From NCBI RefSeq assembly GCF_000270245.1, contig NC_015635.1, forward strand, positions 2,542,001-2,606,000: DNA of 64,000 bases, given 5' to 3'. Positions 1 through 64,000 of the stretch are shown here, one piece after another. Below the pieces are notes generated by a model. It saw only the letters and a program-made list of their open reading frames with translations. It was not told the origin of the DNA and did not search any database. The position numbers and the translations under genes are program-made. Each line of letters starts with the position of its first letter. Position 1 is the stretch's first letter. This DNA is from Microlunatus phosphovorus NM-1 (GTDB lineage: Bacteria; Actinomycetota; Actinomycetes; Propionibacteriales; Propionibacteriaceae).

Positions 1-1002
1 CCGATGCATGTCGACGAGGAGCTCAATGACGACGGGAGCGTCCGCAAGCCCGGCCAGGACTACTACCTGAAGCCGATGAACTGCCCGATGCACTGCCTGA
101 TCTTCCGCTCCCGTGGCCGGTCCTACCGCGAGCTGCCGCTCCGGCTGTTCGAGTTCGGATCGGTCTACCGGTACGAGATGTCCGGCGTGGTGCACGGGCT
201 GACCCGGGTCCGGGGCATGACGCAGGATGACGCGCACATCTACTGCACCGAGGAGCAGATGCAGGGCGAGCTGATCTCGCTGCTGCAGTTCGTGCTGGAC
301 CTGTTGAAGGACTACGGCCTGAACGACTTCTATCTGGAGCTCTCCACCCGTGATCCGGAGAAGTCGATCGGCTCGGACGGGGAGTGGGAGCGCGCCACTC
401 TGGCGCTCGAACAGGCCGCCGCGGCCTCCGGGCTGGACCTGGTCCTCGATCCGGGGGGCGCCGCGTTCTATGCACCCAAGATCTCCGTCCAGGCCCGCGA
501 CGCGATCGGCCGGACCTGGCAGATGTCGACGATCCAGGTCGATCTGATGCTGCCGGAGCGCTTCGGCCTGGAATACACCGCCTCCGACGGCACCCGGCGG
601 CGCCCGGTGATGATCCACCGGGCCCTGTTCGGCTCCGTGGAGCGGTTCATCGGGGTGCTCACCGAGCATTACGCCGGCGCTTTTCCGCCCTGGCTGTCCC
701 CGGTCCAGGTGGTCGGCATCCCCGTTGCGGCGGAGTTCAACGGCTATCTCACCGAGATCGCCGACAAGCTGCGGGCCGAAGGCGTGCTGGTGGAGGTCGA
801 CACCTCCGACGACCGGATGCAGAAGAAGATCCGTACCGCTCAGCAGGCCAAGGTGCCGTTCATGCTGATCGCCGGTGGCCAGGACGTCGAGGCGGGCGCG
901 GTGTCGTTCCGCTATCGCAACGGCCGTCAGGTCAACGGCGTGCCGGTGGATGAGGCCGTCCAGATCATCACCGGCGCGATTCGCGACCGGGCCCAGGTCT
1001 GA
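1..1002 (+). CDS. thrS: threonyl-tRNA synthetase, C-terminal half (5' end outside window)
   Basis: Charges tRNA-Thr with threonine in the cytoplasm. The frame is open from base 1, so the N-terminal TGS/editing domains and part of the core lie outside the window; 333 residues are visible. They hold the class II motif 2 region ([18 protein letters not shown]), the zinc-ligand region around PMNCPMHC, motif 3 ([11 protein letters not shown]), and a C-terminal anticodon-binding domain from about residue 235. The next gene starts 13 bp after the stop, and thrS followed by a HIT protein and pgsA is the order seen in mycobacteria. Identification is secure. Confidence 0.96.
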
Positions 1003-1015
1003 GGGTCAGGTTCGA

Positions 1016-1564
1016 GTGGAGGTCGAGGGCCCAGGCGAGCGGCCCGGCGCGCCGGATGCGTTCCAGCGGCTCTGGACACCGCACCGGATGGTCTACATCG
1101 CCGGAGAGAACAAACCGGCCACTCCGCAGGTCGAGCATTGCCCGTTCTGCGCCGCCCCGGAGCGTGGCGATGATCGGTCCGCGCTCATCGTGCACCGGGG
1201 CGAGCTGGCGTACGCGATCTTGAACCTCTACCCGTACTCGCCGGGTCACCTGCTGATCTGCCCGTACCGCCATGTCGCCGACCTGACCGACGCGACGGTC
1301 ACCGAGTTGACCGAGCTCGCCGTCTTGACCCAGCAGGCGATGCGGGTCACCCGGGCCGTGAGCGGCCCGGACGGCTTCAACCTGGGCATCAATCAGGGTG
1401 CCGTCGCAGGCGCGGGCATCGCCGCGCATCTGCATCAGCACGTGGTGCCACGCTGGACCGGGGATGCGAACTTCCTGCCGGTGGTCGCGCAGACCAAGGC
1501 GGTGCCGCAGCTGCTCGACCAGACCTGGGAACTGCTCGCGACCGCCTGGGCCGAGGCCGGCTGA
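1016..1564 (+). CDS. HIT family hydrolase/phosphorylase (AP4A phosphorylase-like)
   Basis: 182-residue histidine-triad protein. The active-site triad is visible as HLHQHVV around residues 138-144, and the upstream segment LNLYPYSPGHLLICPYRHV is typical of the family. By position and sequence it matches mycobacterial Rv2613c, reported as a diadenosine tetraphosphate phosphorylase, so it probably acts on dinucleoside polyphosphates. The GTG at 1016 is chosen because it lies just after the thrS stop with a GAGGG-like site upstream; an internal ATG (about 1088) would remove the conserved LWTPHRM segment. Its TGA overlaps a small duplicated start region of the next gene. Confidence 0.85.
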   Translation: MEVEGPGERPGAPDAFQRLWTPHRMVYIAGENKPATPQVEHCPFCAAPERGDDRSALIVHRGELAYAILNLYPYSPGHLLICPYRHVADLTDATVTELTELAVLTQQAMRVTRAVSGPDGFNLGINQGAVAGAGIAAHLHQHVVPRWTGDANFLPVVAQTKAVPQLLDQTWELLATAWAEAG

Positions 1565-1580
1565 TGCTGGAGAGATTCTG

Positions 1581-2183
1581 ATGCTCGAGAGATTCAGGGC
1601 CGGTGCGTCTCGACTGCTCACCCCGATCGCGTTGTTCCTCAACCGGCACGGGGTCTCGCCCGATCTGGTGACCGCGGTCGGAACCGCCGTGGTGATGCTG
1701 GCGGCCCTGATCTGCTATCCGATGGGCTGGCTGTGGCAGGGCAGCCTCGTGATCGCGGTCTTCGTGCTCGCGGACATGATCGACGGGCTGATGGCCAAGC
1801 TCAGCGGTACTGCGTCGAAATGGGGTGCCTTCCTTGATTCGAGCCTGGACCGGCTGGGGGACGGCGCGATCTTCGGTGGGCTGCTGCTCTATTTCGCGTA
1901 CGAGCGTGATGCGCCGATCTGGGCCGGGATCACCCTGGCGGCTCTGGTCATGGGGCAGCTGACCTCCTATGTCCGGGCCCGGGCGGAGAGTCTGGGATTC
2001 GAGGCGAACGGCGGTCTGGCGGCCCGAGCCGACCGGATCCTGATCGTGCTGCTGGCGACCTTTCTGGAGGGCTTGGGTGTTCCGTGGACGCTGGAGATCG
2101 CCATGACGTTCCTGGCCGTCGCCGGGCTGGTCACCGTGGCGCAACGTAGCCGCTCGGTCTATCGCCAAGCCAAGGCACCATGA
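1581..2183 (+). CDS. pgsA: phosphatidylinositol phosphate synthase (CDP-alcohol phosphotransferase)
   Basis: 200-residue integral membrane enzyme, expected to join CDP-diacylglycerol and inositol-1-phosphate as the first committed step toward phosphatidylinositol and PIMs. The CDP-alcohol phosphotransferase signature is present (DMIDGLMAKLSG, then GAFLDSSLDRLGD). The Arg usual after the DG..A segment is Lys here. Several hydrophobic helices follow. The order HIT-pgsA-acyltransferase-pimA identifies it as the PgsA1 type rather than the phosphatidylglycerophosphate type. The ATG at 1581 overlaps the TGA of a five-codon duplicate reading MLERF that begins at 1564. The stop overlaps the next start by four bases. 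Confidence 0.9.
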   Translation: MLERFRAGASRLLTPIALFLNRHGVSPDLVTAVGTAVVMLAALICYPMGWLWQGSLVIAVFVLADMIDGLMAKLSGTASKWGAFLDSSLDRLGDGAIFGGLLLYFAYERDAPIWAGITLAALVMGQLTSYVRARAESLGFEANGGLAARADRILIVLLATFLEGLGVPWTLEIAMTFLAVAGLVTVAQRSRSVYRQAKAP

Positions 2184-3106
2184 ACTCCGACTTGTCAGAT
2201 CCCACGGTCGCCCGAGCGACCACCGAGTCTGGCAACTCGGCACTCTGGAACCGCGTCGTACGCGGTGTCTATCGGGCGGGCTGGCGGACGGTGGGTGCCG
2301 TTCCGCAGGCGCTGTTGCGACCGCCCACTGCGGCCGGGGCCGCGCTGGCGGCTCGTACCCGCGGTCGGCATCTGACCAATCTGCGACTCAACCTGTCCGT
2401 TGCCTCCGGTCGGCTGGCCGATGATCGGCTGGTGGCGGCGGCGTTGCGGTCCTATCTGCGCACGCTGACCGAGGTGCTGTCGTTGCCCCGCTGGCGACCG
2501 GACCAGATCGTGTCCCGGGTCCAGGTGCCGGACGCCCCGCGACTACGGCACCGGCAGGCGGAGTCCGGGGCGATCGTGGTGCTGCCGCACAGCGGCAACT
2601 GGGATCTGGCCGGTGCCTGGGCCTGTCTCAGCGGCTTCCCGGTGACCACGGTGGTCGAGGTGCTCGATCCGGAGGCGTACGAAGACTTTCTCGACTTCCG
2701 GCGCAGCCTGGGCATGGAGCCGATCGGCCACACCGAGCCGGACGTGCTGTCACGCCTGGCCGATGCCCTCAGCCAGGGCCGGACCGTCTGTCTGTTGGGG
2801 GACCGGGATCTGACCCGGACCGGGGTCTGGGTGCGTTGGGCCGGTCGGCCGGTCCGACTGCCCGCCGGCCCGGCTCTGCTGGCCCGCCGCACCGGTGCGG
2901 CGTTGATCCCCGGTGTCTGCCAGTTCGTCGACGACACGTCGATGAGGATCGAGCTCGGCCCGGAGGTCGACCATCGACCCGGTCCGGAGGGTCTCCGGGA
3001 CATGACCCAGCAGGTGGCCGACCACTTCGCCGCTGCGATCCGCAGGCAGCCACAGGACTGGCCGATGCTGCAGCCGTTCTTCACCGGCCGGGAGATCGAC
3101 CGATGA
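2180..3106 (+). CDS. phosphatidylinositol mannoside acyltransferase (LpxL/HtrB family)
   Basis: 308-residue membrane-associated acyltransferase of the lysophospholipid/lauroyl acyltransferase superfamily. The HSGNWD motif at residues 137-142 supplies the catalytic His-Asp pair, and a later GDRDL segment matches the family's second conserved block. In mycobacteria the gene at this place (Rv2611c, PatA) acylates the mannose of PIM1/PIM2; the same role is inferred here. It overlaps pgsA by ATGA, and its TGA overlaps the ATG of pimA, so the three are translationally coupled. Confidence 0.87.
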   Translation: MNSDLSDPTVARATTESGNSALWNRVVRGVYRAGWRTVGAVPQALLRPPTAAGAALAARTRGRHLTNLRLNLSVASGRLADDRLVAAALRSYLRTLTEVLSLPRWRPDQIVSRVQVPDAPRLRHRQAESGAIVVLPHSGNWDLAGAWACLSGFPVTTVVEVLDPEAYEDFLDFRRSLGMEPIGHTEPDVLSRLADALSQGRTVCLLGDRDLTRTGVWVRWAGRPVRLPAGPALLARRTGAALIPGVCQFVDDTSMRIELGPEVDHRPGPEGLRDMTQQVADHFAAAIRRQPQDWPMLQPFFTGREIDR

Positions 3107-4608
3107 GGGGACTGCGGGTGGGGCTGGTCTGCCCCTATTCCGTCGACCGACCCGGTGGCGTGCAGAACCATGTGCTCGGCCTGGCGGGCGCGCTGCGCTA
3201 CCTCGGGCATCGCCCGGCGGTGCTGGCTCCTGGCGATCTGGGTCCAGCGGATGGGGAGTTCACGTCGGCCGGCCCAGCGCTCCCGGTCCCGTACAACGGT
3301 TCGATCGCCCGGGTCAGCTTCGGCCCGGTGACCGCAGCCCGGGTACGACGGTGGCTGCGCCAGGGCGACTTCGACCTGGTCCATCTGCACGAGCCGATCA
3401 CCCCGTCGATCGCGCTGCTGGCATTGCGTCACGCCGACGTGCCGGTGGTGGCGACCTATCACACCGCGACTCCCCGATCTCGGACGATGCAACTCGCCGG
3501 CGATGCGCTCCGCCGCCTGATCGAGAAGATCGATGCCGGTATCGCGGTCTCCGAATCGGCTCGGGATGTCGTGGTCCGTCACCTGGGTCGTGATCCGGTC
3601 GTCGTCCCGAACGGCTTCGAACACGCCTGGTTCCGACGGGAGCAGGCGGCGGCTTCGCCGGGGCCGGGCCGGTGGCGCGGTGGGGAACGGCCGCGACTGA
3701 CGTTCCTCGGCCGGCTGGACGAGCCGCGCAAAGGCCTAGCGGTGTTGTTGGACGCGCTTCCGGCGATCCGGGCCGCAATCGGCGAGGTCGAGGTCTGCCT
3801 GGCCGGACACGGGATGCCGCCTGGCGGCTCGACCGCGTTGCTCGGTGTCCGGGTGCTCGGCGGGATCGACGAGGAGCACAAGCGGACGCTGCTGGCCGGC
3901 ACGGACGTCTTCGTGGCATCGCAGGTGGCTCGGGAGAGCTTCGGCATCGTGCTGCTCGAGGCGCTCGCGGCCGGCGCGGAGGTGGTCGCCTCCGATCTCT
4001 CGGCCTTCGTGGAACTGTTGCATCGGCCCGGCGAGGTGTCGGCCGGCCAGCTGTTCCGCCGGGGTGACCCGCTGGCGCTGGCTGCGGCGGTCACCCGGGT
4101 GCTGGGCGACGGGGTCCGTCGGCAGCCGACGGCCGCCGATCATGCGGCCCGCTACGACTGGTCCGAGGTTGCGCCGAGGATCGCCCAGATCTACGCCGCC
4201 ACGGTGCACCCGGCCCCGGCGCGGAGCTCTGCTGCCGGGCCCGACCAACGGGTCAGGAGGACCTGGACACTGCTGGACGAGGCGCTGATCGACCGAGCGC
4301 GCCGGGTGCTCGAACTGACCAATCCGACGATCGATCCGGCCCTGGCCGACTCGCACCAGCTACGCGTCCACCAGGCCGCCGTGGACGCCTTGGCGGCGGC
4401 GCGCGAGGGGGTCACCCAGCGGCATCGCGAGCAGGTCGAGAGCGACCTGAGCCGCCTGCTGGTCAGAGCCGATCCGTCCGCGCTGCGGGCAGAGCACGAG
4501 CGGGCGACCCTCGCCCGGCGGCTGCACAACGACGCCGTGGCCGCCGCGGTGCGGACTCGGCGTGCCGGTGTCCCCGCCATGCGTGCCTTCGAGATGGCCG
4601 AATCCTGA
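3103..4608 (+). CDS. pimA: phosphatidylinositol alpha-mannosyltransferase PimA with C-terminal extension
   Basis: 501 residues. Residues 1-380 are a GT-B glycosyltransferase (GT4) that transfers mannose from GDP-mannose to phosphatidylinositol on the inner face of the membrane. The N-terminal PGGVQNHV loop, VHLHEP, and the nucleotide-sugar motif ESFGIVLLEALAAGAEVVAS are present. PimA proteins are usually about 375-390 residues. The extra ~118 residues (from about 384, beginning VRRTWTLLDEAL) are helical and charged, with QVESDLSRLL and LARRLHNDAV, and resemble the N-terminal part of the separate protein that follows pimA in mycobacteria (Rv2609c) and, loosely, LemA-like helices. The start is fixed by the ATGA overlap with the previous gene. 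Confidence 0.9.
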   Translation: MRGLRVGLVCPYSVDRPGGVQNHVLGLAGALRYLGHRPAVLAPGDLGPADGEFTSAGPALPVPYNGSIARVSFGPVTAARVRRWLRQGDFDLVHLHEPITPSIALLALRHADVPVVATYHTATPRSRTMQLAGDALRRLIEKIDAGIAVSESARDVVVRHLGRDPVVVPNGFEHAWFRREQAAASPGPGRWRGGERPRLTFLGRLDEPRKGLAVLLDALPAIRAAIGEVEVCLAGHGMPPGGSTALLGVRVLGGIDEEHKRTLLAGTDVFVASQVARESFGIVLLEALAAGAEVVASDLSAFVELLHRPGEVSAGQLFRRGDPLALAAAVTRVLGDGVRRQPTAADHAARYDWSEVAPRIAQIYAATVHPAPARSSAAGPDQRVRRTWTLLDEALIDRARRVLELTNPTIDPALADSHQLRVHQAAVDALAAAREGVTQRHREQVESDLSRLLVRADPSALRAEHERATLARRLHNDAVAAAVRTRRAGVPAMRAFEMAES

Positions 4609-4612
4609 CAAC

Positions 4613-4628
4613 TAACCTTGCACCCGTG
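4613..4628 (+). promoter_or_regulatory. candidate leaderless promoter of the second gene block
   Basis: TAACCT at 4613-4618 matches the actinobacterial -10 pattern TANNNT and sits 7 nt before the GTG start at 4626. No Shine-Dalgarno sequence precedes that GTG, and only 17 bp separate it from the pimA stop. This is the arrangement expected of a leaderless transcript. Confidence 0.45.
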
Positions 4629-5315
4629 GATCCGCAGACTCCGAGTTACGACGTCGATCGGATCTGGACCGTACCCAATGCCTTGAGCTTCCTGCGGCTG
4701 CTCGGTGTGCCGCTGGTGGTCTGGCTGATCCTCGGCCCACAGGCCGACGTGCTCGCGGTGGTCGTGCTGGCGCTGGCCGGGCTGACCGATTGGCTCGACG
4801 GACATCTGGCGCGGGCGTGGCACCAGCGCTCGCGGATCGGCCAGCTGCTCGATCCGGTCGCCGATCGCCTCTACATCTTGGCGATCATCGCCAGCCTGGC
4901 GCTGCGCGGCATCATCCCCTGGTGGCTGGTGATCGTGCTCGCCGCTCGGGACGTGATGATCGCGGCGTTGGTGCCGATCCTGCACACCCGGGGCTACTCC
5001 TCGCTGCCGGTGCACTTCCTCGGCAAGGCCGCGACCTTCTGTCTGTTGTACGCCTTTCCGCTGGTGCTGCTCGGCGCCGATCCCGGCTCCTGGGAACTGG
5101 TCGCTCGGGTCGCGGGCTGGGCCTTCGCGCTGTGGGGCACCGGGCTCTACTGGTGGGCAGGGCTCCTCTACGTCCGCCAGACGGTCGATCTGCTCGCCAA
5201 CACGCCTCCGGTGGCGAAGGAGCATCGCCCGATCGGGCCACCGCACGAGGGTCCGACCCCGCGGGAGGGGACGCCGCCGCACCCACGGCGGAGTCGCCAG
5301 CGAGGCGCCCGGTGA
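4626..5315 (+). CDS. CDP-alcohol phosphatidyltransferase (PgsA2/cardiolipin synthase-like)
   Basis: 229-residue membrane protein with the full CDP-alcohol phosphotransferase signature D-x2-DG-x2-AR-x8-G-x3-D-x3-D (LTDWLDGHLARAW, then IGQLLDPVADR), including the Arg that the upstream paralogue lacks. Four to five hydrophobic helices follow, and a Pro/Arg-rich cytoplasmic tail starts near residue 195. The match in position is mycobacterial Rv1822 (PgsA2), whose substrate is not firmly established; phosphatidylglycerophosphate synthase or cardiolipin synthase activity are both possible. GTG start; it overlaps the next gene by GTGA. Confidence 0.82.
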   Translation: MDPQTPSYDVDRIWTVPNALSFLRLLGVPLVVWLILGPQADVLAVVVLALAGLTDWLDGHLARAWHQRSRIGQLLDPVADRLYILAIIASLALRGIIPWWLVIVLAARDVMIAALVPILHTRGYSSLPVHFLGKAATFCLLYAFPLVLLGADPGSWELVARVAGWAFALWGTGLYWWAGLLYVRQTVDLLANTPPVAKEHRPIGPPHEGPTPREGTPPHPRRSRQRGAR

Positions 5316-6142
5316 GTGCTCCAGCTGCCGGGACGACGAATCCGCGTCGGCCCGACGCCAGCATGGATCTGCTCCGTCAGATCGTGGAGCAGCCGATCGA
5401 CCCTGACTACTACGAGTCGGCGGCACACCGTCTCGGTGATCGGCCGCCGGTCAGGCGCTGGGCGCTGGCAGCGACGGTCGCGCTGGCCGGATTGCTGTTT
5501 GCGATCGGAGCGGTGCAGACCACGCAGCGGGCGCCGCTGGCCGCGACCGAGCGGGATGAGTTGATCACCCGGATCAAGGCGGCCGAGAGCACGCTCGAGA
5601 CCCAGCGGGCCGAGATCGCGGTCCTCGACTCCGACGTCGCCCGGTTGCGAGTCACCGCCGCGAGCGGGGACAGCGCGGCCGAGGCGCGGCTGGCCGAGAT
5701 CGACCGGCTGGGTGCCTCGGTCGGCACCGTGGCAGTCACCGGTCCCGGTGTGGTGGTGGTCGTCGACGATGCACACGGCTCCGACAACGACACGCGAGAT
5801 CGGGTCCTCGATCTGGACCTGCAGATCCTGGTGAACGGTCTGTGGCAGTCGGGTGCCGAGGCGATCTCGATCAATGGTCATCGGCTTTCGGCCCTGACCG
5901 CGATCCGTGGTGCGGGCGAGGCGATCACCGTCGACTATCGCTCGCTGAATCGGCCCTATCGGGTGGAGGCGATCGGCGATCCGCGGACTCTGCCGGCTTC
6001 GTTCGCCCAGACGAGCGCCGGCGCCTGGTGGAACGACCTGGCGCGTAATCGTGGCATGACGTATTCGCTCAGCGGCGCGGACTCCTTGACCCTCAGTGCC
6101 GATCCCGGCATGGTGCTTCGATACGCCCGGGAGATCCGATGA
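5312..6142 (+). CDS. DUF881 family membrane-anchored coiled-coil protein (first of two)
   Basis: 276 residues. A Pro-rich cytoplasmic N-terminus leads into one transmembrane helix (about 45-65, ALAATVALAGLLFAIGAV), then a coiled coil (about 75-125), then the DUF881 fold with VTGPGVVVVVDD and GAEAISINGHRL. Proteins of this family flank the small basic protein gene in actinobacteria and Firmicutes; a function in envelope or division has been suggested but is not settled. The GTG at 5312 is chosen because it overlaps the previous stop as GTGA; an ATG at 5363 is the alternative. Corresponds to Rv1823 by position. Confidence 0.82.
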   Translation: MSAPAAGTTNPRRPDASMDLLRQIVEQPIDPDYYESAAHRLGDRPPVRRWALAATVALAGLLFAIGAVQTTQRAPLAATERDELITRIKAAESTLETQRAEIAVLDSDVARLRVTAASGDSAAEARLAEIDRLGASVGTVAVTGPGVVVVVDDAHGSDNDTRDRVLDLDLQILVNGLWQSGAEAISINGHRLSALTAIRGAGEAITVDYRSLNRPYRVEAIGDPRTLPASFAQTSAGAWWNDLARNRGMTYSLSGADSLTLSADPGMVLRYAREIR

Positions 6143-6170
6143 GGCGACACGAGGAAGGAATGAGACACCG

Positions 6171-6503
6171 ATGCTGCCGCTGATCGGGCTGCTGGTCGGG
6201 ATCGTGGTCGGGCTGCTGCTCGAACCCACCCTGCCGTTGGCGCTGCAGCCGTATCTGCCGATCGCCATCGTGGCCGCGCTGGATGCCCTCTTCGGTGCCT
6301 TCCGGGCCTACCTGGAAGGGGTCTTCTCGGACCGGGTCTTCGTCATCTCGTTCATCTCCAACGTGCTGATCGCGGCCCTGATCGTGTGGGTCGGAGATCA
6401 GATCGGTGTGGGTTCCCAGCTCTCCACCGCGGTCGTGGTGGTGCTGGGCATCCGGATCTTCACCAACGCTGCGGCGATCCGACGGCAGTTGTTCCATGCC
6501 TGA
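6171..6503 (+). CDS. sbp: small basic protein (DUF1290/Sbp family)
   Basis: 110-residue protein almost entirely made of transmembrane helices (LIGLLVGIVVGLLL; LPIAIVAALDALFGAF; ISNVLIAALIVWVGDQ; TAVVVVLGIRIF). This matches the DUF1290 family, named small basic protein in Bacillus, where the gene lies near ftsAZ. It is sandwiched between two DUF881 genes, a pairing conserved across phyla, so a complex of the three is plausible. A strong GAGGAAGG site lies at 6151-6158, a slightly long 12 nt from the ATG. Corresponds to Rv1824 by position. Confidence 0.85.
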   Translation: MLPLIGLLVGIVVGLLLEPTLPLALQPYLPIAIVAALDALFGAFRAYLEGVFSDRVFVISFISNVLIAALIVWVGDQIGVGSQLSTAVVVVLGIRIFTNAAAIRRQLFHA

Positions 6504-7266
6504 ACACGGCTCGGAGCCGACGCCGCGGCAACCTGCCGGCAGCCGGCTGTGGCATTCGCTGGCCCGGCCAGGTCGCGGCCAGGTGATCGCCGCGGTGATC
6601 TTGTTCGTGGTCGGGCTCGGTGGCGCCATGCAGATCCGGATCACCAACACCGACGATGCCTACACCAATGCCCGGCGTGAGGATCTGATCCAGATTCTCG
6701 ACGGCCTGGGCTCGGAGTCGCGACGGCTGGAGAGTGAGATCGCCGACCTGCAGCAGACCAGGACGACCCTGGAAGGCGGTGCCGACTCGCGCCGGGTGGC
6801 GGAGGAGGAGAGCCAGCGGCGGCTCAGCGAGTTGTCGATCCTGGCCGGCACGGTCGGCGCGAGGGGACCGGGGATTCGGATGCGGATCACCGACCCTGGC
6901 CAGAAGGTGACGGCCAGCGTGCTGGTGGACGCGGTCCAGGAGATGCGCGATGCGGGTGCCGAGGCGATCGAGTTCAATGACTCCGTTCGGGTCGTCGCCT
7001 CGACCTGGTTCAGCTCGGACGGCACCACCCTCGTGGCGGACGACAAACGACTGCAGCGGCCGATCACCATGGAGGTGATCGGCGATCCGCACAGTCTGGA
7101 AGAGGCCGCCCGATTCCGGGGCGGCTTGGTCTCTGAGATCTCCGGTCCGCGGATCGGAGGCGCTGTCTCGATCGAGCGTTTGGCTCAGGTTGAGATCACC
7201 TCCTTGCACTCGCAGGCGGAGAATCAGTACGCTCGGCCCGCGTCTGCTGCGCCCACACCCCGGTGA
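6496..7266 (+). CDS. DUF881 family membrane-anchored coiled-coil protein (second)
   Basis: 256 residues: short cytoplasmic N-terminus, one membrane helix (about 30-45, QVIAAVILFVVGLGGAM), a coiled coil (about 58-110) and a DUF881 domain with GARGPGIRMRITD and GAEAIEFNDSVRV. It is a paralogue of the gene at 5312. The ATG overlaps the stop of the small basic protein gene by 8 bp, showing tight coupling. By position it is the counterpart of Rv1825. The extracytoplasmic domain could bind envelope components; this is an inference from the family only. Confidence 0.83.
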   Translation: MPEHGSEPTPRQPAGSRLWHSLARPGRGQVIAAVILFVVGLGGAMQIRITNTDDAYTNARREDLIQILDGLGSESRRLESEIADLQQTRTTLEGGADSRRVAEEESQRRLSELSILAGTVGARGPGIRMRITDPGQKVTASVLVDAVQEMRDAGAEAIEFNDSVRVVASTWFSSDGTTLVADDKRLQRPITMEVIGDPHSLEEAARFRGGLVSEISGPRIGGAVSIERLAQVEITSLHSQAENQYARPASAAPTPR

Positions 7267-7343
7267 TCGGTTGTGCCGAGGGGACCGGTGATCAGGCGGA
7301 CGCTGTGACAATTCAGACCAGACCTGCCGATCAGGAGCGCCTC

Positions 7344-7730
7344 GTGGCCGAATTCCCCGAAGACCTGAAGTACACCGCCGAGCACGAATGGGTGCGCAGC
7401 GGCAACGGGGCCGTGGTGCGGATCGGGATCACCGAGTACGCGGCCGACCAGCTCGGCGACATCGTCTTCGTGACCGCGCCGACGGTCGGTGAAGAGGTCT
7501 CGGCCGGCGATGCCTGCGGGGAGCTGGAGTCGACCAAGAGCGTCTCCGACATCTTCTGCCCGATCTCCGGTGTCGTGTCGGCGGTCAACCCGGTGCTGGA
7601 GACCAACCCCGAGACGATCAACAGCGACCCGTACGGGGACGGCTGGCTGTTCGAGATGGAGGTCACCTCCGAGTCCGATCTGGACGACCTGCTCGACGCC
7701 GATGCCTACGCCGAAGAGGTTGAAGCGTGA
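7344..7730 (+). CDS. gcvH: glycine cleavage system H protein
   Basis: 128-residue lipoyl carrier of the glycine cleavage complex; it shuttles the aminomethyl group between the P, T and L proteins. The lipoylation site is K65 in GELESTKSVSDI, and the fold-defining segments HEWVR and GITEYAADQLGDIVFV are present. The GTG at 7344 is chosen because AGGAG at 7333-7337 lies 6 nt upstream and translation from there gives the normal family length. gcvP lies about 3.7 kb downstream in the same direction; no gcvT is visible in the window. The stop lies within a short imperfect tandem duplication (7719-7752). Confidence 0.95.
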   Translation: MAEFPEDLKYTAEHEWVRSGNGAVVRIGITEYAADQLGDIVFVTAPTVGEEVSAGDACGELESTKSVSDIFCPISGVVSAVNPVLETNPETINSDPYGDGWLFEMEVTSESDLDDLLDADAYAEEVEA

Positions 7731-7761
7731 ACCAGATTGAATCGTGAACAAAAGGCTCAGG

Positions 7762-7786
7762 GTGGGAGTCTGACCTAGACTCTCAC
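7762..7786 (+). promoter_or_regulatory. palindrome over the putative -10 of the FHA gene
   Basis: GTGGGAGTCT (7762-7771) and AGACTCTCAC (7777-7786) are 10-bp inverted arms with one mismatch and a 5-nt centre. A TAGACT hexamer at 7776-7781 could be a -10 element. An AGTCT..AGACT palindrome recurs before the second MerR gene (9716-9731), so a MerR-type operator is inferred. Confidence 0.45.
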
Positions 7787-7859
7787 TGCAGCTTTGGCAG
7801 ACACGTGAGATTCGACCCGGCGGCGACGTCGGCAGAGACCGGTGAGGAGGACGAAGGCT

Positions 7860-8405
7860 ATGCCGTACTGCAGAAACTGCGGCCATGACAACCCGGAGGG
7901 GAGCAACTTCTGCGGCCAGTGCGGTTCGGCGCTGCGCCCGAACCAGGTCTCACCGTCCAGTCCAGCATCAGCTTCGGGGCAGACGCCACCCCGGCAGGCG
8001 ACGGGAGACACCACCAAGACGATCCCTCCCGTACAGGTCGAGACTGACGTCGAGGGTTTGTCCGCCGAGGACGAGGCAGCGGTGAACGCGCTGCCGCGTG
8101 GCTCGGCGCTGCTGATTGTGCAACGCGGCCCGAGCGCCGGGAGCCGCTTCCTGTTGAACACCGACCAGGTATCGGCCGGCCGCCATCAGGACTCCGACAT
8201 CTTCCTGGACGACATCTCCGTCTCGAGACGCCATGCCACCTTCACCCGCACGGCGGAGGGCATCGTGCTCCGCGACCGGGGCAGCCTGAACGGCACCTAC
8301 GTGAACCGAGGACTGGTGGACACGACTCTGCTGAGGCACGGCGATGAGGTGCAGATCGGCAAGTTCCGGCTGATCTTCCTCGCCAGCCCGCAGGACGGCG
8401 GATAG
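7860..8405 (+). CDS. garA: FHA-domain protein with N-terminal zinc ribbon (GarA/OdhI-like)
   Basis: 181 residues. Residues 4-21 form a four-Cys zinc ribbon (C4, C7, C18, C21: YCRNCG, FCGQCG). A disordered linker contains a DTTKT segment that could be a kinase target, and residues ~90-175 are an FHA domain (SAGRHQDSDIFLD, SVSRRHATF, GSLNGTYVN) that binds phosphothreonine. In mycobacteria and corynebacteria the protein at this place switches 2-oxoglutarate dehydrogenase and glutamate metabolism on phosphorylation; the same role is inferred. The zinc ribbon is absent from mycobacterial GarA, so partner choice may differ. The ATG at 7860 follows a GAGGAGG site at 7843-7850. Confidence 0.85.
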   Translation: MPYCRNCGHDNPEGSNFCGQCGSALRPNQVSPSSPASASGQTPPRQATGDTTKTIPPVQVETDVEGLSAEDEAAVNALPRGSALLIVQRGPSAGSRFLLNTDQVSAGRHQDSDIFLDDISVSRRHATFTRTAEGIVLRDRGSLNGTYVNRGLVDTTLLRHGDEVQIGKFRLIFLASPQDGG

Positions 8406-8417
8406 GCCCCCGCCTAG

Positions 8418-9209
8418 ATGACGGTGAGTCCCGACCCCCCACAGGTGCCCCGAAGCCAGGTTCGCAGCATCGGGCAGGTGCTCGCTGCCTTGAAGGCCGA
8501 CTTCCCGGACGTCACGATCTCCAAGATCCGGTTCCTGGAGACGGAGGGATTGGTCACACCGGAACGGGCGCCGTCCGGCTACCGCCGCTATGTCGAATCG
8601 GACATCGAGCGCCTGCGGTACGTGCTCACCGTGCAGCGGGACCACTACCTGCCGCTCAAGGTGATCCGTGAGCACCTGACCATGATCGACCGGGGTGAGG
8701 TGCCGCCCGGTCGTGCGGGGCTGCTGCCACCCGGCGCGACCCCTGTCGATCCCGCGCAGCCGATGGCCAACGGCCAAGCCTCGGGCCAGGTGGTCGACAA
8801 CGGCTCGGAAGTGGCCGCGGCGCCAACCGCACCCAGTCCACCGGCCCGTCAACCGCTGCGCCTCACCCGCAAGGACCTGCTGGAGGCCAGCGGCCTGTCG
8901 GAGGCCGCGTTGATGGAGTTGGAGCGCAACAGCATCGTCGCGCCACGCCGTGGCACCGCCTACTACGGGCGGGATGCCCTGACCTTGGCGACGGCGGCCA
9001 AGCGGTTGTCGGACTACGGCATGGACGGTCGGCACCTGCGTGCCTTCAAGATGGCCGCCGACCGGGAGATCGGCATGGTCGAGCAGGCGATCGCGCCCTA
9101 CCTCCGGCGGAGCGAACGGCGTACCGAGGTCATCGGTGAGGTGCTCTCGCTGGTGCTCAGCTTCCATGCGGCACTGGTCCGTTCCGGAATGGACAAGCTG
9201 GGGAAGTAG
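8418..9209 (+). CDS. ftsR: MerR-family regulator (FtsR/Rv1828-like)
   Basis: 263 residues. A MerR winged helix fills residues ~12-85 (SIGQVLAALKADFPDVTISK, then FLETEGLVTPERAPSGYRRY). After a Pro/Ala-rich linker there is a second conserved domain from ~145 (LTRKDLLEASGLSEAALMELE) ending in helices. This two-part layout and its place beside the FHA gene match mycobacterial Rv1828 and corynebacterial FtsR, the latter reported to control ftsZ. The garA stop and this start are 12 bp apart, separated only by a small TAGGC/GCCTA hairpin with no Shine-Dalgarno. Confidence 0.82.
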   Translation: MTVSPDPPQVPRSQVRSIGQVLAALKADFPDVTISKIRFLETEGLVTPERAPSGYRRYVESDIERLRYVLTVQRDHYLPLKVIREHLTMIDRGEVPPGRAGLLPPGATPVDPAQPMANGQASGQVVDNGSEVAAAPTAPSPPARQPLRLTRKDLLEASGLSEAALMELERNSIVAPRRGTAYYGRDALTLATAAKRLSDYGMDGRHLRAFKMAADREIGMVEQAIAPYLRRSERRTEVIGEVLSLVLSFHAALVRSGMDKLGK

Positions 9210-9218
9210 TGTTGAGGC

Positions 9219-9698
9219 ATGCGGGAACTCGACGTGGTCGGCGTCCGAGTGGAGATGCCGGCGAACAACCCGATGGTGCTGCTGCGCGAGGTGGGTGGTG
9301 TGCGCTATCTGCCGATCTGGATCGGAGCGAGTGAGGCCTCGGCCATCGCGAACGCCCAGGAGGGTGTGGTGCCGCCTCGCCCGATGACCCATGACCTGAT
9401 GGTCGACACACTGGCCACATTGGGGCATCGGCTGCGGGAAGTACACATCACCGAACTGAGCGGCGGCACGTTCTATGCGGTGCTGTTGGTCGACGGGGTG
9501 GAGATCAGTGCCCGACCCTCGGACGCCATCGCGTTGGCGTTGCGGGTGGGCTCACAGATCTACTGTGCAGAGAACGTCTTGAACGAGGCCGGCATCGAGA
9601 TGCCGGAGCAGGAGGACGACGAGGTCGAGAAGTTCCGCGAGTTTCTCGATCAGGTCAATCCCGACGACTTCGTCACCGGCGAGGAACCCAAGCCGTGA
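9219..9698 (+). CDS. bifunctional nuclease family protein (DUF151)
   Basis: 159 residues matching the DUF151/BFN family ([72 protein letters not shown]). Plant homologues have nuclease activity; bacterial ones are poorly characterised, and mycobacterial Rv1829 has this position. The C-terminal 25 residues are acidic. TAGTGT lies 6 nt before the ATG, compatible with a leaderless transcript, while GAGG sits too close to act as a normal ribosome site. Ten bases separate it from the upstream MerR gene. Confidence 0.82.
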   Translation: MRELDVVGVRVEMPANNPMVLLREVGGVRYLPIWIGASEASAIANAQEGVVPPRPMTHDLMVDTLATLGHRLREVHITELSGGTFYAVLLVDGVEISARPSDAIALALRVGSQIYCAENVLNEAGIEMPEQEDDEVEKFREFLDQVNPDDFVTGEEPKP

Positions 9699-9715
9699 GG
9701 GCCAGACGCTCTGGA

Positions 9716-9731
9716 GTCTCACTTGAGACTT
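9716..9731 (+). promoter_or_regulatory. AGTCTCA/TGAGACT palindrome, candidate MerR operator
   Basis: Perfect 7-bp arms AGTCTCA (9716-9722) and TGAGACT (9725-9731) around a 2-nt centre, upstream of the promoter of the second MerR gene. It shares the AGTCT..AGACT core with the palindrome before the FHA gene at 7762. Autoregulation by one of the two MerR proteins is inferred. Confidence 0.45.
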
Positions 9732-9763
9732 CGCGCGGGCTCCGCTGGTCCGCGGCGTGTCGT

Positions 9764-9793
9764 TGACCCCTCGTCGGAGTCGGTCGTAGCGTT
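9764..9793 (+). promoter_or_regulatory. sigma-70-type promoter for the second MerR gene
   Basis: TTGACC (9764-9769) and TAGCGT (9788-9793) are separated by 18 bp, a good match to the housekeeping sigma consensus, and precede the gene by about 65 bp. Confidence 0.5.
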
Positions 9794-9859
9794 TCGGGTG
9801 CAAGCAAATCTCCTGGGCGAAATTCCATCGTTCGGGTTCGCATGAAGGGGGAGGCGTCA

Positions 9860-10459
9860 GTGGGGACGAGCGACATGCCGAAGTCCGATGAGCAGCTCGA
9901 GGGCCTGGAATCGATGGCCGATGCCCAGGGTCTGCTGTTCGATGGCGATTTCTCCCCGCTTCCGGCTGATTTCGGCTTCCGCGGGCCGGTCGCCTGCAAT
10001 GTCGCCGGCATCACCTATCGCCAGCTCGACTACTGGGCTCGGACCGGGCTGGTCTCGCCGGAGATCCGTGGCGCCAAGGGCTCCGGCTCGCAGCGGCTCT
10101 ACAGCTTCCGGGATGTGCTGCTGCTCAAGGTGATCAAGCGGCTGCTGGACGCCGGGATCTCGCTGAACCAGATCCGTACCGCTATCGAGCATCTGCGCGC
10201 CCGCGGCGTGCACGATCTCACCGAGGTCACCTTGATGAGCGATGGTGTCTCCGTCTTCGAGTGCACCTCCGACGATGAGGTCATCGACCTGCTGCGCGGT
10301 GGCCAGGGTGTGTTTGGCATCGCGCTGGGTGGCGTGTGGCGTGACATCGAGGGGACGCTGTCCGAGCTGCCTGCCGAGCGCGCCGACGTCCCCGTCGAAG
10401 AAACTCCGACAGCCGACGACGAGCTGGCCCAGCGTCGTCGGGCCCGCGCCGTCGGCTGA
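9860..10459 (+). CDS. MerR-family regulator (Rv1830-like)
   Basis: 199 residues from this start. The MerR helix-turn-helix spans ~48-115 (ACNVAGITYRQLDYWARTGL, then GSGSQRLYSFRDVLLL). A conserved C-terminal part follows (GQGVFGIALGGVWRDIEG). The order nuclease-MerR-glycine decarboxylase is conserved in mycobacteria (Rv1829-Rv1830-Rv1832). The GTG at 9860 is preferred because GGGGGAGG lies 5 nt upstream; an in-frame ATG at 9842 has no such site. The last codons (Val-Gly-stop) are also the start of a 63-bp direct repeat copied 768 bp downstream. Confidence 0.8.
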   Translation: MGTSDMPKSDEQLEGLESMADAQGLLFDGDFSPLPADFGFRGPVACNVAGITYRQLDYWARTGLVSPEIRGAKGSGSQRLYSFRDVLLLKVIKRLLDAGISLNQIRTAIEHLRARGVHDLTEVTLMSDGVSVFECTSDDEVIDLLRGGQGVFGIALGGVWRDIEGTLSELPAERADVPVEETPTADDELAQRRRARAVG

Positions 10460-10513
10460 CCCCGGTCGAGTGACGACCCGGTAAGGTAGGCGCTGCTGAT
10501 GAAGCAGCGTGGG
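10451..10513 (+). repeat. direct repeat copy 1: gene end, promoter and leader hairpin, without aptamer
   Basis: 63 bp about 94% identical to 11219-11282 (three substitutions, one indel). It contains the last MerR codons, the TAAGGT -10-like hexamer (10481-10486) and the GCGCTGCT/AGCAGCGT hairpin. Sequence similarity stops where the glycine aptamer would begin. It now lies upstream of a lipoprotein gene. Confidence 0.85.
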
Positions 10514-10614
10514 TGGATGGACTGTGGCGGGGGGACTTGTTCCGTCTTCACCCCGGTCGGCACCGCTTTAAGCAAGCTCGGCCTAACACTCAAGACCACG
10601 TGAGAATTGCGACT

Positions 10615-11052
10615 ATGCGCCGTGCGCTGACTTCTCTCGCCATACCATCGATTTGCCTGCTATGCACACTGATGGGCTGCAGTTCGCCACCGTCTGATCC
10701 GGCGGGAGACTCCTTCGAGGTGCTCAGAAAGGACGAGTCTCGAATAGTTGTGCGTGCCGCCCGGGCGACCGCCGGCATGGACGCAGAACTGGAAGGAACT
10801 CTGGCCATCGGTGCTGACGGCTGCGTTGGAATACTTGAGGCGAACGGGGTCTTCCAGGTGGCGATCTTTCCCTTCGAGACTCGCTGGGGCGACGAACCGG
10901 ACACGCTCGGAGTCAACGGCGAAACTGTGCGCATCGGCGACCGTATGCGTCTCCAAGGTGGCATGACTAGCGACGTGGCGGTGCTAGACCTTGTCCACAA
11001 GGAATGTTCGGGCGCAGGGCAGGAGGTCTTCGATTCCACCGGAACTTACTGA
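10615..11052 (+). CDS. small secreted lipoprotein of unknown function
   Basis: 145 residues. The N-terminus is a lipoprotein signal: MRR, a hydrophobic stretch, and lipobox LMGC with C22 as the acylated residue. The mature part is predicted beta-rich (DGCVGILEANGVFQVAIFPF; VRIGDRMRLQGG), like the single-domain lipoproteins common in actinobacteria; I do not recognise a specific family. Base composition looks less GC-rich than the neighbours. It sits inside a segment bounded by two copies of the gcvP promoter/leader, which suggests insertion and use of the duplicated promoter. No strong ribosome-binding site is visible before the ATG. Confidence 0.72.
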   Translation: MRRALTSLAIPSICLLCTLMGCSSPPSDPAGDSFEVLRKDESRIVVRAARATAGMDAELEGTLAIGADGCVGILEANGVFQVAIFPFETRWGDEPDTLGVNGETVRIGDRMRLQGGMTSDVAVLDLVHKECSGAGQEVFDSTGTY

Positions 11053-11218
11053 GTCGAGCCTATTCAGGCATTCACGATTCCACGATCTGCCCAACCGGGG
11101 CCAGCCCACGCCCAGCGCAGTGAGTATGTCGCCGACGAGCGCGGAGCTGGGGAGGCATCGTTGTTCGAGTTGAGAACTCGCGCAACGACATCTCTGACGT
11201 CCAGTGTTGATCTGTTCT

Positions 11219-11282
11219 GTCGGCTGACACCCGGTCGAGTGACGAGCCGGTAAGGTGGGCGCTGCTGATGAAGCAGCGCGGG
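11219..11282 (+). repeat. direct repeat copy 2: promoter and leader of the glycine riboswitch
   Basis: 64 bp matching 10451-10513. It carries a vestige of the MerR gene end (GTCGGCTGA), the TAAGGT hexamer at 11251-11256, and a perfect 8-bp hairpin GCGCTGCT/AGCAGCGC at 11259-11279, then continues into an intact aptamer. Confidence 0.85.
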
Positions 11283-11385
11283 AGAGACCACCAGGCTCGA
11301 TGACGCGCAGGTGGCGCCGAAGGGGCAACCTCCCCGGAACCTCTCAGGCACCCAGACCTCGCTGCGATGGCAACTCTGGAACCGG
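11259..11385 (+). ncRNA. glycine riboswitch (gcvT type, single aptamer plus ghost element)
   Basis: Conserved aptamer pieces appear in order: GGGAGAGACC (11280-11289), GCGCCGAAGGGGCAAC (11334-11349 region), and the closing CCTCTCAGGCA (about 11340-11350). These are followed by CAGACC..CTCTGGA, typical of the ghost aptamer after single glycine aptamers. It sits directly before gcvP, as in mycobacteria, and would switch gcvP on when glycine is high. An 8-bp hairpin precedes the aptamer. Confidence 0.88.
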
Positions 11386-11408
11386 CCGGCGACAGAGGGG
11401 GTCCTGAG

Positions 11409-14279
11409 ATGGAGCCTGCCATGGACACAGAGACCTTCGCCGCCCGCCACATCGGACCACGTGCTGACGAGCGCGATCGCATGCTTGCCTTGGTCGGGGC
11501 GGCGGACCTGGATGATCTCGTCGCCCAATCCCTGCCGAGCACTATTACGGGCGAGGCGCAGCTGGAGCTTCCTGACCCGCTGAGCGAGTCGGAGGCCCTG
11601 ACCCGGTTGCGCAGCCTGGCGGCCGAGAACAATCCGGGTCGGGCGATGATCGGACTCGGCTACCACGGCACCATCACTCCCGCGGTGATCCGGCGCAACG
11701 TGCTCGAGGATCCCGCCTGGTACACCGCGTACACGCCGTATCAACCGGAGATCAGCCAGGGCCGGTTGGAGGCGTTGCTCAACTTCCAGACCATGATCGC
11801 CGACCTCACCGCGCTGCCGATCGCCGGCGCCAGCCTGCTGGACGAGGCGACGGCGGTCGCGGAGGCCATGACCCTGGCCCGGCGCACCACCAAGACGGGC
11901 AACGTGCTGTTGCTCGACGCCGATACGCTGCCGCAGACCGTCGCTGTGGTCCGTACCCGGGCCGAGGCGCTCAACTTGGACGTCCGGGTTGCCGACGGCG
12001 ACCTGCTGGACGCGATCGCGTCCCACCAGCCGTTCGCGGTGGTCGTCCAGACGCCCGGTGCCAGCGGCCGACTGGCGGCGACCCAGGAGCTACAGGCGAT
12101 CGCCGACGCGGCCCATGCCAAGGGCGCTGCCGTGATCGCGGCCTGCGACCTGCTGGCGCTCACCCTGGTGACCCCGCCAGGGGAGTGGGGGGCCGACATC
12201 GCCGTCGGGTCCAGTCAACGTTTTGGCGTCCCGCTGTTCTACGGCGGTCCGCATGCCGGGTTCATCGCGGTCCGGGCCAAGCTGGAGCGTTCACTGCCGG
12301 GTCGACTGGTCGGGGTGTCGAAGGACGCGGATGGTGTGCAGGCGTACCGGCTGGCTCTGCAGACCCGCGAGCAGCACATCCGACGGGAGAAGGCGACCTC
12401 CAACATCTGCACTGCCCAGGTGCTGCTGGCGGTGGCGGCCAGCATGTACGCGGTCTATCACGGCCCGCAAGGTCTGGTGCGGATAGCGAACGCGGTGCAC
12501 GGGGCAGCTTCGGCCTTGGCCGAGGATCTCACCGCCGCCGGGGTCGAGGTGGTCCACGAGCAGTTCTTCGACACCGTGCTCGCTCGGGTGCCGGGTAGGG
12601 CTGCGGAGGTAGTCCAGGCGGCACGTGCGGCCGGCGTACATCTGCGGTTGGTGGACGCCGACCAGGTGGGGATCTCGATCGGGCAGGATGCCACGGTCGA
12701 GGACCTGGCCGCGGTTCGGGCCGCGTTCGGAGTCGCCGGCGATCCGGCATGGCGGGGCCCCTCGCGGCTGGGGGAGTCTTCCCGGACCTCGGCGTACCTG
12801 ACCCATCCGGTGTTCAGCACCCACCACAGCGAGACCGCGATGCTGCGCTATCTGCGGGCGTTGTCGGATCGGGACTTCGCGCTGGACCGTGGCATGATCC
12901 CGCTCGGCTCCTGCACCATGAAGCTGAACGCCACCACCGAGATGGAGCCGATCTCCTATCCGGGATTCGCCGACCTGCACCCGTTCGTGCCGGGTGCGGA
13001 CGCGGCCGGTTATGCGATCCTGATCGCGGAGCTCGAAGGCTGGCTGGCCGAGCTGACCGGATATGCCAAGGTGTCGATCCAGCCCAACGCGGGCAGCCAG
13101 GGCGAGCTTGCTGGCCTGCTGGCCGTTCGCGGCTATCACCGGTCGCGCGGTGACGAGCAACGGACCGTCTGCCTGATCCCGTCGTCGGCCCACGGCACCA
13201 ATGCCGCGTCGGCGGTGATGGCGGGCATGAAGGTCGTGGTCGTCAAGGCGACCGATGACGGCTCGGTCGACCTGGACGACCTGCGGGCCAAGATCGCGAC
13301 CCATCGCGACCAACTCGCCGCGATCATGGTCACCTATCCCTCGACCCATGGTGTGTTCGAGGAAGGCATCACCGAGCTGTGTGGCCTGGTGCACGATGCG
13401 GGTGGTCAGGTCTATGTCGACGGCGCCAACCTCAACGCTTTGCTGGGTCTGGCTCGACCTGGCCGATTCGGCGCCGATGTCAGCCACCTCAACCTCCACA
13501 AGACCTTCTGTATCCCGCACGGTGGCGGCGGACCTGGCGTTGGGCCGATCGGAGTGGGCGCGCATCTGGTGCCCTACCTGCCGGGTCACCCTCTGGCAGA
13601 GGTCGAGGGTCGGGGGAATGGACCGGTGTCTGCGGCACCGTACGGGTCAGCCGGCATCCTGGCGATCAGCTGGGCCTACATCGCGATGATGGGGGCTGAC
13701 GGGCTGCGCAGTGCCACCCAGCACGCGCTGCTCGCCGCCAACTATGTCGCGGCGCGACTGACCGAGCACTACCCGGTCCTCTACACGGGCCGCAACGGCC
13801 GGGTCGCCCATGAGTGCATCCTTGACCTGCGGCCGCTGACCAAGGCCAGCGGGATTACCGTGGATGATGTCGCGAAACGGCTGATCGACTACGGCTTCCA
13901 CGCCCCGACCATGAGCTTCCCGGTCGCCGGGACCTTGATGGTCGAGCCCACCGAGTCGGAGAATCTGGCCGAGCTGGATCGCTTCTGCGACGCCATGATC
14001 GCCATCCGGGGCGAGATCGCGGCGGTCGAGACAGGCGACTGGCCGGGCGCGGACAACCCGCTGGTGAACGCGCCGCACACCCAGGCCCGGGTGACCGCGG
14101 AGGAGTGGCATCATCCGTACTCACGTCGGCTTGCGGCATTCCCGTCGGGCCTGCACGCCGGCCCGATCGGCGCCACCGGAGCCGACAAGTACTGGCCCCC
14201 GGTGGCTCGGATCGACGGCGCTTTCGGAGACCGCAACCTGATCTGCACCTGCCCACCGCCGGAGGCCTTCGAAGCCTGA
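11409..14279 (+). CDS. gcvP: glycine dehydrogenase (aminomethyl-transferring), P protein
   Basis: 956-residue PLP enzyme that decarboxylates glycine and loads the aminomethyl group onto the H protein. It has the fused two-domain form: the N-terminal half begins FAARHIGP and includes [13 protein letters not shown] and [18 protein letters not shown]. The C-terminal half carries [12 protein letters not shown] and the PLP lysine K698 in [18 protein letters not shown]. Length is typical. The ATG at 11409 is chosen because GAGGGGG at 11395-11401 is 7 nt upstream; an ATG at 11367 lies inside the riboswitch. Regulated by the glycine riboswitch and probably ended by the hairpin at 14319. Confidence 0.97.
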
Positions 14280-14318
14280 ACCTAGCCGTCGGGTGGCCAG
14301 AGTGGCCAGAAATGAAGC

Positions 14319-14361
14319 TGGCCCATGACGCTGAGGTCCCCTGCTCCAGCGCCATGGGCCA
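14319..14361 (+). terminator. strong hairpin after gcvP
   Basis: Arms 14319-14333 (TGGCCCATG A CGCTG) and 14347-14361 (CAGCG C CATGGGCCA) pair across 14 of 15 positions around a 13-nt loop, followed by a pyrimidine run TCTCTTTC. Forty bases after the gcvP stop. The remainder of 14362-14589 shows no gene; I see only a promoter for the small gene that follows. Confidence 0.65.
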
Positions 14362-14565
14362 TCTCTTTCGGATCCGGTCTGTGTGTGCGCCATCCCCCGA
14401 TGTTGGCACTCGCGGTCCGAATCCGTGTTCCCCTGGTGAGAAGAAGATTGCCAGGGCAATCGCAGCGGCGACTTCAGCCTGGGTGGACGAGTGCTCAGGA
14501 CCTACTCAAGGTTCTCCATGATGCTCAGGATGCATGCTCGACAAGTCGCGGCGGCCGTCGTGACA

Positions 14566-14603
14566 GTGACGCCGCCGCCTCGACGGCGGTAGTATTCGGC
14601 ATG
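14566..14603 (+). promoter_or_regulatory. candidate leaderless promoter
   Basis: GTGACG (14566-14571), 18 bp spacing, TAGTAT (14590-14595), then an ATG 5 nt later at 14601 without a Shine-Dalgarno sequence. Confidence 0.45.
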
Positions 14604-14840
14604 GATGCTGTCGAGTTCGTCATTGCGCTGTTGCCGACGGTGTTCGTGATAGTCGTTTGCATCGTTGCCTTCGCCCGACGACGTCACGGCTCGCCGCTGG
14701 TCGTGAATCCCTACACGCTCGCGATCGAGCCGAATGCGGACAACCACGGGTCACCGCCAGTGGTCCGGCCGATGCCTGAGCTGACAAGGTCAGATCCCTT
14801 GCAGCCGGGCCAGCCACCTCGGCCGGCCCAGATCAGCTGA
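14601..14840 (+). CDS. small single-pass membrane protein
   Basis: 79 residues: one N-terminal transmembrane helix (about 4-24, VEFVIALLPTVFVIVVCIVAFA) followed by a basic stop-transfer RRRHG and a hydrophilic, proline-rich cytoplasmic tail. No known family recognised. The promoter immediately upstream supports it being a real gene. It stands alone between gcvP and the repeat region. Confidence 0.55.
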   Translation: MDAVEFVIALLPTVFVIVVCIVAFARRRHGSPLVVNPYTLAIEPNADNHGSPPVVRPMPELTRSDPLQPGQPPRPAQIS

Positions 14841-14953
14841 GGACAAGTCCTCGGCCGATCATGAACTCGAGGCCCTGTTCCCAGCCGCAGTCGTATCGAC
14901 GGTTCCGGTGGCCCGCATTCGTCGATTCTGGCATCGGAGACGCGGAGGCGTCA

Positions 14954-14980
14954 CGAGAAGGAGGTTTGGCACCTGATTCC
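14954..14980 (+). repeat. single arm of the GAGAAGGAGG palindrome family
   Basis: CGAGAAGGAGG followed by TTTGGCACCTGATTC matches one arm of the palindromes at 39757 and 52752; no second arm follows here. The CAGCTGGTGCGAAGTGGGGA segment at 14993-15012 belongs to the TTCGCACC palindrome family. Confidence 0.65.
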
Positions 14981-15045
14981 GGGCGGTTGCCTCAGCTGGT
15001 GCGAAGTGGGGACTGGGGTGTGACCTGCGGTCGCCGGTCCGGCTG

Positions 15046-15304
15046 GCGCCGCCGGGCCAAAGATGTACCCGGCTCTGACGGGATGCTGAGTCGTTTCGCG
15101 CCGCCGGGCTACCAACGGCCACCAGTTGCGCGTGCACGGCGTACGTTTTGCGCCGCGGGGCCACGGACGGCCGTTGACCGGGCGTGCGTGGCGTACGGTT
15201 TGCGCCGCCGGGCCACGAACGATCGTCGACCGCGGGTCACGGCGTACCTCTCGCGCCGCCGGGCCACAGATCAGCGCCGGAGCAGCGTCTTCTGGCTCTG
15301 TCAG
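15046..15304 (+). repeat. 52-bp tandem repeat locus A (five unit starts)
   Basis: The segment GCGCCGCSGGGC recurs at 15046, 15098, 15150, 15202 and 15253, giving periods of 52, 52, 52 and 51 bp. Each unit also contains a GCGTAC element near its end. Flanks on both sides match locus B at 52321-52739. Together with the palindromes this fills the gene-free stretch 14841-15405. Confidence 0.85.
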
Positions 15305-15317
15305 GTGGGATCGCTGA

Positions 15318-15376
15318 TCGAGAAGGAGGTACGGCACCTAAAACCGGCGATTTGAGGTGCCAAACCTCCTTTTCGA
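15318..15376. repeat. long palindrome closing repeat locus A
   Basis: TCGAGAAGGAGGTACGGCAC and its complement ending CTCCTTTTCGA form arms of about 22 bp around a ~15-nt centre. Related to the palindromes at 39757-39814 and 52752-52809. Lies 30 bp from the 3' end of the MFS gene and could also act as a terminator. Confidence 0.75.
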
Positions 15377-15405
15377 TTCGACTGTCGCCGCCGGCGATGC
15401 ACTGG

Positions 15406-16710
15406 TCAGCGCGGCTGACCGTCCGCCTGCTGGTCGGCATCTTTGACGCCGGTCCCAGGAACGGACAGGGGTGTCACGACGGGCGCCACCACGATGGCGA
15501 GGATGCAGACCAGCAACGGCAACACGAAGGCGAGGTTGAGCCCGACCCGGCCGGCGAGCAGGCCGATCAGCGCGGGACCCGCGAGTGCGCCGACATACCC
15601 GGCGCCGACCACCCGGGACAAGATGATGCTCTGTCCGGTGCTGCTGATGTTGCCGGCCGCGGTGAACAGCTGCGGTACGACACCGGCGAGGCCGAGACCG
15701 AAGATGGTCCAGCCGGCCAGGGTCAGGGCAAACACCGGTGAGACCATCACGAGAGCGATGCCCGCCGCGGCAGCCGCCGAGCCGTAGCGCACCACAAAGG
15801 CCGGGCCGAATCGGTGGGCGATCCGGTCCACGGTCAGCCGGCCGACGGTCATCGCCACGGCGAAGATCGCGTACGCCAGCGCAGCGGTGGAACTCGGCTG
15901 GTGGAGATGGTCGACAGCGTGCAGGGGAGCCCAGTCGTTGGCGACACCTTCGGCCATCATCAGCAGGAAGGCGAGGACGCCGAAGGCGATCACTCGACCG
16001 CGAATGCCTGGCTGAGTCCGAGGAGGGGACGATGCCGCGGCAGCCGAGTCCTCAGACTTCGAGCCAGCGACAGCAGGGGACGCAGCAGGAGCGACCGTCG
16101 GCGTACCTGGCAGCATCCGCCCGACGGCAGCGAACCCGACGACGGCGGTGATGGCGGCTGCGACCAATACCGAGGTGCCGAGTCCCACGTCCAGACCTTG
16201 CAGGGCAGCGCCGAGCAGGGCGCCAACCGCACCGCCGATCGACCAGTACGCGTGGAAGGCGGACATGATCGGGCGGCCGTAGTCGCGTTCGACGATCACC
16301 GCCTGGTCGTTCATGGCGACGTCGAGCGAGCCATTGCCCAATCCGAACACGAACAGCGCGATGCCGAGGGAGACCGCACCGGTGGCATGCACCGGCAGAT
16401 TCACCGCGAGCACGAACACCGTCAGCGCGACGAGCGAGACGATCTTGCTGCCCAGCCGGTTGATCACGAAGCCGGAGATCTGCATCCCGACGACGCCGCC
16501 GAGACCGAGGACCAACAGCAGGATTCCCAACGTGGCGTGGGAGATCTGGGTCTTCTCCTGGACTGGTGGGATGTTGACCAGCCAGGCTGCGAGGCCGAAG
16601 CCTGCTACGAAGAAGGTGCCGAAGACGCCGAGTCGGGCCTGCCGGAGTCGTGGGCTGATGGCGGACGGGTCGCGGGCGTCGAACTGCTCGCTGTTGGCTG
16701 CCGTGCTCAT
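15406..16710 (-). CDS. MFS transporter (FucP/YbjJ-like)
   Basis: 434-residue major facilitator with about 12 membrane helices, split by a hydrophilic central loop (about 210-245, Ala/Ser-rich). The N-terminal half contains NDQAVIVERDYGRPIMSAFHAYWSIG split across helices 4-5, a pattern common in the sugar-porter-like YbjJ group; substrate cannot be told from sequence. The ATG at 16710 overlaps the stop of the acetyltransferase gene as TGATG, so the two are co-translated. Confidence 0.75.
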   Translation of the reverse strand: MSTAANSEQFDARDPSAISPRLRQARLGVFGTFFVAGFGLAAWLVNIPPVQEKTQISHATLGILLLVLGLGGVVGMQISGFVINRLGSKIVSLVALTVFVLAVNLPVHATGAVSLGIALFVFGLGNGSLDVAMNDQAVIVERDYGRPIMSAFHAYWSIGGAVGALLGAALQGLDVGLGTSVLVAAAITAVVGFAAVGRMLPGTPTVAPAASPAVAGSKSEDSAAAASSPPRTQPGIRGRVIAFGVLAFLLMMAEGVANDWAPLHAVDHLHQPSSTAALAYAIFAVAMTVGRLTVDRIAHRFGPAFVVRYGSAAAAAGIALVMVSPVFALTLAGWTIFGLGLAGVVPQLFTAAGNISSTGQSIILSRVVGAGYVGALAGPALIGLLAGRVGLNLAFVLPLLVCILAIVVAPVVTPLSVPGTGVKDADQQADGQPR

Positions 16711-17303
16711 CAGGCATCCGCGATCGAGCGCAGGACCCGGGCGGGGTTGCCGACCGCGAGTACGCCGGCCGGGATGTCGCGGGTGACCACCGACCCGGCG
16801 CCGATCACGCTGTCGTCGCCGATCGTCACGCCCGGGCAGACGATCACGCCGCCGCCCAGCCACACGTTGTTGCCGATGGTGATCGGCTTCGCGGCTTCCA
16901 GCTTGTCACGCCGCGGTCCGGGCTCGACCGGATGGGTCGGGGTCAGCAGCTGCACGTTCGGACCGAGCTGACAGTCCTCGCCGATCGTGATCGTGGCCAC
17001 GTCGAGCGCGGTCAGGTTGTAGTTGACGAAGGTGCGGGCCCCGATATGCAGATGCTCGCCGTAGTCGACATACAGCGGTGGCTTGACGTACGCGCCCTCG
17101 CCGAGGGTGCCGAGCAACTCGGCCAGCAATCCGATGGCGGCCAGCGGATCCGCCAGCGAGGCCTGATGGTAGCCGTGCGCCAGCAGGCAGCCACGCTGAG
17201 CGCGACGCTCGTTCTCCGGGTCGTCGGCGATGTAGAGGTCACCGGCCAGCATCCGCTCCCGGTTGGTGCGTGGGTCGTCGGCGAAGTAATCCAGAACCGT
17301 CAT
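16710..17303 (-). CDS. maa: maltose/galactoside O-acetyltransferase family protein
   Basis: 197-residue left-handed beta-helix acetyltransferase. Hexapeptide repeats run from ~90 onward (ITIGEDCQLGPNVQLL, ITIGNNVWLGGGVIVCPGVT, IGAGSVVTRDIPAGVLAVGNP). The N-terminal MLAGDLYIADDPE segment is the Maa/LacA mac domain. It would transfer acetyl from acetyl-CoA to a sugar hydroxyl. Start 17303 gives the standard N-terminus; an upstream ATG at 17321 would add six residues. Either start lies within or beside a double palindromic operator. It is coupled to the MFS transporter downstream, so detoxifying export of acetylated sugar is possible. Confidence 0.85.
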   Translation of the reverse strand: MTVLDYFADDPRTNRERMLAGDLYIADDPENERRAQRGCLLAHGYHQASLADPLAAIGLLAELLGTLGEGAYVKPPLYVDYGEHLHIGARTFVNYNLTALDVATITIGEDCQLGPNVQLLTPTHPVEPGPRRDKLEAAKPITIGNNVWLGGGVIVCPGVTIGDDSVIGAGSVVTRDIPAGVLAVGNPARVLRSIADA

Positions 17304-17339
17304 GCGTACGATCGTACTCATAACGTACGACCGTACGCA
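17303..17339. promoter_or_regulatory. double palindromic operator (TetR-like)
   Basis: A 37-bp inverted repeat with 15-bp arms (TGCGTACGATCGTAC / GTACGACCGTACGCA, one mismatch) around TCATAAC. Each arm region is itself palindromic (GTACGATCGTAC at 17306-17317; CGTACGACCGTACG at 17324-17337). This layout is typical of TetR-family sites and overlaps the acetyltransferase start. Confidence 0.65.
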
Positions 17340-17353
17340 ACGGCTTCTGTCGA

Positions 17354-18298
17354 CTATTTCTGAATCGATGCAGGCGATCTGTTCGGCAAACGGAGAGTGA
17401 GCACCGCCAGGCCGATCAGGACCAGTGCCACCCCGAGCCAGCCCAGGACCGGCAGCTGCTCGTGGAGCACCATGACAGCCAGGAACGCGGCCACGACCGG
17501 CTCCCACAGCGACAATGTGGTCGCGGTGCTCGCCGGGACCACGGCCAGCCCCCGGCCGAACAACACGTAGCCGAGGAACATCGGCACCACTGCGAGATAG
17601 GTGACCGCGGCGAGGTTGCCCGGGGAGGTGACGATCGAGGCGCCGGTAGCGATCACCACCGGCAGCAACAGCACGCCGCCGCAGCCGAACATCGCGCCCA
17701 TCGTGGTGCGCGTGGGCAGCCCGCGACGGATCAGCGTGGCGGCAGCCCAGGAATAGAGCGCGTACGTGGCGGCTGCGATCACCGCCAAGCCGATGCCGAG
17801 CAGCGGACGCCACATCAACGATCCCGTCCCGAGCTCCGGGGCGGAATCGTCGTTCGTGGCGTGGGCGACAGTCAACGCGCCGATCCCGAGCAGGCTGATC
17901 CCGGTGCTGACCAGCCAGCGACGCGACAGCGGACGGTGATCGAGAACCCGTTCGATCACCGCCGCGATGATGGGCGCGAGTCCGATGCTGACAACGGTGC
18001 CGACCGCGACGCCGGCGAGGCGCATCGAGGAATAGAACGCGAGCGGATAGACCGCGATGGCGAGAGCGCCGAGCAGGATCATCGAACGGTGAGTGCGCAG
18101 CTGTCGGGCCCGATCAGCCATGGGGCGGGCGGCGATCGCTCCCTGCAACAGCCCGCCGAATCCCATCGCTGCCGCACCTACCGCCAACGGGCCGACCTCG
18201 GGCGCCAGTGCGGCGGCAGTGCCGGTGGTGCCCCACAGGGTCGCGGCCAGCAGGACATAGATCGTGCCTGCTGCACGATGCGGAGGTGGGTTCGTCAC
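17354..18298 (-). CDS. EamA/DMT family transporter
   Basis: 314 residues with ten predicted helices in two EamA repeats (IYVLLAATLWGTTGTAAAL near the N-terminus; LAVIAAATYALYSWAA in the second half, and the closing ALVLIGLAVL). Drug/metabolite exporters of this family carry amino acids, nucleosides or toxic compounds; substrate unknown. GTG start overlaps the stop of the truncated TetR gene as GTGA, so it is translated in the same transcript. Confidence 0.82.
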   Translation of the reverse strand: MTNPPPHRAAGTIYVLLAATLWGTTGTAAALAPEVGPLAVGAAAMGFGGLLQGAIAARPMADRARQLRTHRSMILLGALAIAVYPLAFYSSMRLAGVAVGTVVSIGLAPIIAAVIERVLDHRPLSRRWLVSTGISLLGIGALTVAHATNDDSAPELGTGSLMWRPLLGIGLAVIAAATYALYSWAAATLIRRGLPTRTTMGAMFGCGGVLLLPVVIATGASIVTSPGNLAAVTYLAVVPMFLGYVLFGRGLAVVPASTATTLSLWEPVVAAFLAVMVLHEQLPVLGWLGVALVLIGLAVLTLRLPNRSPASIQK

Positions 18299-18834
18299 GA
18301 GCTCGGATCCGATGTGGGAGTGCCGAGTGGGAGAGAATCGACCAGGGCCCCTGCCAGGCTGCGCGCCCGCCGGAGCCGAGTTGCATCCCCCTCGAGCCCG
18401 GCGCGCGCCATCGCTCCCTCCATCAGGAACGCGAGCTGTTCGCCGATGGCCGCTGACTGGTTGGGAGCGGCGCCCAGCTCGGCGAGATGTCGTACCAGCA
18501 GCGACTCCACCTCTTCCTTGTGGCGGCGGACCAGATCGCGGCCGGGAGCACCGATCGGCAGCTCGGCGGCGGCATTGAGCAAGCCGCAGCCGCGGAACCC
18601 GTGCTGCTGATAGGTGAACTCGGCATGGTCGAGGTAGGCGTCGAAGACCGCGAGCACGCGCTCCCGTGGGCTGCTCGCCTGCTCGACTCGGGTGCGATAG
18701 AGACCGAGCCACTCCTCGTGCCGCTCCCGCAGATAGGTCAGCACCAGCTCGTCGGAGAGGTCACGATCTTCAGGAGCGAGACCCACGTGGGAGGTGGACA
18801 GCAGTGCAAGACCTCGGGAATCAGGGGAGAGCAC
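18295..18834 (-). CDS. TetR-type ligand-binding domain lacking the DNA-binding domain
   Basis: 179 residues matching only the C-terminal part of TetR/AcrR regulators (SDELVLTYLRERHEEWLGLY; FRGCGLLNAAAELPIG; VVRRHK-like RRHKEEVESLL). The ~50-residue helix-turn-helix that should precede this is missing: the first 30 residues (MLSPDSRGLALLSTSHVGLA) show no HTH, and the DNA upstream encodes the end of an MFS transporter. It may be a remnant kept by translational coupling, or a ligand-sensing subunit. GTG start at 18834 overlaps the MFS stop by 14 bp; a second GTG at 18786 is possible. Confidence 0.7.
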   Translation of the reverse strand: MLSPDSRGLALLSTSHVGLAPEDRDLSDELVLTYLRERHEEWLGLYRTRVEQASSPRERVLAVFDAYLDHAEFTYQQHGFRGCGLLNAAAELPIGAPGRDLVRRHKEEVESLLVRHLAELGAAPNQSAAIGEQLAFLMEGAMARAGLEGDATRLRRARSLAGALVDSLPLGTPTSDPSS

Positions 18835-20164
18835 GGCGGTCGGGTCGGAGGCGGGCGACCGCGGCGGCGATCAGGACGCCGATGGCGGCGCCGGTGAAGG
18901 ACCAGGACAGGCCGGCGCCCTCGATCACGAATCCGGCGATCGCGGTGCCAATGGCAGCGCCGGTGGTGTTGGCCGCGGACAGCAGGGCCTGGGCCTCGTT
19001 CAGTCGCTCCGGCGGGGTCAGCCGGTCCAGCAGAGTCTGCTGCATGATCAATGCCGGAGCGATCGACAGACCGGTCAGGAAGAGCAACGGCAGCAGGATC
19101 GGCAGCCCGGCGTGGCCGATACCCAGCAGCCCGGCCAGCAGTAACAGGCACAGGCCGAAGAAGCCCATCATCACCGGGAGCGCGCGTCGATCGTCGAACG
19201 GCCACGAGCGGGCGCCGAAGACGAGTCCACCGATGGTGCTGCCACTCGCGATCGCCGCGAACAGGATGCCGACCTGCTCCGTGCCGCCCAACGCCCGGTC
19301 GGCGGTCGCGGTCATGGAGGTGTCCAGTTGACCGAAGCCCACGCTCAGCAACAGCACCACGATCAGGATGGCCGGTACGCCGGCCGCAGCCAGGGCCGTC
19401 CGGGGCGCAGGATCGCCGGTCGAGGACCCCGCCACCTCGTCCCGTGCGCCGAGGGCGTGGCTGGCGCGGCGGGCGAAGCGGGTCAGGCAGTAGGCGATCG
19501 TGCCGCCGGCCAGCAGCGTCGCCGTGATGAGCAACGGGAGCACCGCGATCCTGGCGAGCAGGAACGCCGACAGCAGCAGCGGTCCGAGCACGAAGGACAG
19601 CTCGACCGAGGTGGCGTCCAGCGCGAAGGCGACCTTGCGGGACCAGGGATCGGGAAAGGCGACCCTGAAGCCGGCGCGCAACGCGGGGCTGACCGCCGGA
19701 TAGGCGAGGCCGACCCCAGCCGCCAGCGCGACAAGGACCCCGCCCGGGGCTCCTCCGGTCGTGGCCAAAGCGAGGGCGACCAGCAGGGCAGCACTGCTCA
19801 GCGAGGTCGGCGCCAGCACCGCCACCTGGCCGAAGCGATCCATCAGCCGTCCCCACAACGGGGTGCCGAGTGCGGCGCCGATCGCGTACGCGCCGCTGAC
19901 CACGCCGGCCAGTGCATAGGTCTGCCGTTCCTGCTGGACCAAGATCAAGATCCCGAGCGGCAGCATGGCCAGGGTCAGCCGGGCGAACGCCGCGAAGACG
20001 AAGGGACGCGCGATCGGCCCATGGGTCAGCAGCCGACCGTACGCCCGAATGCCGGTGCCCAGCTTCAGACTGGTCCGGTTCGCACCGGGAGCGCCTACAG
20101 CCGGATCGGCATCGGCATCGCAGGCAGGTCCAGAGGGCACGACGGACAAGCATAGGCGAGCCAT
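18821..20164 (-). CDS. MFS transporter
   Basis: 447-residue major facilitator with about 12 helices. The loop GTPLWGRLMDRFGQ between helices 2 and 3 matches the MFS motif, and PAVSPALRAGFRVAFPDPWSR in the first half resembles putative sugar/drug efflux members of actinobacteria. First gene of the minus-strand group MFS-TetR remnant-EamA. ATG 20164 is preferred over upstream starts that would add a non-hydrophobic Pro/Arg tail. Substrate unknown. Confidence 0.75.
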   Translation of the reverse strand: MARLCLSVVPSGPACDADADPAVGAPGANRTSLKLGTGIRAYGRLLTHGPIARPFVFAAFARLTLAMLPLGILILVQQERQTYALAGVVSGAYAIGAALGTPLWGRLMDRFGQVAVLAPTSLSSAALLVALALATTGGAPGGVLVALAAGVGLAYPAVSPALRAGFRVAFPDPWSRKVAFALDATSVELSFVLGPLLLSAFLLARIAVLPLLITATLLAGGTIAYCLTRFARRASHALGARDEVAGSSTGDPAPRTALAAAGVPAILIVVLLLSVGFGQLDTSMTATADRALGGTEQVGILFAAIASGSTIGGLVFGARSWPFDDRRALPVMMGFFGLCLLLLAGLLGIGHAGLPILLPLLFLTGLSIAPALIMQQTLLDRLTPPERLNEAQALLSAANTTGAAIGTAIAGFVIEGAGLSWSFTGAAIGVLIAAAVARLRPDRRALP

Positions 20165-20400
20165 ATGGTGCGGGGGCCTTCGCGGCCACGGGCAGCCGAT
20201 CGACGGCCCGCGACACACCGAGCGGACTCCACCCGGTCGAGCAGGTCAGGGCTGGGGCCCTCGGCGCCCCCGATCCGGGCTTAGAAATCGGGTGTCGCGT
20301 CATCGCCGACTTGCTGGTGTGGTCTATTCTCTGCATCGGCTCCTTGTTCATCTCCGCCCTGTGTCCGCGGATCTGACGTCCATGAAGGTGGCGTTTGACT

Positions 20401-20739
20401 GTGGCACACACGATTGCGGATGAGTACGCCGATCACCATCGCGAGACGGTCTCGGTGGAACTGCAACTGGCTCAACTGCAGAACAAAATCAACCATCTGT
20501 GGGTGGCACTCGGTTCGCAGCGACTGATCGGGGTTGCCGTCGGTCTGTTGGCGCATCGGTATGGCACCGGCACCGACGAGGCCTGGGAACGGTTGGTCGC
20601 CCTCTCCCAACACACCAACACCAAGGTTCGCGACATTGCGCGGGCTCTGGTCCATGCGTTCGATGGCACGATCCGTTGCGAGGATGCCGAACTGCTGGCT
20701 GCGGTGAGCAGGCGGCTACCGAACGGCCGCTGGCCGTGA
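20401..20739 (+). CDS. ANTAR-domain protein
   Basis: 112 residues. The C-terminal two thirds is an ANTAR RNA-binding domain (RLIGVAVGLLAHRYGTGTDE, AWERLVALSQHTNTKVRDIA), which in other bacteria binds paired hexanucleotide hairpins to prevent transcription termination. The N-terminal helix (ELQLAQLQNKINHLWVALGS) is probably a dimerising coiled coil. GTG 20401 follows AAGGTGG; a TTG at 20395 is the alternative. It lies 31 bp before a GAF-ANTAR gene in the same direction. Confidence 0.78.
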   Translation: MAHTIADEYADHHRETVSVELQLAQLQNKINHLWVALGSQRLIGVAVGLLAHRYGTGTDEAWERLVALSQHTNTKVRDIARALVHAFDGTIRCEDAELLAAVSRRLPNGRWP

Positions 20740-20770
20740 CCGTGCGGCCGCACGGGGGTACGGTGCGACC

Positions 20771-21481
20771 ATGCCAGTCGATTCAGAAGCGCTGAGCGTG
20801 AGTCTTCGCGCCCTGGCAGCGAACAAATCTGTCGACAACGGCGTGGTGTCGGCGTTGTCGGCGGTCACGGTCGCATGCGTCGAGCTGTTCGGGGTCTCCG
20901 GCAGCGGCGTGATGATCGCCGACGAGCAGGATGTCACCCGCTACGTGGCGGCGAGTGACGGTCTTGGGCGGTTCCTGGAGGAGGCCGAATCGAGTTCCGG
21001 ACAGGGAGCGTGCACGGAAGCGTTCGTCGAGAACCGGATGGTGGCCAGCCGGGATGTGTGCACCGACGAGAGATGGCCGGCGCTTGCGGCGGCCATGACC
21101 GGCCACGGGGTGCACGCGGTGCTAGGGATTCCGGTCCGGCTGGGAGCGATTCCGGTCGGCACGCTCGACGTCTATCGCGACCACCCGCACGACTGGGACG
21201 ACAGCGAGCGCCGCGCGTTGGCTCGCTATGGCGATGTGGTGGAGACCACTCTCACCGCCGCATTGCGAGCCCACACTGCTGGTGAGCTGGCTGGTCAGCT
21301 GCAGTATGCGCTGGACTATCGGGTGATCATCGAGCGTGCCGTGGGTTACCTGATGGCCACAGAGCGGGTCGACGCCACGGTGGCCTTCAACCGGCTGAGA
21401 GGCGCAGCACGCAGCGGTCGGACCAAGATCGGCACGGTGGCCGAACATCTGCTCTCGACCGGACGGCTTCCTACTCGCTGA
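20771..21481 (+). CDS. GAF and ANTAR domain regulator
   Basis: 236 residues: an N-terminal GAF sensor domain (about 20-165, with GVSGSGVMIADEQ, SSGQGACTEAF, GHGVHAVLGIPVRLG) and a C-terminal ANTAR domain (about 180-230, YRVIIERAVGYLMATERVDA). Such mycobacterial-type proteins bind structured leader RNAs. The small-molecule or redox input is not evident. A GTGACC-17 bp-TACGGT promoter ends 6 nt before the ATG, so it is probably transcribed leaderless and independently of the gene upstream. Confidence 0.85.
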   Translation: MPVDSEALSVSLRALAANKSVDNGVVSALSAVTVACVELFGVSGSGVMIADEQDVTRYVAASDGLGRFLEEAESSSGQGACTEAFVENRMVASRDVCTDERWPALAAAMTGHGVHAVLGIPVRLGAIPVGTLDVYRDHPHDWDDSERRALARYGDVVETTLTAALRAHTAGELAGQLQYALDYRVIIERAVGYLMATERVDATVAFNRLRGAARSGRTKIGTVAEHLLSTGRLPTR

Positions 21482-21484
21482 GGC

Positions 21485-22201
21485 TCAGCTTCCCAGCCCG
21501 GCCTGCGGCTCGATCATCCCGAGGTGGGACCCCTGACAGGAGGCGCGGGTATGGGCGGCGGCGGCCGTGGCTGCTGCCTCGCTGTCACCGGCGGCGATGG
21601 CGGCAACGATGGCTCGGTGCTGCCGGTCGACGGCATACGGCGTGCGGGTCCGGTTGGCCACGGCGCCCCCGCCGGCCCGCAGCCGTGCCTCGATCCCCTC
21701 CGACAGATCGGTCAGCAGGGGAGTGCGAGCGATCTCGAGCAGCACGGCATGGAACCGTCCCGATACCGGGTGCCGGCAGTCACGCTGCGCACCCGCCTTG
21801 CAGGCATCGGTCAGGACGGCGAGATCGGCATCGGTCCGGCGCAGCGCGGCCAGCCGACAGGCTTCGACCTCGAGCGAGCGCTGGACGGACATCAGCTCTT
21901 CGATGCTGTACTGGTCGCTGAAGCGGGTCAGCACACCCGGGATGGCGCTGCGCGCACTGACCATGGTGCCGTTGCCGCGTTGCGGCCGCAGCATGCCGAG
22001 ATGCACCAGTGTGCTGACCGCCTCGCGGATCGTGGAGCGACCGACCCGCAACTCGGCGGCCAGGTCCGTCCAGGTGGGAATCTTGCTGCCGCGCGGCCAG
22101 CGGCCGGTGGCAATCTCCGTATGCAGGATCCGAAGGACGCCGGCCGGCAGATCGCCACTGGCCTCAGCTTCGTCGCTGATGCCCAACTGGGCCTGTATCA
22201 C
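21485..22201 (-). CDS. GntR family regulator (FadR/FCD subfamily)
   Basis: 238 residues. Winged helix at ~18-85 (ILHTEIATGRWPRGSKIPT; LRVGRSTIREAVSTLVHLGM) and an FCD ligand domain from ~100 (QRSLEVEACRLAALRRTDAD; FHAVLLEIARTP; HRAIVAAIAAGD). It would respond to a carboxylate metabolite. GTG start only 3 bp after the stop of the secreted Ig-like protein gene, so it is at the end of that minus-strand transcript, although a regulatory link to it is not obvious. Confidence 0.82.
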   Translation of the reverse strand: MIQAQLGISDEAEASGDLPAGVLRILHTEIATGRWPRGSKIPTWTDLAAELRVGRSTIREAVSTLVHLGMLRPQRGNGTMVSARSAIPGVLTRFSDQYSIEELMSVQRSLEVEACRLAALRRTDADLAVLTDACKAGAQRDCRHPVSGRFHAVLLEIARTPLLTDLSEGIEARLRAGGGAVANRTRTPYAVDRQHRAIVAAIAAGDSEAAATAAAAHTRASCQGSHLGMIEPQAGLGS

Positions 22202-22204
22202 GCC

Positions 22205-24139
22205 TCACACCACCTTCAGCTTCACGATGCCGCTGGTCTTGGCCTTGATGTTGGCGTTTCCGACATAGCTGACCTTGAGCTTGTGAGTGCCCTTCTTCTT
22301 GATCTTCGGCAGCTTCGCCTTCCACGTCCCCTGGTGGCTGGCCTTCAAGGTGGTGGAGCCCAGCTTCTTCGATCCGTCATAGGTCGTGACCTTGCCGGTG
22401 GCCGCGATCTGGGGAGCCCCGCTGATCGTTACCCGGACGGTGGCGGTGGCTCGCTTGGACTTCTTCACCTTGGTCGGTGAGACTTTCAAGCTCGCAGAGC
22501 TGGCTGCCTTGCTGACGGTGAACGCACGGGATGCGTCCGCGCCGATCAGGGCGTCGGTGGTGCCGATCTGCGCAGTCACCGTGTGCTTGCCGACGGCTGC
22601 GTCGCGGGGGAGCGCGACCTTGATCGCACCACTGGCCGGCACCGAGATGGTGGTCGACCACTTGCCTTGCGACAGCGTGACCTTGCCGCTGCTGGCCTGG
22701 CCGCCGACCTTGAGGCCGACCGTGGTGGTGCGCGCGGCACCGTATGTCAGTGGGGAAGGTGCGGACAGCGTCAATTGGGCGAAGCTGATCTTGATCGCTG
22801 CTGAGTTGGCACCGTCACTGGCGAGGATCCGCTGGGCGCCGGAGGCCGTCGGGGCCGGGACCGTGCCCTGGACCGCGCCGGTTGCGTTTGCGCTGAGCGT
22901 GCCGAGATTCGTGCTGCCGGCAGTGATGGCGACCGTCGCGTTGGGGGTGAAACCGGTTCCGCTCAGCACCAGTTGGCCGGCGGACCCGGCTTTGGCCGTG
23001 ATCGTGGGTGCGGTGTCGCTGACCGTGACGGTGGGGGCGACCCGGGAGATCGGCTGGTCGTTGATCGGGCTCGGCGGCAGTTGGCAGGACGTGCCGACAT
23101 TGAAGCCGACCACCACCGAATCGGAGACCGAATCGGGCAGCTTGGCGACGTCCCTGGCGGCGCCATTGCTGTCTGCCTCGATGCAGGCGAGCACCTGCTC
23201 GTTGACCACCACGGCGACCTTCTGCGGCTTGCCGCCGACGCCGATGTAGCCGGTCAGGTCGAAGGCGAGTGTGCCGCCCGGGCGGACCCGTTCGGTGAGG
23301 ACGGTGGTCGTCGGGGTCGAAGTGACCTTGATCTGTACGGTCACGGCCACGTCGCCGGTGGCGACTCGCAGCGTGTGGTTGCCGACGCTGACATCGCTCG
23401 GCAGGGTGACTCGTGCGCTGGCCGGGAGCGCCCCGTCGGCCTCAGTGGTGATGCTGCTGGTGAGAGGGTTGCCATCGAGTGAGACCGACACCACAGTGTT
23501 CGGGGTGAAGCTGCGTCCTCGCACAGTCACGGCAGCCCCTGGCCGGAAGGTCGTACCCGCCTGGAAGATGCTGGTGGGGCTGGTCAGCCCGAGGGTGACC
23601 TTGTCGACGACGGTGAAGGGCACCTTGAAGGTGATGGGATCGGTCAGTCGGTCACCGGTGCTGGTGAAGAACGCACCGGACAGGATCCGCAGCCAGTGAT
23701 CGCCGTTGCCCAGCGGTCCGGCCTCGGTCAGCCCGCTCGGCGCCTGGATCCAGCCCTCGAACGAGCCGGTCTCGTGATGGGTGACGAACCAGTACTTGGC
23801 CTCCGAGGCGGCCGTCGGGTTGTTGCCTGCCACGGGGTCATAGTCGTCCTCTCCGCCGATGGTCCACGCTGGGCCGGCATCGAAGTCGTACGGGCGGACG
23901 GCGACCAGCGGGTCGCCGGTGCTGCCCTGCTTGGCAATGAAGCCGGTACCCGAGATCTCGATCCGCTCACCTGGACTGATCTCGTCGCTGCTGAGGGTGA
24001 TCGTCGCGCCGGAGCCGGGATCGGTGACGGTGACCGGGGCTGCGTCGGCGGAGGGCGCTGTGGCGACGAGCCCGGCGAATAGCAGGGCGGTGCCCGCGAT
24101 GGCTGCGACTCCTCGGCGGAGGAGGTGAGATGAGCTCAC
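22205..24139 (-). CDS. secreted multi-domain Ig-like surface protein
   Basis: 644 residues. A signal peptide (about 1-33: basic start, GVAAIAGTALLFAGLVATAP, cut near ADAAP) leads to a first module (35-180) containing GDHWLRILSGAF, then several beta-sandwich IPT/Big-type repeats (GRSFTPNTVVSVSLDG; GTGFTPNATVAITAGS), and a C-terminal Ig-like module (PTKVKKSKRATATVRVTISG to the end). That last module is shared with the neighbouring gene at 24281. No LPXTG or membrane anchor seen. Function unknown; adhesion or carbohydrate contact is a guess. GTG start follows AAAGGA. Confidence 0.72.
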   Translation of the reverse strand: MSSSHLLRRGVAAIAGTALLFAGLVATAPSADAAPVTVTDPGSGATITLSSDEISPGERIEISGTGFIAKQGSTGDPLVAVRPYDFDAGPAWTIGGEDDYDPVAGNNPTAASEAKYWFVTHHETGSFEGWIQAPSGLTEAGPLGNGDHWLRILSGAFFTSTGDRLTDPITFKVPFTVVDKVTLGLTSPTSIFQAGTTFRPGAAVTVRGRSFTPNTVVSVSLDGNPLTSSITTEADGALPASARVTLPSDVSVGNHTLRVATGDVAVTVQIKVTSTPTTTVLTERVRPGGTLAFDLTGYIGVGGKPQKVAVVVNEQVLACIEADSNGAARDVAKLPDSVSDSVVVGFNVGTSCQLPPSPINDQPISRVAPTVTVSDTAPTITAKAGSAGQLVLSGTGFTPNATVAITAGSTNLGTLSANATGAVQGTVPAPTASGAQRILASDGANSAAIKISFAQLTLSAPSPLTYGAARTTTVGLKVGGQASSGKVTLSQGKWSTTISVPASGAIKVALPRDAAVGKHTVTAQIGTTDALIGADASRAFTVSKAASSASLKVSPTKVKKSKRATATVRVTISGAPQIAATGKVTTYDGSKKLGSTTLKASHQGTWKAKLPKIKKKGTHKLKVSYVGNANIKAKTSGIVKLKVV

Positions 24140-24199
24140 GAGATCTGGTCCTTTGCGGTCTGTTCGAGGTGCTGGCTCAAAGTGAGCTGGAGAAGGCCG

Positions 24200-24240
24200 G
24201 CCGTGGACGTCGACCAGGGGGCGGTGTCGACGTCCACGGC
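24200..24240 (-). terminator. perfect 15-bp hairpin
   Basis: GCCGTGGACGTCGAC (24200-24214) and GTCGACGTCCACGGC (24226-24240) are perfect inverted arms with an 11-nt loop. It follows the delta-60 gene stop by about 40 bp on its strand, so it is a terminator or attenuator between the two secreted protein genes. Confidence 0.65.
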
Positions 24241-24280
24241 TGACCCGTGCAGGGTTTGCTGCGCTATCCGGCGAGCAGGG

Positions 24281-26287
24281 TCACTTGGTGACCTTGATCT
24301 TGGCCGTGGCCGAGGACGCCTTCAGCTGGGCGTTGCCGGCGTAGCTGGCCTTGATCGTGTGGTTGCCCTTCTTGGTGATCTTCGGCAGCTTCACCTTGAC
24401 GGTGCCCTTGTTGCCGGTGGTGACCTTGACGGTGGCGATCTTCTTGCTGCCGTCGTGGATCGTCACGGTGCCGGTCGGGTAGTAGCCGCTCGGCACGCCG
24501 CTGCCGGTGATCTTGATCATCGCGGTGGCCCGCTTCGACTTCTTGATCTTGCTGGCGGAGAGCTTGAGCGAGGTGGCCGAGCCGGCCTTGTTGACGGTCA
24601 CCGAGGCGGATGCCTTCGAGCCGGCGATGCCCGGGGCGGGGGCGAGCTCGGCGGTGACGGTGTGCTTGCCCACCGACAGCGTCTTCGGCAAGGCGACGCT
24701 CGCGGTGCCGGAGTTGCTCACCGACACGGACTGCACCTTCTTGCCATCCACCGAGACGGTGACCTCACCGGCTGCAGCGGCGCCGCCGACCTTGAGGTTC
24801 ACGGTCGCGGTGTTGGCGCCACCGAAGGTGGTCGAGGCCTTCGCCAGAGCCACGGCGGTGGTCGAGGACTCCGGAGTCAGGTCGAGAGTGGCGAGCTTGG
24901 CGTCGTTGTTGCCCACACCGGCGGCGACGACCTGGTAGCCGTTGCCGACGGTGGTCACACCCCAGAAGACGTCATCGGTGGTGCCACCCAGATCGATCGA
25001 GTGCACCGTGCCTGGCGTGCCGTCCGGCGGGGTGACGGTGATCAGGGCATTGATGCTGCCGCTGACTCCCGAGCTGCCCACCCCGACGATCCGGCCATCG
25101 GGCAGTACGACATGGTTGCGGTGGCGATCCGCACTGCCGTTGCCATCGTCTCCGACGTGGTACGCGAGCAGACCCCGGTCGGCCCAATCCTTGTTCAAGG
25201 TGCCGTCCGGCTTGAGGCTGAAGAGCAGCGCATCGACGCCGTTGGACGCCGCGTCGCCGGTGCGTCCGCCGCGGTAGCCGTACGCGCTGATCAGGTAGTT
25301 GCCCAGGCTGTCCTTCTTGATGCCGTAGGCCTCGGCGAAGCCGCCCAGTCCACCCGGGTAGGCGGTGGCGAGACCGTCGTCGCCCCAGCTCGCGTCGGCC
25401 TTGCCGGTCGAGTCGAACTTGCTGATGAAGGGCTGATTGCTGGCACCGACGGAGGCGTACGCGGTGGTGAAGTACGACCCATCCTCTTCGAGCAGGCCGC
25501 GACGCAGGTTGTCGCTGAACGGGGTCGGGATCGAGGCGATGCCGTCCTTGCCGAAGGACGTGTCGAGCTGGCCGTTGGCGGACAGCTGCACCGCCGCCGC
25601 GTCACGGGCCGTCCGCGTCCCGTTCGAGTCCGTGCCGATGGCGGCGGAGAAGATCGCCTTCTGGTTCGGGCGGACAAAGATGTCATAGCCCGCAGCGTCG
25701 GCTGCATTGGTGCCGCCGGTCGGGTGGATGCCGTCGCTGAGATTGATCCGCGTCCAGCCCCCGTTGGTGCCATAGCTGGTGTCGAGGTTGCCATTGGGGT
25801 GCACCCGAGCCACGAAGACGTCGGTGTCGCTGGCGGTGGCGGCCGACGACTGGTCGCCCTCGACCTCGCCCACGACCAGGATGCGGCCCAGCTTGTCGAC
25901 GGTGACGCCGCGCGCGACCTCCTTCGCTCCGGGATTGGTGGTGACGGTCTCGTGGAAGGTCTTGACCAGGTCGATGACGGCACGACCGTCAGTGCCGAAG
26001 GCGGTGTCCAGCGAGCCGTCGGCCTTGCTCTTGGTGACCAGCACGGCACGGTTGGTGTCGCTGACCACCTGGTAGCCGACGTTGTAGGTGCCGCCGTCAG
26101 GCGACGCGGTGGTGCCGTTGTAGATGTCGGCGAGACCAGGTACGCCGTGGTCGTGGACCACGGGCTCGCTGGGGGCCGCCGCTGCCTGGGGCAGGTTGGA
26201 CACCGTCAGTGCCGCGGCCACGAGACTGGCTCCGGCGAGCGCGGCGATTGCGCGCCGGCACCGTCGGAATCCATTGTTCTGCTGCAT
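24281..26287 (-). CDS. secreted delta-60 repeat protein with C-terminal Ig-like domains
   Basis: 668 residues. Signal peptide at 1-45 (RRAIAALAGASLVAAALTVS, cut after AAA). Residues ~50-430 carry delta-60 repeats, recognised by their turns LDTAFGTDGRAVID, LDTSYGTNGG, LDTSFGKDGI, ADASWGDDGL; these form a beta-propeller-like fold. Two Ig-like modules follow, the last (KIKKSKRATAMIKITGSG on) closely resembling the end of the protein encoded downstream. No catalytic motif seen. ATG 26287 has GAGGAG six bases upstream. First gene of a three-gene minus-strand cluster. Confidence 0.75.
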   Translation of the reverse strand: MQQNNGFRRCRRAIAALAGASLVAAALTVSNLPQAAAAPSEPVVHDHGVPGLADIYNGTTASPDGGTYNVGYQVVSDTNRAVLVTKSKADGSLDTAFGTDGRAVIDLVKTFHETVTTNPGAKEVARGVTVDKLGRILVVGEVEGDQSSAATASDTDVFVARVHPNGNLDTSYGTNGGWTRINLSDGIHPTGGTNAADAAGYDIFVRPNQKAIFSAAIGTDSNGTRTARDAAAVQLSANGQLDTSFGKDGIASIPTPFSDNLRRGLLEEDGSYFTTAYASVGASNQPFISKFDSTGKADASWGDDGLATAYPGGLGGFAEAYGIKKDSLGNYLISAYGYRGGRTGDAASNGVDALLFSLKPDGTLNKDWADRGLLAYHVGDDGNGSADRHRNHVVLPDGRIVGVGSSGVSGSINALITVTPPDGTPGTVHSIDLGGTTDDVFWGVTTVGNGYQVVAAGVGNNDAKLATLDLTPESSTTAVALAKASTTFGGANTATVNLKVGGAAAAGEVTVSVDGKKVQSVSVSNSGTASVALPKTLSVGKHTVTAELAPAPGIAGSKASASVTVNKAGSATSLKLSASKIKKSKRATAMIKITGSGVPSGYYPTGTVTIHDGSKKIATVKVTTGNKGTVKVKLPKITKKGNHTIKASYAGNAQLKASSATAKIKVTK

Positions 26288-26363
26288 TCCACACTCCTCG
26301 AGAGACACACCGGCCGAGCCGGAGGTTTGATGAGGATTACCTAACCATCATCAGATGATTGCT

Positions 26364-27761
26364 CTATGTGGATGAGCTTCCCCATTTTTGGGGGGTTGTC
26401 GTGGCAGCACCGGCGCTTGATCTCGGCAGGCTGAGCTGCACTGTGGTGCCCGCCCCGGGAGTGGAGTCGACCCGAAGCGAGCCACCCGCAGCCGCGGTGG
26501 CGTGGCGCATCAGCTGCAGACCGAGTCCGGTCGACCTCGTCTTGGCAACGGGATCGCAGCCGACACCATCGTCGTGCACCTCGGCGCTCAGACCGCCGGT
26601 CTGGTCGCGGGCGACCCGGACGTCGATGCGCGTCGCCTGAGCATGCTTGACGGCGTTGCGGACCGATTCCTTGACCACCCGGAAGACCACCGCCACATCG
26701 GGATCGGCAAGGCACAGCGAGTGCGTGGGCAGCTCGAGCCGCACCAGCTCCGGCGTCGGCAGTGCGTTCACCCAGCCGGTGAGCGCGCTCGCCAGATCGT
26801 CGGCCTGCCACTCGGTCGCTTCGCCCGTGCTCAGCAAGGTCCGCAGATCCTGGATGTCTCCGGCCAGCAGCTTGTTCGCCTGATCCAGCGCCACGCCGAC
26901 CTCGATGTCGGCGGGCAGGTCACGGACCCCTTCCAGGATCAACCGAGCGGCGGCGAGGTCCTGGACGGTCCGTTCGTGCAGCCGCTCGGCCATCCGGCGA
27001 TGCTCCTCGGCGCGGGCCTTGAGCGCCTGGTCGGCGAAGAGCGCCCGGTCACGCTCTGCGACGGCGACCGCGCGGGCGAGCCGAAGACTGAGCGGGAAGG
27101 TCACGGCGCCGACCAGCAAGACCCCGAGGATGGGGATCGGCAGCCAGTCGCGGAGCAGTGCCGACCGGATGGCTTCGAAGTCGTGCACCGGCTGGTAGAT
27201 CTCCAGGACGTAGCTGGCGCCGGTCCGGTCGGTGAAGGGGAGATAGATCTCGTACAGGTTGGGCAGCGGCGGGCCCTCCGACTGACGGCCGTCGTCGAGC
27301 CGGTCCACGACAGGCTCGCCGGTGTCGAGCGCGACGGCAGCGCCACCGAGCGGGACGACGCTGCCGGAGCGCGCCTCGTCGGTCGACCAGTAGATCTGGC
27401 CGGTCGACTGATCGATCCGGCGCCAGATGTGGACCGTCAGGATGTCGCCGCTCGCCAGCCGGGGTTCGACGATCCTGGCGAAGCGAGTCATCCAGCCGCT
27501 GTCGCCGGTGATGTCGGCGGAGGTGAGCGGGACTGCCAGGGCGAGCGCGGTGGCGCGTACCTGGTCGGCCGCGGCTTGCTCGGCCTGTTCGGTGGCGCGC
27601 ACGGTGCACCGCCACCCCAGCAGCACGCCGACGAGCAGCATCACCACCAAGACTGCGGCTGCGTGCCGGCGAACCGGTCGGGTCCGCCACCACGATCGTG
27701 CTGTGACACCGATGTTCGGTGAGTGGGCGTTCGGCACGTCGGCCCGGGTGCGGCGGTTCAT
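26364..27761 (-). CDS. sensor histidine kinase, NarL/DesK type
   Basis: 465 residues. Two membrane helices (about 34-50 and 208-228) enclose an extracytoplasmic sensing region of ~160 residues. A HisKA_3 dimerisation domain has the phospho-acceptor in ERLHERTVQDLAAAR (H262), and the HATPase_c domain has HDDGVGCD and STGLGLQLMRHA. Signal unknown. Start overlaps the stop of the response-regulator gene as ATGA, so the pair is co-translated with the regulator first. Confidence 0.9.
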   Translation of the reverse strand: MNRRTRADVPNAHSPNIGVTARSWWRTRPVRRHAAAVLVVMLLVGVLLGWRCTVRATEQAEQAAADQVRATALALAVPLTSADITGDSGWMTRFARIVEPRLASGDILTVHIWRRIDQSTGQIYWSTDEARSGSVVPLGGAAVALDTGEPVVDRLDDGRQSEGPPLPNLYEIYLPFTDRTGASYVLEIYQPVHDFEAIRSALLRDWLPIPILGVLLVGAVTFPLSLRLARAVAVAERDRALFADQALKARAEEHRRMAERLHERTVQDLAAARLILEGVRDLPADIEVGVALDQANKLLAGDIQDLRTLLSTGEATEWQADDLASALTGWVNALPTPELVRLELPTHSLCLADPDVAVVFRVVKESVRNAVKHAQATRIDVRVARDQTGGLSAEVHDDGVGCDPVAKTRSTGLGLQLMRHATAAAGGSLRVDSTPGAGTTVQLSLPRSSAGAATTTPQKWGSSST

Positions 27762-28429
27762 CGAGTGTCCAGCTCGATGATCCCGAGGTGGACGGCTTCG
27801 GCGACGGCGGCCAGCTGCGTCTGCACACCGAGCTTGCTCCGGATGCTCTTCACATGGTCTCGGATGGTGTGGGTGCTGAGACCGAGCTGACGACTGATCT
27901 GGGCTGGGTCGCGGCCCGCGGCCAGCAGTTGCAGGATCTCGGTCTCCCGGACGGTGAGCCGCTGGCCGCGGCCTTCATCGGAGCCGACGGGCAGCTCGGC
28001 CAGCAGATTCCTCCCTGCTGCCACCGCACGCAGCGCCCGCAGGAGATCGGGCAACGTGGTGCCCTTGGCGAGCACGGCGTACGCGCCGAGCTTGCGGGCG
28101 CGGCTGACCACCGCCGGCTGGACATGTGCCGTGAGCACGAGCGCACGAGTCCCCGGTGACAAGGTGGGCAGCTCGGCGAGCAGCGTGAGGCCGTCCCCAC
28201 CGTCGAGTCGGACGTCCAGAACGGCCAACCGTGGGCGGACCTGGGCCATCAACCGGGCGCCGGCCTCGACATCGCCCGCGGTCAGGATGAGATCGAAGTC
28301 CGGCTGATTCGACAACGCTGAGGCCAGTGCACCGGCCAGCACCGCGTGGTCGTCAACCACGACCACATCACAGCGGTCCGGCGTCACGCCGGCGCGAAGC
28401 TCGGACTCGACGTTCGCGATGATCGACAT
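27758..28429 (-). CDS. response regulator, NarL/LuxR family
   Basis: 223 residues. Receiver domain 20-135 with acidic pocket D26/D27, phospho-acceptor D72 (LAVLDVRLDGGD) and the conserved Lys in VLAKGTT. A LuxR-type helix-turn-helix spans ~155-215 (LTVRETEILQLLAAGRDPAQ; STHTIRDHVKSIRSKLGV). Partner of the overlapping kinase gene. Targets not evident; the secreted-protein cluster immediately downstream is the obvious candidate. Confidence 0.9.
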   Translation of the reverse strand: MSIIANVESELRAGVTPDRCDVVVVDDHAVLAGALASALSNQPDFDLILTAGDVEAGARLMAQVRPRLAVLDVRLDGGDGLTLLAELPTLSPGTRALVLTAHVQPAVVSRARKLGAYAVLAKGTTLPDLLRALRAVAAGRNLLAELPVGSDEGRGQRLTVRETEILQLLAAGRDPAQISRQLGLSTHTIRDHVKSIRSKLGVQTQLAAVAEAVHLGIIELDTR

Positions 28430-28691
28430 CCTGGCTGCCCGCCTCGTCCCGACTCGACTAGGGAAGGCAATCCTAAATCATGTCTGACGTTCCGTCGGGG
28501 TCGATGGTGAACGCTCGAGGGAAACCACTAGGCTCGACGCCGTGACGAACCTGCCCGGCGTCTCGGGCACGCGCTGACCGCCGTCAGTGGCCGTGCCTGA
28601 TCCTTGTCCTCGCCAGCTCTGACGCCAGCCCTCCTCGGCTGGATGCGGTCCCTCGTGGATACCCGCCCCTTGACGTCGGAGAAGTCGCTGC

Positions 28692-29918
28692 ATGTTCCTT
28701 GTCCTGTTGTCCTATCTGGCCTTCTTCAGCATCGCGCTGCCCGACTCGATGCTGGGTGTCGCCTGGCCGTCCATGCGATTGTCCTTCGGCCAAAGCCTGG
28801 GGGCAGCCGGTCTGATCCCACCGTTCGGAGTCGCGGCCACGATCGTGTCGACCTTGCTCACCCGGCATGTCGTGGCTCGGCTCGGGATCGGTCGGCTGCT
28901 GGCCGTCAGCACCGTGTTGTCGGCGGTCGGGCTGGTGATCTCGGCGGCCAGTCCGACGATGGCGGTGTTCTTGGTGAGCGTCGTCATGCTGGGGTTCTCC
29001 GGCGGCGCGATCGACGTCACGCTGAACGCCTACGCCGCGCGGAGCTTCGGTCCGCGGCGGATCAACCTGATGCACGCGTCGTACGTGATCGGGGCGGCGG
29101 CCTCGCCGGCTCTGGTGACGCTGTTCCTGCAGGTCGGGGTGAGCTGGCGCGTCCCGTACCTGGTCATTGCAGGTCTCCAACTGCTGCTGGCGGGAGTGTT
29201 CGCCGTCGGGGCGCGGCGTTGGCAGGAGGCAGAGGGGCGTCGCAGAGTCCATCCGTGGACGGAGAATGTGGACCAGCGGCCCGAGTGGCGTCGCAAAACC
29301 CAGCCACGGACGGCTCATGCGTCTCCGGACACTGATCCGGCACGTAATCGGCGGCCACGGATGAAGATTGCCGCGGTGGTGGGGATAGCAGCGGTTGTCG
29401 TGCAGACCGGCATCGAGTCCAGCGTGGCCCTGTGGGCGTACAGCTTCCTGACCTTGGGTGCCGGCATCGGCGCAGGGATCGCGGGTCTGGCCGTCTCTGG
29501 CTTCTGGCTGATGATGTTCCTGAGTCGAGTGGTGCTGGGTTCGCTCGCGGAAGGGCTCGGCAGCCGGACGATCATGGGCGCCGGCGCGATCGGGCTGCTG
29601 GTCGCTGCGGTGTTGACGGCGGTCGGAACGACTTGGCCTGCGGCAGCGGTGGCGAGTGTGCTGGTGTTCGGTCTGGCCGCCGGCCCGATGTACCCGCTGC
29701 TCATCCTCACCACTCGCGACCGGACGACTGCGACCGGACTGGACCGCCTGGTCGCCGCTCAGGCAGCATCCTCCGCAGTCGGTGCCGCGACGCTGCCGTT
29801 GCTGTTCGGTTTCGCGATGTCGGCCTCTCCGAGCGCCTTCGCTCCGATTATGCTCGGAGCGGCCGTCGGTGCCTTGGTCCTGCACCTGGTCCTACGAGGA
29901 GGAAGCTTCCGCTCATGA
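28692..29918 (+). CDS. MFS transporter with repeat-containing central loop
   Basis: 408 residues, about 12 helices ([20 protein letters not shown] at the start; [19 protein letters not shown] late). The cytoplasmic loop between helices 6 and 7 (about 177-222) is unusually Arg/Pro-rich because two 51-bp repeat units lie in the coding sequence at 29236-29337. The stop overlaps the arginine deiminase start as ATGA, so the two are coupled; transport of arginine, citrulline or ornithine is a reasonable guess but MFS is not the usual family for that. The 28430-28691 upstream region holds no clear gene apart from a possible 11-codon leaderless ORF (28542-28577). Confidence 0.75.
29236..29337 (+). 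repeat. two 51-bp units inside the MFS coding sequence
   Basis: GGCGTCGCAGAGTCCATCCG at 29236 and GGCGTCGCAAAACCCAGCCA at 29287 start two units 51 bp apart, each followed by a GGACGG segment. Because 51 is a multiple of three the reading frame is kept, adding two 17-residue stretches to the loop. Confidence 0.6.
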
Positions 29919-31162
29919 ACCATCCGGCAGCCAACTACGGCGTCCACTCCGAGGTCGGCACACTGCGCAAGGTCCTGGTCTGCGCACCGGGTCTCTCGCA
30001 TGAGCGACTCACCCCGTCGAACTGTCACGAATTGCTGTTCGACGACGTGCTGTGGGTCGACAACGCGGTGCGGGACCACTTCGATTTCATGACGGTGATG
30101 CGCGACCGTGGCATCGAGGTGGTCGAGCTGCACCAGGTCCTGGCCGAGACGATGAGTGATCCGGTGGCCAAGTCCTGGCTGCTGGACCGCAAGATCATCG
30201 CCAACGAGGTCGGGCTGGGCCTGGTCGAGGACACCCGGGCCTATCTCGACGGCCTCGATCCACGGACCCTGGCCACGTTGCTGATCGGCGGGCTGTCCAC
30301 GATGGATCTGCCGGACGACTTCCGACCCGGTTACGTCAGCCTGGCCCGAGAGTCCCTCGGGGGCCGGGAGTATCTGATGCCGCCGCTGCCCAACACCCTT
30401 TACACCCGCGACACCACCAGTTGGATCTACGGCGGACTGACGCTCAACCCGCTCTACTGGCCGGCCCGGCGGGACGAGACGCTGCTGATGAAGGCGATCT
30501 ATGGGTTCCACCCCGACTTCGTGGGTGCCAACGTGATCTGGGGCGATCCGGAGCAGGACTGGCGGCTCAGCACGCTCGAGGGCGGGGACGTGATGGTGCC
30601 GGGCAACGGTGTGGTGCTGCTCGGGATGAGCGAGCGCACCTCCCGGCAGGCCATCTCCCAGGTCGCTCAGCGGCTCTTTGTCGACGGGATCGCCGAGCAG
30701 GTGATCGTCGCCGGGCTGCCCAAACTACGGGCCGCGATGCACCTGGACACGGTGTTCACCTTTGCCGACGTCGACTGCGTCACGGTCTATCCGACGATCG
30801 TCGACAGCATCCACACCTTCACGCTGCGCCCTGCCGACAACGCCATCGGGATGGATGTCGTCGAGGAGAAGGACTCGTTCCTCGACGTGGTCGAGGCGGC
30901 GCTCGGACTCAGCGAGCTGCGGGTGGTCGAGACCGGCGGCGGGGTCTATGCGACCGAGCGTCAGCAATGGGACGACGCCAACAACCTGGTGGCGCTGGAG
31001 CCCGGTGTCGTGGTCGCGTACGACCGCAACACGACCACCAACGCACTGCTGCGGGACGCCGGGATCGAGGTCATCGAGATCGTCGGTGCCGAACTGGGTC
31101 GTGGCCGTGGCGGCGGCCACTGCATGACCTGCCCGCTGATCCGCGAACCAGTCGCGTACTGA
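29915..31162 (+). CDS. arcA: arginine deiminase
   Basis: 415 residues. Converts arginine to citrulline and ammonia in the cytoplasm. Guanidine-modifying enzyme motifs are all visible: [22 protein letters not shown], the catalytic His in MHLDTVFTF, and the nucleophile Cys in GGHCMTCPL near the C-terminus. Length is standard. GAGGAGGAAG lies 9 nt before the ATG. No ornithine transcarbamylase or carbamate kinase follows, so it is not a complete ADI energy operon. The stop codon is re-copied by a 13-bp tandem duplication (31155-31182). Confidence 0.93.
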
Positions 31163-31217
31163 CCGCTGGTACTGACCGGTGGCGTGCCGGCTCACGGGCC
31201 GTACGCGATCGTCTTTG

Positions 31218-31300
31218 GCCCCGCGGCGCCATGCGTGCGCGGATCACGCTTGGCCGCCGGTCGTCTGTGGCCCGCAGGCGCGAGACGTACCTGCGGCTCG
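31218..31300 (-). repeat. 52-bp repeat family, two degenerate units (reverse orientation)
   Basis: GGCCCCGCGGCGCC at 31218 and GGCCCGCAGGCGCG at 31269 are spaced 51 bp apart, each followed by the family's GTAC element (GACGTACC). They fill most of the gap between arcA and the PucR gene (31163-31346). Confidence 0.65.
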
Positions 31301-31346
31301 CTGCCTGGCAGAGTGCCGATGGCCGCCGCCTGCGTCCAGGTGGCAG

Positions 31347-32936
31347 CTACCGCCTGTCGAGGATCATCAGAGCGGCGTGCAGCGAGGTCCGTGACTCGGC
31401 AGTCTCCAGTGACACGCCCAGCAGTCGCTCGATGGTCGCCAGACGTGTATAGAGCGTCGGCCGGCTGAGGCCGGTCACCGCGGCCGCCTCACTCTTGGAG
31501 CCGCCGCTGTCGAGATAGGCGCGGAGCACCGTCACGAGGCTTTCCCCGGTGCGGGCGTCATGGTCGACCAGCCTGCCGAGCTCGGTGTCGGCGAAGGACT
31601 GGACGTGCGGATCAGCACGCAACAGCGCGAACAGACCGCGCAGGCGTACGTCGCGGGAGCGGTAGAGCCGCTGCGGACCAGGCATGGCCAGGCCCACCTC
31701 GGCGACGTGCTCGGCCTCGTCGAGCCCCTCGGCGGCGGCGACCAGGCCGGCCGCGGCGGAACACGTGCCGGCCGCCCAGTCGAGGGCGGCGACCCGGACA
31801 CCGAGGCGGTCTTGCAGCCCGGCACAGAAGGCGGTCAGGGTGCGGTCCACGGTCGCCTCGGACCGGCAGCCGATGATGAGGGCGACGGTCCCTTCTCGGC
31901 GTACGGATCCGATCGCGGTCAACCCCGCTGCGCTCACCTGCTGCCGTGCCGCCGCGAGCACATGGCGATAGACCGCTCCCTGTGCGAGCACGTCCTGGGA
32001 GGGCTCACTGGCGACGGCGATCACCAGCGGCGCGTAGCAGGCGCTGGCGGTCATGCCGAGCGCGCCGGCCCGTGCCTTGGCCTCGGCGTCATCGCTCACA
32101 CGGCCGCTCACCAGGTCATCCAGCAGGCCACCGGCAGCCTGGACCAGCAGGGCATCGCGATCCTCGGCCAGCATTCGCTGCAGCTGCAGCGACTGGGCCG
32201 CGCGCTCCAGCACCATCCGGGCACGGCCCCGGTCCACCGCGCCGGTGGGCAACACGAGCCGGCCCCACTGCTGGTTGCCCAGCCCGACCGGGACGGCCAG
32301 CCAGCCGCTCCGGCCGACGGTCACGTTGCGCCGGGATCGCTCGGCCCAGCCCTCCAGCAGGGTGGTGGCCGGGCTGCTCGCGCGACAGAAGGCGAGCACA
32401 TGTCGGTTCAGATCCTCCAGCACCAGCGGGGCGTCCAGGATCTCCGATGCCTTGGTCACGATGTCTCGTGGCGACGCGCGGGTGATGTTGAGAGCCGTGA
32501 ACGTCTCGTGAGTGGACTGGGCGAACTGCAGCTCCTGATAGCGATCCGCGACGATCAGTCGGTGCACCTGCTCGGTCACATCCACGTAGCGAATCCGCTC
32601 GCGCAGCGCCACCACCGGCAGCCCGAGCTCGTCGGCCAGCGCGCCCACGTACGCCGGCAATGAGCTCACGCGGGTGCCCAGCTCGACGATCAGCCCGACC
32701 ACCCCGAGATCGACCAGTGTCCGCAGATAGCCCGTGACCTGGTCCCGATCGGCGGCGAACACCGGCCCCGTGGTCAGGACCAGTTCACCACCTTGGAGCA
32801 GCCCGGTCAGGTCGCTGGCATCGCTGACGTGCACCCAGCGGACCGGTCGATCCAACCGAGCGGCACCCCCGACCACGTACGGGTTGCCGGCTGCCATGAC
32901 CGGCATGGCGAGCACATCGCGGACGCTCGGGATCAC
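31347..32936 (-). CDS. PucR family transcriptional regulator
   Basis: 529 residues. N-terminal PucR domain (PSVRDVLAMPVMAAGNPYVV; RWVHVSDASDL; GGELVLTTGPVF), a GGDEF-like middle region, and a C-terminal HTH_30 helix-turn-helix (LRAYLDSGGSKSEAAAVTGL; RPTLYTRLATIERLLGV). Divergent from the mmsA-aminotransferase pair, which it probably activates in response to a substrate amine. GTG 32936 is chosen: homologues begin about here and a TACACT hexamer lies 7 nt upstream (leaderless); an ATG at 32972 would add 12 residues translated through that hexamer. Confidence 0.85.
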   Translation of the reverse strand: MIPSVRDVLAMPVMAAGNPYVVGGAARLDRPVRWVHVSDASDLTGLLQGGELVLTTGPVFAADRDQVTGYLRTLVDLGVVGLIVELGTRVSSLPAYVGALADELGLPVVALRERIRYVDVTEQVHRLIVADRYQELQFAQSTHETFTALNITRASPRDIVTKASEILDAPLVLEDLNRHVLAFCRASSPATTLLEGWAERSRRNVTVGRSGWLAVPVGLGNQQWGRLVLPTGAVDRGRARMVLERAAQSLQLQRMLAEDRDALLVQAAGGLLDDLVSGRVSDDAEAKARAGALGMTASACYAPLVIAVASEPSQDVLAQGAVYRHVLAAARQQVSAAGLTAIGSVRREGTVALIIGCRSEATVDRTLTAFCAGLQDRLGVRVAALDWAAGTCSAAAGLVAAAEGLDEAEHVAEVGLAMPGPQRLYRSRDVRLRGLFALLRADPHVQSFADTELGRLVDHDARTGESLVTVLRAYLDSGGSKSEAAAVTGLSRPTLYTRLATIERLLGVSLETAESRTSLHAALMILDRR

Positions 32937-33006
32937 CTGACATAGTGTAAAGATCTGGTCGGTCAGTTTCATATTCTGTTCTGACCTGATGGGCGAGGAT
33001 CACCTC

Positions 33007-34512
33007 GTGACTACTGACGCTCAGCCGACCATCGCCCACTGGCTCGACAACAAGTCGTTTCCTGGAACCAGCACGCGCACCGCGCCGGTGACGAATCCGG
33101 CGACCGGACAGGTCACCGGCCAGCTCGCGCTGGCGTCCGTCGAGGACGTACGAGCCGTGGTCGAGGCTGCTGCTGCGGCCTTCCCGGCCTGGCGGGACAC
33201 CTCGCTGACCAAGCGTACGCAGGTGCTGTTCCGGTTCCGCGAACTGCTGAACGCCCGCAAGGAGGAGCTGGCGGCGATCATCACCGCCGAGCACGGCAAG
33301 GTGCTCTCCGATGCGCTGGGCGAGGTGAGCCGCGGCCAGGAGGTCGTCGAGTTCGCCTGTGGCATCCCGCATCTGCTGAAGGGCAGCTTCACCGAGAACG
33401 CCTCCACCAGAGTCGATGTGCACAACGTGCTGCAGCCGCTCGGCGTGGTCGGCATCATCTCCCCGTTCAACTTCCCGGCCATGGTGCCGATGTGGTTCTA
33501 CCCGATCGCGATCGCCGCCGGCAACACGGTCGTGGTGAAGCCGAGCGAGAAGGACCCGTCGGCCGTGCTCTGGACGGCGCAACTGTGGGCCGAGGCCGGT
33601 CTGCCGGACGGTGTCTTCAATGTCGTGCAGGGTGACAAGGTCGCGGTCGACGCGCTGCTCACCGACCCGGATGTCGCCTCGATCAGCTTCGTCGGCTCCA
33701 CCCCGATCGCTCGGTACGTCTACGAGACCGGCACCGCCCACGGCAAGCGGGTGCAGGCGCTCGGCGGGGCGAAGAACCACGCCATCGTGCTGCCTGACGC
33801 TGACCTCGACCTGGCCGCGGACTCGCTGGTCAACGCCGGCTTCGGCTCCGCCGGCGAGCGCTGCATGGCGATCTCGGTCGCGGTGGCGGTCGGCGACATC
33901 GCGGACACCCTGGTCGACAAGGTCGCCGAGCGGACCCGCACCATCCGGACCGGTGACGGCACCCGCGGCTGCGACATGGGTCCCCTGGTGACCCGCGCGC
34001 ACCGGGACAAGGTGGCCTCCTACATCGACCAGGCCGAGGCCGACGGTGCCACCGTCGTGGTGGACGGTCGTCAGGTGCAGGCCGACGGCGGCGCGGACGG
34101 GTTCTGGCTCGGCCCCACGCTGCTCGACGCGGTGCCGACCGACAGCAGCGCCTACACCGACGAGATCTTCGGCCCGGTGCTCTCGGTGGTCCGGGTGGAC
34201 AGCTACGCCGAGGCGGTCGAGCTGATCCATGCCAACCCGTACGGCAACGGCACCGCCATCTTCACCAATGACGGCGGCGCCGCCCGTCGGTTCGCCAACG
34301 AGATCGAGGTCGGCATGGTCGGCATCAACGTGCCGATCCCAGTGCCGATGGCGTACTTCTCCTTCGGCGGTTGGAAGGCCTCGCTGTTCGGTGACACCCA
34401 CGCGCACGGCATGGAGGGTGTGCACTTCTTCACCCGGACCAAGGCGATCACCACTCGGTGGCTGGATCCCAGCCACGGCGGCCTCAATCTAGGCTTTCCC
34501 CAGAACAACTGA
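33007..34512 (+). CDS. mmsA: methylmalonate-semialdehyde dehydrogenase (CoA-acylating)
   Basis: 501 residues of the aldehyde dehydrogenase superfamily, MMSDH type. Converts methylmalonate or malonate semialdehyde with CoA and NAD+ to propionyl- or acetyl-CoA. Key segments: IISPFNFPAMVPMWFYPIAI, KPSEKDPSA, and the nucleophile C286 in GSAGERCMAIS; the ending GVHFFTRTKAITTRW is diagnostic of MmsA. GTG 33007 follows GAGGA at a 7-nt distance. With the class III aminotransferase downstream it would complete beta-alanine breakdown; valine or inositol breakdown are alternatives, but no further genes for those are present. Confidence 0.9.
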   Translation: MTTDAQPTIAHWLDNKSFPGTSTRTAPVTNPATGQVTGQLALASVEDVRAVVEAAAAAFPAWRDTSLTKRTQVLFRFRELLNARKEELAAIITAEHGKVLSDALGEVSRGQEVVEFACGIPHLLKGSFTENASTRVDVHNVLQPLGVVGIISPFNFPAMVPMWFYPIAIAAGNTVVVKPSEKDPSAVLWTAQLWAEAGLPDGVFNVVQGDKVAVDALLTDPDVASISFVGSTPIARYVYETGTAHGKRVQALGGAKNHAIVLPDADLDLAADSLVNAGFGSAGERCMAISVAVAVGDIADTLVDKVAERTRTIRTGDGTRGCDMGPLVTRAHRDKVASYIDQAEADGATVVVDGRQVQADGGADGFWLGPTLLDAVPTDSSAYTDEIFGPVLSVVRVDSYAEAVELIHANPYGNGTAIFTNDGGAARRFANEIEVGMVGINVPIPVPMAYFSFGGWKASLFGDTHAHGMEGVHFFTRTKAITTRWLDPSHGGLNLGFPQNN

Positions 34513-34557
34513 GCCACCTGCACGTGACGTAGCAGTACACCTGACGAAAGGACTCCC

Positions 34558-35889
34558 GTGACCGCGACTCTGAGCAGCACCACCGGTACTTTGAGCAACA
34601 CCGAGGTGCTGACGGGTGACCGCTCCTCGGTGTTCCACTCCTGGTCGGCCCAGGGCTCCTTCAGCGGACTGCCGATCGCCGGCGGCCAGGGCTCGACGGT
34701 GTGGGACTTCGACGGCAAGCGCTATCTGGACTTCTCCAGCCAGCTGGTCTTCACCAATCTCGGTCATGGTCACCCCAAGGTGGTTGCCGCGATCCAGGAG
34801 CAGGCGGCGACGCTCGCGACCATCGCTCCGGCTCATGCCAACGAGACCCGCGGGCATGCCGCTCGGCTGATCACCGAGCGGGCGCCCGAGGGTTTCAACA
34901 AGGTGTTCTTCACCAACGGTGGTGCGGATGCGAACGAGAACGCCATCCGGATGGCGCGGCTGGTGACCGGGCGGGACAAGGTGATCTCCCGCTACCGGTC
35001 CTACCACGGCAACACCGGCGCCTCGATCGTCGCCACCGGTGACTGGCGGCGGATTCCGAACGAGTACGCGCGCGGTCACCTGCACGTGTTCGGCCCCTAC
35101 CTGTATCGCTCGGAGTTCTGGGCCACCACCGAGGAGGAGGAGTGCGCCCGGGCGCTGCACTACCTGGAGCGGGTGGTGCAGTTGGAGGGTCCGGAGACGA
35201 TCGCCGCCATCCTGCTCGAGACGATCCCCGGCACTGCCGGCATCATGCTGCCGCCAGCCGGCTATCTGGCTGGGGTACGCGAGATCGCCACCCGGTACGG
35301 GATCGTGTTCATCCTGGATGAGGTGATGGCCGGCTTCGGCCGGGCCGGTCAGTGGCTGGCACTGGACGCCTACGACGTGGTCCCGGACCTGATCACCTTC
35401 GCGAAGGGCGTGAACTCCGGCTATGTCCCGGTCGGTGGCGTGATCATCTCCGATCCGATCGCGCACGCGTTCGACGAGCGGGTGTTCCCCGGGGGCCTGA
35501 CCTACTCCGGACATCCGCTGGCGGCCGCCAGCATCGTCGCCGCGCAGACCGCGATGGCAGAGGAGGGCGTGGTCGAGAACGCGGCGGCCATCGGCGCCTA
35601 CCAGCTGGGCCCGGGTCTGCGCGCGCTGGCCGATCGCTACGAGGCGATCGGTGAGGTCCGCGGCGTCGGTGTCTTCTGGGCAGTCGAGCTGGTGACCGAT
35701 CAAGAGTCCCGCACCCCGGTCGACGACGCGACCATGGGCCGGCTCAAGTCCGAGCTGGTTGCCAGGGGGCTGCTCCCATTCGCGGTCGCCAACCGGCTGC
35801 ACGTCGTGCCGCCTGCGGTGGTCACCGCCGAGGAAGCCGAGGAGGGTATCGCCATCATTGATGCCGCTCTTGCTGCTACCTTCTGCTAG
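34558..35889 (+). CDS. class III aminotransferase (beta-alanine/omega-amino acid:pyruvate type)
   Basis: 443 residues, PLP-dependent. Motifs: FFTNGGADANENAIRMARL, YHGNTGASI, FILDEVMAGFGRAGQWLA (PLP-binding Asp), ITFAKGVNSGYVPVGGV (Schiff-base Lys), and FPGGLTYSGHPLAAAS. Relatives act on beta-alanine, GABA or taurine with pyruvate or oxoglutarate. Pairing with mmsA and a PucR regulator favours beta-alanine to malonate semialdehyde to acetyl-CoA. GTG start with AAAGGA five bases upstream; 45 bp after mmsA, so one operon. Confidence 0.85.
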   Translation: MTATLSSTTGTLSNTEVLTGDRSSVFHSWSAQGSFSGLPIAGGQGSTVWDFDGKRYLDFSSQLVFTNLGHGHPKVVAAIQEQAATLATIAPAHANETRGHAARLITERAPEGFNKVFFTNGGADANENAIRMARLVTGRDKVISRYRSYHGNTGASIVATGDWRRIPNEYARGHLHVFGPYLYRSEFWATTEEEECARALHYLERVVQLEGPETIAAILLETIPGTAGIMLPPAGYLAGVREIATRYGIVFILDEVMAGFGRAGQWLALDAYDVVPDLITFAKGVNSGYVPVGGVIISDPIAHAFDERVFPGGLTYSGHPLAAASIVAAQTAMAEEGVVENAAAIGAYQLGPGLRALADRYEAIGEVRGVGVFWAVELVTDQESRTPVDDATMGRLKSELVARGLLPFAVANRLHVVPPAVVTAEEAEEGIAIIDAALAATFC

Positions 35890-35905
35890 GGCAGATTCCC
35901 TGCCC
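35889..35905 (+). terminator. short hairpin after the aminotransferase gene
   Basis: GGGCAG (35889-35894) and CTGCCC (35900-35905) pair around five bases immediately at the gene end; no T-run follows. Weak evidence. Confidence 0.3.
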
Positions 35906-35937
35906 GCAGGCATGTGCTGGGTGTTAACCTGATCGGT

Positions 35938-35955
35938 GTCTGACAATCAGGTGAT
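35938..35955 (+). promoter_or_regulatory. FadR-type operator at the GntR gene
   Basis: GTCTGACAATCAGGTGAT is 16/18 identical to 43302-43319 before the FAD oxidoreductase gene. On the minus strand it reads TTGTCAGACAC, close to the FadR-subfamily consensus TNGTNNNACNA. Likely autoregulatory site. Confidence 0.55.
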
Positions 35956-35998
35956 GCCGCGGGGTCGGCAGCGCCCTGAGCGGTTCATTGGAGGCAGG

Positions 35999-36700
35999 GT
36001 GACCGTACGCGCCGACGGCCGAGATGCTCGGGCCGGGCTGTCTCCTGTCGCGTCGGTGAGCCGTCGCGACGCGGTGATGAACGAGATTCGCCGAGCCATC
36101 GTGCTCGGCGCGCTCAAGCCAGGGGAGAAGCTCACCGAGAATCGGCTGTCGGCGTCGCTGAGCGTGAGCCGGCCGACGATGCGGGAAGCGCTGACCCAAC
36201 TCGCTCAGGAGGGACTCCTGGTCCAGGAGCCCTATCGCGGACTGCGGGTCGCGGATCTGGACGCCAAGGCGATCATCGACATCGCCCGCACTCGGGTGGC
36301 CCTGGACATGCTGGCGGCGGAGGCCATCCTGGCCGACACGTCCGGCCAACGGCTGGAGGCGGTTCGCGAGGCCTGGGCCGACTATGACCGGCTGCCTATT
36401 GACGCCGACCCGGTCACCGCACATGAGGCCCATATCGCCTTCCATCGGCGCATTTGGGAGGCTTCGGAGAACATCTTGCTGATCCGGCTGTGGCCGGTCA
36501 CCGAGGCCCACCTCACGATCGCCCTGGCGCGGGACCAGACGACCCGCGACGACCCACGACGCGCTCATGACGTGCATGAGCGGATCGTGGATGCGCTGTT
36601 CGGTGGCGATCTCGACGAGGTGCATGCGGCGCTGGTAGCCCACACCGTCGACAGTGCCGAAGAACTGATCGCGATGCTGGCCGAGCTCGACGAGCGCTGA
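35999..36700 (+). CDS. GntR family regulator (FadR/FCD), probable hydroxyproline regulator
   Basis: 233 residues. Winged helix ~20-85 (EIRRAIVLGALKPGEKLTEN; LSVSRPTMREALTQLAQEGL) and FCD domain ~95-225 with metal-ligand-like residues (AHEAHIAFHRRIWEAS; HDVHERIVDALFGGD). It heads the region that contains the hydroxyproline genes, and a matching operator lies both at its own start and before the FAD oxidoreductase gene. GTG 35999 has GGAGG four bases upstream; in-frame starts at 35936 or 35954 would translate through the operator. Confidence 0.82.
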   Translation: MTVRADGRDARAGLSPVASVSRRDAVMNEIRRAIVLGALKPGEKLTENRLSASLSVSRPTMREALTQLAQEGLLVQEPYRGLRVADLDAKAIIDIARTRVALDMLAAEAILADTSGQRLEAVREAWADYDRLPIDADPVTAHEAHIAFHRRIWEASENILLIRLWPVTEAHLTIALARDQTTRDDPRRAHDVHERIVDALFGGDLDEVHAALVAHTVDSAEELIAMLAELDER

Positions 36701-36705
36701 AAGCA

Positions 36706-36843
36706 CCAGAACTCGCCACTCGATTCGGCGGTTTCGTCCGGGCATTGTCGGGTGGCGAGTTTCCGCTCTTTCGCGGCACGCACGTGAAAGGACCGATTCT
36801 CGCCACTCGGCGTGAGACCTCAAATCGAGTGGCGAGTTCTGGC
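36706..36843 (+). repeat. left inverted repeat of the DUF559 unit
   Basis: 138 bp that match the reverse complement of 37940-38073 at roughly 85% with one 4-nt gap. It contains four copies of CTCGCCACTCG in alternating orientation, forming two nested palindromes. Ends 3 bp before the stop codon of the nuclease-like gene. Confidence 0.9.
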
Positions 36844-36846
36844 GGA

Positions 36847-37782
36847 TTAGGTGGATCGGCGCCACGGCTCGAACGCGTCGCACCATTCTGGACCGAACAC
36901 CGGGCTCGGACCGTTGTATCCGCGAGATACCAAAGCATCATAGATTCGCATGACGACGTCGCGCGGACGCTTCAAATGTGCTTTGGCGACCCGGACCGGC
37001 AACACGCCGAACGCGACGATGCGCTCGTACCGCCGCAGATCCTTTCCATAGGTATCGGGATCGGTGCGGTGCTGATCACCCTCATATTCCCCAGCCACCC
37101 GCCATGCTCGCAAGTAGAGGTCGACCCGTGCGATGAATCCACGCTCATCGCCGAGTTCGACATTGCACTCGGGCTCAGGCAACCCTGCCAGGACCATGAG
37201 CAGCCGGAGCCGGGTTTCACGCGGCGACTCACTCCCCTCACGAACAAGTTCGGCGGCGCGTCGGGCCCGCCGACAATCCCGCCCCTCCGCGGCGGCGAGC
37301 GCAGCCTGCACCTCGCTCAGCGTCGCCCAGCCCGCCCGGATCAGCCAGTCCCCGGCAACCACCAGACCCAGCAGGTCCAGATCACGCCGGGCTGCGACGA
37401 GTGCCGGCAACGGCAGCAGCACCGAGTGCTGGCAGGGTGGCAGCTGACTCGTCCTGCGAACTCTCACCTCAGGGCGAGTCGAGTGGTGCTTCGCAGTCGT
37501 CACATATCGGTACGGCCGCTCGGTGCCGACCTCGACACCCCACAGTCGCAGCGCGCTCACGCCGTCGACGGCGGTCACCTCCGCCGGCAGAACCCTTAAG
37601 TAGGCCGCGGCTAACGCTTGGTACGTCGGGTCACAACTGGCGGCCAGGAACAGGCCCTGCCCGATCCGGCGTACGCCAGGTCCACGCAAGACGCCCGACT
37701 CAACCCCAGTCGCGGCGGCCAGGCTGGGGCCGAAGGCGCCCATGGTCAACTCCGGGGGCAAGGGCTTGCGGCGGGCTGGCAT
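36847..37782 (-). CDS. AbiEi-like/DUF559 protein with Vsr-like nuclease domain
   Basis: 311 residues. The N-terminal ~120 residues resemble AbiEi-type winged-helix antitoxin domains (VLRGPGVRRIGQGLFL; VTAVDGVSALRLWGV). The C-terminal part, from ~190, is a DUF559/Vsr-type PD-(D/E)XK fold: candidate catalytic residues D221 (IARVDLYL), E232 and Q237/H238 (VAGEYEGDQH), and the basic helix DLRRYERIVAFG. Such proteins are abundant in actinobacteria without a proven role; phage defence, mobile-element function or DNA repair are open. ATG 37782 gives the usual N-terminus. Flanked by long inverted repeats. Confidence 0.72.
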   Translation of the reverse strand: MPARRKPLPPELTMGAFGPSLAAATGVESGVLRGPGVRRIGQGLFLAASCDPTYQALAAAYLRVLPAEVTAVDGVSALRLWGVEVGTERPYRYVTTAKHHSTRPEVRVRRTSQLPPCQHSVLLPLPALVAARRDLDLLGLVVAGDWLIRAGWATLSEVQAALAAAEGRDCRRARRAAELVREGSESPRETRLRLLMVLAGLPEPECNVELGDERGFIARVDLYLRAWRVAGEYEGDQHRTDPDTYGKDLRRYERIVAFGVLPVRVAKAHLKRPRDVVMRIYDALVSRGYNGPSPVFGPEWCDAFEPWRRST

Positions 37783-37939
37783 GTGCCTAGCCTGACCTGC
37801 TGGACCCGAGCCCACCAGTAGTTCGGCGAAACGGACAATACTCCGCGTAAAAAGACAACACACCGTCGAAACTGGCAACACCTGCGTCGTGTCGACAGGC
37901 GGATTCTGTGTGCACTCAAAGGGTCCACGTCGCGAAACA

Positions 37940-38073
37940 GCTAGAAGTCGCCACTCGATATGAGGTCTTACGCCGAGAGGCGAGAATCTGTCCTTTCACG
38001 TGCCGCGAAACAACCAGAACTCGCCACTCGACAATGCCAGGAGGAAACCGCGGGATCGAGTGGCGAGAAATGG
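37940..38073 (-). repeat. right inverted repeat of the DUF559 unit
   Basis: 134 bp complementary to 36706-36843. Contains the CTCGCCACTCG/CGAGTGGCGAG motif pairs and the shared core GTCCTTTCACGTG. Confidence 0.9.
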
Positions 38074-38116
38074 TCCTTTCGCGACCAGATCTCGCCACTG
38101 GGGCCCTGGAACTGGG

Positions 38117-39475
38117 TCAGGCGGGGAGGGGAGTGGTGCTGCGGATCAGCTTCTTGTTGATGAACTCGTCCATGCCGTAGCGGCCCATCTCGCGGCCGAA
38201 GCCAGAACGCTTGATGCCGCCAAAGGGCAATTCGACGCCGTCCAGCAGGACGCCGTTGATGAAGACCATGCCGGCCTCGATCCGATCGGCGACCCGGACC
38301 GCCTGCTCGGGGTCGGTGGTGAAGACGTACGAGCCGAGACCGAACGAGGTGTCGTTCGCCAACTCGACCGCCTCATCTTCACTGGAGACCTTGAAGACCA
38401 TCGAGATCGGCCCGAAGAACTCCTCGCGGAAGGCCGGGTTGTCGGGGCGTACGTTGGTCAGTACGCCGGGCGGGTAGTAGGCGCCGCTCCGCTCGCCGCC
38501 ACCGACCAGCGTCGCACCACCGGCGACGGCCCGCTGCACCTGAGCCTCGAGCCGCTCGGCGGCAGCCAGGGAGGAGAGCGGCGCGATGCCGTCGCCCTTG
38601 GCCAGGGTCAAAGCAGCGATCTTCTCCACGAAGCCGTCGTAGAGGTCCTCGGCCACGATGAAACGCTTGGCGGCGTTGCAGGACTGGCCGGTGTTGTCGA
38701 ACCGGGCATCGACGGCCGCCTGTACCGTGCTGTCCAGGTCGTCGGTGGACAGCAGCACGAACGGGTCGGACCCGCCGAGTTCGAGCACGACCTTCTTCAG
38801 GTGCCGTCCGGCGATCTCGGCCACGGCCGCGCCGGCCCGCTCCGAGCCGGTCAGCGAGACCCCGGCCACCCGCGGATCGCCGATGATGTCTGCCGCCTGG
38901 TCGTTGGTCGCGTACACGTTCACGTAGGCGCCCGCCGGGAAGCCGGCATCGTCGTAGATCCGCTGGATGGCGGCGGCCGACTCCGGGCACTGGGGTGCGT
39001 GCTTGAGCACGATCGTGTTGCCGATGATGAGGTTCGGGCCGGCGAAGCGCGCGACCTGATAGTAGGGAAAGTTCCAGGGCATGATGCCGAGCAGGACGCC
39101 CATCGGGCTGCGTCGGATCAGCGCGCTGCCTTCGCCGGCCAGCAGGTTGATCGGCTCGTCGGCCAGGAATGCCTCGGCATTGTCGACGTAGTAGTCGTAG
39201 ATCTGGGCGGCGAAGTCGACCTCGAAGAGCGACTCCTCGAGCGGCTTGCCCATCTCGGTGACGATGATCTCGGCCAGCTCCTGCCGACGCTCGGTGTGTA
39301 GTTCCGCCACCCGGTGCACCAGCGCGGCACGTTCGGCCACCGTGGTGCCCCGGGCCCAGGTCCGGCTGGCTTGGTAGGCGCTGGCGACGGCCTCGTCGAT
39401 CTGGGCATCGGTGGCGGTGGGATAGCTGCGGAGGACTTCTCCGGTGGCGGGGTTGGTGACGGCGTACTCGCTCAT
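38117..39475 (-). CDS. aldehyde dehydrogenase, 2-oxoglutarate-semialdehyde/succinate-semialdehyde type
   Basis: 452 residues. NAD(P)+-dependent aldehyde dehydrogenase with general base E232 (VLELGGSDPFV) and nucleophile C266 (NTGQSCNAAKR), close to succinate-semialdehyde dehydrogenases in the ending LPFGGIKRSGFGREMGRYG. In the hydroxyproline pathway the last step oxidises 2-oxoglutarate semialdehyde (2,5-dioxopentanoate) to 2-oxoglutarate, and this is the dehydrogenase nearest to the pathway genes, so that role is inferred. Succinate semialdehyde remains possible. Confidence 0.83.
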   Translation of the reverse strand: MSEYAVTNPATGEVLRSYPTATDAQIDEAVASAYQASRTWARGTTVAERAALVHRVAELHTERRQELAEIIVTEMGKPLEESLFEVDFAAQIYDYYVDNAEAFLADEPINLLAGEGSALIRRSPMGVLLGIMPWNFPYYQVARFAGPNLIIGNTIVLKHAPQCPESAAAIQRIYDDAGFPAGAYVNVYATNDQAADIIGDPRVAGVSLTGSERAGAAVAEIAGRHLKKVVLELGGSDPFVLLSTDDLDSTVQAAVDARFDNTGQSCNAAKRFIVAEDLYDGFVEKIAALTLAKGDGIAPLSSLAAAERLEAQVQRAVAGGATLVGGGERSGAYYPPGVLTNVRPDNPAFREEFFGPISMVFKVSSEDEAVELANDTSFGLGSYVFTTDPEQAVRVADRIEAGMVFINGVLLDGVELPFGGIKRSGFGREMGRYGMDEFINKKLIRSTTPLPA

Positions 39476-39538
39476 GGCTGCTTTCTGTCGGATTGGCCCC
39501 GGTTGGCTGGGGCCGCGGTGGGTGAGTTGGATGCTGAA

Positions 39539-39733
39539 CTATTCGGCGGCGGTGTGGACCGGCCGCAGTTGATCGATCTGGCGGAGCCAGGTGTCGCTGA
39601 GGGTGAACCCGCGAGGGAAGGGGTCGGAGGGGTCCATCCCCATCTGATAGATGCCGGTGACCCAGGCCTGCCCGGGGGCTACGGTCGGGATCCACCCCGG
39701 GCCGGTCAGCGGCTCGATTGCCGGACTCTTGGG
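39539..39733 (-). pseudogene. C-terminal remnant of a proline racemase family gene
   Basis: A minus-strand reading frame of ~65 codons ending at the stop at 39539-39541 encodes [18 protein letters not shown] and [11 protein letters not shown]. This matches the C-terminal end of the adjacent intact paralogue (GWVTGRAQWYLDDSDIFP). It is open only to a TGA at 39734-39736, has no start codon or N-terminal domain, and is cut off where the palindrome/52-bp repeat material begins. Confidence 0.8.
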
Positions 39734-39756
39734 ACATCAGGACATAAGGCAGGCCA

Positions 39757-39814
39757 TCGAGAAGGAGGTCTGGCACCTGATTCTTGCGGAATCGGGTGCC
39801 AGAGCTCCTTCTCG
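39757..39814. repeat. long palindrome of the GAGAAGGAGG family
   Basis: Arms TCGAGAAGGAGGTCTGGCAC.. and ..GTGCCAGAGCTCCTTCTCG pair over about 27 bp with a few mismatches around TTGC. Same family as 15318-15376 and 52752-52809. Confidence 0.8.
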
Positions 39815-39877
39815 CGCCGTTTCTCGTAGCGCAGGTGGCGAGAACGAACTCGGCTCCGACCGCTGGTGACCGTATGT

Positions 39878-39965
39878 GGCCCGCGGGCGCAAGGCGTGCC
39901 CAGCTGCTGCGGGATTCCAGGTCGTCTGTGGCCCCGCGGCACAAGATGTACGCGCCCTCCGCAGA
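39878..39965 (-). repeat. 52-bp repeat family, two units (reverse orientation)
   Basis: GGCCCGCGGGCGCAAG at 39878 and GGCCCCGCGGCACAAG at 39930, exactly 52 bp apart, the second followed by ATGTACGCG. Lies between the palindrome and the proline-racemase-family gene; with the remnant at 39539 this fills the gap 39476-39969. Confidence 0.7.
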
Positions 39966-39969
39966 CCTC

Positions 39970-41043
39970 CTAGTCGCGCTGCGGTGCCCAGATGTCGCCG
40001 ACGGTGAAGCCGGTCGGGAAGATGTCGGAGTCGTCCAGATACCACTGGGCTCGTCCGGTCACCCAGCCGCGGCCGGTGATGGTCGGCAGCACGGCAGGTT
40101 GCCCGCCGACCGTGGTCTCACCGACCAGCCGACCGGTGAACTCGCTGTCGATGATGCTGCGGTGGACGAAGTCCTCGCCGATCGCCAGCTGACCCCGCCG
40201 GTGCAGGGCCGTCATCCGAGCGCTGGTCCCGGTGCCGCACGGAGAACGATCCAAAGCCCCGGTCCAGGTCCGCGGATCGTCGGCCAGCAACGGACCGTTG
40301 CTCATCACGACCGTGTTGCGGGAGACCTCGCCAGGCACCCGATCGCCCGAGTGCAGCATCACCAGAGCGACCCCGGAGACACCAGGGTTGAGCGGATGAG
40401 CAACCGAAATCTGCTCCTGCGCTGCCAGCTTGATCAAGATGCCGGCCCGTGCGAGCTCCTTGGCCTTGAGCGGATCCAGCTCCAGACCGAGGTTGCGGAC
40501 ATCGGTCTGGGCGAAGAACTGACCGCCGAACACGATGTCCACGCCGATCGTGCCGATCTCCGACACCTCGAGCGGGTGATCGAGCGCCACGACATAGGAC
40601 GGCACATTGGCCACAGTCACACGACGGACCTTGGCCCCATCGAGATGCGCGGTGGCCCGGATGGTGCCGACTGCGGTGTCGATGACGACCTCGACGCTGC
40701 TGGCACCCGGTGGGACCGGCACCAGGCCGGTCTCCACTGCCGCCGTCACCGTACAGATCGTGTTGCTGCCGGACATCGGCGTGAAGCCGCCCTGTTCCAG
40801 CACGACGATGCCGAAGTGTGATCCTGGGTTCACCGGCGGCAGCAGCAGGACGGCGCACAGAGCGGGATAGCCGCGCGGCTCCCGCAACAGCAGCTGCCGC
40901 AGCCACTGCAGGTTCTCCACGCAATAGGCGAACCGCTCGGCCATGGTGGTGCCGAGGACGAGCTCAGCGGCGGATGTCACGATCCGGCTGGGCTCGCCCT
41001 CGGCATGGGTCTCGATCGCGTCGAGGACGATCCGATTCCCCAT
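39970..41043 (-). CDS. proline racemase family protein (Ser/Cys type)
   Basis: 357 residues. The family's two acid/base positions are S91 (FTPMSGSNTICT) and C269 (DRSPCGTGTSARM): the first cysteine of racemases is replaced by serine. Family members with Cys/Cys are racemases or epimerases; Cys/Thr are trans-3-hydroxyproline dehydratases; Ser/Cys members have been assigned epimerase or dehydratase roles. It lies 17 bp downstream of a DapA-family gene, so a step in hydroxyproline breakdown is likely. ATG 41043 is preferred to a TTG two codons upstream. Confidence 0.85.
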   Translation of the reverse strand: MGNRIVLDAIETHAEGEPSRIVTSAAELVLGTTMAERFAYCVENLQWLRQLLLREPRGYPALCAVLLLPPVNPGSHFGIVVLEQGGFTPMSGSNTICTVTAAVETGLVPVPPGASSVEVVIDTAVGTIRATAHLDGAKVRRVTVANVPSYVVALDHPLEVSEIGTIGVDIVFGGQFFAQTDVRNLGLELDPLKAKELARAGILIKLAAQEQISVAHPLNPGVSGVALVMLHSGDRVPGEVSRNTVVMSNGPLLADDPRTWTGALDRSPCGTGTSARMTALHRRGQLAIGEDFVHRSIIDSEFTGRLVGETTVGGQPAVLPTITGRGWVTGRAQWYLDDSDIFPTGFTVGDIWAPQRD

Positions 41044-41059
41044 GATCAATTCCCGATCG

Positions 41060-41959
41060 TCAGGAGGCGGTGACGCCGATGGCGTCGAGGATCTCCTTGA
41101 GCTCCGCCCGCTTCTCGTCCGACAGCGGACGGGCCGGCAGCCGGGGCGGGCCGGCCGGCGAGCCGACGAGCTCGAGGCCCGCCTTCACTCCGGCGATGTA
41201 GTTCACGCTCTCCAGGAAGTCGGCGAGCCGCCACAGCTTCGCCCACAGCTCACGACCCCCGTCGAGGTCCTTCTTCTCGGCGAGCACGTTCCACAGCTCA
41301 ACGGCCTGCTCGGGCACGATTCCGGCGGCACCCCACACGGCTGCCTCGGCGCCGCTCGCGATGCCGACGAAGGTCAGCGTGTCCCAGCCGTTGAACGCCT
41401 TGATCTTGTCGCTGTGGTTGACCAGCAGCTCGGTGAGGGAGACCGCGTCGCCGGAGGTGTCCTTCAGGTACTTGACGTTCTCGATCTCGCCCAGTTCCGC
41501 GAGCTCGGCCGCAGACAGCTTGGCACCGGTGATGCCGGGGATGTTGTAGTAGACGATCGGCAGACCGGCGGCCTCGGACACGCTGGTCAAGAAGAACTTG
41601 ACGTCCTCGAAACCGAGCGGCTCGTAGAACGGCGGCACCACCATCAAGGCATCGGCACCGACCTGCTTCGCGTGCTTAGCCAACTCGATGGTGATCTGGT
41701 TGGTAAGGCCACCGATACCGGCGATCACCGGCACCCGGCCCGCCGCGGCCTCGACATAGAGCTCGATCACGCGCTTGTGCTCGTCGAGGCTCAGCGACGC
41801 GAACTCACCGGTGCTGCCGGTGGGCACCAGCGCATGGATCCCGGCCTCGACCAGACGGTCGACCTGCGCGCGGAGGTTGTCCTCATCGATGGCGCTGCCA
41901 TCGGCGGTGAACGGGGTGACGACCGCGGCGAGGATGCCGCGGATCTCGAGGTCGGACAT
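41060..41959 (-). CDS. DapA family lyase, probable 1-pyrroline-4-hydroxy-2-carboxylate deaminase
   Basis: 299-residue TIM-barrel of the dihydrodipicolinate synthase/N-acetylneuraminate lyase family. Schiff-base K166 (VKYLKDTSGD), the Tyr of YYNIPG (138), and GSTGEFASLS are present. In hydroxyproline catabolism a member of this family deaminates 1-pyrroline-4-hydroxy-2-carboxylate to 2-oxoglutarate semialdehyde; the neighbours (racemase-family enzymes, FAD oxidoreductase, semialdehyde dehydrogenase) support that over lysine synthesis. It sits between the FAD gene (upstream) and the Ser/Cys racemase-family gene (downstream). Confidence 0.82.
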   Translation of the reverse strand: MSDLEIRGILAAVVTPFTADGSAIDEDNLRAQVDRLVEAGIHALVPTGSTGEFASLSLDEHKRVIELYVEAAAGRVPVIAGIGGLTNQITIELAKHAKQVGADALMVVPPFYEPLGFEDVKFFLTSVSEAAGLPIVYYNIPGITGAKLSAAELAELGEIENVKYLKDTSGDAVSLTELLVNHSDKIKAFNGWDTLTFVGIASGAEAAVWGAAGIVPEQAVELWNVLAEKKDLDGGRELWAKLWRLADFLESVNYIAGVKAGLELVGSPAGPPRLPARPLSDEKRAELKEILDAIGVTAS

Positions 41960-42020
41960 GAAGGGGGTGTTCCTCTCTAGTACTTCTACTTGGTTACTTG
42001 CTACTTGGCGAACTCGGTGC

Positions 42021-43265
42021 TCAGTGCTTGTCCTTGGAGAAGCGGTTGGGGCTGAAGGTGTTCAGGTCAGGGCTCAGCCGATCGCGGAGGATCAGCTCCG
42101 TCAGAGCGCTGGCCGTGCCGGGCGCCAGGGTGACGCCCATCATCCCGTGCCCGGCGGACACGTACGCGTTCTCGCAGGTGCCCAGTCGGCCGATGAAGGG
42201 TTTGCCGTCCGGGGTCATCGGCCGGCAGCCCGCTTGGGCCTGAGGTGGCTCGGTCGGCGGTTCCCAGTCCCGGAAATAGGCGGTGGGCGCGCGCAGGATC
42301 GCCGCTACCCGAACCGGGTTGATGTCCTCGTCCAGCCCGCCGAACTCCATGGTTCCCGACAGCCGGAGACGGCCGGCCAGCGGGGTGACGGCGACCTTTG
42401 CGTCGGCCAGGTTCACTGCTTGGCGAAGCCCGTACGGCGCCAGGTCGACGCAGTAGCCCTTACCGGGCCGCACCGGCAACGGATGCCCGAACAGGGCAGA
42501 GAGCTGGCCGGCCCAGGCACCGGCCGCCAGCACGAAACGGTCGCCGCTGAAGACTTGATCGCCGCCGCGCACCGTGCGTACCCGACGATCGTCGTGATCG
42601 ACGGCGTCGATCACCACCTGCTCCTCGATCTGCACCCCCATCTCGACCAGGCGCTTGTGCAGCCCGCGCATCAGCGCGCCTGGGTCGAGGTGTCGTTCGT
42701 GCGGGTGATAGATGCCGCCGTAGACCCGGTCGGCGAGCTTGGGCTCGCGGACGCGTACGTCGTCACCGATCAAGACCTGCGGCTCCAGGTCGAACTGGCG
42801 GACCAGGTCCAAGATCTCCAGGTGGTGCTCGAGATTCACCTTCTCCATGAAGGCCATCACCTGGCCGTCGGTGTGCATCTCGAAGTCGATGCCGTCGGCC
42901 TGGTAGTCATCAAAGGTCTCGATGCTGCCCTGGGCCAGCCGAAGCTGGCCCTCGAAGCCGAGCCGCTGGTCCGCGGCGTTGCAGTGCCGCCACATGCCGA
43001 GCATGAAGCGCAGGAACTCGGGTCGCAGCGACGGGCGGATGTAGAGCGGGCTGTCTCGATGCAGCATCCACTTCATCGACTTCAGCACCAGTCCGGGCCC
43101 GGGGACCGGGGCGGATTCGGCGGGGATGACCCAGCCGGCGTTGACATCCGAGGCACCCAACCCGGTGGCACGGGCGTTGACCAGGGTGACCGTCTCGCCC
43201 TCGCGGGCCAGGTGATAGGCGGTGGTGAGGCCGATCACGCCACCACCGACGATGACAGTGTGCAA
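42021..43265 (-). CDS. FAD-dependent D-amino acid (cis-4-hydroxy-D-proline) oxidoreductase
   Basis: 414 residues of the DAO/DadA fold. N-terminal Rossmann motif HTVIVGGGVIGLTTAYHLA, a middle substrate domain, and the C-terminal FAD segment CENAYVSAGHGMMGVTLAPG. It would oxidise the D-hydroxyproline made by the epimerase to 1-pyrroline-4-hydroxy-2-carboxylate. TTG start at 43265 with GGAGG five bases upstream. A FadR-type operator (43302-43319) lies 37 bp before the start. Downstream on the same strand are the deaminase and Ser/Cys racemase-family genes. Confidence 0.85.
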   Translation of the reverse strand: MHTVIVGGGVIGLTTAYHLAREGETVTLVNARATGLGASDVNAGWVIPAESAPVPGPGLVLKSMKWMLHRDSPLYIRPSLRPEFLRFMLGMWRHCNAADQRLGFEGQLRLAQGSIETFDDYQADGIDFEMHTDGQVMAFMEKVNLEHHLEILDLVRQFDLEPQVLIGDDVRVREPKLADRVYGGIYHPHERHLDPGALMRGLHKRLVEMGVQIEEQVVIDAVDHDDRRVRTVRGGDQVFSGDRFVLAAGAWAGQLSALFGHPLPVRPGKGYCVDLAPYGLRQAVNLADAKVAVTPLAGRLRLSGTMEFGGLDEDINPVRVAAILRAPTAYFRDWEPPTEPPQAQAGCRPMTPDGKPFIGRLGTCENAYVSAGHGMMGVTLAPGTASALTELILRDRLSPDLNTFSPNRFSKDKH

Positions 43266-43301
43266 AGAGACCTCCGTCTCGGGACTGGACGTCTGTAGGT
43301 T

Positions 43302-43319
43302 GTCAGACGATCAGGTGAT
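43302..43319 (+). promoter_or_regulatory. FadR-type operator before the FAD oxidoreductase gene
   Basis: GTCAGACGATCAGGTGAT, 16/18 identical to the site at 35938. TTGTCAGACGA (43300-43310) fits TNGTNNNACNA. Situated 37 bp upstream of the TTG start on the minus strand. Confidence 0.55.
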
Positions 43320-43644
43320 TTGACAAGTATTGCCGATGAGAATCCTCTGGGGGGCGGGCTGCAATCTCAGCGAGCACGCTGCGCAGCTCGACCAACGCAG
43401 GGCGGGTCTCCGAGCCCTGTCGCACAGCAGTGTAGACATCGCGATGCGGCTCGCCCGGTAGGTGGATCCAGTCCGCTCCGGGCGGTCGGGAGCGCCAGAC
43501 GAGGTCAGGAAGCAGCGCGGCGGCATGCCCGGTCTGGACCAGTTGGGCGTGAACCAGCAGATCGGCTGACTCGAAGCGGACCTGAGGCTCGAAGCCGGCT
43601 GCCCGACAGACGAGCTCGGCCGATGTGGCTGCCTTGGCCCGGTT
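43303..43644 (-). pseudogene. LysR-type regulator C-terminal fragment
   Basis: A minus-strand frame of ~113 codons, bounded by an in-frame TAG (43645-43647) and ending in TGA (43303-43305), encodes LVCRAAGFEPQVRFESADLL, then LVQTGHAAALLPDLVW and RPALVELRSVLAEIA. This is the end of a LysR substrate-binding domain. The HTH and first half of the effector domain are gone and no start is available. Its last codons overlap the operator of the FAD gene. Confidence 0.75.
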
Positions 43645-43694
43645 CTAGCTTGGTTTGAGCCTCGGTGGTCGGCCCGGGGCAGGCGAGGGCTGGC

Positions 43695-44702
43695 TCAGGT
43701 GAGCTGGAAGCCTGCCGCGAGCACGTCGGAGTCGTCAACATAGATGGTCGAGTCCGCGGTGATGGTGGCATTGCCGGTGATCGCCACCCGGCAGGAGGGC
43801 ACCGGGCCGACCTGGCCACGCGACACCGCCCGCCCGGTGTACTGACCGCCGGTGACGCTGGTGTGCGCCAAGGGTTCGTTCAGCTCCAACCGGCCCTTGC
43901 TGAGCAGAGTGGCGACCCTCGCCGTCGTGCCAGTGCCGCAGGGTGAGCGGTCGATCATGCCGCTGGGCATGACCACCATGTCCTTGGTCGGGCCGATGCC
44001 ATCGGCCGGCTCGGAGTAGAGCAGGACATGAGTGACACCGTGCACCGGTTCGAGCTCCGGGTGCTGGACCACCAACTGCTCGTTCACGGCCTGGTGCAAC
44101 TCACCGGCGAACCGGGAGGCCGGCTTGGTCGTGTCGGGTGCCAACTCCAGTCCGAACGGGTCGGCGTCGGTGATGGCATAGAAGTTGCCGCCGTAGGAGA
44201 TGTCGACCGTCACCGTCCCGTACGAGGGCAGGGTGACCTGCTGGTCAGGCAGCAGGCAGAACGCCGGTGCTCCGACGAAGGTGACGCCGGTGACCCGCCC
44301 GTTCTCGACCGCAGCGGTGGCCTCGATCAGCCCGGCTGGGGTGTCCAGCCGGACGACCGTCTCGGCCCCGGTGATGGGCAGCTGGCCAGTCTCCAGCAAC
44401 GCGGTGACGGTGCAGATGGTGTCGCTGCCACACATCGGGAGGTAGCCGTGGGCTTCTATGAAGAACGCGCCGACGTCGGCATCGGGCCGGGACGGCGGCT
44501 GCAGCACGATGCCGCTGGTCATGTCCTTGCCGCGCGGCTCCAATACGAGAGCGTGCCGGATCCAGTCGTGGTTGGCGGCGAAGTCCAGCATCTTCTCCAT
44601 CACGCTGTCACCGCGGAGCGGCGGGATGCCGGACATGATCAGCCGGCTGGGCGCACCGGAGGAATGGATATCGAAGACTTTGAACAGGTGATCGGCACGC
44701 AC
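43695..44702 (-). CDS. proline racemase family, probable 4-hydroxyproline 2-epimerase (Cys/Cys)
   Basis: 335 residues. Both catalytic cysteines are present: C91 (LPMCGSDTICT) and C255 (DRSPCGTGTTA), the signature of proline racemase and 4-hydroxyproline epimerase. Context favours conversion of trans-4-hydroxy-L-proline to cis-4-hydroxy-D-proline, the entry step for the FAD enzyme encoded downstream. GTG start at 44702. Separated from the FAD gene by the decayed LysR fragment, so possibly transcribed separately. Confidence 0.85.
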   Translation of the reverse strand: MRADHLFKVFDIHSSGAPSRLIMSGIPPLRGDSVMEKMLDFAANHDWIRHALVLEPRGKDMTSGIVLQPPSRPDADVGAFFIEAHGYLPMCGSDTICTVTALLETGQLPITGAETVVRLDTPAGLIEATAAVENGRVTGVTFVGAPAFCLLPDQQVTLPSYGTVTVDISYGGNFYAITDADPFGLELAPDTTKPASRFAGELHQAVNEQLVVQHPELEPVHGVTHVLLYSEPADGIGPTKDMVVMPSGMIDRSPCGTGTTARVATLLSKGRLELNEPLAHTSVTGGQYTGRAVSRGQVGPVPSCRVAITGNATITADSTIYVDDSDVLAAGFQLT

Positions 44703-44719
44703 GGCAGTCCCTTCGGTGG

Positions 44720-44767
44720 TTGACGGTCAGAGTTGACGGTCAGAGTTCGACGGTCAGAGTTCGACGG
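44720..44767. repeat. 13-14 bp tandem repeat after the PPOX gene
   Basis: TTGACGGTCAGAG twice, then TTCGACGGTCAGAG and a partial fourth copy. On the minus strand each unit contains a TGA, so stop codons are repeated downstream of the 44780 gene. Confidence 0.75.
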
Positions 44768-44779
44768 CAAACGAGCCGA

Positions 44780-45166
44780 TCAGTGCTCGATGATCCGGGC
44801 GGGTGTGACCACGATGGTGCTGCGCGGCTTCCACGGCTGCTCCTCTGGCCAGGGTCGGCCGTCGTAGTCATGGGAGAGCTCGTCGATCAACTCGTTGGCT
44901 CCGGCCTCTTCGACCCGGGCGGTGCCGCGGATCGAGCTGTAGCGGTAGCCGTTCTCCCGATCGATGACCAGCACGCTGACGTTGGGGTCACGCTCGAGGT
45001 TGCGGGTCTTGGCCCGACTCGTGTTGGAGGAGAACACGATCTCGCCGTCGCGCTCCTTGGCCCAGACGACCGTCTGCTGCAGCGAGCCGTCGGCATTGGT
45101 GGTAGCGACAATGGCGAAGTTGGGCCCGGCCAAGAGTTCACGAGCTTGCGGGGTCAGTGGTTCCAC
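44780..45166 (-). CDS. PPOX-class (F420/FMN-binding) oxidoreductase
   Basis: 128-residue split-barrel flavin protein of the pyridoxamine-5'-phosphate oxidase superfamily (NFAIVATTNADGSLQQTVVW; SSNTSRAKTRNLERDP; GTARVEE). The small size and sequence fit the actinobacterial F420-dependent reductase group; substrate unknown. GTG start with GAGGAGA seven bases upstream. An ATTGACAGACAAT near-palindrome lies 59 bp upstream, similar to the FadR-type sites of this region, which suggests shared control. Confidence 0.8.
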   Translation of the reverse strand: MEPLTPQARELLAGPNFAIVATTNADGSLQQTVVWAKERDGEIVFSSNTSRAKTRNLERDPNVSVLVIDRENGYRYSSIRGTARVEEAGANELIDELSHDYDGRPWPEEQPWKPRSTIVVTPARIIEH

Positions 45167-45224
45167 GGGTGAGTCTCCTCGCGCTGAAGTGGGTCAGGTG
45201 CTGAGCCTGGATTCAGAGATGCTT

Positions 45225-45237
45225 ATTGACAGACAAT
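45225..45237. promoter_or_regulatory. imperfect FadR-type site before the PPOX gene
   Basis: ATTGACAGACAAT, one base from the perfect palindrome ATTGTC-x-GACAAT family. Located 59 bp upstream of the GTG. Confidence 0.35.
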
Positions 45238-45281
45238 GGGCACCTTAGGCGCGCCTGGTGGGCACGTCAAGGGACGCTGTG

Positions 45282-46175
45282 TCAGATCGTGAACCGGGCG
45301 GGTGCGGGGATCTGACCGGGTGCGGGGATCTGACCGGGTGCGGGGATCTGACCGGGTGCCGTGATCGGATCGGGTGCCGTGATCGGATCGGGTGCCAGCC
45401 AGGCTTGCCAGCGCTGACGAGGGTGCAGGCGGCCGTGGTCGGGGTCGACGCCGATGATCCGGCCGCCGGGCAGTTCGACGCTGGTGTGCTTGGCGACGGG
45501 ATCGATCAGCACCGGATGGTGAGCGGGGGAACGAGTGCTGAGATCGTTGCAGGACCAGTCGATGGGGCTGCCGTGACCATGCACCTGGCTGAAGGGCAGC
45601 TCGATGCCTCGCCAGCTCGGCAGCAGCTCACTGCTGGCGGCTGCCCAGAGTGGGCCGGCACCGAGGTTGAGCCGATTGCCGCCGAGTAGATGGCCAGGTC
45701 TGGCATAGACCGCCGGTTTGTGCGTGGCGAGTGTGGCCAGCCGGTCGGCGGCGGCTCCGACATCGGCGGGTCCGCCGAGGACGTCGTGCCAGAACCGCCC
45801 GGTGAGACCGGCGTGGGTCACCAGGAACGACTCGTCGGTGCCATGGATGGCGACGGCCCCGATCATTGCCCCGGTGTAGAACCACCGACGTACGGTCCGC
45901 GCGGAACGCGGGCTGAGCCGCTGGGGCCATCGGAACGTCGTGGTGCCGAGGTAGAGCGCCTCATGGTTGCCCATCAGCTGGATCCAGTTGTCCGGCTGAT
46001 CGCTGAGATAGTCGTCGACCAGCTCGACGATCTGATCGGAGTCAGGCCCACGGTGGACGAGATCGCCAACCTGGACCACCACCAGATCGTCGGGGAGTCG
46101 GCCATCGGCATTGGCGCCGAGTCTCCGCAACTCCTCGCGCAACGTCTCCAGATGCCCGCTGACGTCGCCGATCAC
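45282..46175 (-). CDS. metallophosphoesterase with repetitive Pro-rich tail
   Basis: 297 residues. Calcineurin-like phosphoesterase motifs: GDVSGH at the start (normally GDxHG), VVQVGDLVHRGPDS, and MGNHEAL, then a metal-ligand His in VTHAGLTG and VHGHGSP. The tail repeats a six-residue unit (APDPIT twice, APGQIP three times) encoded by 18-bp DNA repeats at 45298-45395. The reading frame extends upstream of the GTG at 46175 with sequence resembling the missing first strand (LELSDGRRVAVIGD), but that stretch has no ATG, GTG or TTG, so the true start is uncertain. Confidence 0.75.
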   Translation of the reverse strand: MIGDVSGHLETLREELRRLGANADGRLPDDLVVVQVGDLVHRGPDSDQIVELVDDYLSDQPDNWIQLMGNHEALYLGTTTFRWPQRLSPRSARTVRRWFYTGAMIGAVAIHGTDESFLVTHAGLTGRFWHDVLGGPADVGAAADRLATLATHKPAVYARPGHLLGGNRLNLGAGPLWAAASSELLPSWRGIELPFSQVHGHGSPIDWSCNDLSTRSPAHHPVLIDPVAKHTSVELPGGRIIGVDPDHGRLHPRQRWQAWLAPDPITAPDPITAPGQIPAPGQIPAPGQIPAPARFTI

Positions 46176-46295
46176 CGCGACTCGCCTGCCGTCGCTCAGC
46201 TCGAGATGTGGTGCCCGTGGCTCACGCTGTGTATTCGGAACGCTCAGCAGCGTATCGGCAGTGTGTGTTCAGCCGTTCGGCGTGCTCCGACTGAG

Positions 46296-47825
46296 CTAGA
46301 TGAACTCGACCCCCTGGGCAAGGGGCAGCTGGCCGGAGTAGTTGATGGTGTTGGTGGCCTGGCGCATATAGGCCTTCCAGGAGTCGGCGCCGGATTCGCG
46401 GCCGCCGCCGGTCGCCTTCTCGCCGCCGAAGGCGCCACCGATCTCGGCGCCGGAGGTGCCGATGTTGACGTTGACGATGCCGCAGTCCGAGCCGCTGGCG
46501 GAGGTGAACCGCTCGGCCTCGATCTGGTTGGTGGTGAAGATCGCTGACGACAGACCCTGCGGTACGCCGTTGTTGAGGGCGATGGCTTCGTCCAAGGTGT
46601 CGTAGGTGAGCACGTACAGGATCGGCGCGAAGGTCTCGGCCTGAACGATCTCGGACTGGGCCGGCATGGACACGACGGCCGGTTGCACGTAGTAGGCGTT
46701 GGGATGCTCGTCGGCCAGCACCCGATCGCCGCCGCAGAGCACGGTGCCGCCTTGCTCGACGGCTGCGGCCAGTGCCGCCTGCTGGGCGTTGAAGCTGGCT
46801 TCGTTGATCAACGGACCGACCAAGGTGCCGTCGGTCGTGGGGCTGCCAATGCTCAACGTGCCGTACGCGTCCACGATCCGAGGAACCAGCTGATCGACGA
46901 TCGAGCGATGCACGATCAGCCTGCGCAGCGTGGTGCAGCGTTGACCGGCCGTGCCGGCGGCGGCGAAGACGATGCCGCGCAGCGCCAGGTCCAGGTCGGC
47001 GCTCGGCGCGACGATGGCGGCATTGTTGCCGCCCAGCTCCAGCAGCGCACGACCGAACCGGCCCGCGATGAGGGGAGCGATCTCGCGACCCATCCGGACC
47101 GAGCCGGTGGCGGAGACCAGGGCGACCCGGGTGTCCTCGACCAATCGCTGGCCGATCTCGCGACCACCGAGCACGACGTGATGCAGTCCTGCCGGAGCAC
47201 CGACATCGGTGGCCGCGCGAGCCAGCAGAGCATCGGTGGCCAGCGAGCACAGCGGGGTCGGCTCGGCCGGCTTCCAGACCACCGTGTCACCGGCGATCAG
47301 CGCCAGAGCGGTGTTCCAGGAATAGACCGCGACCGGGAAGTTGAAGGCCGAGATGACCCCGACGACGCCCAGCGGGTGCCAGCTCTCGGCCAGCCGGTGT
47401 CCGGGACGCTCGGAGGAGATCGTCTTGCCGAACAGCTGCCGCGACTGCCCGACGGCGAGATCACAGATGTCGATCATCTCCTGTACCTCGCCGAGGGCCT
47501 CGGAGGTGATCTTGCCTACCTCCGCGCTGACCAGGGTGCCCAAGTCGGCCTTGTGCTCGGTGAGCAGCTCGCCCCAGCGCTTGATCAGCTGGCCACGGAC
47601 CGGGGCAGGCACCTCGCGCCACACCGTGAATGCCTCCGCTGCCGCCGCCACCGCCGCATCGAGGTCGTCGGCAGTCTGGGTCCGGACCGAGAAGATCACG
47701 CCACCGGTGATCGGAGTGCGGACCTCGACATCGCCGGCGATGGCCTCGGTGTCGACGCCGATGGCCTTGAGCGCCCGCTGGACGTCGTCGGCGATCTCTG
47801 TCGTGCTGGGGAACTCGGTGCTCAT
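46296..47825 (-). CDS. L-aminoadipate-semialdehyde dehydrogenase (ALDH7-like)
   Basis: 509 residues. Aldehyde dehydrogenase with E263 (LLELGGNNAAIV) and nucleophile C297 (GTAGQRCTTLRR). The segments VISAFNFPVAVYSWNTALAL and GEKATGGGRESGADSWKAYM mark the ALDH7/AmaB group, which oxidises 2-aminoadipate 6-semialdehyde to 2-aminoadipate in lysine and pipecolate breakdown. The gene between it and the FAD oxidase is the DUF1338 dioxygenase, which acts on 2-oxoadipate, so the pathway assignment is consistent. ATG with AAGGAG upstream. Confidence 0.87.
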   Translation of the reverse strand: MSTEFPSTTEIADDVQRALKAIGVDTEAIAGDVEVRTPITGGVIFSVRTQTADDLDAAVAAAAEAFTVWREVPAPVRGQLIKRWGELLTEHKADLGTLVSAEVGKITSEALGEVQEMIDICDLAVGQSRQLFGKTISSERPGHRLAESWHPLGVVGVISAFNFPVAVYSWNTALALIAGDTVVWKPAEPTPLCSLATDALLARAATDVGAPAGLHHVVLGGREIGQRLVEDTRVALVSATGSVRMGREIAPLIAGRFGRALLELGGNNAAIVAPSADLDLALRGIVFAAAGTAGQRCTTLRRLIVHRSIVDQLVPRIVDAYGTLSIGSPTTDGTLVGPLINEASFNAQQAALAAAVEQGGTVLCGGDRVLADEHPNAYYVQPAVVSMPAQSEIVQAETFAPILYVLTYDTLDEAIALNNGVPQGLSSAIFTTNQIEAERFTSASGSDCGIVNVNIGTSGAEIGGAFGGEKATGGGRESGADSWKAYMRQATNTINYSGQLPLAQGVEFI

Positions 47826-47892
47826 GTGATCTCCTTGGTGATTCTCAGTCGGTGGTGTTCAGTCGGGTGGTGTTCAGTCAACGTCGCGGGAC

Positions 47893-49386
47893 TCAGTCAA
47901 CAATGATGCTGCGCAGGCCCAGCGCCTGGGCGGCCGCGGTCAGCGAGGCCTGCTGTTGGGCGGCATAGAGGGCGGTCGGATCCGCGATCGGCCGGCCGAT
48001 CACCTGCGACAGCTTCTCGATGTCGTACGCCGTGCCCAGCTCCTCGTCGTCGCGGGTGCCCTCGTCGGTCAGATTGGACTGGAAGATACCCGCGGCGGAG
48101 CGCGGCAGGAAATCCTCATAGACGATTGGCTCCGGGTGCAGCACCCCGCTCTCGATCAACTCACCCAGCGTTGTGGAGTCCCCTCCGTGGGCCTCGCCAA
48201 ACCGGGCCGCTCGCGTCACTGCGTAGGTGAAGAAGGCCAACCCTCGCAATGCCAGCTCGCACTCAGTGCTGGGCAGATTCTCCCGCCACACCTCACGAGC
48301 TACCTCGACCCGGGTGGTGCCATTCGCTGCGGCCGTCGCCAGCCGGGCATCGGTCTCGGCCACCATCCGGTCGTACAGGTCCCGTCCCTTGGCTGTCAGG
48401 GCGACCCCGCGCTGCTCGACCTCGCCGAACCGGACCCGCAGCGAGCCCGGCCGGACCGAGCCGTCGGCATGCCGGAACTGGCGCTCCTCGGCCAGGGCTT
48501 TGAAGGACGTCTGGCGGAGCAGGACGTCGGGACCCTCCCAATCCGGCGGGCCCTGGATCTCGTCGATCATGGTGATGCCGCGCGCCTCCATCCGCTCGTA
48601 CAAGGCATCGATGTCGAGCACTCGCGGGGTGAGGTGATTGATGTGGGTCGACGGCACGCCGCCGATGTCGGCGGCGACCGCGGAGATCTCCTCGAGATGG
48701 AAATACCAGTCGTGGTCGACCGGTTCGGTGAACAGTTCGAACGCGGCGGTGGCCAACTCGACGAAGCGCTCGGCGTCGAGAGTGTCCAGGCCGCCACGCT
48801 CGGCAGAGCGGTCGGCCAACTCGAGCAGCTCGGCACCGAACAGGGTCCGGGCGTCGATGAACTCCTCCAGCCGCGCCTGGGTGTCGGCGTCGAAGAACCG
48901 GCGGTCGGTGGTGACCAGCATGGAGGTGAACACCCGGAACGGGTTCTTCGCCAGCTCATCCGCGTCGATCGGCCGGAACGCGGTCGAGACCACCGGCACG
49001 GAGCTCTTGGAGGCATCCCGCAGGTCATAGAAGCCGACCGGATGCATGCCGAAGCCGGCGAACACGCGGGCCGCCTGGGCCAGCTCGCGTGGCGATCCGA
49101 CCCGGATCGCGCCGTGCCGTTCCGCGGTGACCCGGTCGATGCTGCCGAGTCGCTCGGCTCGTACGCCCTGCGCGGCCGCGACGTCGGTGTTCACCTCTCG
49201 GGACACCTCGACCAGGGTGTTGTAGGCCGGCACTTCGTTGCCGTACAGCTCGGCGAGCCGCAGCGCGAACTCGGCACGAAGCGCGGCCAACGACACGGTG
49301 TCCAACGAGAGCGGGTCCGACGAGAGCGGGTCCGACGAGAGCGGGTCCAACGTGAGTGAGCCGCTGCACTCGGTCGTGCTGGTCAT
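47893..49386 (-). CDS. hglS: 2-oxoadipate dioxygenase/decarboxylase (DUF1338, HglS/YdcJ family)
   Basis: 497 residues. DUF1338 enzymes of this type convert 2-oxoadipate to D-2-hydroxyglutarate with Fe(II) and O2. Candidate metal and substrate residues match the family pattern: H91 and R95 (AERHGAIRVGSPRELA), His in STHINHLTPR (248-255), and Glu in RFGEVEQRG (322-324). The first ~30 residues carry a DPLSS(L) repeat from 15-bp DNA duplications. ATG 49386 follows AAAGG. Encoded between the FAD oxidase and the semialdehyde dehydrogenase. After its stop, GTTGACTGA and related units are repeated. Confidence 0.85.
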   Translation of the reverse strand: MTSTTECSGSLTLDPLSSDPLSSDPLSLDTVSLAALRAEFALRLAELYGNEVPAYNTLVEVSREVNTDVAAAQGVRAERLGSIDRVTAERHGAIRVGSPRELAQAARVFAGFGMHPVGFYDLRDASKSSVPVVSTAFRPIDADELAKNPFRVFTSMLVTTDRRFFDADTQARLEEFIDARTLFGAELLELADRSAERGGLDTLDAERFVELATAAFELFTEPVDHDWYFHLEEISAVAADIGGVPSTHINHLTPRVLDIDALYERMEARGITMIDEIQGPPDWEGPDVLLRQTSFKALAEERQFRHADGSVRPGSLRVRFGEVEQRGVALTAKGRDLYDRMVAETDARLATAAANGTTRVEVAREVWRENLPSTECELALRGLAFFTYAVTRAARFGEAHGGDSTTLGELIESGVLHPEPIVYEDFLPRSAAGIFQSNLTDEGTRDDEELGTAYDIEKLSQVIGRPIADPTALYAAQQQASLTAAAQALGLRSIIVD

Positions 49387-49422
49387 GACGACGATGCCTT
49401 TCAGGTGAAGCATAGAGATGGA

Positions 49423-50676
49423 CTAGATGATGTGGACTTCGTGGAACAGCGATCCCTGGTCGCTGAAGCGGTTGGCGCTGAAGGGTGCCGGGTCCATGAA
49501 CGGCTCCCTGCCGAGATAGAGATCGCGGACCAGCTCGCCGACGGCGGGCCCCTGGAGGAACCCGTGGCCGGAGAACCCGGTGGCGTAGAAGACGCCAGGC
49601 ACGTCGGCCTTGCCGATCATGGCGTTATGGTCGGGCGTGTTCTCGTACAGTCCCGCCCAGCCACCGACCAGGGGCTGTCCGGCCAGGCTCGGCGCCACGA
49701 TCCGGGCGGCATCATCGAAGGCCCTGGTCCAGCCGTAGCTGAACTCCCGGCACATGCCCGGTTCCTCGTCCGGGTTGGAGATGCCGAGCAACAGGCCGTT
49801 GCGGTAGTTGTGGAAATACAGCGTCGTGGACAGATCCAGCGTGAAGGGCACGGTCGGATGCGGTGTCGGTTGCTGCGGTGTGAAGCCGATCTGGCGGCGT
49901 ACGCCCTCGACCGGCAGATGCAGGCCAACCTTCGCACCCAGCCAGGTGGACCAGGCGCCAGCCGCGATCACGATGGCGTTCGCTCGGATCCCACCGCGCT
50001 GGGTGGTGATGCGGTGGGTCCCGTCGACGTCCGTGGCAAGGTCGAACACTTCGGTGAACTCGGCGAACGTGGCACCCAGCCGGGTGGCTGCGGCCGCGTA
50101 GCCGGCGACCACCTGGGCCGGCTCGGCATACCCGTCGCGTGGCGAGAATGAGGCGCCCAGCAGGCAGTCCGGGTCGATCAGCGGATTGATCTCGTACGCC
50201 TCCGCCGGGCTGACTATTTGGCTGTTGCAGCCGAGCGAGTTCTGCAACCGGACGCTGTCTTCGACGGCGGCGAGTTCAGCCTCGGTGCGGCACAGGAACA
50301 GATAGCCCACCTGATGCAGGCCGATCGGGGTGCCGAACCGGGCTTCGAAGGTCTCGAAGGCGGCCAGGCTGCGGTGGCCGAGCAGCACATTGTTGGCATC
50401 GGAGAAGGTGGCGCGGACCCCGCCGAGCGGCTTGGCCGAAGAACCAGAGCCCAGACTGCTGCGCTCCAGCACCAGCACGTCGCGTACTCCGGCCTCGGCC
50501 AGGTGGTACGCGATGCTGGCGCCCATGATGCCGCCGCCGATCACGGCGACCTCGACGGTGTCGGGGAGCGGTGCAACCGGGTTGCCGAGCGGGACCACGT
50601 GCTCCAGTCGCCCCGCATGCTCCAGTCGCTCTGCTGCATCGGCCGGTACGCCGATGGCTTGGTCACTGGTCGTCAT
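49423..50676 (-). CDS. FAD-dependent amino acid oxidase (sarcosine/pipecolate oxidase-like)
   Basis: 417 residues, DAO fold. Rossmann motif VEVAVIGGGIMGASIAYHLA at ~43-62, and the C-terminal FAD segment FYATGFSGHGFLQGPAVGEL. Similar to sarcosine oxidase beta/monomeric types and L-pipecolate oxidases. With the downstream HglS and aminoadipate-semialdehyde dehydrogenase, oxidation of pipecolate to piperideine-6-carboxylate is the likely role; glycine-betaine metabolites are the alternative. ATG 50676 follows AGGGAGAG by 6 nt. Three perfect 130-bp repeats lie upstream. Confidence 0.8.
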   Translation of the reverse strand: MTTSDQAIGVPADAAERLEHAGRLEHVVPLGNPVAPLPDTVEVAVIGGGIMGASIAYHLAEAGVRDVLVLERSSLGSGSSAKPLGGVRATFSDANNVLLGHRSLAAFETFEARFGTPIGLHQVGYLFLCRTEAELAAVEDSVRLQNSLGCNSQIVSPAEAYEINPLIDPDCLLGASFSPRDGYAEPAQVVAGYAAAATRLGATFAEFTEVFDLATDVDGTHRITTQRGGIRANAIVIAAGAWSTWLGAKVGLHLPVEGVRRQIGFTPQQPTPHPTVPFTLDLSTTLYFHNYRNGLLLGISNPDEEPGMCREFSYGWTRAFDDAARIVAPSLAGQPLVGGWAGLYENTPDHNAMIGKADVPGVFYATGFSGHGFLQGPAVGELVRDLYLGREPFMDPAPFSANRFSDQGSLFHEVHII

Positions 50677-50813
50677 CGCGTTCTCTCCCTTTCGACGTCG
50701 GGACCGGTGGCGAGCACGGACGCCAGCCTGGCACGGTGTCAATCCCGGGACCACCCCCGGAACGCGACACTTCCGCACCCCAGCCCAAGGATTGCTTACG
50801 CTGCTCTCGATGA

Positions 50814-51195
50814 GTCCGTTCGCGACGATGACGTGCGTTCACCGGCTACGTCGTCGCTCTTCGTGAAGGCGGTGAAGCGTTGCCTTCACTCATCGTTCCT
50901 CCGCACGCCGGGCACGTCATCTTCCCGCTCACGTCTGTCACGGGTCCGTTCGCGACGATGACGTGCGTTCACCGGCTACGTCGTCGCTCTTCGTGAAGGC
51001 GGTGAAGCGTTGCCTTCACTCATCGTTCCTCCGCACGCCGGGCACGTCATCTTCCCGCTCACGTCTGTCACGGGTCCGTTCGCGACGATGACGTGCGTTC
51101 ACCGGCTACGTCGTCGCTCTTCGTGAAGGCGGTGAAGCGTTGCCTTCACTCATCGTTCCTCCGCACGCCGGGCACGTCATCTTCCCGCTCACGTC
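50814..51195. repeat. three tandem 130-bp repeats (2.94 copies, identical)
   Basis: Unit starts at 50814, 50944 and 51074; all aligned bases are identical and the third copy ends at ACGTC directly before the LysR stop codon. Each unit contains inverted pairs GATGACGTGC/GCACGTCATC and GTGAAGGC/GCCTTCAC, so it can fold into a long branched hairpin. No plausible protein is encoded. Fills the gap 50677-51195. Confidence 0.95.
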
Positions 51196-52110
51196 CTAGG
51201 GATAGTCCGATATCGGGAGCGCTGCCACTGCCGATTGGAGTGCGGCGATCATGCCGTCGACCGCCGGATTGCGTCGATCGGCGGGCGTGAGCACCTCGAC
51301 GCGGCGACGCAGCGTCAGATCGCTGATCTCCAGCGCGTGCAGACCCGAGCGGCCGATGAAGCCCAGCCGAGGGACGGCGGCGACCCCGAAGCCGGCCCGG
51401 ACGAAGCTGCGTACCACGTCGTAGTCGTTGGACCGGAAGCGGATCTGCGGTGCGATACCGGCGGTGGCGCAGACTCGCTCCAGCGCCAGCGCCCCAGCGG
51501 TGCCCTCGCGGGTGGTGATCCAAGATGCGTCTGCGAAGTCCACCAACCGCAGCTCCGCTGCGGCGGAACGGTCGTAGCTCTCCGGGACCAACAGTTTCAC
51601 GGGCTCGGCGACCAGGGGGACGCGTCGCAGGCCGGCCGGCCATAGCCGCGGAACGAGGTCGTAGCGGTAGGCCACGACGAGGTCGAGACCTCCTTCGATC
51701 AAGCGCGGCACCAAGACGTCGGGCTCCCCATCGTCAAAGCGGACCTCGACGTGGCGGAAGGTGCGCGCGAACCGAGCCAGCGCGTCCGGCACCAGCACCT
51801 CACTGGCGGTCGGAAAGCAGCCAAGTCCTAGCCGCCCGCGAGTGCCGGTGGCGATCTCGCGTACCGCGTCCTCCAAGCTGGCCAGGGCGCCCAAGGTGTC
51901 GGTGGCCCGCTCACTCAGTAGCGCGGCGGCCGGCGTCGGCCGAATGCCGTGAGCGCTGCGCTCGAACAAGGTCAAGCCGCTCTCGGTCTCCAGCGCTGCC
52001 ATCTGCTGGGACACCGCCGAGCCGCTGTAGCCGAGCTGACGGCCGGCCGCGGCGAACGAACCGGCGCGCAATACGACCGACAACGTCCGCAGATGCAAGG
52101 GGTTCAGCAT
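51196..52110 (-). CDS. LysR family transcriptional regulator
   Basis: 304 residues. N-terminal HTH (LHLRTLSVVLRAGSFAAAGR; YSGSAVSQQMAALETESGLT) and a periplasmic-binding-fold effector domain from ~90 (GRLGLGCFPTASEVLVPDAL; ASWITTREGTAGALALERVC). Located upstream of the FAD oxidase-HglS-dehydrogenase cluster and in the same orientation, so it probably controls lysine/pipecolate breakdown. ATG 52110 is the standard start for the family. The stop codon is adjacent to the 130-bp repeat array. Confidence 0.85.
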   Translation of the reverse strand: MLNPLHLRTLSVVLRAGSFAAAGRQLGYSGSAVSQQMAALETESGLTLFERSAHGIRPTPAAALLSERATDTLGALASLEDAVREIATGTRGRLGLGCFPTASEVLVPDALARFARTFRHVEVRFDDGEPDVLVPRLIEGGLDLVVAYRYDLVPRLWPAGLRRVPLVAEPVKLLVPESYDRSAAAELRLVDFADASWITTREGTAGALALERVCATAGIAPQIRFRSNDYDVVRSFVRAGFGVAAVPRLGFIGRSGLHALEISDLTLRRRVEVLTPADRRNPAVDGMIAALQSAVAALPISDYP

Positions 52111-52203
52111 GAGGGCTTCAGCATGACGTGCGCACCGCGGTGTTCGCCAGCCGTGCCCGCCGCCCGATCCTGCCCGCCCCGCCCCGATCCTGCCCGCCGC
52201 CCG

Positions 52204-52290
52204 ATCCCGACTTCGCACCATTTCCTGCGACTGCGCACTGGGTACGCGGGGTGCGAAGTTGCATCAGCTGGTGCGCAGTGGGGATTGGGG
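52204..52290. repeat. TTCGCACC palindrome family, copy 1
   Basis: CGACTTCGCACCA at the left and GGTGCGAAGT / CTGGTGCGCAGTGGGGATTG at the right. Related copies lie at 52893-52980 and 53269-53345 and part of one at 14993-15012. Preceded (52150-52200) by three short CGCCCGATCC direct repeats. Confidence 0.7.
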
Positions 52291-52320
52291 TGGTGTGACC
52301 TGCGGTCGCCGGTTCGGCTG

Positions 52321-52739
52321 GCGCAGCCGGGCCCAAGATGTACGCGGCTCTGACGGGATGCTGAGTCGGTTTGCGCCGCCGGGCCACCGATGACCACCAG
52401 TTGCGCGTGCGCGGCGTACCTCTCGCGCCGCCGGGCCACCAACGACCACCAGCTGCGCGTGCACGGCCGTACGTTTTGCGCTGCGGGGCCACGGACGACC
52501 GCTGACCGGGCCCGCACGGCGTACCTCTCGCGCCGCCGGGCCACCAACGACCACCAGCTGCGCGTGCACGGCCGTACGTTTTGCGCCGCGGGGCCAAGGA
52601 CGGTCGCTGAGCGGGCGTGCACGGCGTACGTTTTGCGCCGCGGGGCCAAGGACGGTCGTTGACCGGGCGTGTGCGGCGTACCTCTCGCGCCGCGGGACCA
52701 CAGATCAGCGCCGGAGCGACGACTTCTGGCTCTGTCGGG
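52321..52739 (+). repeat. 52-bp tandem repeat locus B (eight unit starts)
   Basis: GCGCCGC-type unit starts at 52321, 52373, 52425, 52478, 52530, 52583, 52635 and 52687: periods of 52 or 53 bp throughout. Units differ in the middle (ACGACCACCAGCTGCGCGTG versus ACGGTCGCTGAGCGGGCGTG types). Both flanks match locus A at 15046. It is the longest of five loci in the window. Confidence 0.9.
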
Positions 52740-52751
52740 TGGGATCGCTGA

Positions 52752-52809
52752 TCGAGAAGGAGGCAAGGCACCTGTTCACGGCCGAATCAGGTGCCAGAAC
52801 TCCTTCTCG
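52752..52809. repeat. long palindrome closing repeat locus B
   Basis: TCGAGAAGGAGG.. to ..CTCCTTCTCG with inner GGCACCT/AGGTGCC; arms about 22 bp. Same position relative to the tandem units as 15318-15376 in locus A. Confidence 0.8.
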
Positions 52810-52892
52810 CGAGGACCTGCGTGCGCCGAGCGGGCAGGCCGAACGGGACTTGCCTGCACTCGCCTCTACCGCCGACCGCCGAGATCCCGCAT

Positions 52893-52980
52893 CGACTTCG
52901 CACCGTTGGCTGCGACTGCGCACCAGGTGTACGGAACTTGGTGCGCAGTAGCAGCAGGTGGTGCGAAGTCGGGATTGGGG
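52893..52980. repeat. TTCGCACC palindrome family, copy 2
   Basis: CGACTTCGCACC.. GGTGCGAAGTCG with inner CTGCGACTGCGCACCA. Sits upstream of the mop gene; copy 3 lies downstream of it. Confidence 0.75.
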
Positions 52981-53049
52981 ATGTGGGGATTGACTAAGGT
53001 GGCAGCAAGTCAGGATGAGTGTGGTCAGGCAGAGAGGTCTGGAAAGAGC

Positions 53050-53259
53050 ATGCGTTTGTCGACGCGGAATCAGTTGAAGGGCACCGTGGCCGAGGTGGAG
53101 GTCGGTGCCGTGATGACGATCGTCAAGGTCGACATCGGCGGTGGGCAGACCGTCACCGCGGCGATCACCCGGGATGGCGCCGAGGAACTCGATCTCCAGG
53201 TCGGTCAGCCGGTGGTCGCACTGGTCAAAGCGACCGAGGTAATGCTTGGCGTCGAATGA
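53050..53259 (+). CDS. mop: molybdopterin/molybdate-binding protein (single TOBE/Mop domain)
   Basis: 69-residue single Mop domain (STRNQLKGTVAEVEVGAVMT; KVDIGGGQTVTAAITRDGAE; GQPVVALVKATEVMLGV), the normal size of molbindins that store molybdate or oxyanions in the cytoplasm. ATG 53050 with GGAAAGAG just upstream. Stands alone on the plus strand, bracketed by two TTCGCACC palindromes, and next to the molybdate regulator and ABC transporter genes. Confidence 0.9.
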   Translation: MRLSTRNQLKGTVAEVEVGAVMTIVKVDIGGGQTVTAAITRDGAEELDLQVGQPVVALVKATEVMLGVE

Positions 53260-53268
53260 CGCCAGCTC

Positions 53269-53345
53269 CCACTTCGCACCATTCCCTGCGACTGCGCACC
53301 ACGCGTACCGGGCAGTGGCACTAGCTGGTGCGAAGTCGGAATCAG
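53269..53345. repeat. TTCGCACC palindrome family, copy 3
   Basis: CCACTTCGCACCATTCCCTG.. CTGGTGCGAAGTCGGAATC, ten bases after the mop stop. May also act as a bidirectional terminator between mop and the convergent regulator gene. Confidence 0.75.
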
Positions 53346-53354
53346 GCTGCCAGG

Positions 53355-53759
53355 TCAGGGCTCGTCGCGAGGCGTCTCGATGATCACCGTGGTCGATTTC
53401 ACGACGGCCACGGCCACCGAGCCGAGTTCCAGCCCGAGATCGCGGACCGCCTCGCTGGACATCAGCGACACCACGCGGAACGGACCACACTGAAGCTCGA
53501 CCTGGGCCATCACCTTGTCGGTGATGATCCCGACGACCAGTCCGACGAACCGGTTGCGGGCCGAACTCGAGACCCGGGAGGGGTCGGCCATCGGGTGGGC
53601 CTGCGTCTGGGCGAACTTGGCGAGGGTGTAGCCGTCGATAACCTTGCGGTTGCTGGCGTCGGTCTCGGCCGGCAGGGTGCCCAGGTCGATCCAGCGTCGT
53701 ACGGTGTCATCGCTCACGCCGAGGAAGGCGGCGGCATCGCGGATCCGTAGCTTCGGCAC
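53355..53759 (-). CDS. HTH-TOBE molybdate-responsive regulator
   Basis: 134 residues: an excisionase/MerR-like helix-turn-helix (1-60, LRIRDAAAFLGVSDDTVRRW; GTLPAETDASNRKVIDGYTL) joined to one TOBE/Mop domain (about 70-130, SARNRFVGLVVGIITDKVMA; VAVAVVKSTTVIIE). The arrangement replaces ModE in many actinobacteria; molybdate binding to the TOBE part would control modABC. GTG start. Convergent with mop; modC lies 120 bp upstream on the same strand. Confidence 0.85.
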   Translation of the reverse strand: MPKLRIRDAAAFLGVSDDTVRRWIDLGTLPAETDASNRKVIDGYTLAKFAQTQAHPMADPSRVSSSARNRFVGLVVGIITDKVMAQVELQCGPFRVVSLMSSEAVRDLGLELGSVAVAVVKSTTVIIETPRDEP

Positions 53760-53879
53760 GCCGAGAGCATACCGGCGCGGTCGGTCCCGAATCAGTCCCG
53801 CTAGGCGGCCTGAGGTCCACGATTCTGGTCATTGGTCCACGTGTGAGGGGGACAGATAGCCAGAAATCGGGGAAGCCGC

Positions 53880-54950
53880 TCAGGTGGGATAGATGGTCAC
53901 TGCGGACGCCTTGATCGAGTACGTGACCACTCGCCCGGGATAGAGGTCGAGCTCGCTCACCGAGCCCAGGGTGACGTCGGCCGACAGGAAGTGGCCGGCT
54001 GCGTCCTCGCTGCGCACGCGCACCAGATCGCCCAACGGCTCGAGCTCGGCGATGGTCACCGACAGGTTGTTGCGAGGGCTGCCGCCGGGCAGGTCGAGAA
54101 AGATGGATACCGCGGCCGGTGAGAACACCGCGGCAGCCGGCTCACCCTGGCCGAGCGCCGCGCCCTCCTTGACCGAGCCCTGGATCTTGAGCCCGTCGCC
54201 ATCCACCACGGCGTTGGCGTGATAGCTGCCCCGGACCAGGTTGAGTCCGGCGATCCGTGCAGTGAACCGGGTACGCGGATGGCGCAGGACCTCCTCCGTC
54301 GGCCCCGACTCGGCGACCTTGCCCTGCTCCAGCACGACAATGCGCTCCGATAACAAGAGCGCGTCCAGCAGGTCGTGCGTGACGATCATCGTCGCCCGCT
54401 CGGCCAGGAGCTGACCGAGGACGCGGCGCAGCAACGGCGCGACCGCAACATCCAAGGCGGCCATCGGCTCGTCCAGGAGAAGCAGGTCGGGCTCGGCAGC
54501 CAGCGCCCGGGCGATGGCGACCCGCTGGGCCTGACCGCCGGACAGCTGGCTCGGCCGCCGATCGGAGAACTCCGCCGCGCCCACTTCGTCCAGCCAGCGC
54601 GCCGCGCTGGCGCGTGCCTGAGCGGTGGATCGACCGGCCACCTTCGGCCCGAAGGCGACATTGTCGATCACGTTCAGATGCGGGAACAGCAACGCATCCT
54701 GGGCCAGTAGCGCGATCCCGCGGGCATGCGGTGGCAACCACCGGTGCCTACGGGGGCTGAGGTCGAACAACACCCGGCCGTCCAGCACGGCTCGACCTCG
54801 GTCGGGTCGGAGACTGCCCGCGAGGATGCTCAACAGGGTCGACTTGCCCGAGCCGTTGTGGCCGAGGATGGCGACCCGCTCACCGGAGCGGATCTCCAGG
54901 TCAGCGTCGAAGTCTCGTTGCGCCAGGGTGGCGGAGAACTCCAGGCTCAT
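53880..54950 (-). CDS. modC: molybdate ABC transporter, ATP-binding protein
   Basis: 356 residues. ABC ATPase with Walker [11 protein letters not shown]-loop [14 protein letters not shown], signature [16 protein letters not shown], Walker [14 protein letters not shown] and the switch His in IVTHD. The last ~120 residues form a C-terminal TOBE regulatory domain ([20 protein letters not shown]..), as in ModC. ATG overlaps the modB stop. Third gene of the modABC operon on the minus strand. Confidence 0.93.
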
Positions 54951-55789
54951 ATCATCGCCTTCTCCGAGATCTTGGCGGTCGCCATGGTGACCAGGATCGA
55001 GACCGCGACAAGCACCAGAGACAACGCGATTGTGGCATTCGGGTCATCGACCCGCTGCAGATAGATCTCCAAGGGCAACGTACGCGTCACGCCCTGCAGG
55101 CTCCCGGCGAAGGTGATGGTGGCCCCGAACTCACCCAGCGCCCGGGCAAACGAGAGCACCGCGGCCGAAGCCAGTCCGGGCAAGACGAGCGGGAGGGTGA
55201 TCTTGCGCAGCACCGTCGACGGGCGGGCGCCCAAGGTGGCCGCGACCAGCTCGAACCTGGCTCCGACCGTACGCAGCGTGCCTTCCAGGGACACCACCAG
55301 AAAGGGCAGCGCCACGAAGGTCTGAGCCAGGACGACGGCCGCGGTGGAGAAGGCGATGTGGATGCCGAGGAACTCCAGAGAGGGGCCGAGCAGGCCGCGA
55401 CGGCCGAAGGTGTAGAGCAGGGCGATACCGCCGACGACCGGCGGCAGCACCAGGGGCAACAGAACCAGCGAGCGCAGTAGCTGCTGGCCGGGAAACTGCT
55501 CCCTGGCGAGCACCATCGCCATCGGGACGCCGAACACGACGCACAACGCCGTGGAGCTGAGCGAGGTCTGCAGACTCAGCAGTAGCGCGGCCCTCGAGGA
55601 CTCGCTGGTGATCAGCTCGCCGAACCTGGTCCAGTCCACCCTGATGGTCATGGCGACCAACGGCAGCAGGATGAACGCCGCACCGAGCCCGGCCGGGACC
55701 AACACCCAGCGGGGGAGACCGGAATAGACGCGGGGCCGGCGCTGGTGGCGCCGACCCCGCGACTGGTCTGCCCTGCTGTCCTGGGTCAC
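54947..55789 (-). CDS. modB: molybdate ABC transporter permease
   Basis: 280 residues with five to six membrane helices and the ABC permease EAA loop ([20 protein letters not shown], then [20 protein letters not shown]), as in ModB. GTG start lies within a 19-bp imperfect tandem duplication that also copies the modA stop. Overlaps modC by ATGA. Confidence 0.92.
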
Positions 55790-55808
55790 TACTGTGCTAG
55801 CTGGTTCA

Positions 55809-56591
55809 CTACTCGGCTGGACCGAATCCTGCCGTGGCGAGGACCTTCTGGCCGTCGCTGCTGAGCACGAGATCGACGAACTCCTGGCCGAGAGCGGCTT
55901 GCGGACCCTTCAGACCGACGATCGAGTTCTTGTTGATCGCCTCTTTCGACTCCGGGAAGGGGACACCCTTGACCGTGTCGCCGGCGGAGAGCACGTCGGT
56001 CTTGTAGACCAGACCGGCATCGGCCTCGCCGGCCTGCACCTTGGCCAGGACGTCGGTCACCGCCTGCTCCTCACTCACCGGGGACAGCGTGATCCCGGTC
56101 GCCTTCTCGACCTTCTCCGTGGCGGCGCCGCAAGGCACCGCGGGAGCGCATACGACGACCTTAACGTCCTTCTTCGCCAGATCGGCGAAAGAGGCGACAC
56201 CGGCGGGGTTGTCCGGCGGTACGGCGATCTCCAGCACATTGGTGGCGTAGATCTTGGGTTCCGCGGCATTGAGCCCGGCGTCAGTGACCGTCTTCATGTT
56301 CGCTTCGTTGGCCGAGGCGAAGGCATCGACCTGCGCACCCTGGGTGATCTGCTCGGCCAGGGTCTGCGAGCCGGCGAAGTTGAACGTCACCTTGGTGCCG
56401 GCATGGCTGGCCTCGAAGGTCTTGCCCAACTCGGTGAACGTGGTCTTCATCGACGCGGCGGCGAACACCGTCACGGTCTTCGTGGACTCGGTGGTCGAGC
56501 TCTCCGGGGCGCTGGAGCTGCTGCAGCCGGCGACGGCCAGGCTCAGGCCGAGCAGCGCTGCGGCAATGGCGGTTGGGGTCTTCGTACGCAT
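55809..56591 (-). CDS. modA: molybdate ABC transporter substrate-binding lipoprotein
   Basis: 260 residues. Lipoprotein signal with lipobox AVAGC (C23). ModA fold segments: [49 protein letters not shown], and [20 protein letters not shown]. Binds molybdate or tungstate outside the membrane. First gene of modABC; a 217-nt gap at most separates the operon from the secreted protein gene upstream. Confidence 0.93.
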
Positions 56592-56620
56592 GATTGTCCT
56601 TTCGAGGGTGATGCTGCTGG

Positions 56621-57580
56621 TCAGCGGCAGGTGTTGGTCACCTGGAGTCCGAGGAGGCCGCTGACGTAGCGACCTCCGGCGATATCGCCGTCGGTGACGA
56701 GTCGCGGCTGGGTGAGTGCGGTGCCGACCTCCACCAGGGAGAGCAGCAGCGTGCGGCGGCCGCTGGTCGCTTCACCGGGCGTCACCGTCGAGACGTAGCT
56801 GTCGTCGGCGATGGCCGCGACGACGCTGGTGGGTGTCGTACGTACATGGGCGGCACGCAGCACCGCGGCCAGCGTCGGCCCGGTCTCGACGCGGGTCTGC
56901 TGACCACTACCTGAGGCGAAGGTCACCGTGCGAGTGATCTGAGGCAGCTTGGCCAGCTGCCGGGCGGTCACGAGGACGGAGCCCCGGTCGGTGGTGATCT
57001 TGAGGGCGCCGGTGGGCAGTCCCGTGGGCAAGGCCGGATCGGCGACCGACAACTTGATCGACCTGACATCGTGGACGGTGCGCTGCGTCCCGCGATCGCC
57101 GGGGAACACCAGATCCGTTCGGGCGTGACGACCGTGACCCTGGGTGACGAGCAGAGCCGGGTGATTGCCGAACCGAGGCTGCAGCTCGGCCAAAGTGGCG
57201 GCAACGGCACCATGCTTGCCCGCGACGACGATGCTGACCCGCAAGTCGGCGTTCTTGACCGCCGGCGTCTGGGGACCGGCAGCGGTGACCAGCGACTCCA
57301 GCAGGACACCGGTCAGATCCGGCCGTGCCCGACGCTCACGCTGGTCCGGCAGGGTTGTCTGCGGCAAGGCCGCGAGATCGGCCGCAGAGTAGCTGGCGGG
57401 CGTGACGACCTGACCTCCCACCGTGATCGATCTCGCGTGGCTCGGGTGAGAGGGCCGATGACGGGACTTGCCCGTCGCCGACGCCGGAGTGGCCCCGCTG
57501 ATGAGCAGGAGTGCAGCGAGGACGGCGACGAGAACTCCCGTCGCGGTGGCCCTGAGGGGGTTCAGGGAATGGCGATTCAT
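56621..57580 (-). CDS. secreted molybdopterin-oxidoreductase-like protein
   Basis: 319 residues with a signal peptide (about 1-37, GVLVAVLAALLLISGATPAS). Two repeated modules follow: ~50-185 (VVTPASYSAADLAALPQTTL; LTGVLLESLVTAAG; LVFPGDRGTQRTVHDVRSIK) and ~190-315 (VTARQLAKLPQITRTVTFAS; GPTLAAVLRAAHV; LVTDGDIAGGRYVSGLLGLQ). These resemble the SUOX-type oxidoreductase domain, but no cofactor-ligating Cys is evident, so cofactor binding is doubtful. Location 30 bp upstream of modA suggests a link to molybdate. ATG 57580; a GTG at 57592 overlaps the GGAGG. Confidence 0.65.
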   Translation of the reverse strand: MNRHSLNPLRATATGVLVAVLAALLLISGATPASATGKSRHRPSHPSHARSITVGGQVVTPASYSAADLAALPQTTLPDQRERRARPDLTGVLLESLVTAAGPQTPAVKNADLRVSIVVAGKHGAVAATLAELQPRFGNHPALLVTQGHGRHARTDLVFPGDRGTQRTVHDVRSIKLSVADPALPTGLPTGALKITTDRGSVLVTARQLAKLPQITRTVTFASGSGQQTRVETGPTLAAVLRAAHVRTTPTSVVAAIADDSYVSTVTPGEATSGRRTLLLSLVEVGTALTQPRLVTDGDIAGGRYVSGLLGLQVTNTCR

Positions 57581-57681
57581 GCCTGGTGACACCTCCGAGT
57601 GAATCTCCGCATTCGCGGTCGGTAGGCGACACTACAGCAGCACTCACGACATATTGACGACAGTGGTGACGTATTCGCGGA

Positions 57682-57706
57682 TCTCAATGACGATTCGACA
57701 TTGAGA
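57682..57706. promoter_or_regulatory. perfect palindrome upstream of the mod region
   Basis: TCTCAATG (57682-57689) and CATTGAGA (57699-57706) with a 9-nt centre, about 100 bp before the secreted protein gene. Possible operator, regulator unknown. Confidence 0.35.
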
Positions 57707-57758
57707 GGTTTGACTGGTCTGGAGCAGGCGTCGCCGACAATCCACGAAGCAAACGAAG

Positions 57759-57803
57759 GAAGAGCCCCTGTCCCTGCCAGATGGGCAGGAACAGGGGCTC
57801 TTC
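57759..57803. terminator. strong bidirectional terminator hairpin
   Basis: Arms 57759-57778 (GAAGAGCCCCTGT then CCTGCC) and 57783-57803 (complement) pair almost fully with an AGAT loop. It lies 19 bp after the stress-protein stop. Confidence 0.85.
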
Positions 57804-57821
57804 GAAAGTGCTATCCGTCGG

Positions 57822-58211
57822 TCAGGACGTCTTGACGACGAGGACCGGGATGGTTGATTCGAGCAGCACGCGTTGCACGGTCGAGCCGAGCAGCAGCTTC
57901 CCGACCCGGGTGCGGTGCCGGGAGCCGATCGCCAGCAGTGTGGCGCCGACCTCCTCGGCCAGATCGAGCAGCGCCTCGGCAGTGTCGAACTCCTCCGGTG
58001 CGGTGTAGAGCGTCCAGGTCAGACCGTCCACTCCAGCAAGCTTGGCGGCCACATCGGCCTCCACCGCCGGGTCGTTGGTCTCGACCTCATCGACACCGGC
58101 AATGATGTTCAACACAGCCAACTCGGTGCCCCGGAGCACGGCCTCTTCGGCTGCGGCGCGCAGCGCGGCCTCGCCACGTGGGGAGTCACTGTAGGCAACA
58201 GCAACAGTCAT
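57822..58211 (-). CDS. universal stress protein
   Basis: 129 residues, UspA fold. N-terminus MTVAVAYSDSPRGEAALRAA and the ATP-binding-type loop GSRHRTRVGKLLLGSTVQRV followed by VPVLVVK. ATG 58211 follows AAGGAG at a normal distance; longer starts are not supported. Encoded downstream of an MFS transporter, separated by about 107 bp. Confidence 0.9.
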   Translation of the reverse strand: MTVAVAYSDSPRGEAALRAAAEEAVLRGTELAVLNIIAGVDEVETNDPAVEADVAAKLAGVDGLTWTLYTAPEEFDTAEALLDLAEEVGATLLAIGSRHRTRVGKLLLGSTVQRVLLESTIPVLVVKTS

Positions 58212-58318
58212 GGTCTTGTAATCTCCTTCTTCTTCATTGATATCAGGCAAGAGCGAGGATAGGTGACCGGGCAGCAGCGGCTGCGGGCCACCGGTTCCTC
58301 AACTGCGCGGACGATGGG

Positions 58319-59656
58319 TCAGTGGCCGAAACCGGCGGCGGTCTCGGACAGGCTCTTGCCCTTGGTCTCCGGCGCCCAGAGCTGAGACACGATCGCACCG
58401 GAGAGGACCACCACGGCCAGGATCAGCATCACCGGCTGAATGCCGACGGCTTCGATGCCGACCGGCAGTAGGAACGTGCCGGTGGCCGCGCCGAGTCGGG
58501 AGACGGCGGCGGCGAAGCCGGTGCCGACGCCACGGACCTCGGTCGGGAACACCTCGCCGGGATAGACGGAGGTGAGCACACCGTTCACCGCGTTCAAGAA
58601 CGCGAACGCGAAGAACAGGATGAGCACCACGCTCGCGGGGGCACCCGCCCAGAATCCGAGGATGAGGAAGATGCCCAGCGTGATCCACTGCGGCGGCACG
58701 GTGAAGACGCGGCGGCCGGCCTTGTCGATCAGCAACATGGTGACCGCGACACCGACGACCGCGGTGACCTGGATCGTGAGCTCGCCGAACAGGCCGTGGA
58801 TGCCGAACTGCTTCAGCACCTCGCCGGCGAAGGTCGCGATACCGAAGAAGGGCAACACGTTGCAGAACCAGAACCAGGACACGAAGACGGTGGACCGGAT
58901 GTAGTCGGGGGCGAAGAGCTCCTTGATGCCCTTCTTGGGCCCATCGTGGACGACTTCGCGTTCCAGGTCGGCGATTTCTCGTTCGGGGTCCTGGATGTAC
59001 TTGTACGTGACCCGACGGGCCTCCTCGTGTTTGCCGACGTTCCACATCCAGCGGGCGGATTCGGGCAGGCCGATCCGACCGATCAACAAGGCGACGGCGA
59101 TGATGGTGGAGGAGCCGAGGATCAGCCGGTAGGGCACGCCGGCCTCGGTGGCGAGGGTGGCGAAGGTGTAGCCGATGGCGAAGCCGGAGAACCAGGCCAG
59201 GTTGATCGTGGCCATCAGCCGGCCGCGGAGGTGAGGCGGAGAGAACTCTGCCAGCATCGGCCAGCCGACCGAATACTCAGCACCGATCGCGATGCCCATG
59301 ATGAATCGGATGATGATCAAGGTCTCGAACGAGCCGGCGAAGATCTGTGCCCCCGAGGCGAGCACGAACAGTGAGATATCGACGAAGAACAACGGCCGGC
59401 GACCCCACTTGTCAGCAGCCCAGCCGCCGATCGGGGAACCGACCAGGATCCCGAGCAGGGCCATCGCGCTGAGAGCGCCGATCTGCACCGTGCTCAAGCC
59501 GATCTCGACCTTCAAGGTGCCGGTGACCGGACCGAGAATGCCCAGGATGTAGCCGTCGAGCAGCATGCCGCCGACGAGCACGACGATCAGCCGCCAGATG
59601 AACCTCTTCTTGAAGGCATCGGACGATCTTTCATACACAGGTGCAGCAGACGACAT
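58319..59656 (-). CDS. MFS transporter (metabolite:proton symporter type)
   Basis: 445 residues, 12 helices. The MFS motif in loop 2-3 is GGWAADKWGRRPLF, and MLAEFSPPHLRGRLMATIN plus PGEVFPTEVRGVGTGFAAAV match the sugar/aromatic acid porter families. An ETKGKSL ending is typical of sugar porters. Substrate unknown; a FadR-type palindrome 290 bp upstream hints at co-regulation with amino or organic acid breakdown. GAGGGG precedes the ATG. Confidence 0.82.
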   Translation of the reverse strand: MSSAAPVYERSSDAFKKRFIWRLIVVLVGGMLLDGYILGILGPVTGTLKVEIGLSTVQIGALSAMALLGILVGSPIGGWAADKWGRRPLFFVDISLFVLASGAQIFAGSFETLIIIRFIMGIAIGAEYSVGWPMLAEFSPPHLRGRLMATINLAWFSGFAIGYTFATLATEAGVPYRLILGSSTIIAVALLIGRIGLPESARWMWNVGKHEEARRVTYKYIQDPEREIADLEREVVHDGPKKGIKELFAPDYIRSTVFVSWFWFCNVLPFFGIATFAGEVLKQFGIHGLFGELTIQVTAVVGVAVTMLLIDKAGRRVFTVPPQWITLGIFLILGFWAGAPASVVLILFFAFAFLNAVNGVLTSVYPGEVFPTEVRGVGTGFAAAVSRLGAATGTFLLPVGIEAVGIQPVMLILAVVVLSGAIVSQLWAPETKGKSLSETAAGFGH

Positions 59657-59945
59657 CAGATACCCCTCGAGTCGGGGACCGCAACGCGTGTCCGGTGCGA
59701 TGGATTGGCGGGACTCTTGCTTGGTGCTTCGAACTCAACTGACATGGGCAGTTCCTGACACGGTGTCTCTCCTTTGAGATCAGGGGTTATCTGGACTCGC
59801 AGGCGCGCGGGTCCACGGGGGCGCTGGCGGAACACGGCGTCCGGACGGCAAGGAGTCGCAGCCCCTCGACGGTGCGGACGGGACAGACGATCTGACGTCG
59901 TGGGGTCGGTGTGTGGGGTCACGTGGCCTCAGAGGTGATTGTCAT

Positions 59946-59958
59946 GTTGTCATACAAC
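59946..59958. promoter_or_regulatory. perfect FadR-type palindrome
   Basis: GTTGTCATACAAC: 5-bp arms around CAT, fitting TNGTNNNACNA. It is 290 bp upstream of the MFS gene. The rest of 59657-60228 holds this site and the 52-bp repeat units below; no gene is seen. Confidence 0.45.
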
Positions 59959-60085
59959 CAGCGTGCCTGAGAGTATGGCAAGAGATGTCGCCGTGTCAAT
60001 AGGGACGCTCGCAGTACCGAGAGGCTGCGAGAGTCGAGACCTGCTTGCGTACCTGTACGTGCTTCGGGGGTGGGCGGTCGTTTGC

Positions 60086-60160
60086 GTCCCGCGGGCGCAA
60101 GGCGTACGCGTCCTACCCGCGGTTCACGTTCGTCCGTGGCCCGGCGGTGCGAAACGTCTC
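60086..60160 (-). repeat. 52-bp repeat family, two units (reverse orientation)
   Basis: GTCCCGCGGGCGCAAGGCGT at 60086 and GGCCCGGCGGTGCGAAACGT at 60138, exactly 52 bp apart, the first followed by the GTACGCG element. Confidence 0.65.
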
Positions 60161-60228
60161 GGGAGGGCGGAGATGCAGCGAAAGCCGACGTCTGACGGAA
60201 ACGCAGTCATCGCCGAGGCGTGAGGCGT

Positions 60229-62412
60229 CTAGCGCTGGGTCACCTGACCGAGCAGGCTGGCAATGGGCGCGAGGATCATCGGTCGCGCCAACTCCCACAG
60301 CGTGGCGATCGCAGCCAGCGCGATGACAAAGATCCAGAAGCCGGCCCAGTTCGTCGAGTCGGTGCCGGCGAACATGTGGTTGAGGTTTCTGAGCGCTCCG
60401 GTGGCAAAGACCATCGCCACATGGGTGATCACGAAGAAGACGAAGAACAGCATGGTCGGGAAGTGCACCGCCCGGGCCAGCTCGACGGGATACAGGGTCG
60501 AGAGCCGCTGCGCCTTGGCCGGCCACAGTCCGCTCATCCGCAGGCCGGTGACCGCGGCGAGCGGGGCGGCGATGAAGACGATGGTGAAGTACGTCAGCTG
60601 CTGCAGGCTGTTGTAGGCCACCCAACCGTTCTCGGTCGGCCAGTCGAGCGAGAGATACTGCAACATCGCCGACAAGGCATTGGGGAAGACCGTCCAGCTC
60701 GTCGGGACGATCCGCATCCAGTGACCGGTGACGAACAGCAGCGTGATGAACACGATGCCGTTGAGCAGCCACAAGATGTCCAGCATCTGGTGCAGCCAGA
60801 GCGAGATGCTGATCTTCTTACCGCCGCCGAAGCCCGACCACCGTGGCGTCCAGTACGCCGGTGGCTTCTTCTCGTAGCGGTTCTGCAACCCGCTGCGGAT
60901 GATCAAGATGATGAAGAACATGTTCAGGAAATGATTCCAGCGCACCCACGCCGGAAACCCGGGTTCGGCCCCTTCCGGCAGCGGGTATTCGCCTGGATAT
61001 CTGACCAGGAACTCCGCCAGCGCGTCGGTGCCCATCATCCAGCGCACCAGCATGAACAGACCGCCGACGACAGCGATGGCTCCGACGAGCGCCAGGGCCG
61101 GGAACCGCACCGCCTCGACGACCTTGGTGAAGAAGGCGGCCAGATTGAAAGGCTGCCGCTCGGCAGAGGTGCCGGTTGCCGGCTTGGCAGCCGATCGGGC
61201 CGCCGGCCTGGCGGCCGGGCGAGCTGGAGGAGTTGTCGGGCGGGCCGCAGGGGCGGGGCGGGCACCGGGAGCCGTGGGACGGGCGGTCGGGGATGCACCG
61301 GCCGCCGGGGTCGGGTCGACGGGGGAGGTCGGGCGGGCTGCCTGGGTCGGGCTGGCTGCGGGAGCGGGTACGGCCGCCTGATCTGTGGCCGCGACCGCGG
61401 TGGACACACTCGTTGCCGGGATATCGCGGTCATCATCCAGAGCCGTCGGGGCCGTCGGCGCCACCGTGGGGGTCTCGGATGCGGCACTCTCAAGACGATC
61501 AGCGGTGGTCGTCGGAGGGGTCGGTTCCTCCTGTACGACAGGAACCGACAGGACGCCGAAACCAGCAGCCGGCCACGGCTCGCCGCCTGCAGTTCGCGGC
61601 AGCCCGCGCCGCAGCGGAACGCGTTCTGTGGTCGTCGAGACCGCGACAGCCGGCTCGGTTGTAGCGGGCAGCGACGGTGCTGCGGGCGCGGTTGCGGCTT
61701 CGGCCGGCGGGCTGAGATCGAACTCGCCGACCGAGACAGTCAGTACGCCGTCGCCCGCAGCCGGCCAGGGTTCGCCACCCGCGACTCGCGGCAGTCCCCG
61801 GCGCAGCGGCACCCGCCGTACCTCGGTCGCCGACGCAGCCAGGGCAGGCGCACCGGCGGTCCCCGCGACAGGTCCTGACACCGTCGCCGGAGCAGCAGTT
61901 GCGGACACCGCCTCCGGAGCAGCCGGTGCTGTCACTGCGGTCGGAGCGGCCACCGGGACCACCGTGGCCGCGTGCTGGGCCTCGGATCCCGACCTTTGAC
62001 TGGCGACCGTGGACGGCGGGACGGCCTCGGATCCCGCCGGTTGACTGGCGACCACGCTGAGGTCGAACCCGTCGCTGGAGACGGTCAGCACGCCGAAACC
62101 TTCGGGTGGCCACGGTTCGCCGGCTGGTATCCGCGGCAGTCCACGGCGCAGCGGCACTCGCCGCTCCTCCCTCGTCACCACGGGTGCTGCATTTGCGACT
62201 GTCGATGCCGACGATTGAGCCACCGAGGAGACCACCTCGACGCTCGCGGTCGTTTCCGCAGGGTCGAGGTCTCCCGCCGGGGCGGCGGCCAGTCCGGCCG
62301 TCTCGGCCAGATAGTCCGGCCGATCCTCCACCTCGACGACGCCCGCCGGCGGCCAGGGCTCACCGCCCGGAACGCGCGGGAGCCCCTGGCGAAGAGGACG
62401 CAGGACGGTCAC
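60229..62412 (-). CDS. cytochrome b/b6-type membrane protein with repeated N-terminal motif
   Basis: 727 residues. The C-terminal ~300 residues form a di-haem cytochrome b domain with helices containing candidate ligands: WNHFLNMFFIILII, SLWLHQMLDILWLL, and ARAVHFPTML / VITHVAMVF. The N-terminal ~430 residues are disordered, Ala/Pro/Thr-rich, with four copies of a motif RxGLPRxxxGEPWPxxG at about residues 5-24, 86-105, 201-220 and 265-284. Encoded 44 bp after etfA, so it is a likely membrane electron acceptor (or donor) for ETF and the quinone pool. GTG start at 62412. Confidence 0.8.
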   Translation of the reverse strand: MTVLRPLRQGLPRVPGGEPWPPAGVVEVEDRPDYLAETAGLAAAPAGDLDPAETTASVEVVSSVAQSSASTVANAAPVVTREERRVPLRRGLPRIPAGEPWPPEGFGVLTVSSDGFDLSVVASQPAGSEAVPPSTVASQRSGSEAQHAATVVPVAAPTAVTAPAAPEAVSATAAPATVSGPVAGTAGAPALAASATEVRRVPLRRGLPRVAGGEPWPAAGDGVLTVSVGEFDLSPPAEAATAPAAPSLPATTEPAVAVSTTTERVPLRRGLPRTAGGEPWPAAGFGVLSVPVVQEEPTPPTTTADRLESAASETPTVAPTAPTALDDDRDIPATSVSTAVAATDQAAVPAPAASPTQAARPTSPVDPTPAAGASPTARPTAPGARPAPAARPTTPPARPAARPAARSAAKPATGTSAERQPFNLAAFFTKVVEAVRFPALALVGAIAVVGGLFMLVRWMMGTDALAEFLVRYPGEYPLPEGAEPGFPAWVRWNHFLNMFFIILIIRSGLQNRYEKKPPAYWTPRWSGFGGGKKISISLWLHQMLDILWLLNGIVFITLLFVTGHWMRIVPTSWTVFPNALSAMLQYLSLDWPTENGWVAYNSLQQLTYFTIVFIAAPLAAVTGLRMSGLWPAKAQRLSTLYPVELARAVHFPTMLFFVFFVITHVAMVFATGALRNLNHMFAGTDSTNWAGFWIFVIALAAIATLWELARPMILAPIASLLGQVTQR

Positions 62413-62456
62413 GGGCGGAGCCTCTCGGGAGTGCGACCATCGAACACGGTCACGGG

Positions 62457-63437
62457 TCAGCTCTTACGCGCTTCGAGGGCGGCGATCAGCTGGGGAACCA
62501 CCGTGAACACATCGCCGACCACGCCGAAGTCGGCGACGCCGAAGATCGCGGCGTTCTCGTCGGTGTTGATGGCGACCACGGTCTTGGCCGTCTGCATGCC
62601 GACCCGGTGCTGGATCGCCCCGGAGATCCCCAGTGCGACATAGAGGTCCGGCGAAACGGAGACACCGGTCTGGCCGACCTGATGGGACTGCGGGATGTAG
62701 CCGGCGTCCACGGCAGCACGCGAGGCGCCGATCGCGGCGCCGAGCGCATCGGCAAGCTGCTCGACCAGGGCGAACTTCTCGGCCGAGCCCAGGCCACGGC
62801 CTCCGGAGACAACACGGCGGGCACTGCGCAGGTCGGGGCGCGAGGAACCCGACTCGGCGACCGGCTCCACCGACTCGACGACCGGCTCCGGCTTGCCGGA
62901 GACCGCATAGTCGAGCCGTTGCGCCACCATCGGAGCCGCCTCGGCGCGGGCGGTGACCGCACCCGGCCGTACGGTGATCACCGGCGCTCCGAAGGTTGCC
63001 GTCGAGGTGACGTCGTAGTCGCCGCCGTACACCGAATGGTGGGCGACGACTCCCTCGGAGTCACGGGAGACTCCCACGGCGTTCGCGGCAAGTGCCGAAC
63101 GCGTACGCGCCGCGTAGCGGGCCGCGAGGTCGCGGCCGTCGACCGTGTGCGGAATCAGGATCGCCTCCGGATTCACCCGAAGTGCCGCCGCGGCAAGCGC
63201 ATCGACGGTGGCGACCGTACCGTATCCGTCCGGGATCTCGGCAAGCAGCACCCGAGCAGCGCCGAGGTCGGCGGCGGCCGCGGCGGCGGAGTCCGCGTCG
63301 CCGCCCTTGACGGCGATCAAGGCGACCGGTGTCCCGATCTGCGATGCTGCGCCCAGCAACTCACGGGCCGAGCCGTCGAGTGTGCCGGAAACCGACGTCA
63401 GGGCAACCAGGATGGCGGACTGGGAAGAAGTGGTCAT
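62457..63437 (-). CDS. etfA: electron transfer flavoprotein, alpha subunit
   Basis: 326 residues. N-terminal nucleotide-binding-like domain and the C-terminal FAD domain with [54 protein letters not shown] and [20 protein letters not shown], which are diagnostic. Partner of etfB, 61 bp upstream; carries electrons from acyl-CoA or amino-acid dehydrogenases to the membrane. Confidence 0.94.
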
Positions 63438-63498
63438 CTGTAGTTTCTCGTCTCAGACATTCGTCTCGTACGGCATCGTCTCGGGCTGGATCATCTCG

Positions 63499-64000
63499 TC
63501 AGGCCAGGTGGTTGTCGACAAGGAAGGCGGCAAGCTGCTCGCCGGCGTCGCCGGAGTCCACGATCAGGACTCCGGCCTGCTTGGGCGGCTTCTCGGCGAT
63601 CGACAGCATGATCGACCGCGCGGTGTCCTCGCGATCGGCCTCGACCGAGAGCTCGGTGAGGTCGAGTTGCTCGATCTTCTTCTTCTTCGCGGCCATGATG
63701 CCCTTGAAGTTCGGGAAGCGGGCTTCCGGCAACGCCTCGGTGATGGAGATGACCGCGGGGAAGGCGGCGCGCAGCTGCTGGACCTGCCCATCGGTGATGC
63801 GCGTGCCGGCCACCGCCTCACCGGAGATGTCGACCGCGCTGAGACCGCTGAGCAGGGCGGCATCCAACAACTCCGCCAAGGCGGCCGGCACCATGCCTGA
63901 CGTACCGTCGGTGGCGGTGCTGCCGGCGATCACCAGATCGAACCCGTCCTGCCGGATCGCTGCCGCGAGCGCCTCGGCCGTGAGGCCGATGTCGGCGCCG
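63499..64000 (-). CDS. etfB: electron transfer flavoprotein, beta subunit (5' end outside window)
   Basis: 167 codons of the C-terminal part are visible; the start lies beyond base 64000. Segments DLVIAGSTATDGTSGMVPAA, FPAVISITEALPEARFPNFK and GIMAAKKKKIEQLDL match the ETF beta AMP-binding domain and its recognition helix. The extra ~50 residues after that (REDTARSIMLSIAEKPPKQA on) fit a longer actinobacterial beta subunit. Heads the etfB-etfA-cytochrome b operon. Confidence 0.93.
   Translation of the reverse strand, partial: GADIGLTAEALAAAIRQDGFDLVIAGSTATDGTSGMVPAALAELLDAALLSGLSAVDISGEAVAGTRITDGQVQQLRAAFPAVISITEALPEARFPNFKGIMAAKKKKIEQLDLTELSVEADREDTARSIMLSIAEKPPKQAGVLIVDSGDAGEQLAAFLVDNHLA

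Follow-up and report, generated by a model that had tools for sequence, protein, structure and literature searches.

A putative EDxHD nuclease gene and its flanking palindromes form a probable mobile, or formerly mobile, cassette in Microlunatus phosphovorus

Analysis of a 64,000-nucleotide stretch of Microlunatus phosphovorus NM-1 (contig NC_015635.1, positions 2,542,001 to 2,606,000; hereafter the window) indicates that positions 36699-38083 probably constitute a mobile or formerly mobile cassette, belonging to an actinobacterial family in which a predicted hydrolytic nuclease of the EDxHD type is paired with palindromic repeats in a REP/RAYT-like manner. In most sampled members of this family the gene is bracketed by a palindrome private to that member, and dispersed gene-free copies of the palindromes are found where looked for.

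Within the window, a single gene is enclosed by inverted repeats (36699-36843 and 37940-38080) that are 83.4% identical over 145 columns, in agreement with the ~137-bp repeats of about 85% identity reported in an original prediction made from the sequence of the window. Three base pairs separate the end of the left repeat (36843) from the stop codon of the gene (36847-36849), as reported there. Two imperfect palindromes, B and A, make up each flank as a doublet, in the mirror order B-A-gene-A-B; the alignment of the ~150-bp unit (A1) comprises the two flanks of the window gene, those of a paralog (L015) and two gene-free copies. The features of the unit are as follows.

36699-38083, no strand: whole unit B-A-gene-A-B, found at a second genomic place too (alignment with the L015 locus)
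36847-37881, minus strand: gene for a 344-aa protein (311 aa from the ATG at 37782) with an AbiEi-like N-terminal and an EDxHD/Vsr-type nuclease C-terminal part, seen in the open reading frame, structure model, nuclease fold match and conserved E222, D254, H271 and D281
36699-36780, no strand: left outer palindrome B, loop of ~26 nt (inverted-repeat arm I1; alignment A1)
36780-36848, no strand: left inner palindrome A, loop of ~16 nt, at the 3' end of the gene (inverted-repeat arm I2; alignment A1)
37935-38003, no strand: right inner palindrome A, upstream of the gene (inverted-repeat arm I2; match to model R1, own genome 2579933-2580083)
37999-38080, no strand: right outer palindrome B (inverted-repeat arm I1; match to model R1)
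38085-38101, no strand: extra half repeat unit past the right doublet (motif with 1 mismatch, 38091-38101)
37830-37882, minus strand: upstream repeated words resembling GGACAA(T/C)AC, common to the L015 locus (read by eye)

The motif CTCGCCACTCG, allowing at most one mismatch, recurs in alternating orientation four times on the left flank, as had been stated for each repeat, and five times on the right, where the extra half unit at 38091 exceeds the four described. Fourteen matches to this motif occur in the window, compared with a mean of 4.98 in shuffled sequence (0 of 100 shuffles reach 14); chance or composition as the source of the repeats is ruled out by the shuffles and by the controls on other ORFs given below. 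A search of Rfam over 36000-39000 returned no match at E <= 1. Judged from their sequence, the repeated words at 37830-37882 are a possible operator or promoter. Neighboring genes encode a GntR/FCD regulator (35936-36700, plus strand) and an aldehyde dehydrogenase (38117-39475, minus strand). Elsewhere in the window, a 64-bp direct repeat (94%; 10451-10513 and 11219-11282) lies around a small ORF (10513-11052), outside the palindrome families studied here.

The structure model of the protein (AlphaFold2, 34 relatives) has a pLDDT of 89.3, with residues 1-33 below 50, which argues for a protein start at the ATG at 37782 (M34). The same start is implied by the numbering of the nuclease residues first proposed, D221, E232 and Q237, which become D254, E265 and Q270 when counted from the GTG at 37881. 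Two of these residues stand up to comparison over 34 aligned rows (D254 in all 34, E265 in 33), whereas Q270 is glutamine in only 16 and adjoins an invariant histidine, H271. Conservation (E222 in 33 of 34; D254, H271 and D281 each in 34 of 34) suggests that E222, D254, H271 and D281 make up the EDxHD set, the letters of which we take to mean E, D, H and D. The best nuclease match to the model in the PDB is I-Bth0305I (3r3p; 99 columns, TM 0.77 by target, probability 1.00, with a weak E-value of 0.025), followed among nucleases by Escherichia coli Vsr (1vsr; TM 0.54 by target, E 0.41). All PDB matches stay above E 0.001, and the three ranked above 3r3p are mitoribosome proteins with low TM. 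Viral matches include DUF559 and Vsr-like proteins. The model thus predicts a nuclease domain of the EDxHD/Vsr type. Comparison with Pfam gave no nuclease match for the window protein, DUF559 and MTES_1575 matches for its homologs, and no HUH/Y1 tyrosine transposase domain in either. An AbiEi-like N-terminus had also been proposed, and profile searches recover this likeness only as weak, sub-threshold matches (PADLOC AbiEi, E 0.086).

Seven homologs are encoded in the M. phosphovorus genome (5,683,123 bp) at E <= 0.01. The closest paralog, L015 (3762660-3763682), is 85% identical and carries the same doublets in the same order. Global alignment of the two loci shows that similarity spans from outer B edge to outer B edge, with background identity beyond, indicating that the shared unit is the gene together with its repeats. 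The dN/dS between the two genes, 0.16, points to selection acting on the protein. Searching the genome with a covariance model built for the doublet (R1) gave 14 sites at E < 0.01, of which four flank the two genes and ten are gene-free, a count that is a lower bound, with 150 of 1872 candidates scored; all genome-wide model searches scored only ~150 first-look candidates per genome, and their copy numbers are likewise lower bounds. A search for other repeat copies with and without a gene, as originally suggested, therefore yields one further gene-bearing unit and at least ten gene-free sites. When compared with ORFs from a crude gene call, four of the ten gene-free copies are clear, three overlap by <= 30 bp, two overlap short 149-aa ORFs by more, and one lies within a called 567-aa ORF. 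Among 19 other genomes of the genus, model R1 has only two marginal matches (G015, E 2e-4; G004, E 0.0035).

No empty site was found for the window unit, and GntR relatives in three other genomes of the genus share no neighbors with it. Searches of a plasmid collection gave three weak partial matches only, all on records of >= 1 Mb, and 50,697 phage records contained no match; plasmid or phage cargo is rejected on the basis of these searches.

The remaining paralogs in the genome reveal that different members carry different repeats. Repeats of distinct sequence again lie on both sides of L016-L019, such that six of the seven members have a left-right flank match of >= 50 bits; the seventh, L020 (293 aa, divergent), has a flank score of 23 and no pair. 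In a control of 315 ORFs in 464 kb of this genome, the window gene itself included, two of 314 other ORFs have a flank match of >= 35 bits (95 and 59 bits), both being direct repeats. An exact motif search had suggested that only two genes bear repeats, an idea that proved wrong once left and right flanks were compared with each other and different repeats emerged at the others. In the same 464 kb, the repeats of L016, L017, L018 and L019 have 2, 2, 8 and 6 gene-free copies, respectively, at E <= 0.01, after setting aside a seventh L019 match that is its own flank; shuffled queries gave four matches in ten rounds of nine. Nine of these gene-free copies fall in the window, partly side by side. 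Those of L018 and L019 type occupy 14954-15374, 39757-39939 and 52413-52811, as well as 31209-31291 and 60074-60143, and the three side-by-side clusters look as if intergenic hotspots were collecting several types. The flanks of L018, L031, L035 and L037 hold arrays of several repeat units ~50 bp apart where other members have one or two palindromes.

Across the actinobacterial class, 120 of 394 sampled genomes (including that of M. phosphovorus) encode a homolog at E <= 1e-15. We compared left and right flanks for 40 of these, taken one per new genome from a similarity-ordered listing with at least G109, G116, G166 and G284 omitted (short contigs or an inner stop), and counted matches in inverted, direct or, for palindromes, both directions. 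Flank matches are present in 27 homologs at 35 bits, 24 at 40 bits and 17 at 50 bits, leaving 13 of 40 without a pair. Of 419 further ORFs located in these stretches, called by a simple GC3-based procedure with the 5' end trimmed by 10%, two reach 35 bits and one reaches 45, the latter being an overlooked family member; a second family-like match in L072 may also sit among these controls. The resulting contrast of 27 of 40 against 1 of 418 (Fisher p ~1e-32), like that of 6 of 7 against 2 of 314 within M. phosphovorus, runs opposite to an outcome the original prediction had named as telling against it, namely repeats unrelated to the gene; nor do the repeats occur only singly at random sites, the other outcome so named.

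The repeat also goes with the protein. Own flanks match at 35 bits in 53 of 88 family genes. When the upstream flank of one gene is crossed with the downstream flank of another, flank sharing (>= 35 bits) is confined almost entirely to proteins more than 50% identical: it is seen in 0.9% of 2757 pairs with 0-30% or unscored protein identity, in 0.000 of 3454 pairs at 30-40% (at most one pair) and in 0.000 of 624 at 40-50%, as against 23% of 461 at 50-60%, 32% of 282 at 60-70%, 22% of 58 at 70-80% and 60% of 20 above 80%. These pairs are non-independent, many of the genes being orthologs, and misread ORFs (e.g., L075, L106, L165 and L175) were kept, with wrongly read pairs landing in the 0-30% bin.

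Many species of a genus that appears Mycobacterium-like, since a neighbor gene encodes a mycolic acid cyclopropane synthetase, carry a family gene at one and the same intergenic locus. DNA flanking this locus could be located in 82 of 148 genomes, and 40 of these loci were retrieved, with L177 and L187 cut by contig ends. In these and some additional loci, the family gene lies in plus orientation in most carriers and in minus orientation in six (L069, L175, L180, L182, L188 and L192). Remnants persist in L167, L184 and L186; in L193 and L197 the gene is absent and the gap is short; and in ten others (10 of 10) a cyclopropane synthetase gene takes the place of the family gene. The gene-less states of L193 and L197 suggest, from sequence, loss rather than a site that was never filled. 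Read by eye, the L193 gap seems to contain one small palindrome (~985-1093) and the L197 gap a short CGCCGAG/CTCGGCG arm remnant (~965-1012; reverse strand of the retrieved stretch). Longer gaps, of ~2.1 kb in six species (L189, L190, L195, L198, L094 and L103) and 5.7 kb in L110 (~9245-14962), mean that further DNA lies beside the family gene there, and L170 has an unclassified 4.8-kb gap. In genome G564, the left flank of the locus occurs twice on contig C34 (309349-310205 and 20488-21344) in opposite directions and with the same score, reflecting either a duplication or an assembly artefact.

Palindromes of ~60 bp lie beside the gene at this locus and fall into types T1, T2 and T3, which share outer arms like CGCCGAG...CTCGGCG. 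In the T1 stem, 8 of 20 pairs are changed on both sides, a covariation score that 0 of 500 shuffles reach. Two palindrome models (R2 and R3) detect a palindrome beside the gene at E <= 1e-4 in 23 of 28 gene-bearing species searched, and any palindrome at the locus in 0 of 12 gene-less ones. Twelve of the scored species had contributed to building the models; without them, the contrast is 11 of 16 against 0 of 12 (p 2.5e-4). Five gene-bearing species were missed (L164, L166, L169, L175 and L201), among which L166 and L169 carry T3, a type outside both models.

Phylogenetic comparison shows that these attributes follow the protein. In the protein tree of 27 species, T1 (SH-aLRT 98), T2 (91), T3 (100) and the reversed orientation (99) each form a single clade, the last counted without the misread L175, a wrong long branch, and with the 'other' group being the remainder. 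Mapped onto the tree of flanking genes, T2 requires five changes, T1 two, T3 one and the reversed orientation three; the sister species L163 and L164 have different alleles at the locus. Repeat type and orientation thus track the protein tree and not the host tree, indicating that gene, orientation and palindromes travel together. Between L075 and L110 the locus gene is 66% identical and the flanks are 81-88% identical.

Without the gene, too, palindromes occur at a given matching site in some species and are absent in others. One spot between convergent genes, in syntenic 20-kb stretches, is empty in L075 and L092 and is filled by three different palindromes in L088 (71 bp), L094 (89 bp) and L103 (64 bp); the L094 palindrome is of the type found beside that species' own gene. 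A second spot usually holds a terminator-like hairpin, which is replaced by a T2 palindrome in three of six species with T2 at the locus (L075, L173 and L174); L176 has a degenerate T2 relative there, and several other species have other palindromes. The empty-site comparison proposed at the outset yields occupied and unoccupied sites for gene-free palindromes, and no empty site for the window unit. Inspection of five candidate insertions for target-site duplication turned up one that could be a 3-bp CTA duplication, and none that is convincing.

Counted on both strands, genomes whose locus gene is of the matching type contain 14-32 T1 or 5-33 T2 matches, and cross-type matches amount to 4-30 for T1 in T2-type genomes and 0-8 for T2 in T1-type genomes. 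Where the locus holds another gene (ten genomes), T1 gives 0-2 and T2 0-3 matches, except for 10 T1 in G595; in G541, whose locus lacks the gene, there are 18 T1 and 37 T2 matches. The M. phosphovorus genome (G000) has no match to either model, and of 12 sites retrieved from G547, 11 match the T1 palindrome at E <= 1e-4. T1 and T2 are not confined to genomes whose locus gene matches them, as had been supposed, but both occur in many genomes; this overlap is unsurprising because each of the 35 Mycobacterium-like genomes carries 4-14 family matches somewhere.

We envisage that the protein, probably as a dimer, would recognize its own ~60-75-bp palindrome and nick or cut either that palindrome or an adjacent target. 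Palindromes, and less often the complete gene cassette, would then be spread by repair from another copy, while protein and palindrome would co-evolve and diverge into new specificities. An enzyme of the hydrolytic type would need host repair or recombination after the cut for such spread. That the palindromes are the target is suggested mainly by analogy with I-Bth0305I, whose ~60-bp dimer target matches them in size and symmetry. We hold any detailed chemistry of spread with less confidence than the mobile pair as such. The original prediction that the nuclease moves itself, or that the repeats are its targets, gains from the second unit, the gene-free copies, the protein-specific repeats and the occupied and unoccupied palindrome sites, with self-movement, binding and cutting as putative steps.

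Several observations count against a mobile pair: the 13 of 40 homologs, and L020, that have no repeat pair; the modest copy number in M. phosphovorus, whose ten gene-free sites (a lower bound) include only four clear of ORFs; the want of a clear target-site duplication; the weak E-value of the fold match (0.025); and the non-exclusive distribution of T1 and T2, as in G541 with its gene-less locus. The palindromes may also serve the host as terminators. If they were simply host terminators or recombination-prone repeats, with the genes as passengers and no enzyme action, ordinary recombination could have swapped alleles; homologous exchange of whole alleles through the conserved flanking genes is possible at the Mycobacterium-like locus, and palindromes do replace a terminator-like hairpin. 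We judge this unlikely, as it accounts neither for the pairing of each protein type with a palindrome of its own nor for the lack of such pairs at other ORFs.

Quite unlikely, in our estimation, is an arrangement in which the N-terminal part binds the palindromes as operators, so that the flanking copies autoregulate the gene, the dispersed copies form a regulon and the nuclease is a side function. In most pairs palindromes do precede the gene, palindrome sequence goes with the protein, and repeated words lie upstream of the window gene; yet copies adjoin the 3' end of the gene as well, whole units bounded by repeats exist at two places, and gene-free copies come and go between convergent genes or replace a terminator-like hairpin. 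Rapid divergence and allele swapping would also fit a defence or toxin-antitoxin-like locus, in which a diversifying nuclease is accompanied by self-marking palindromes, and L020 has weak NCBIfam matches (E 0.07-0.11) to anti-phage proteins with related nuclease domains. Against such a role, AbiEi at E 0.086 is the only PADLOC match, and the flanking GntR regulator and aldehyde dehydrogenase genes provide no toxin partner, making it very improbable.

The probable cassette can be set beside several known systems. RAYT genes are described as always lying between two inverted REPs, co-evolving with them and evolving fast relative to neighboring genes (PMC2817692), as flanked by other terminal repeats in some cases (PMC3733652), and in E. 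coli as encoding a TnpA-REP that processes single-stranded REP in vitro (PMC8266576). The likeness to such REPtrons lies in a gene between two inverted palindromes (in the window, and as flank matches in the 27 homologs), in dispersed gene-free palindromes (for the window repeat, the other types in the same genome, and T1 and T2), and in a repeat that co-evolves with its protein and a gene that diverges faster than its neighbors. In contrast to the HUH tyrosine transposase of RAYTs, the nuclease here is predicted to be of EDxHD/Vsr type; the palindromes are longer (~60-75 bp, as doublets in the window), there are many paralogs per genome, and consensus units A1 and A3 lack a GTAG head (by eye), with A2 having GTAG inside the stem.

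I-Bth0305I dimerizes on a target of nearly 60 bp, according to a review (PMC3943268), and the present family resembles it in nuclease-domain fold (3r3p), EDxHD residues and, through the size of the palindromes, presumed dimer target. It differs in having no reported intron or intein, another N-terminal part, dispersed copies and intact palindromes to either side of the gene. Insertion by homing would be expected to interrupt the recognition site; each flanking palindrome is complete here, though the actual target may be another sequence. Similarity to AbiEi/DUF559 proteins comprises the sub-threshold N-terminal profile match and the DUF559 or MTES_1575 matches of homologs; unlike AbiE, the gene has no adjacent AbiEii nucleotidyltransferase toxin gene, encodes a fused nuclease domain and bears repeats on both sides.

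In the open-access literature searched, with subscription papers and preprints largely outside its reach, we found no description of such repeats with DUF559 genes and no RAYT or REPIN in actinobacteria, and the family thus appears to be a large, apparently undescribed one of small mobile-DNA systems. We know of no repeat-spreading system with a related enzyme. As a tentative proposal, held with less than even confidence, the family could represent a new repeat-spreading class, in which several EDxHD nucleases per genome would each cut their own palindrome and spread palindromes and cassette by host repair, with a constant birth of specificities across actinobacteria. This reading gives a widespread orphan nuclease family a testable function and would provide REP-like palindromes with another type of enzyme, unrelated to the first; how such repeats spread could then be approached through enzyme-repeat pairs whose specificities are matched in nature. 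Protein-palindrome pairs may be a source of long-target nucleases, and part of the unannotated palindromic intergenic DNA in actinobacteria could be explained.
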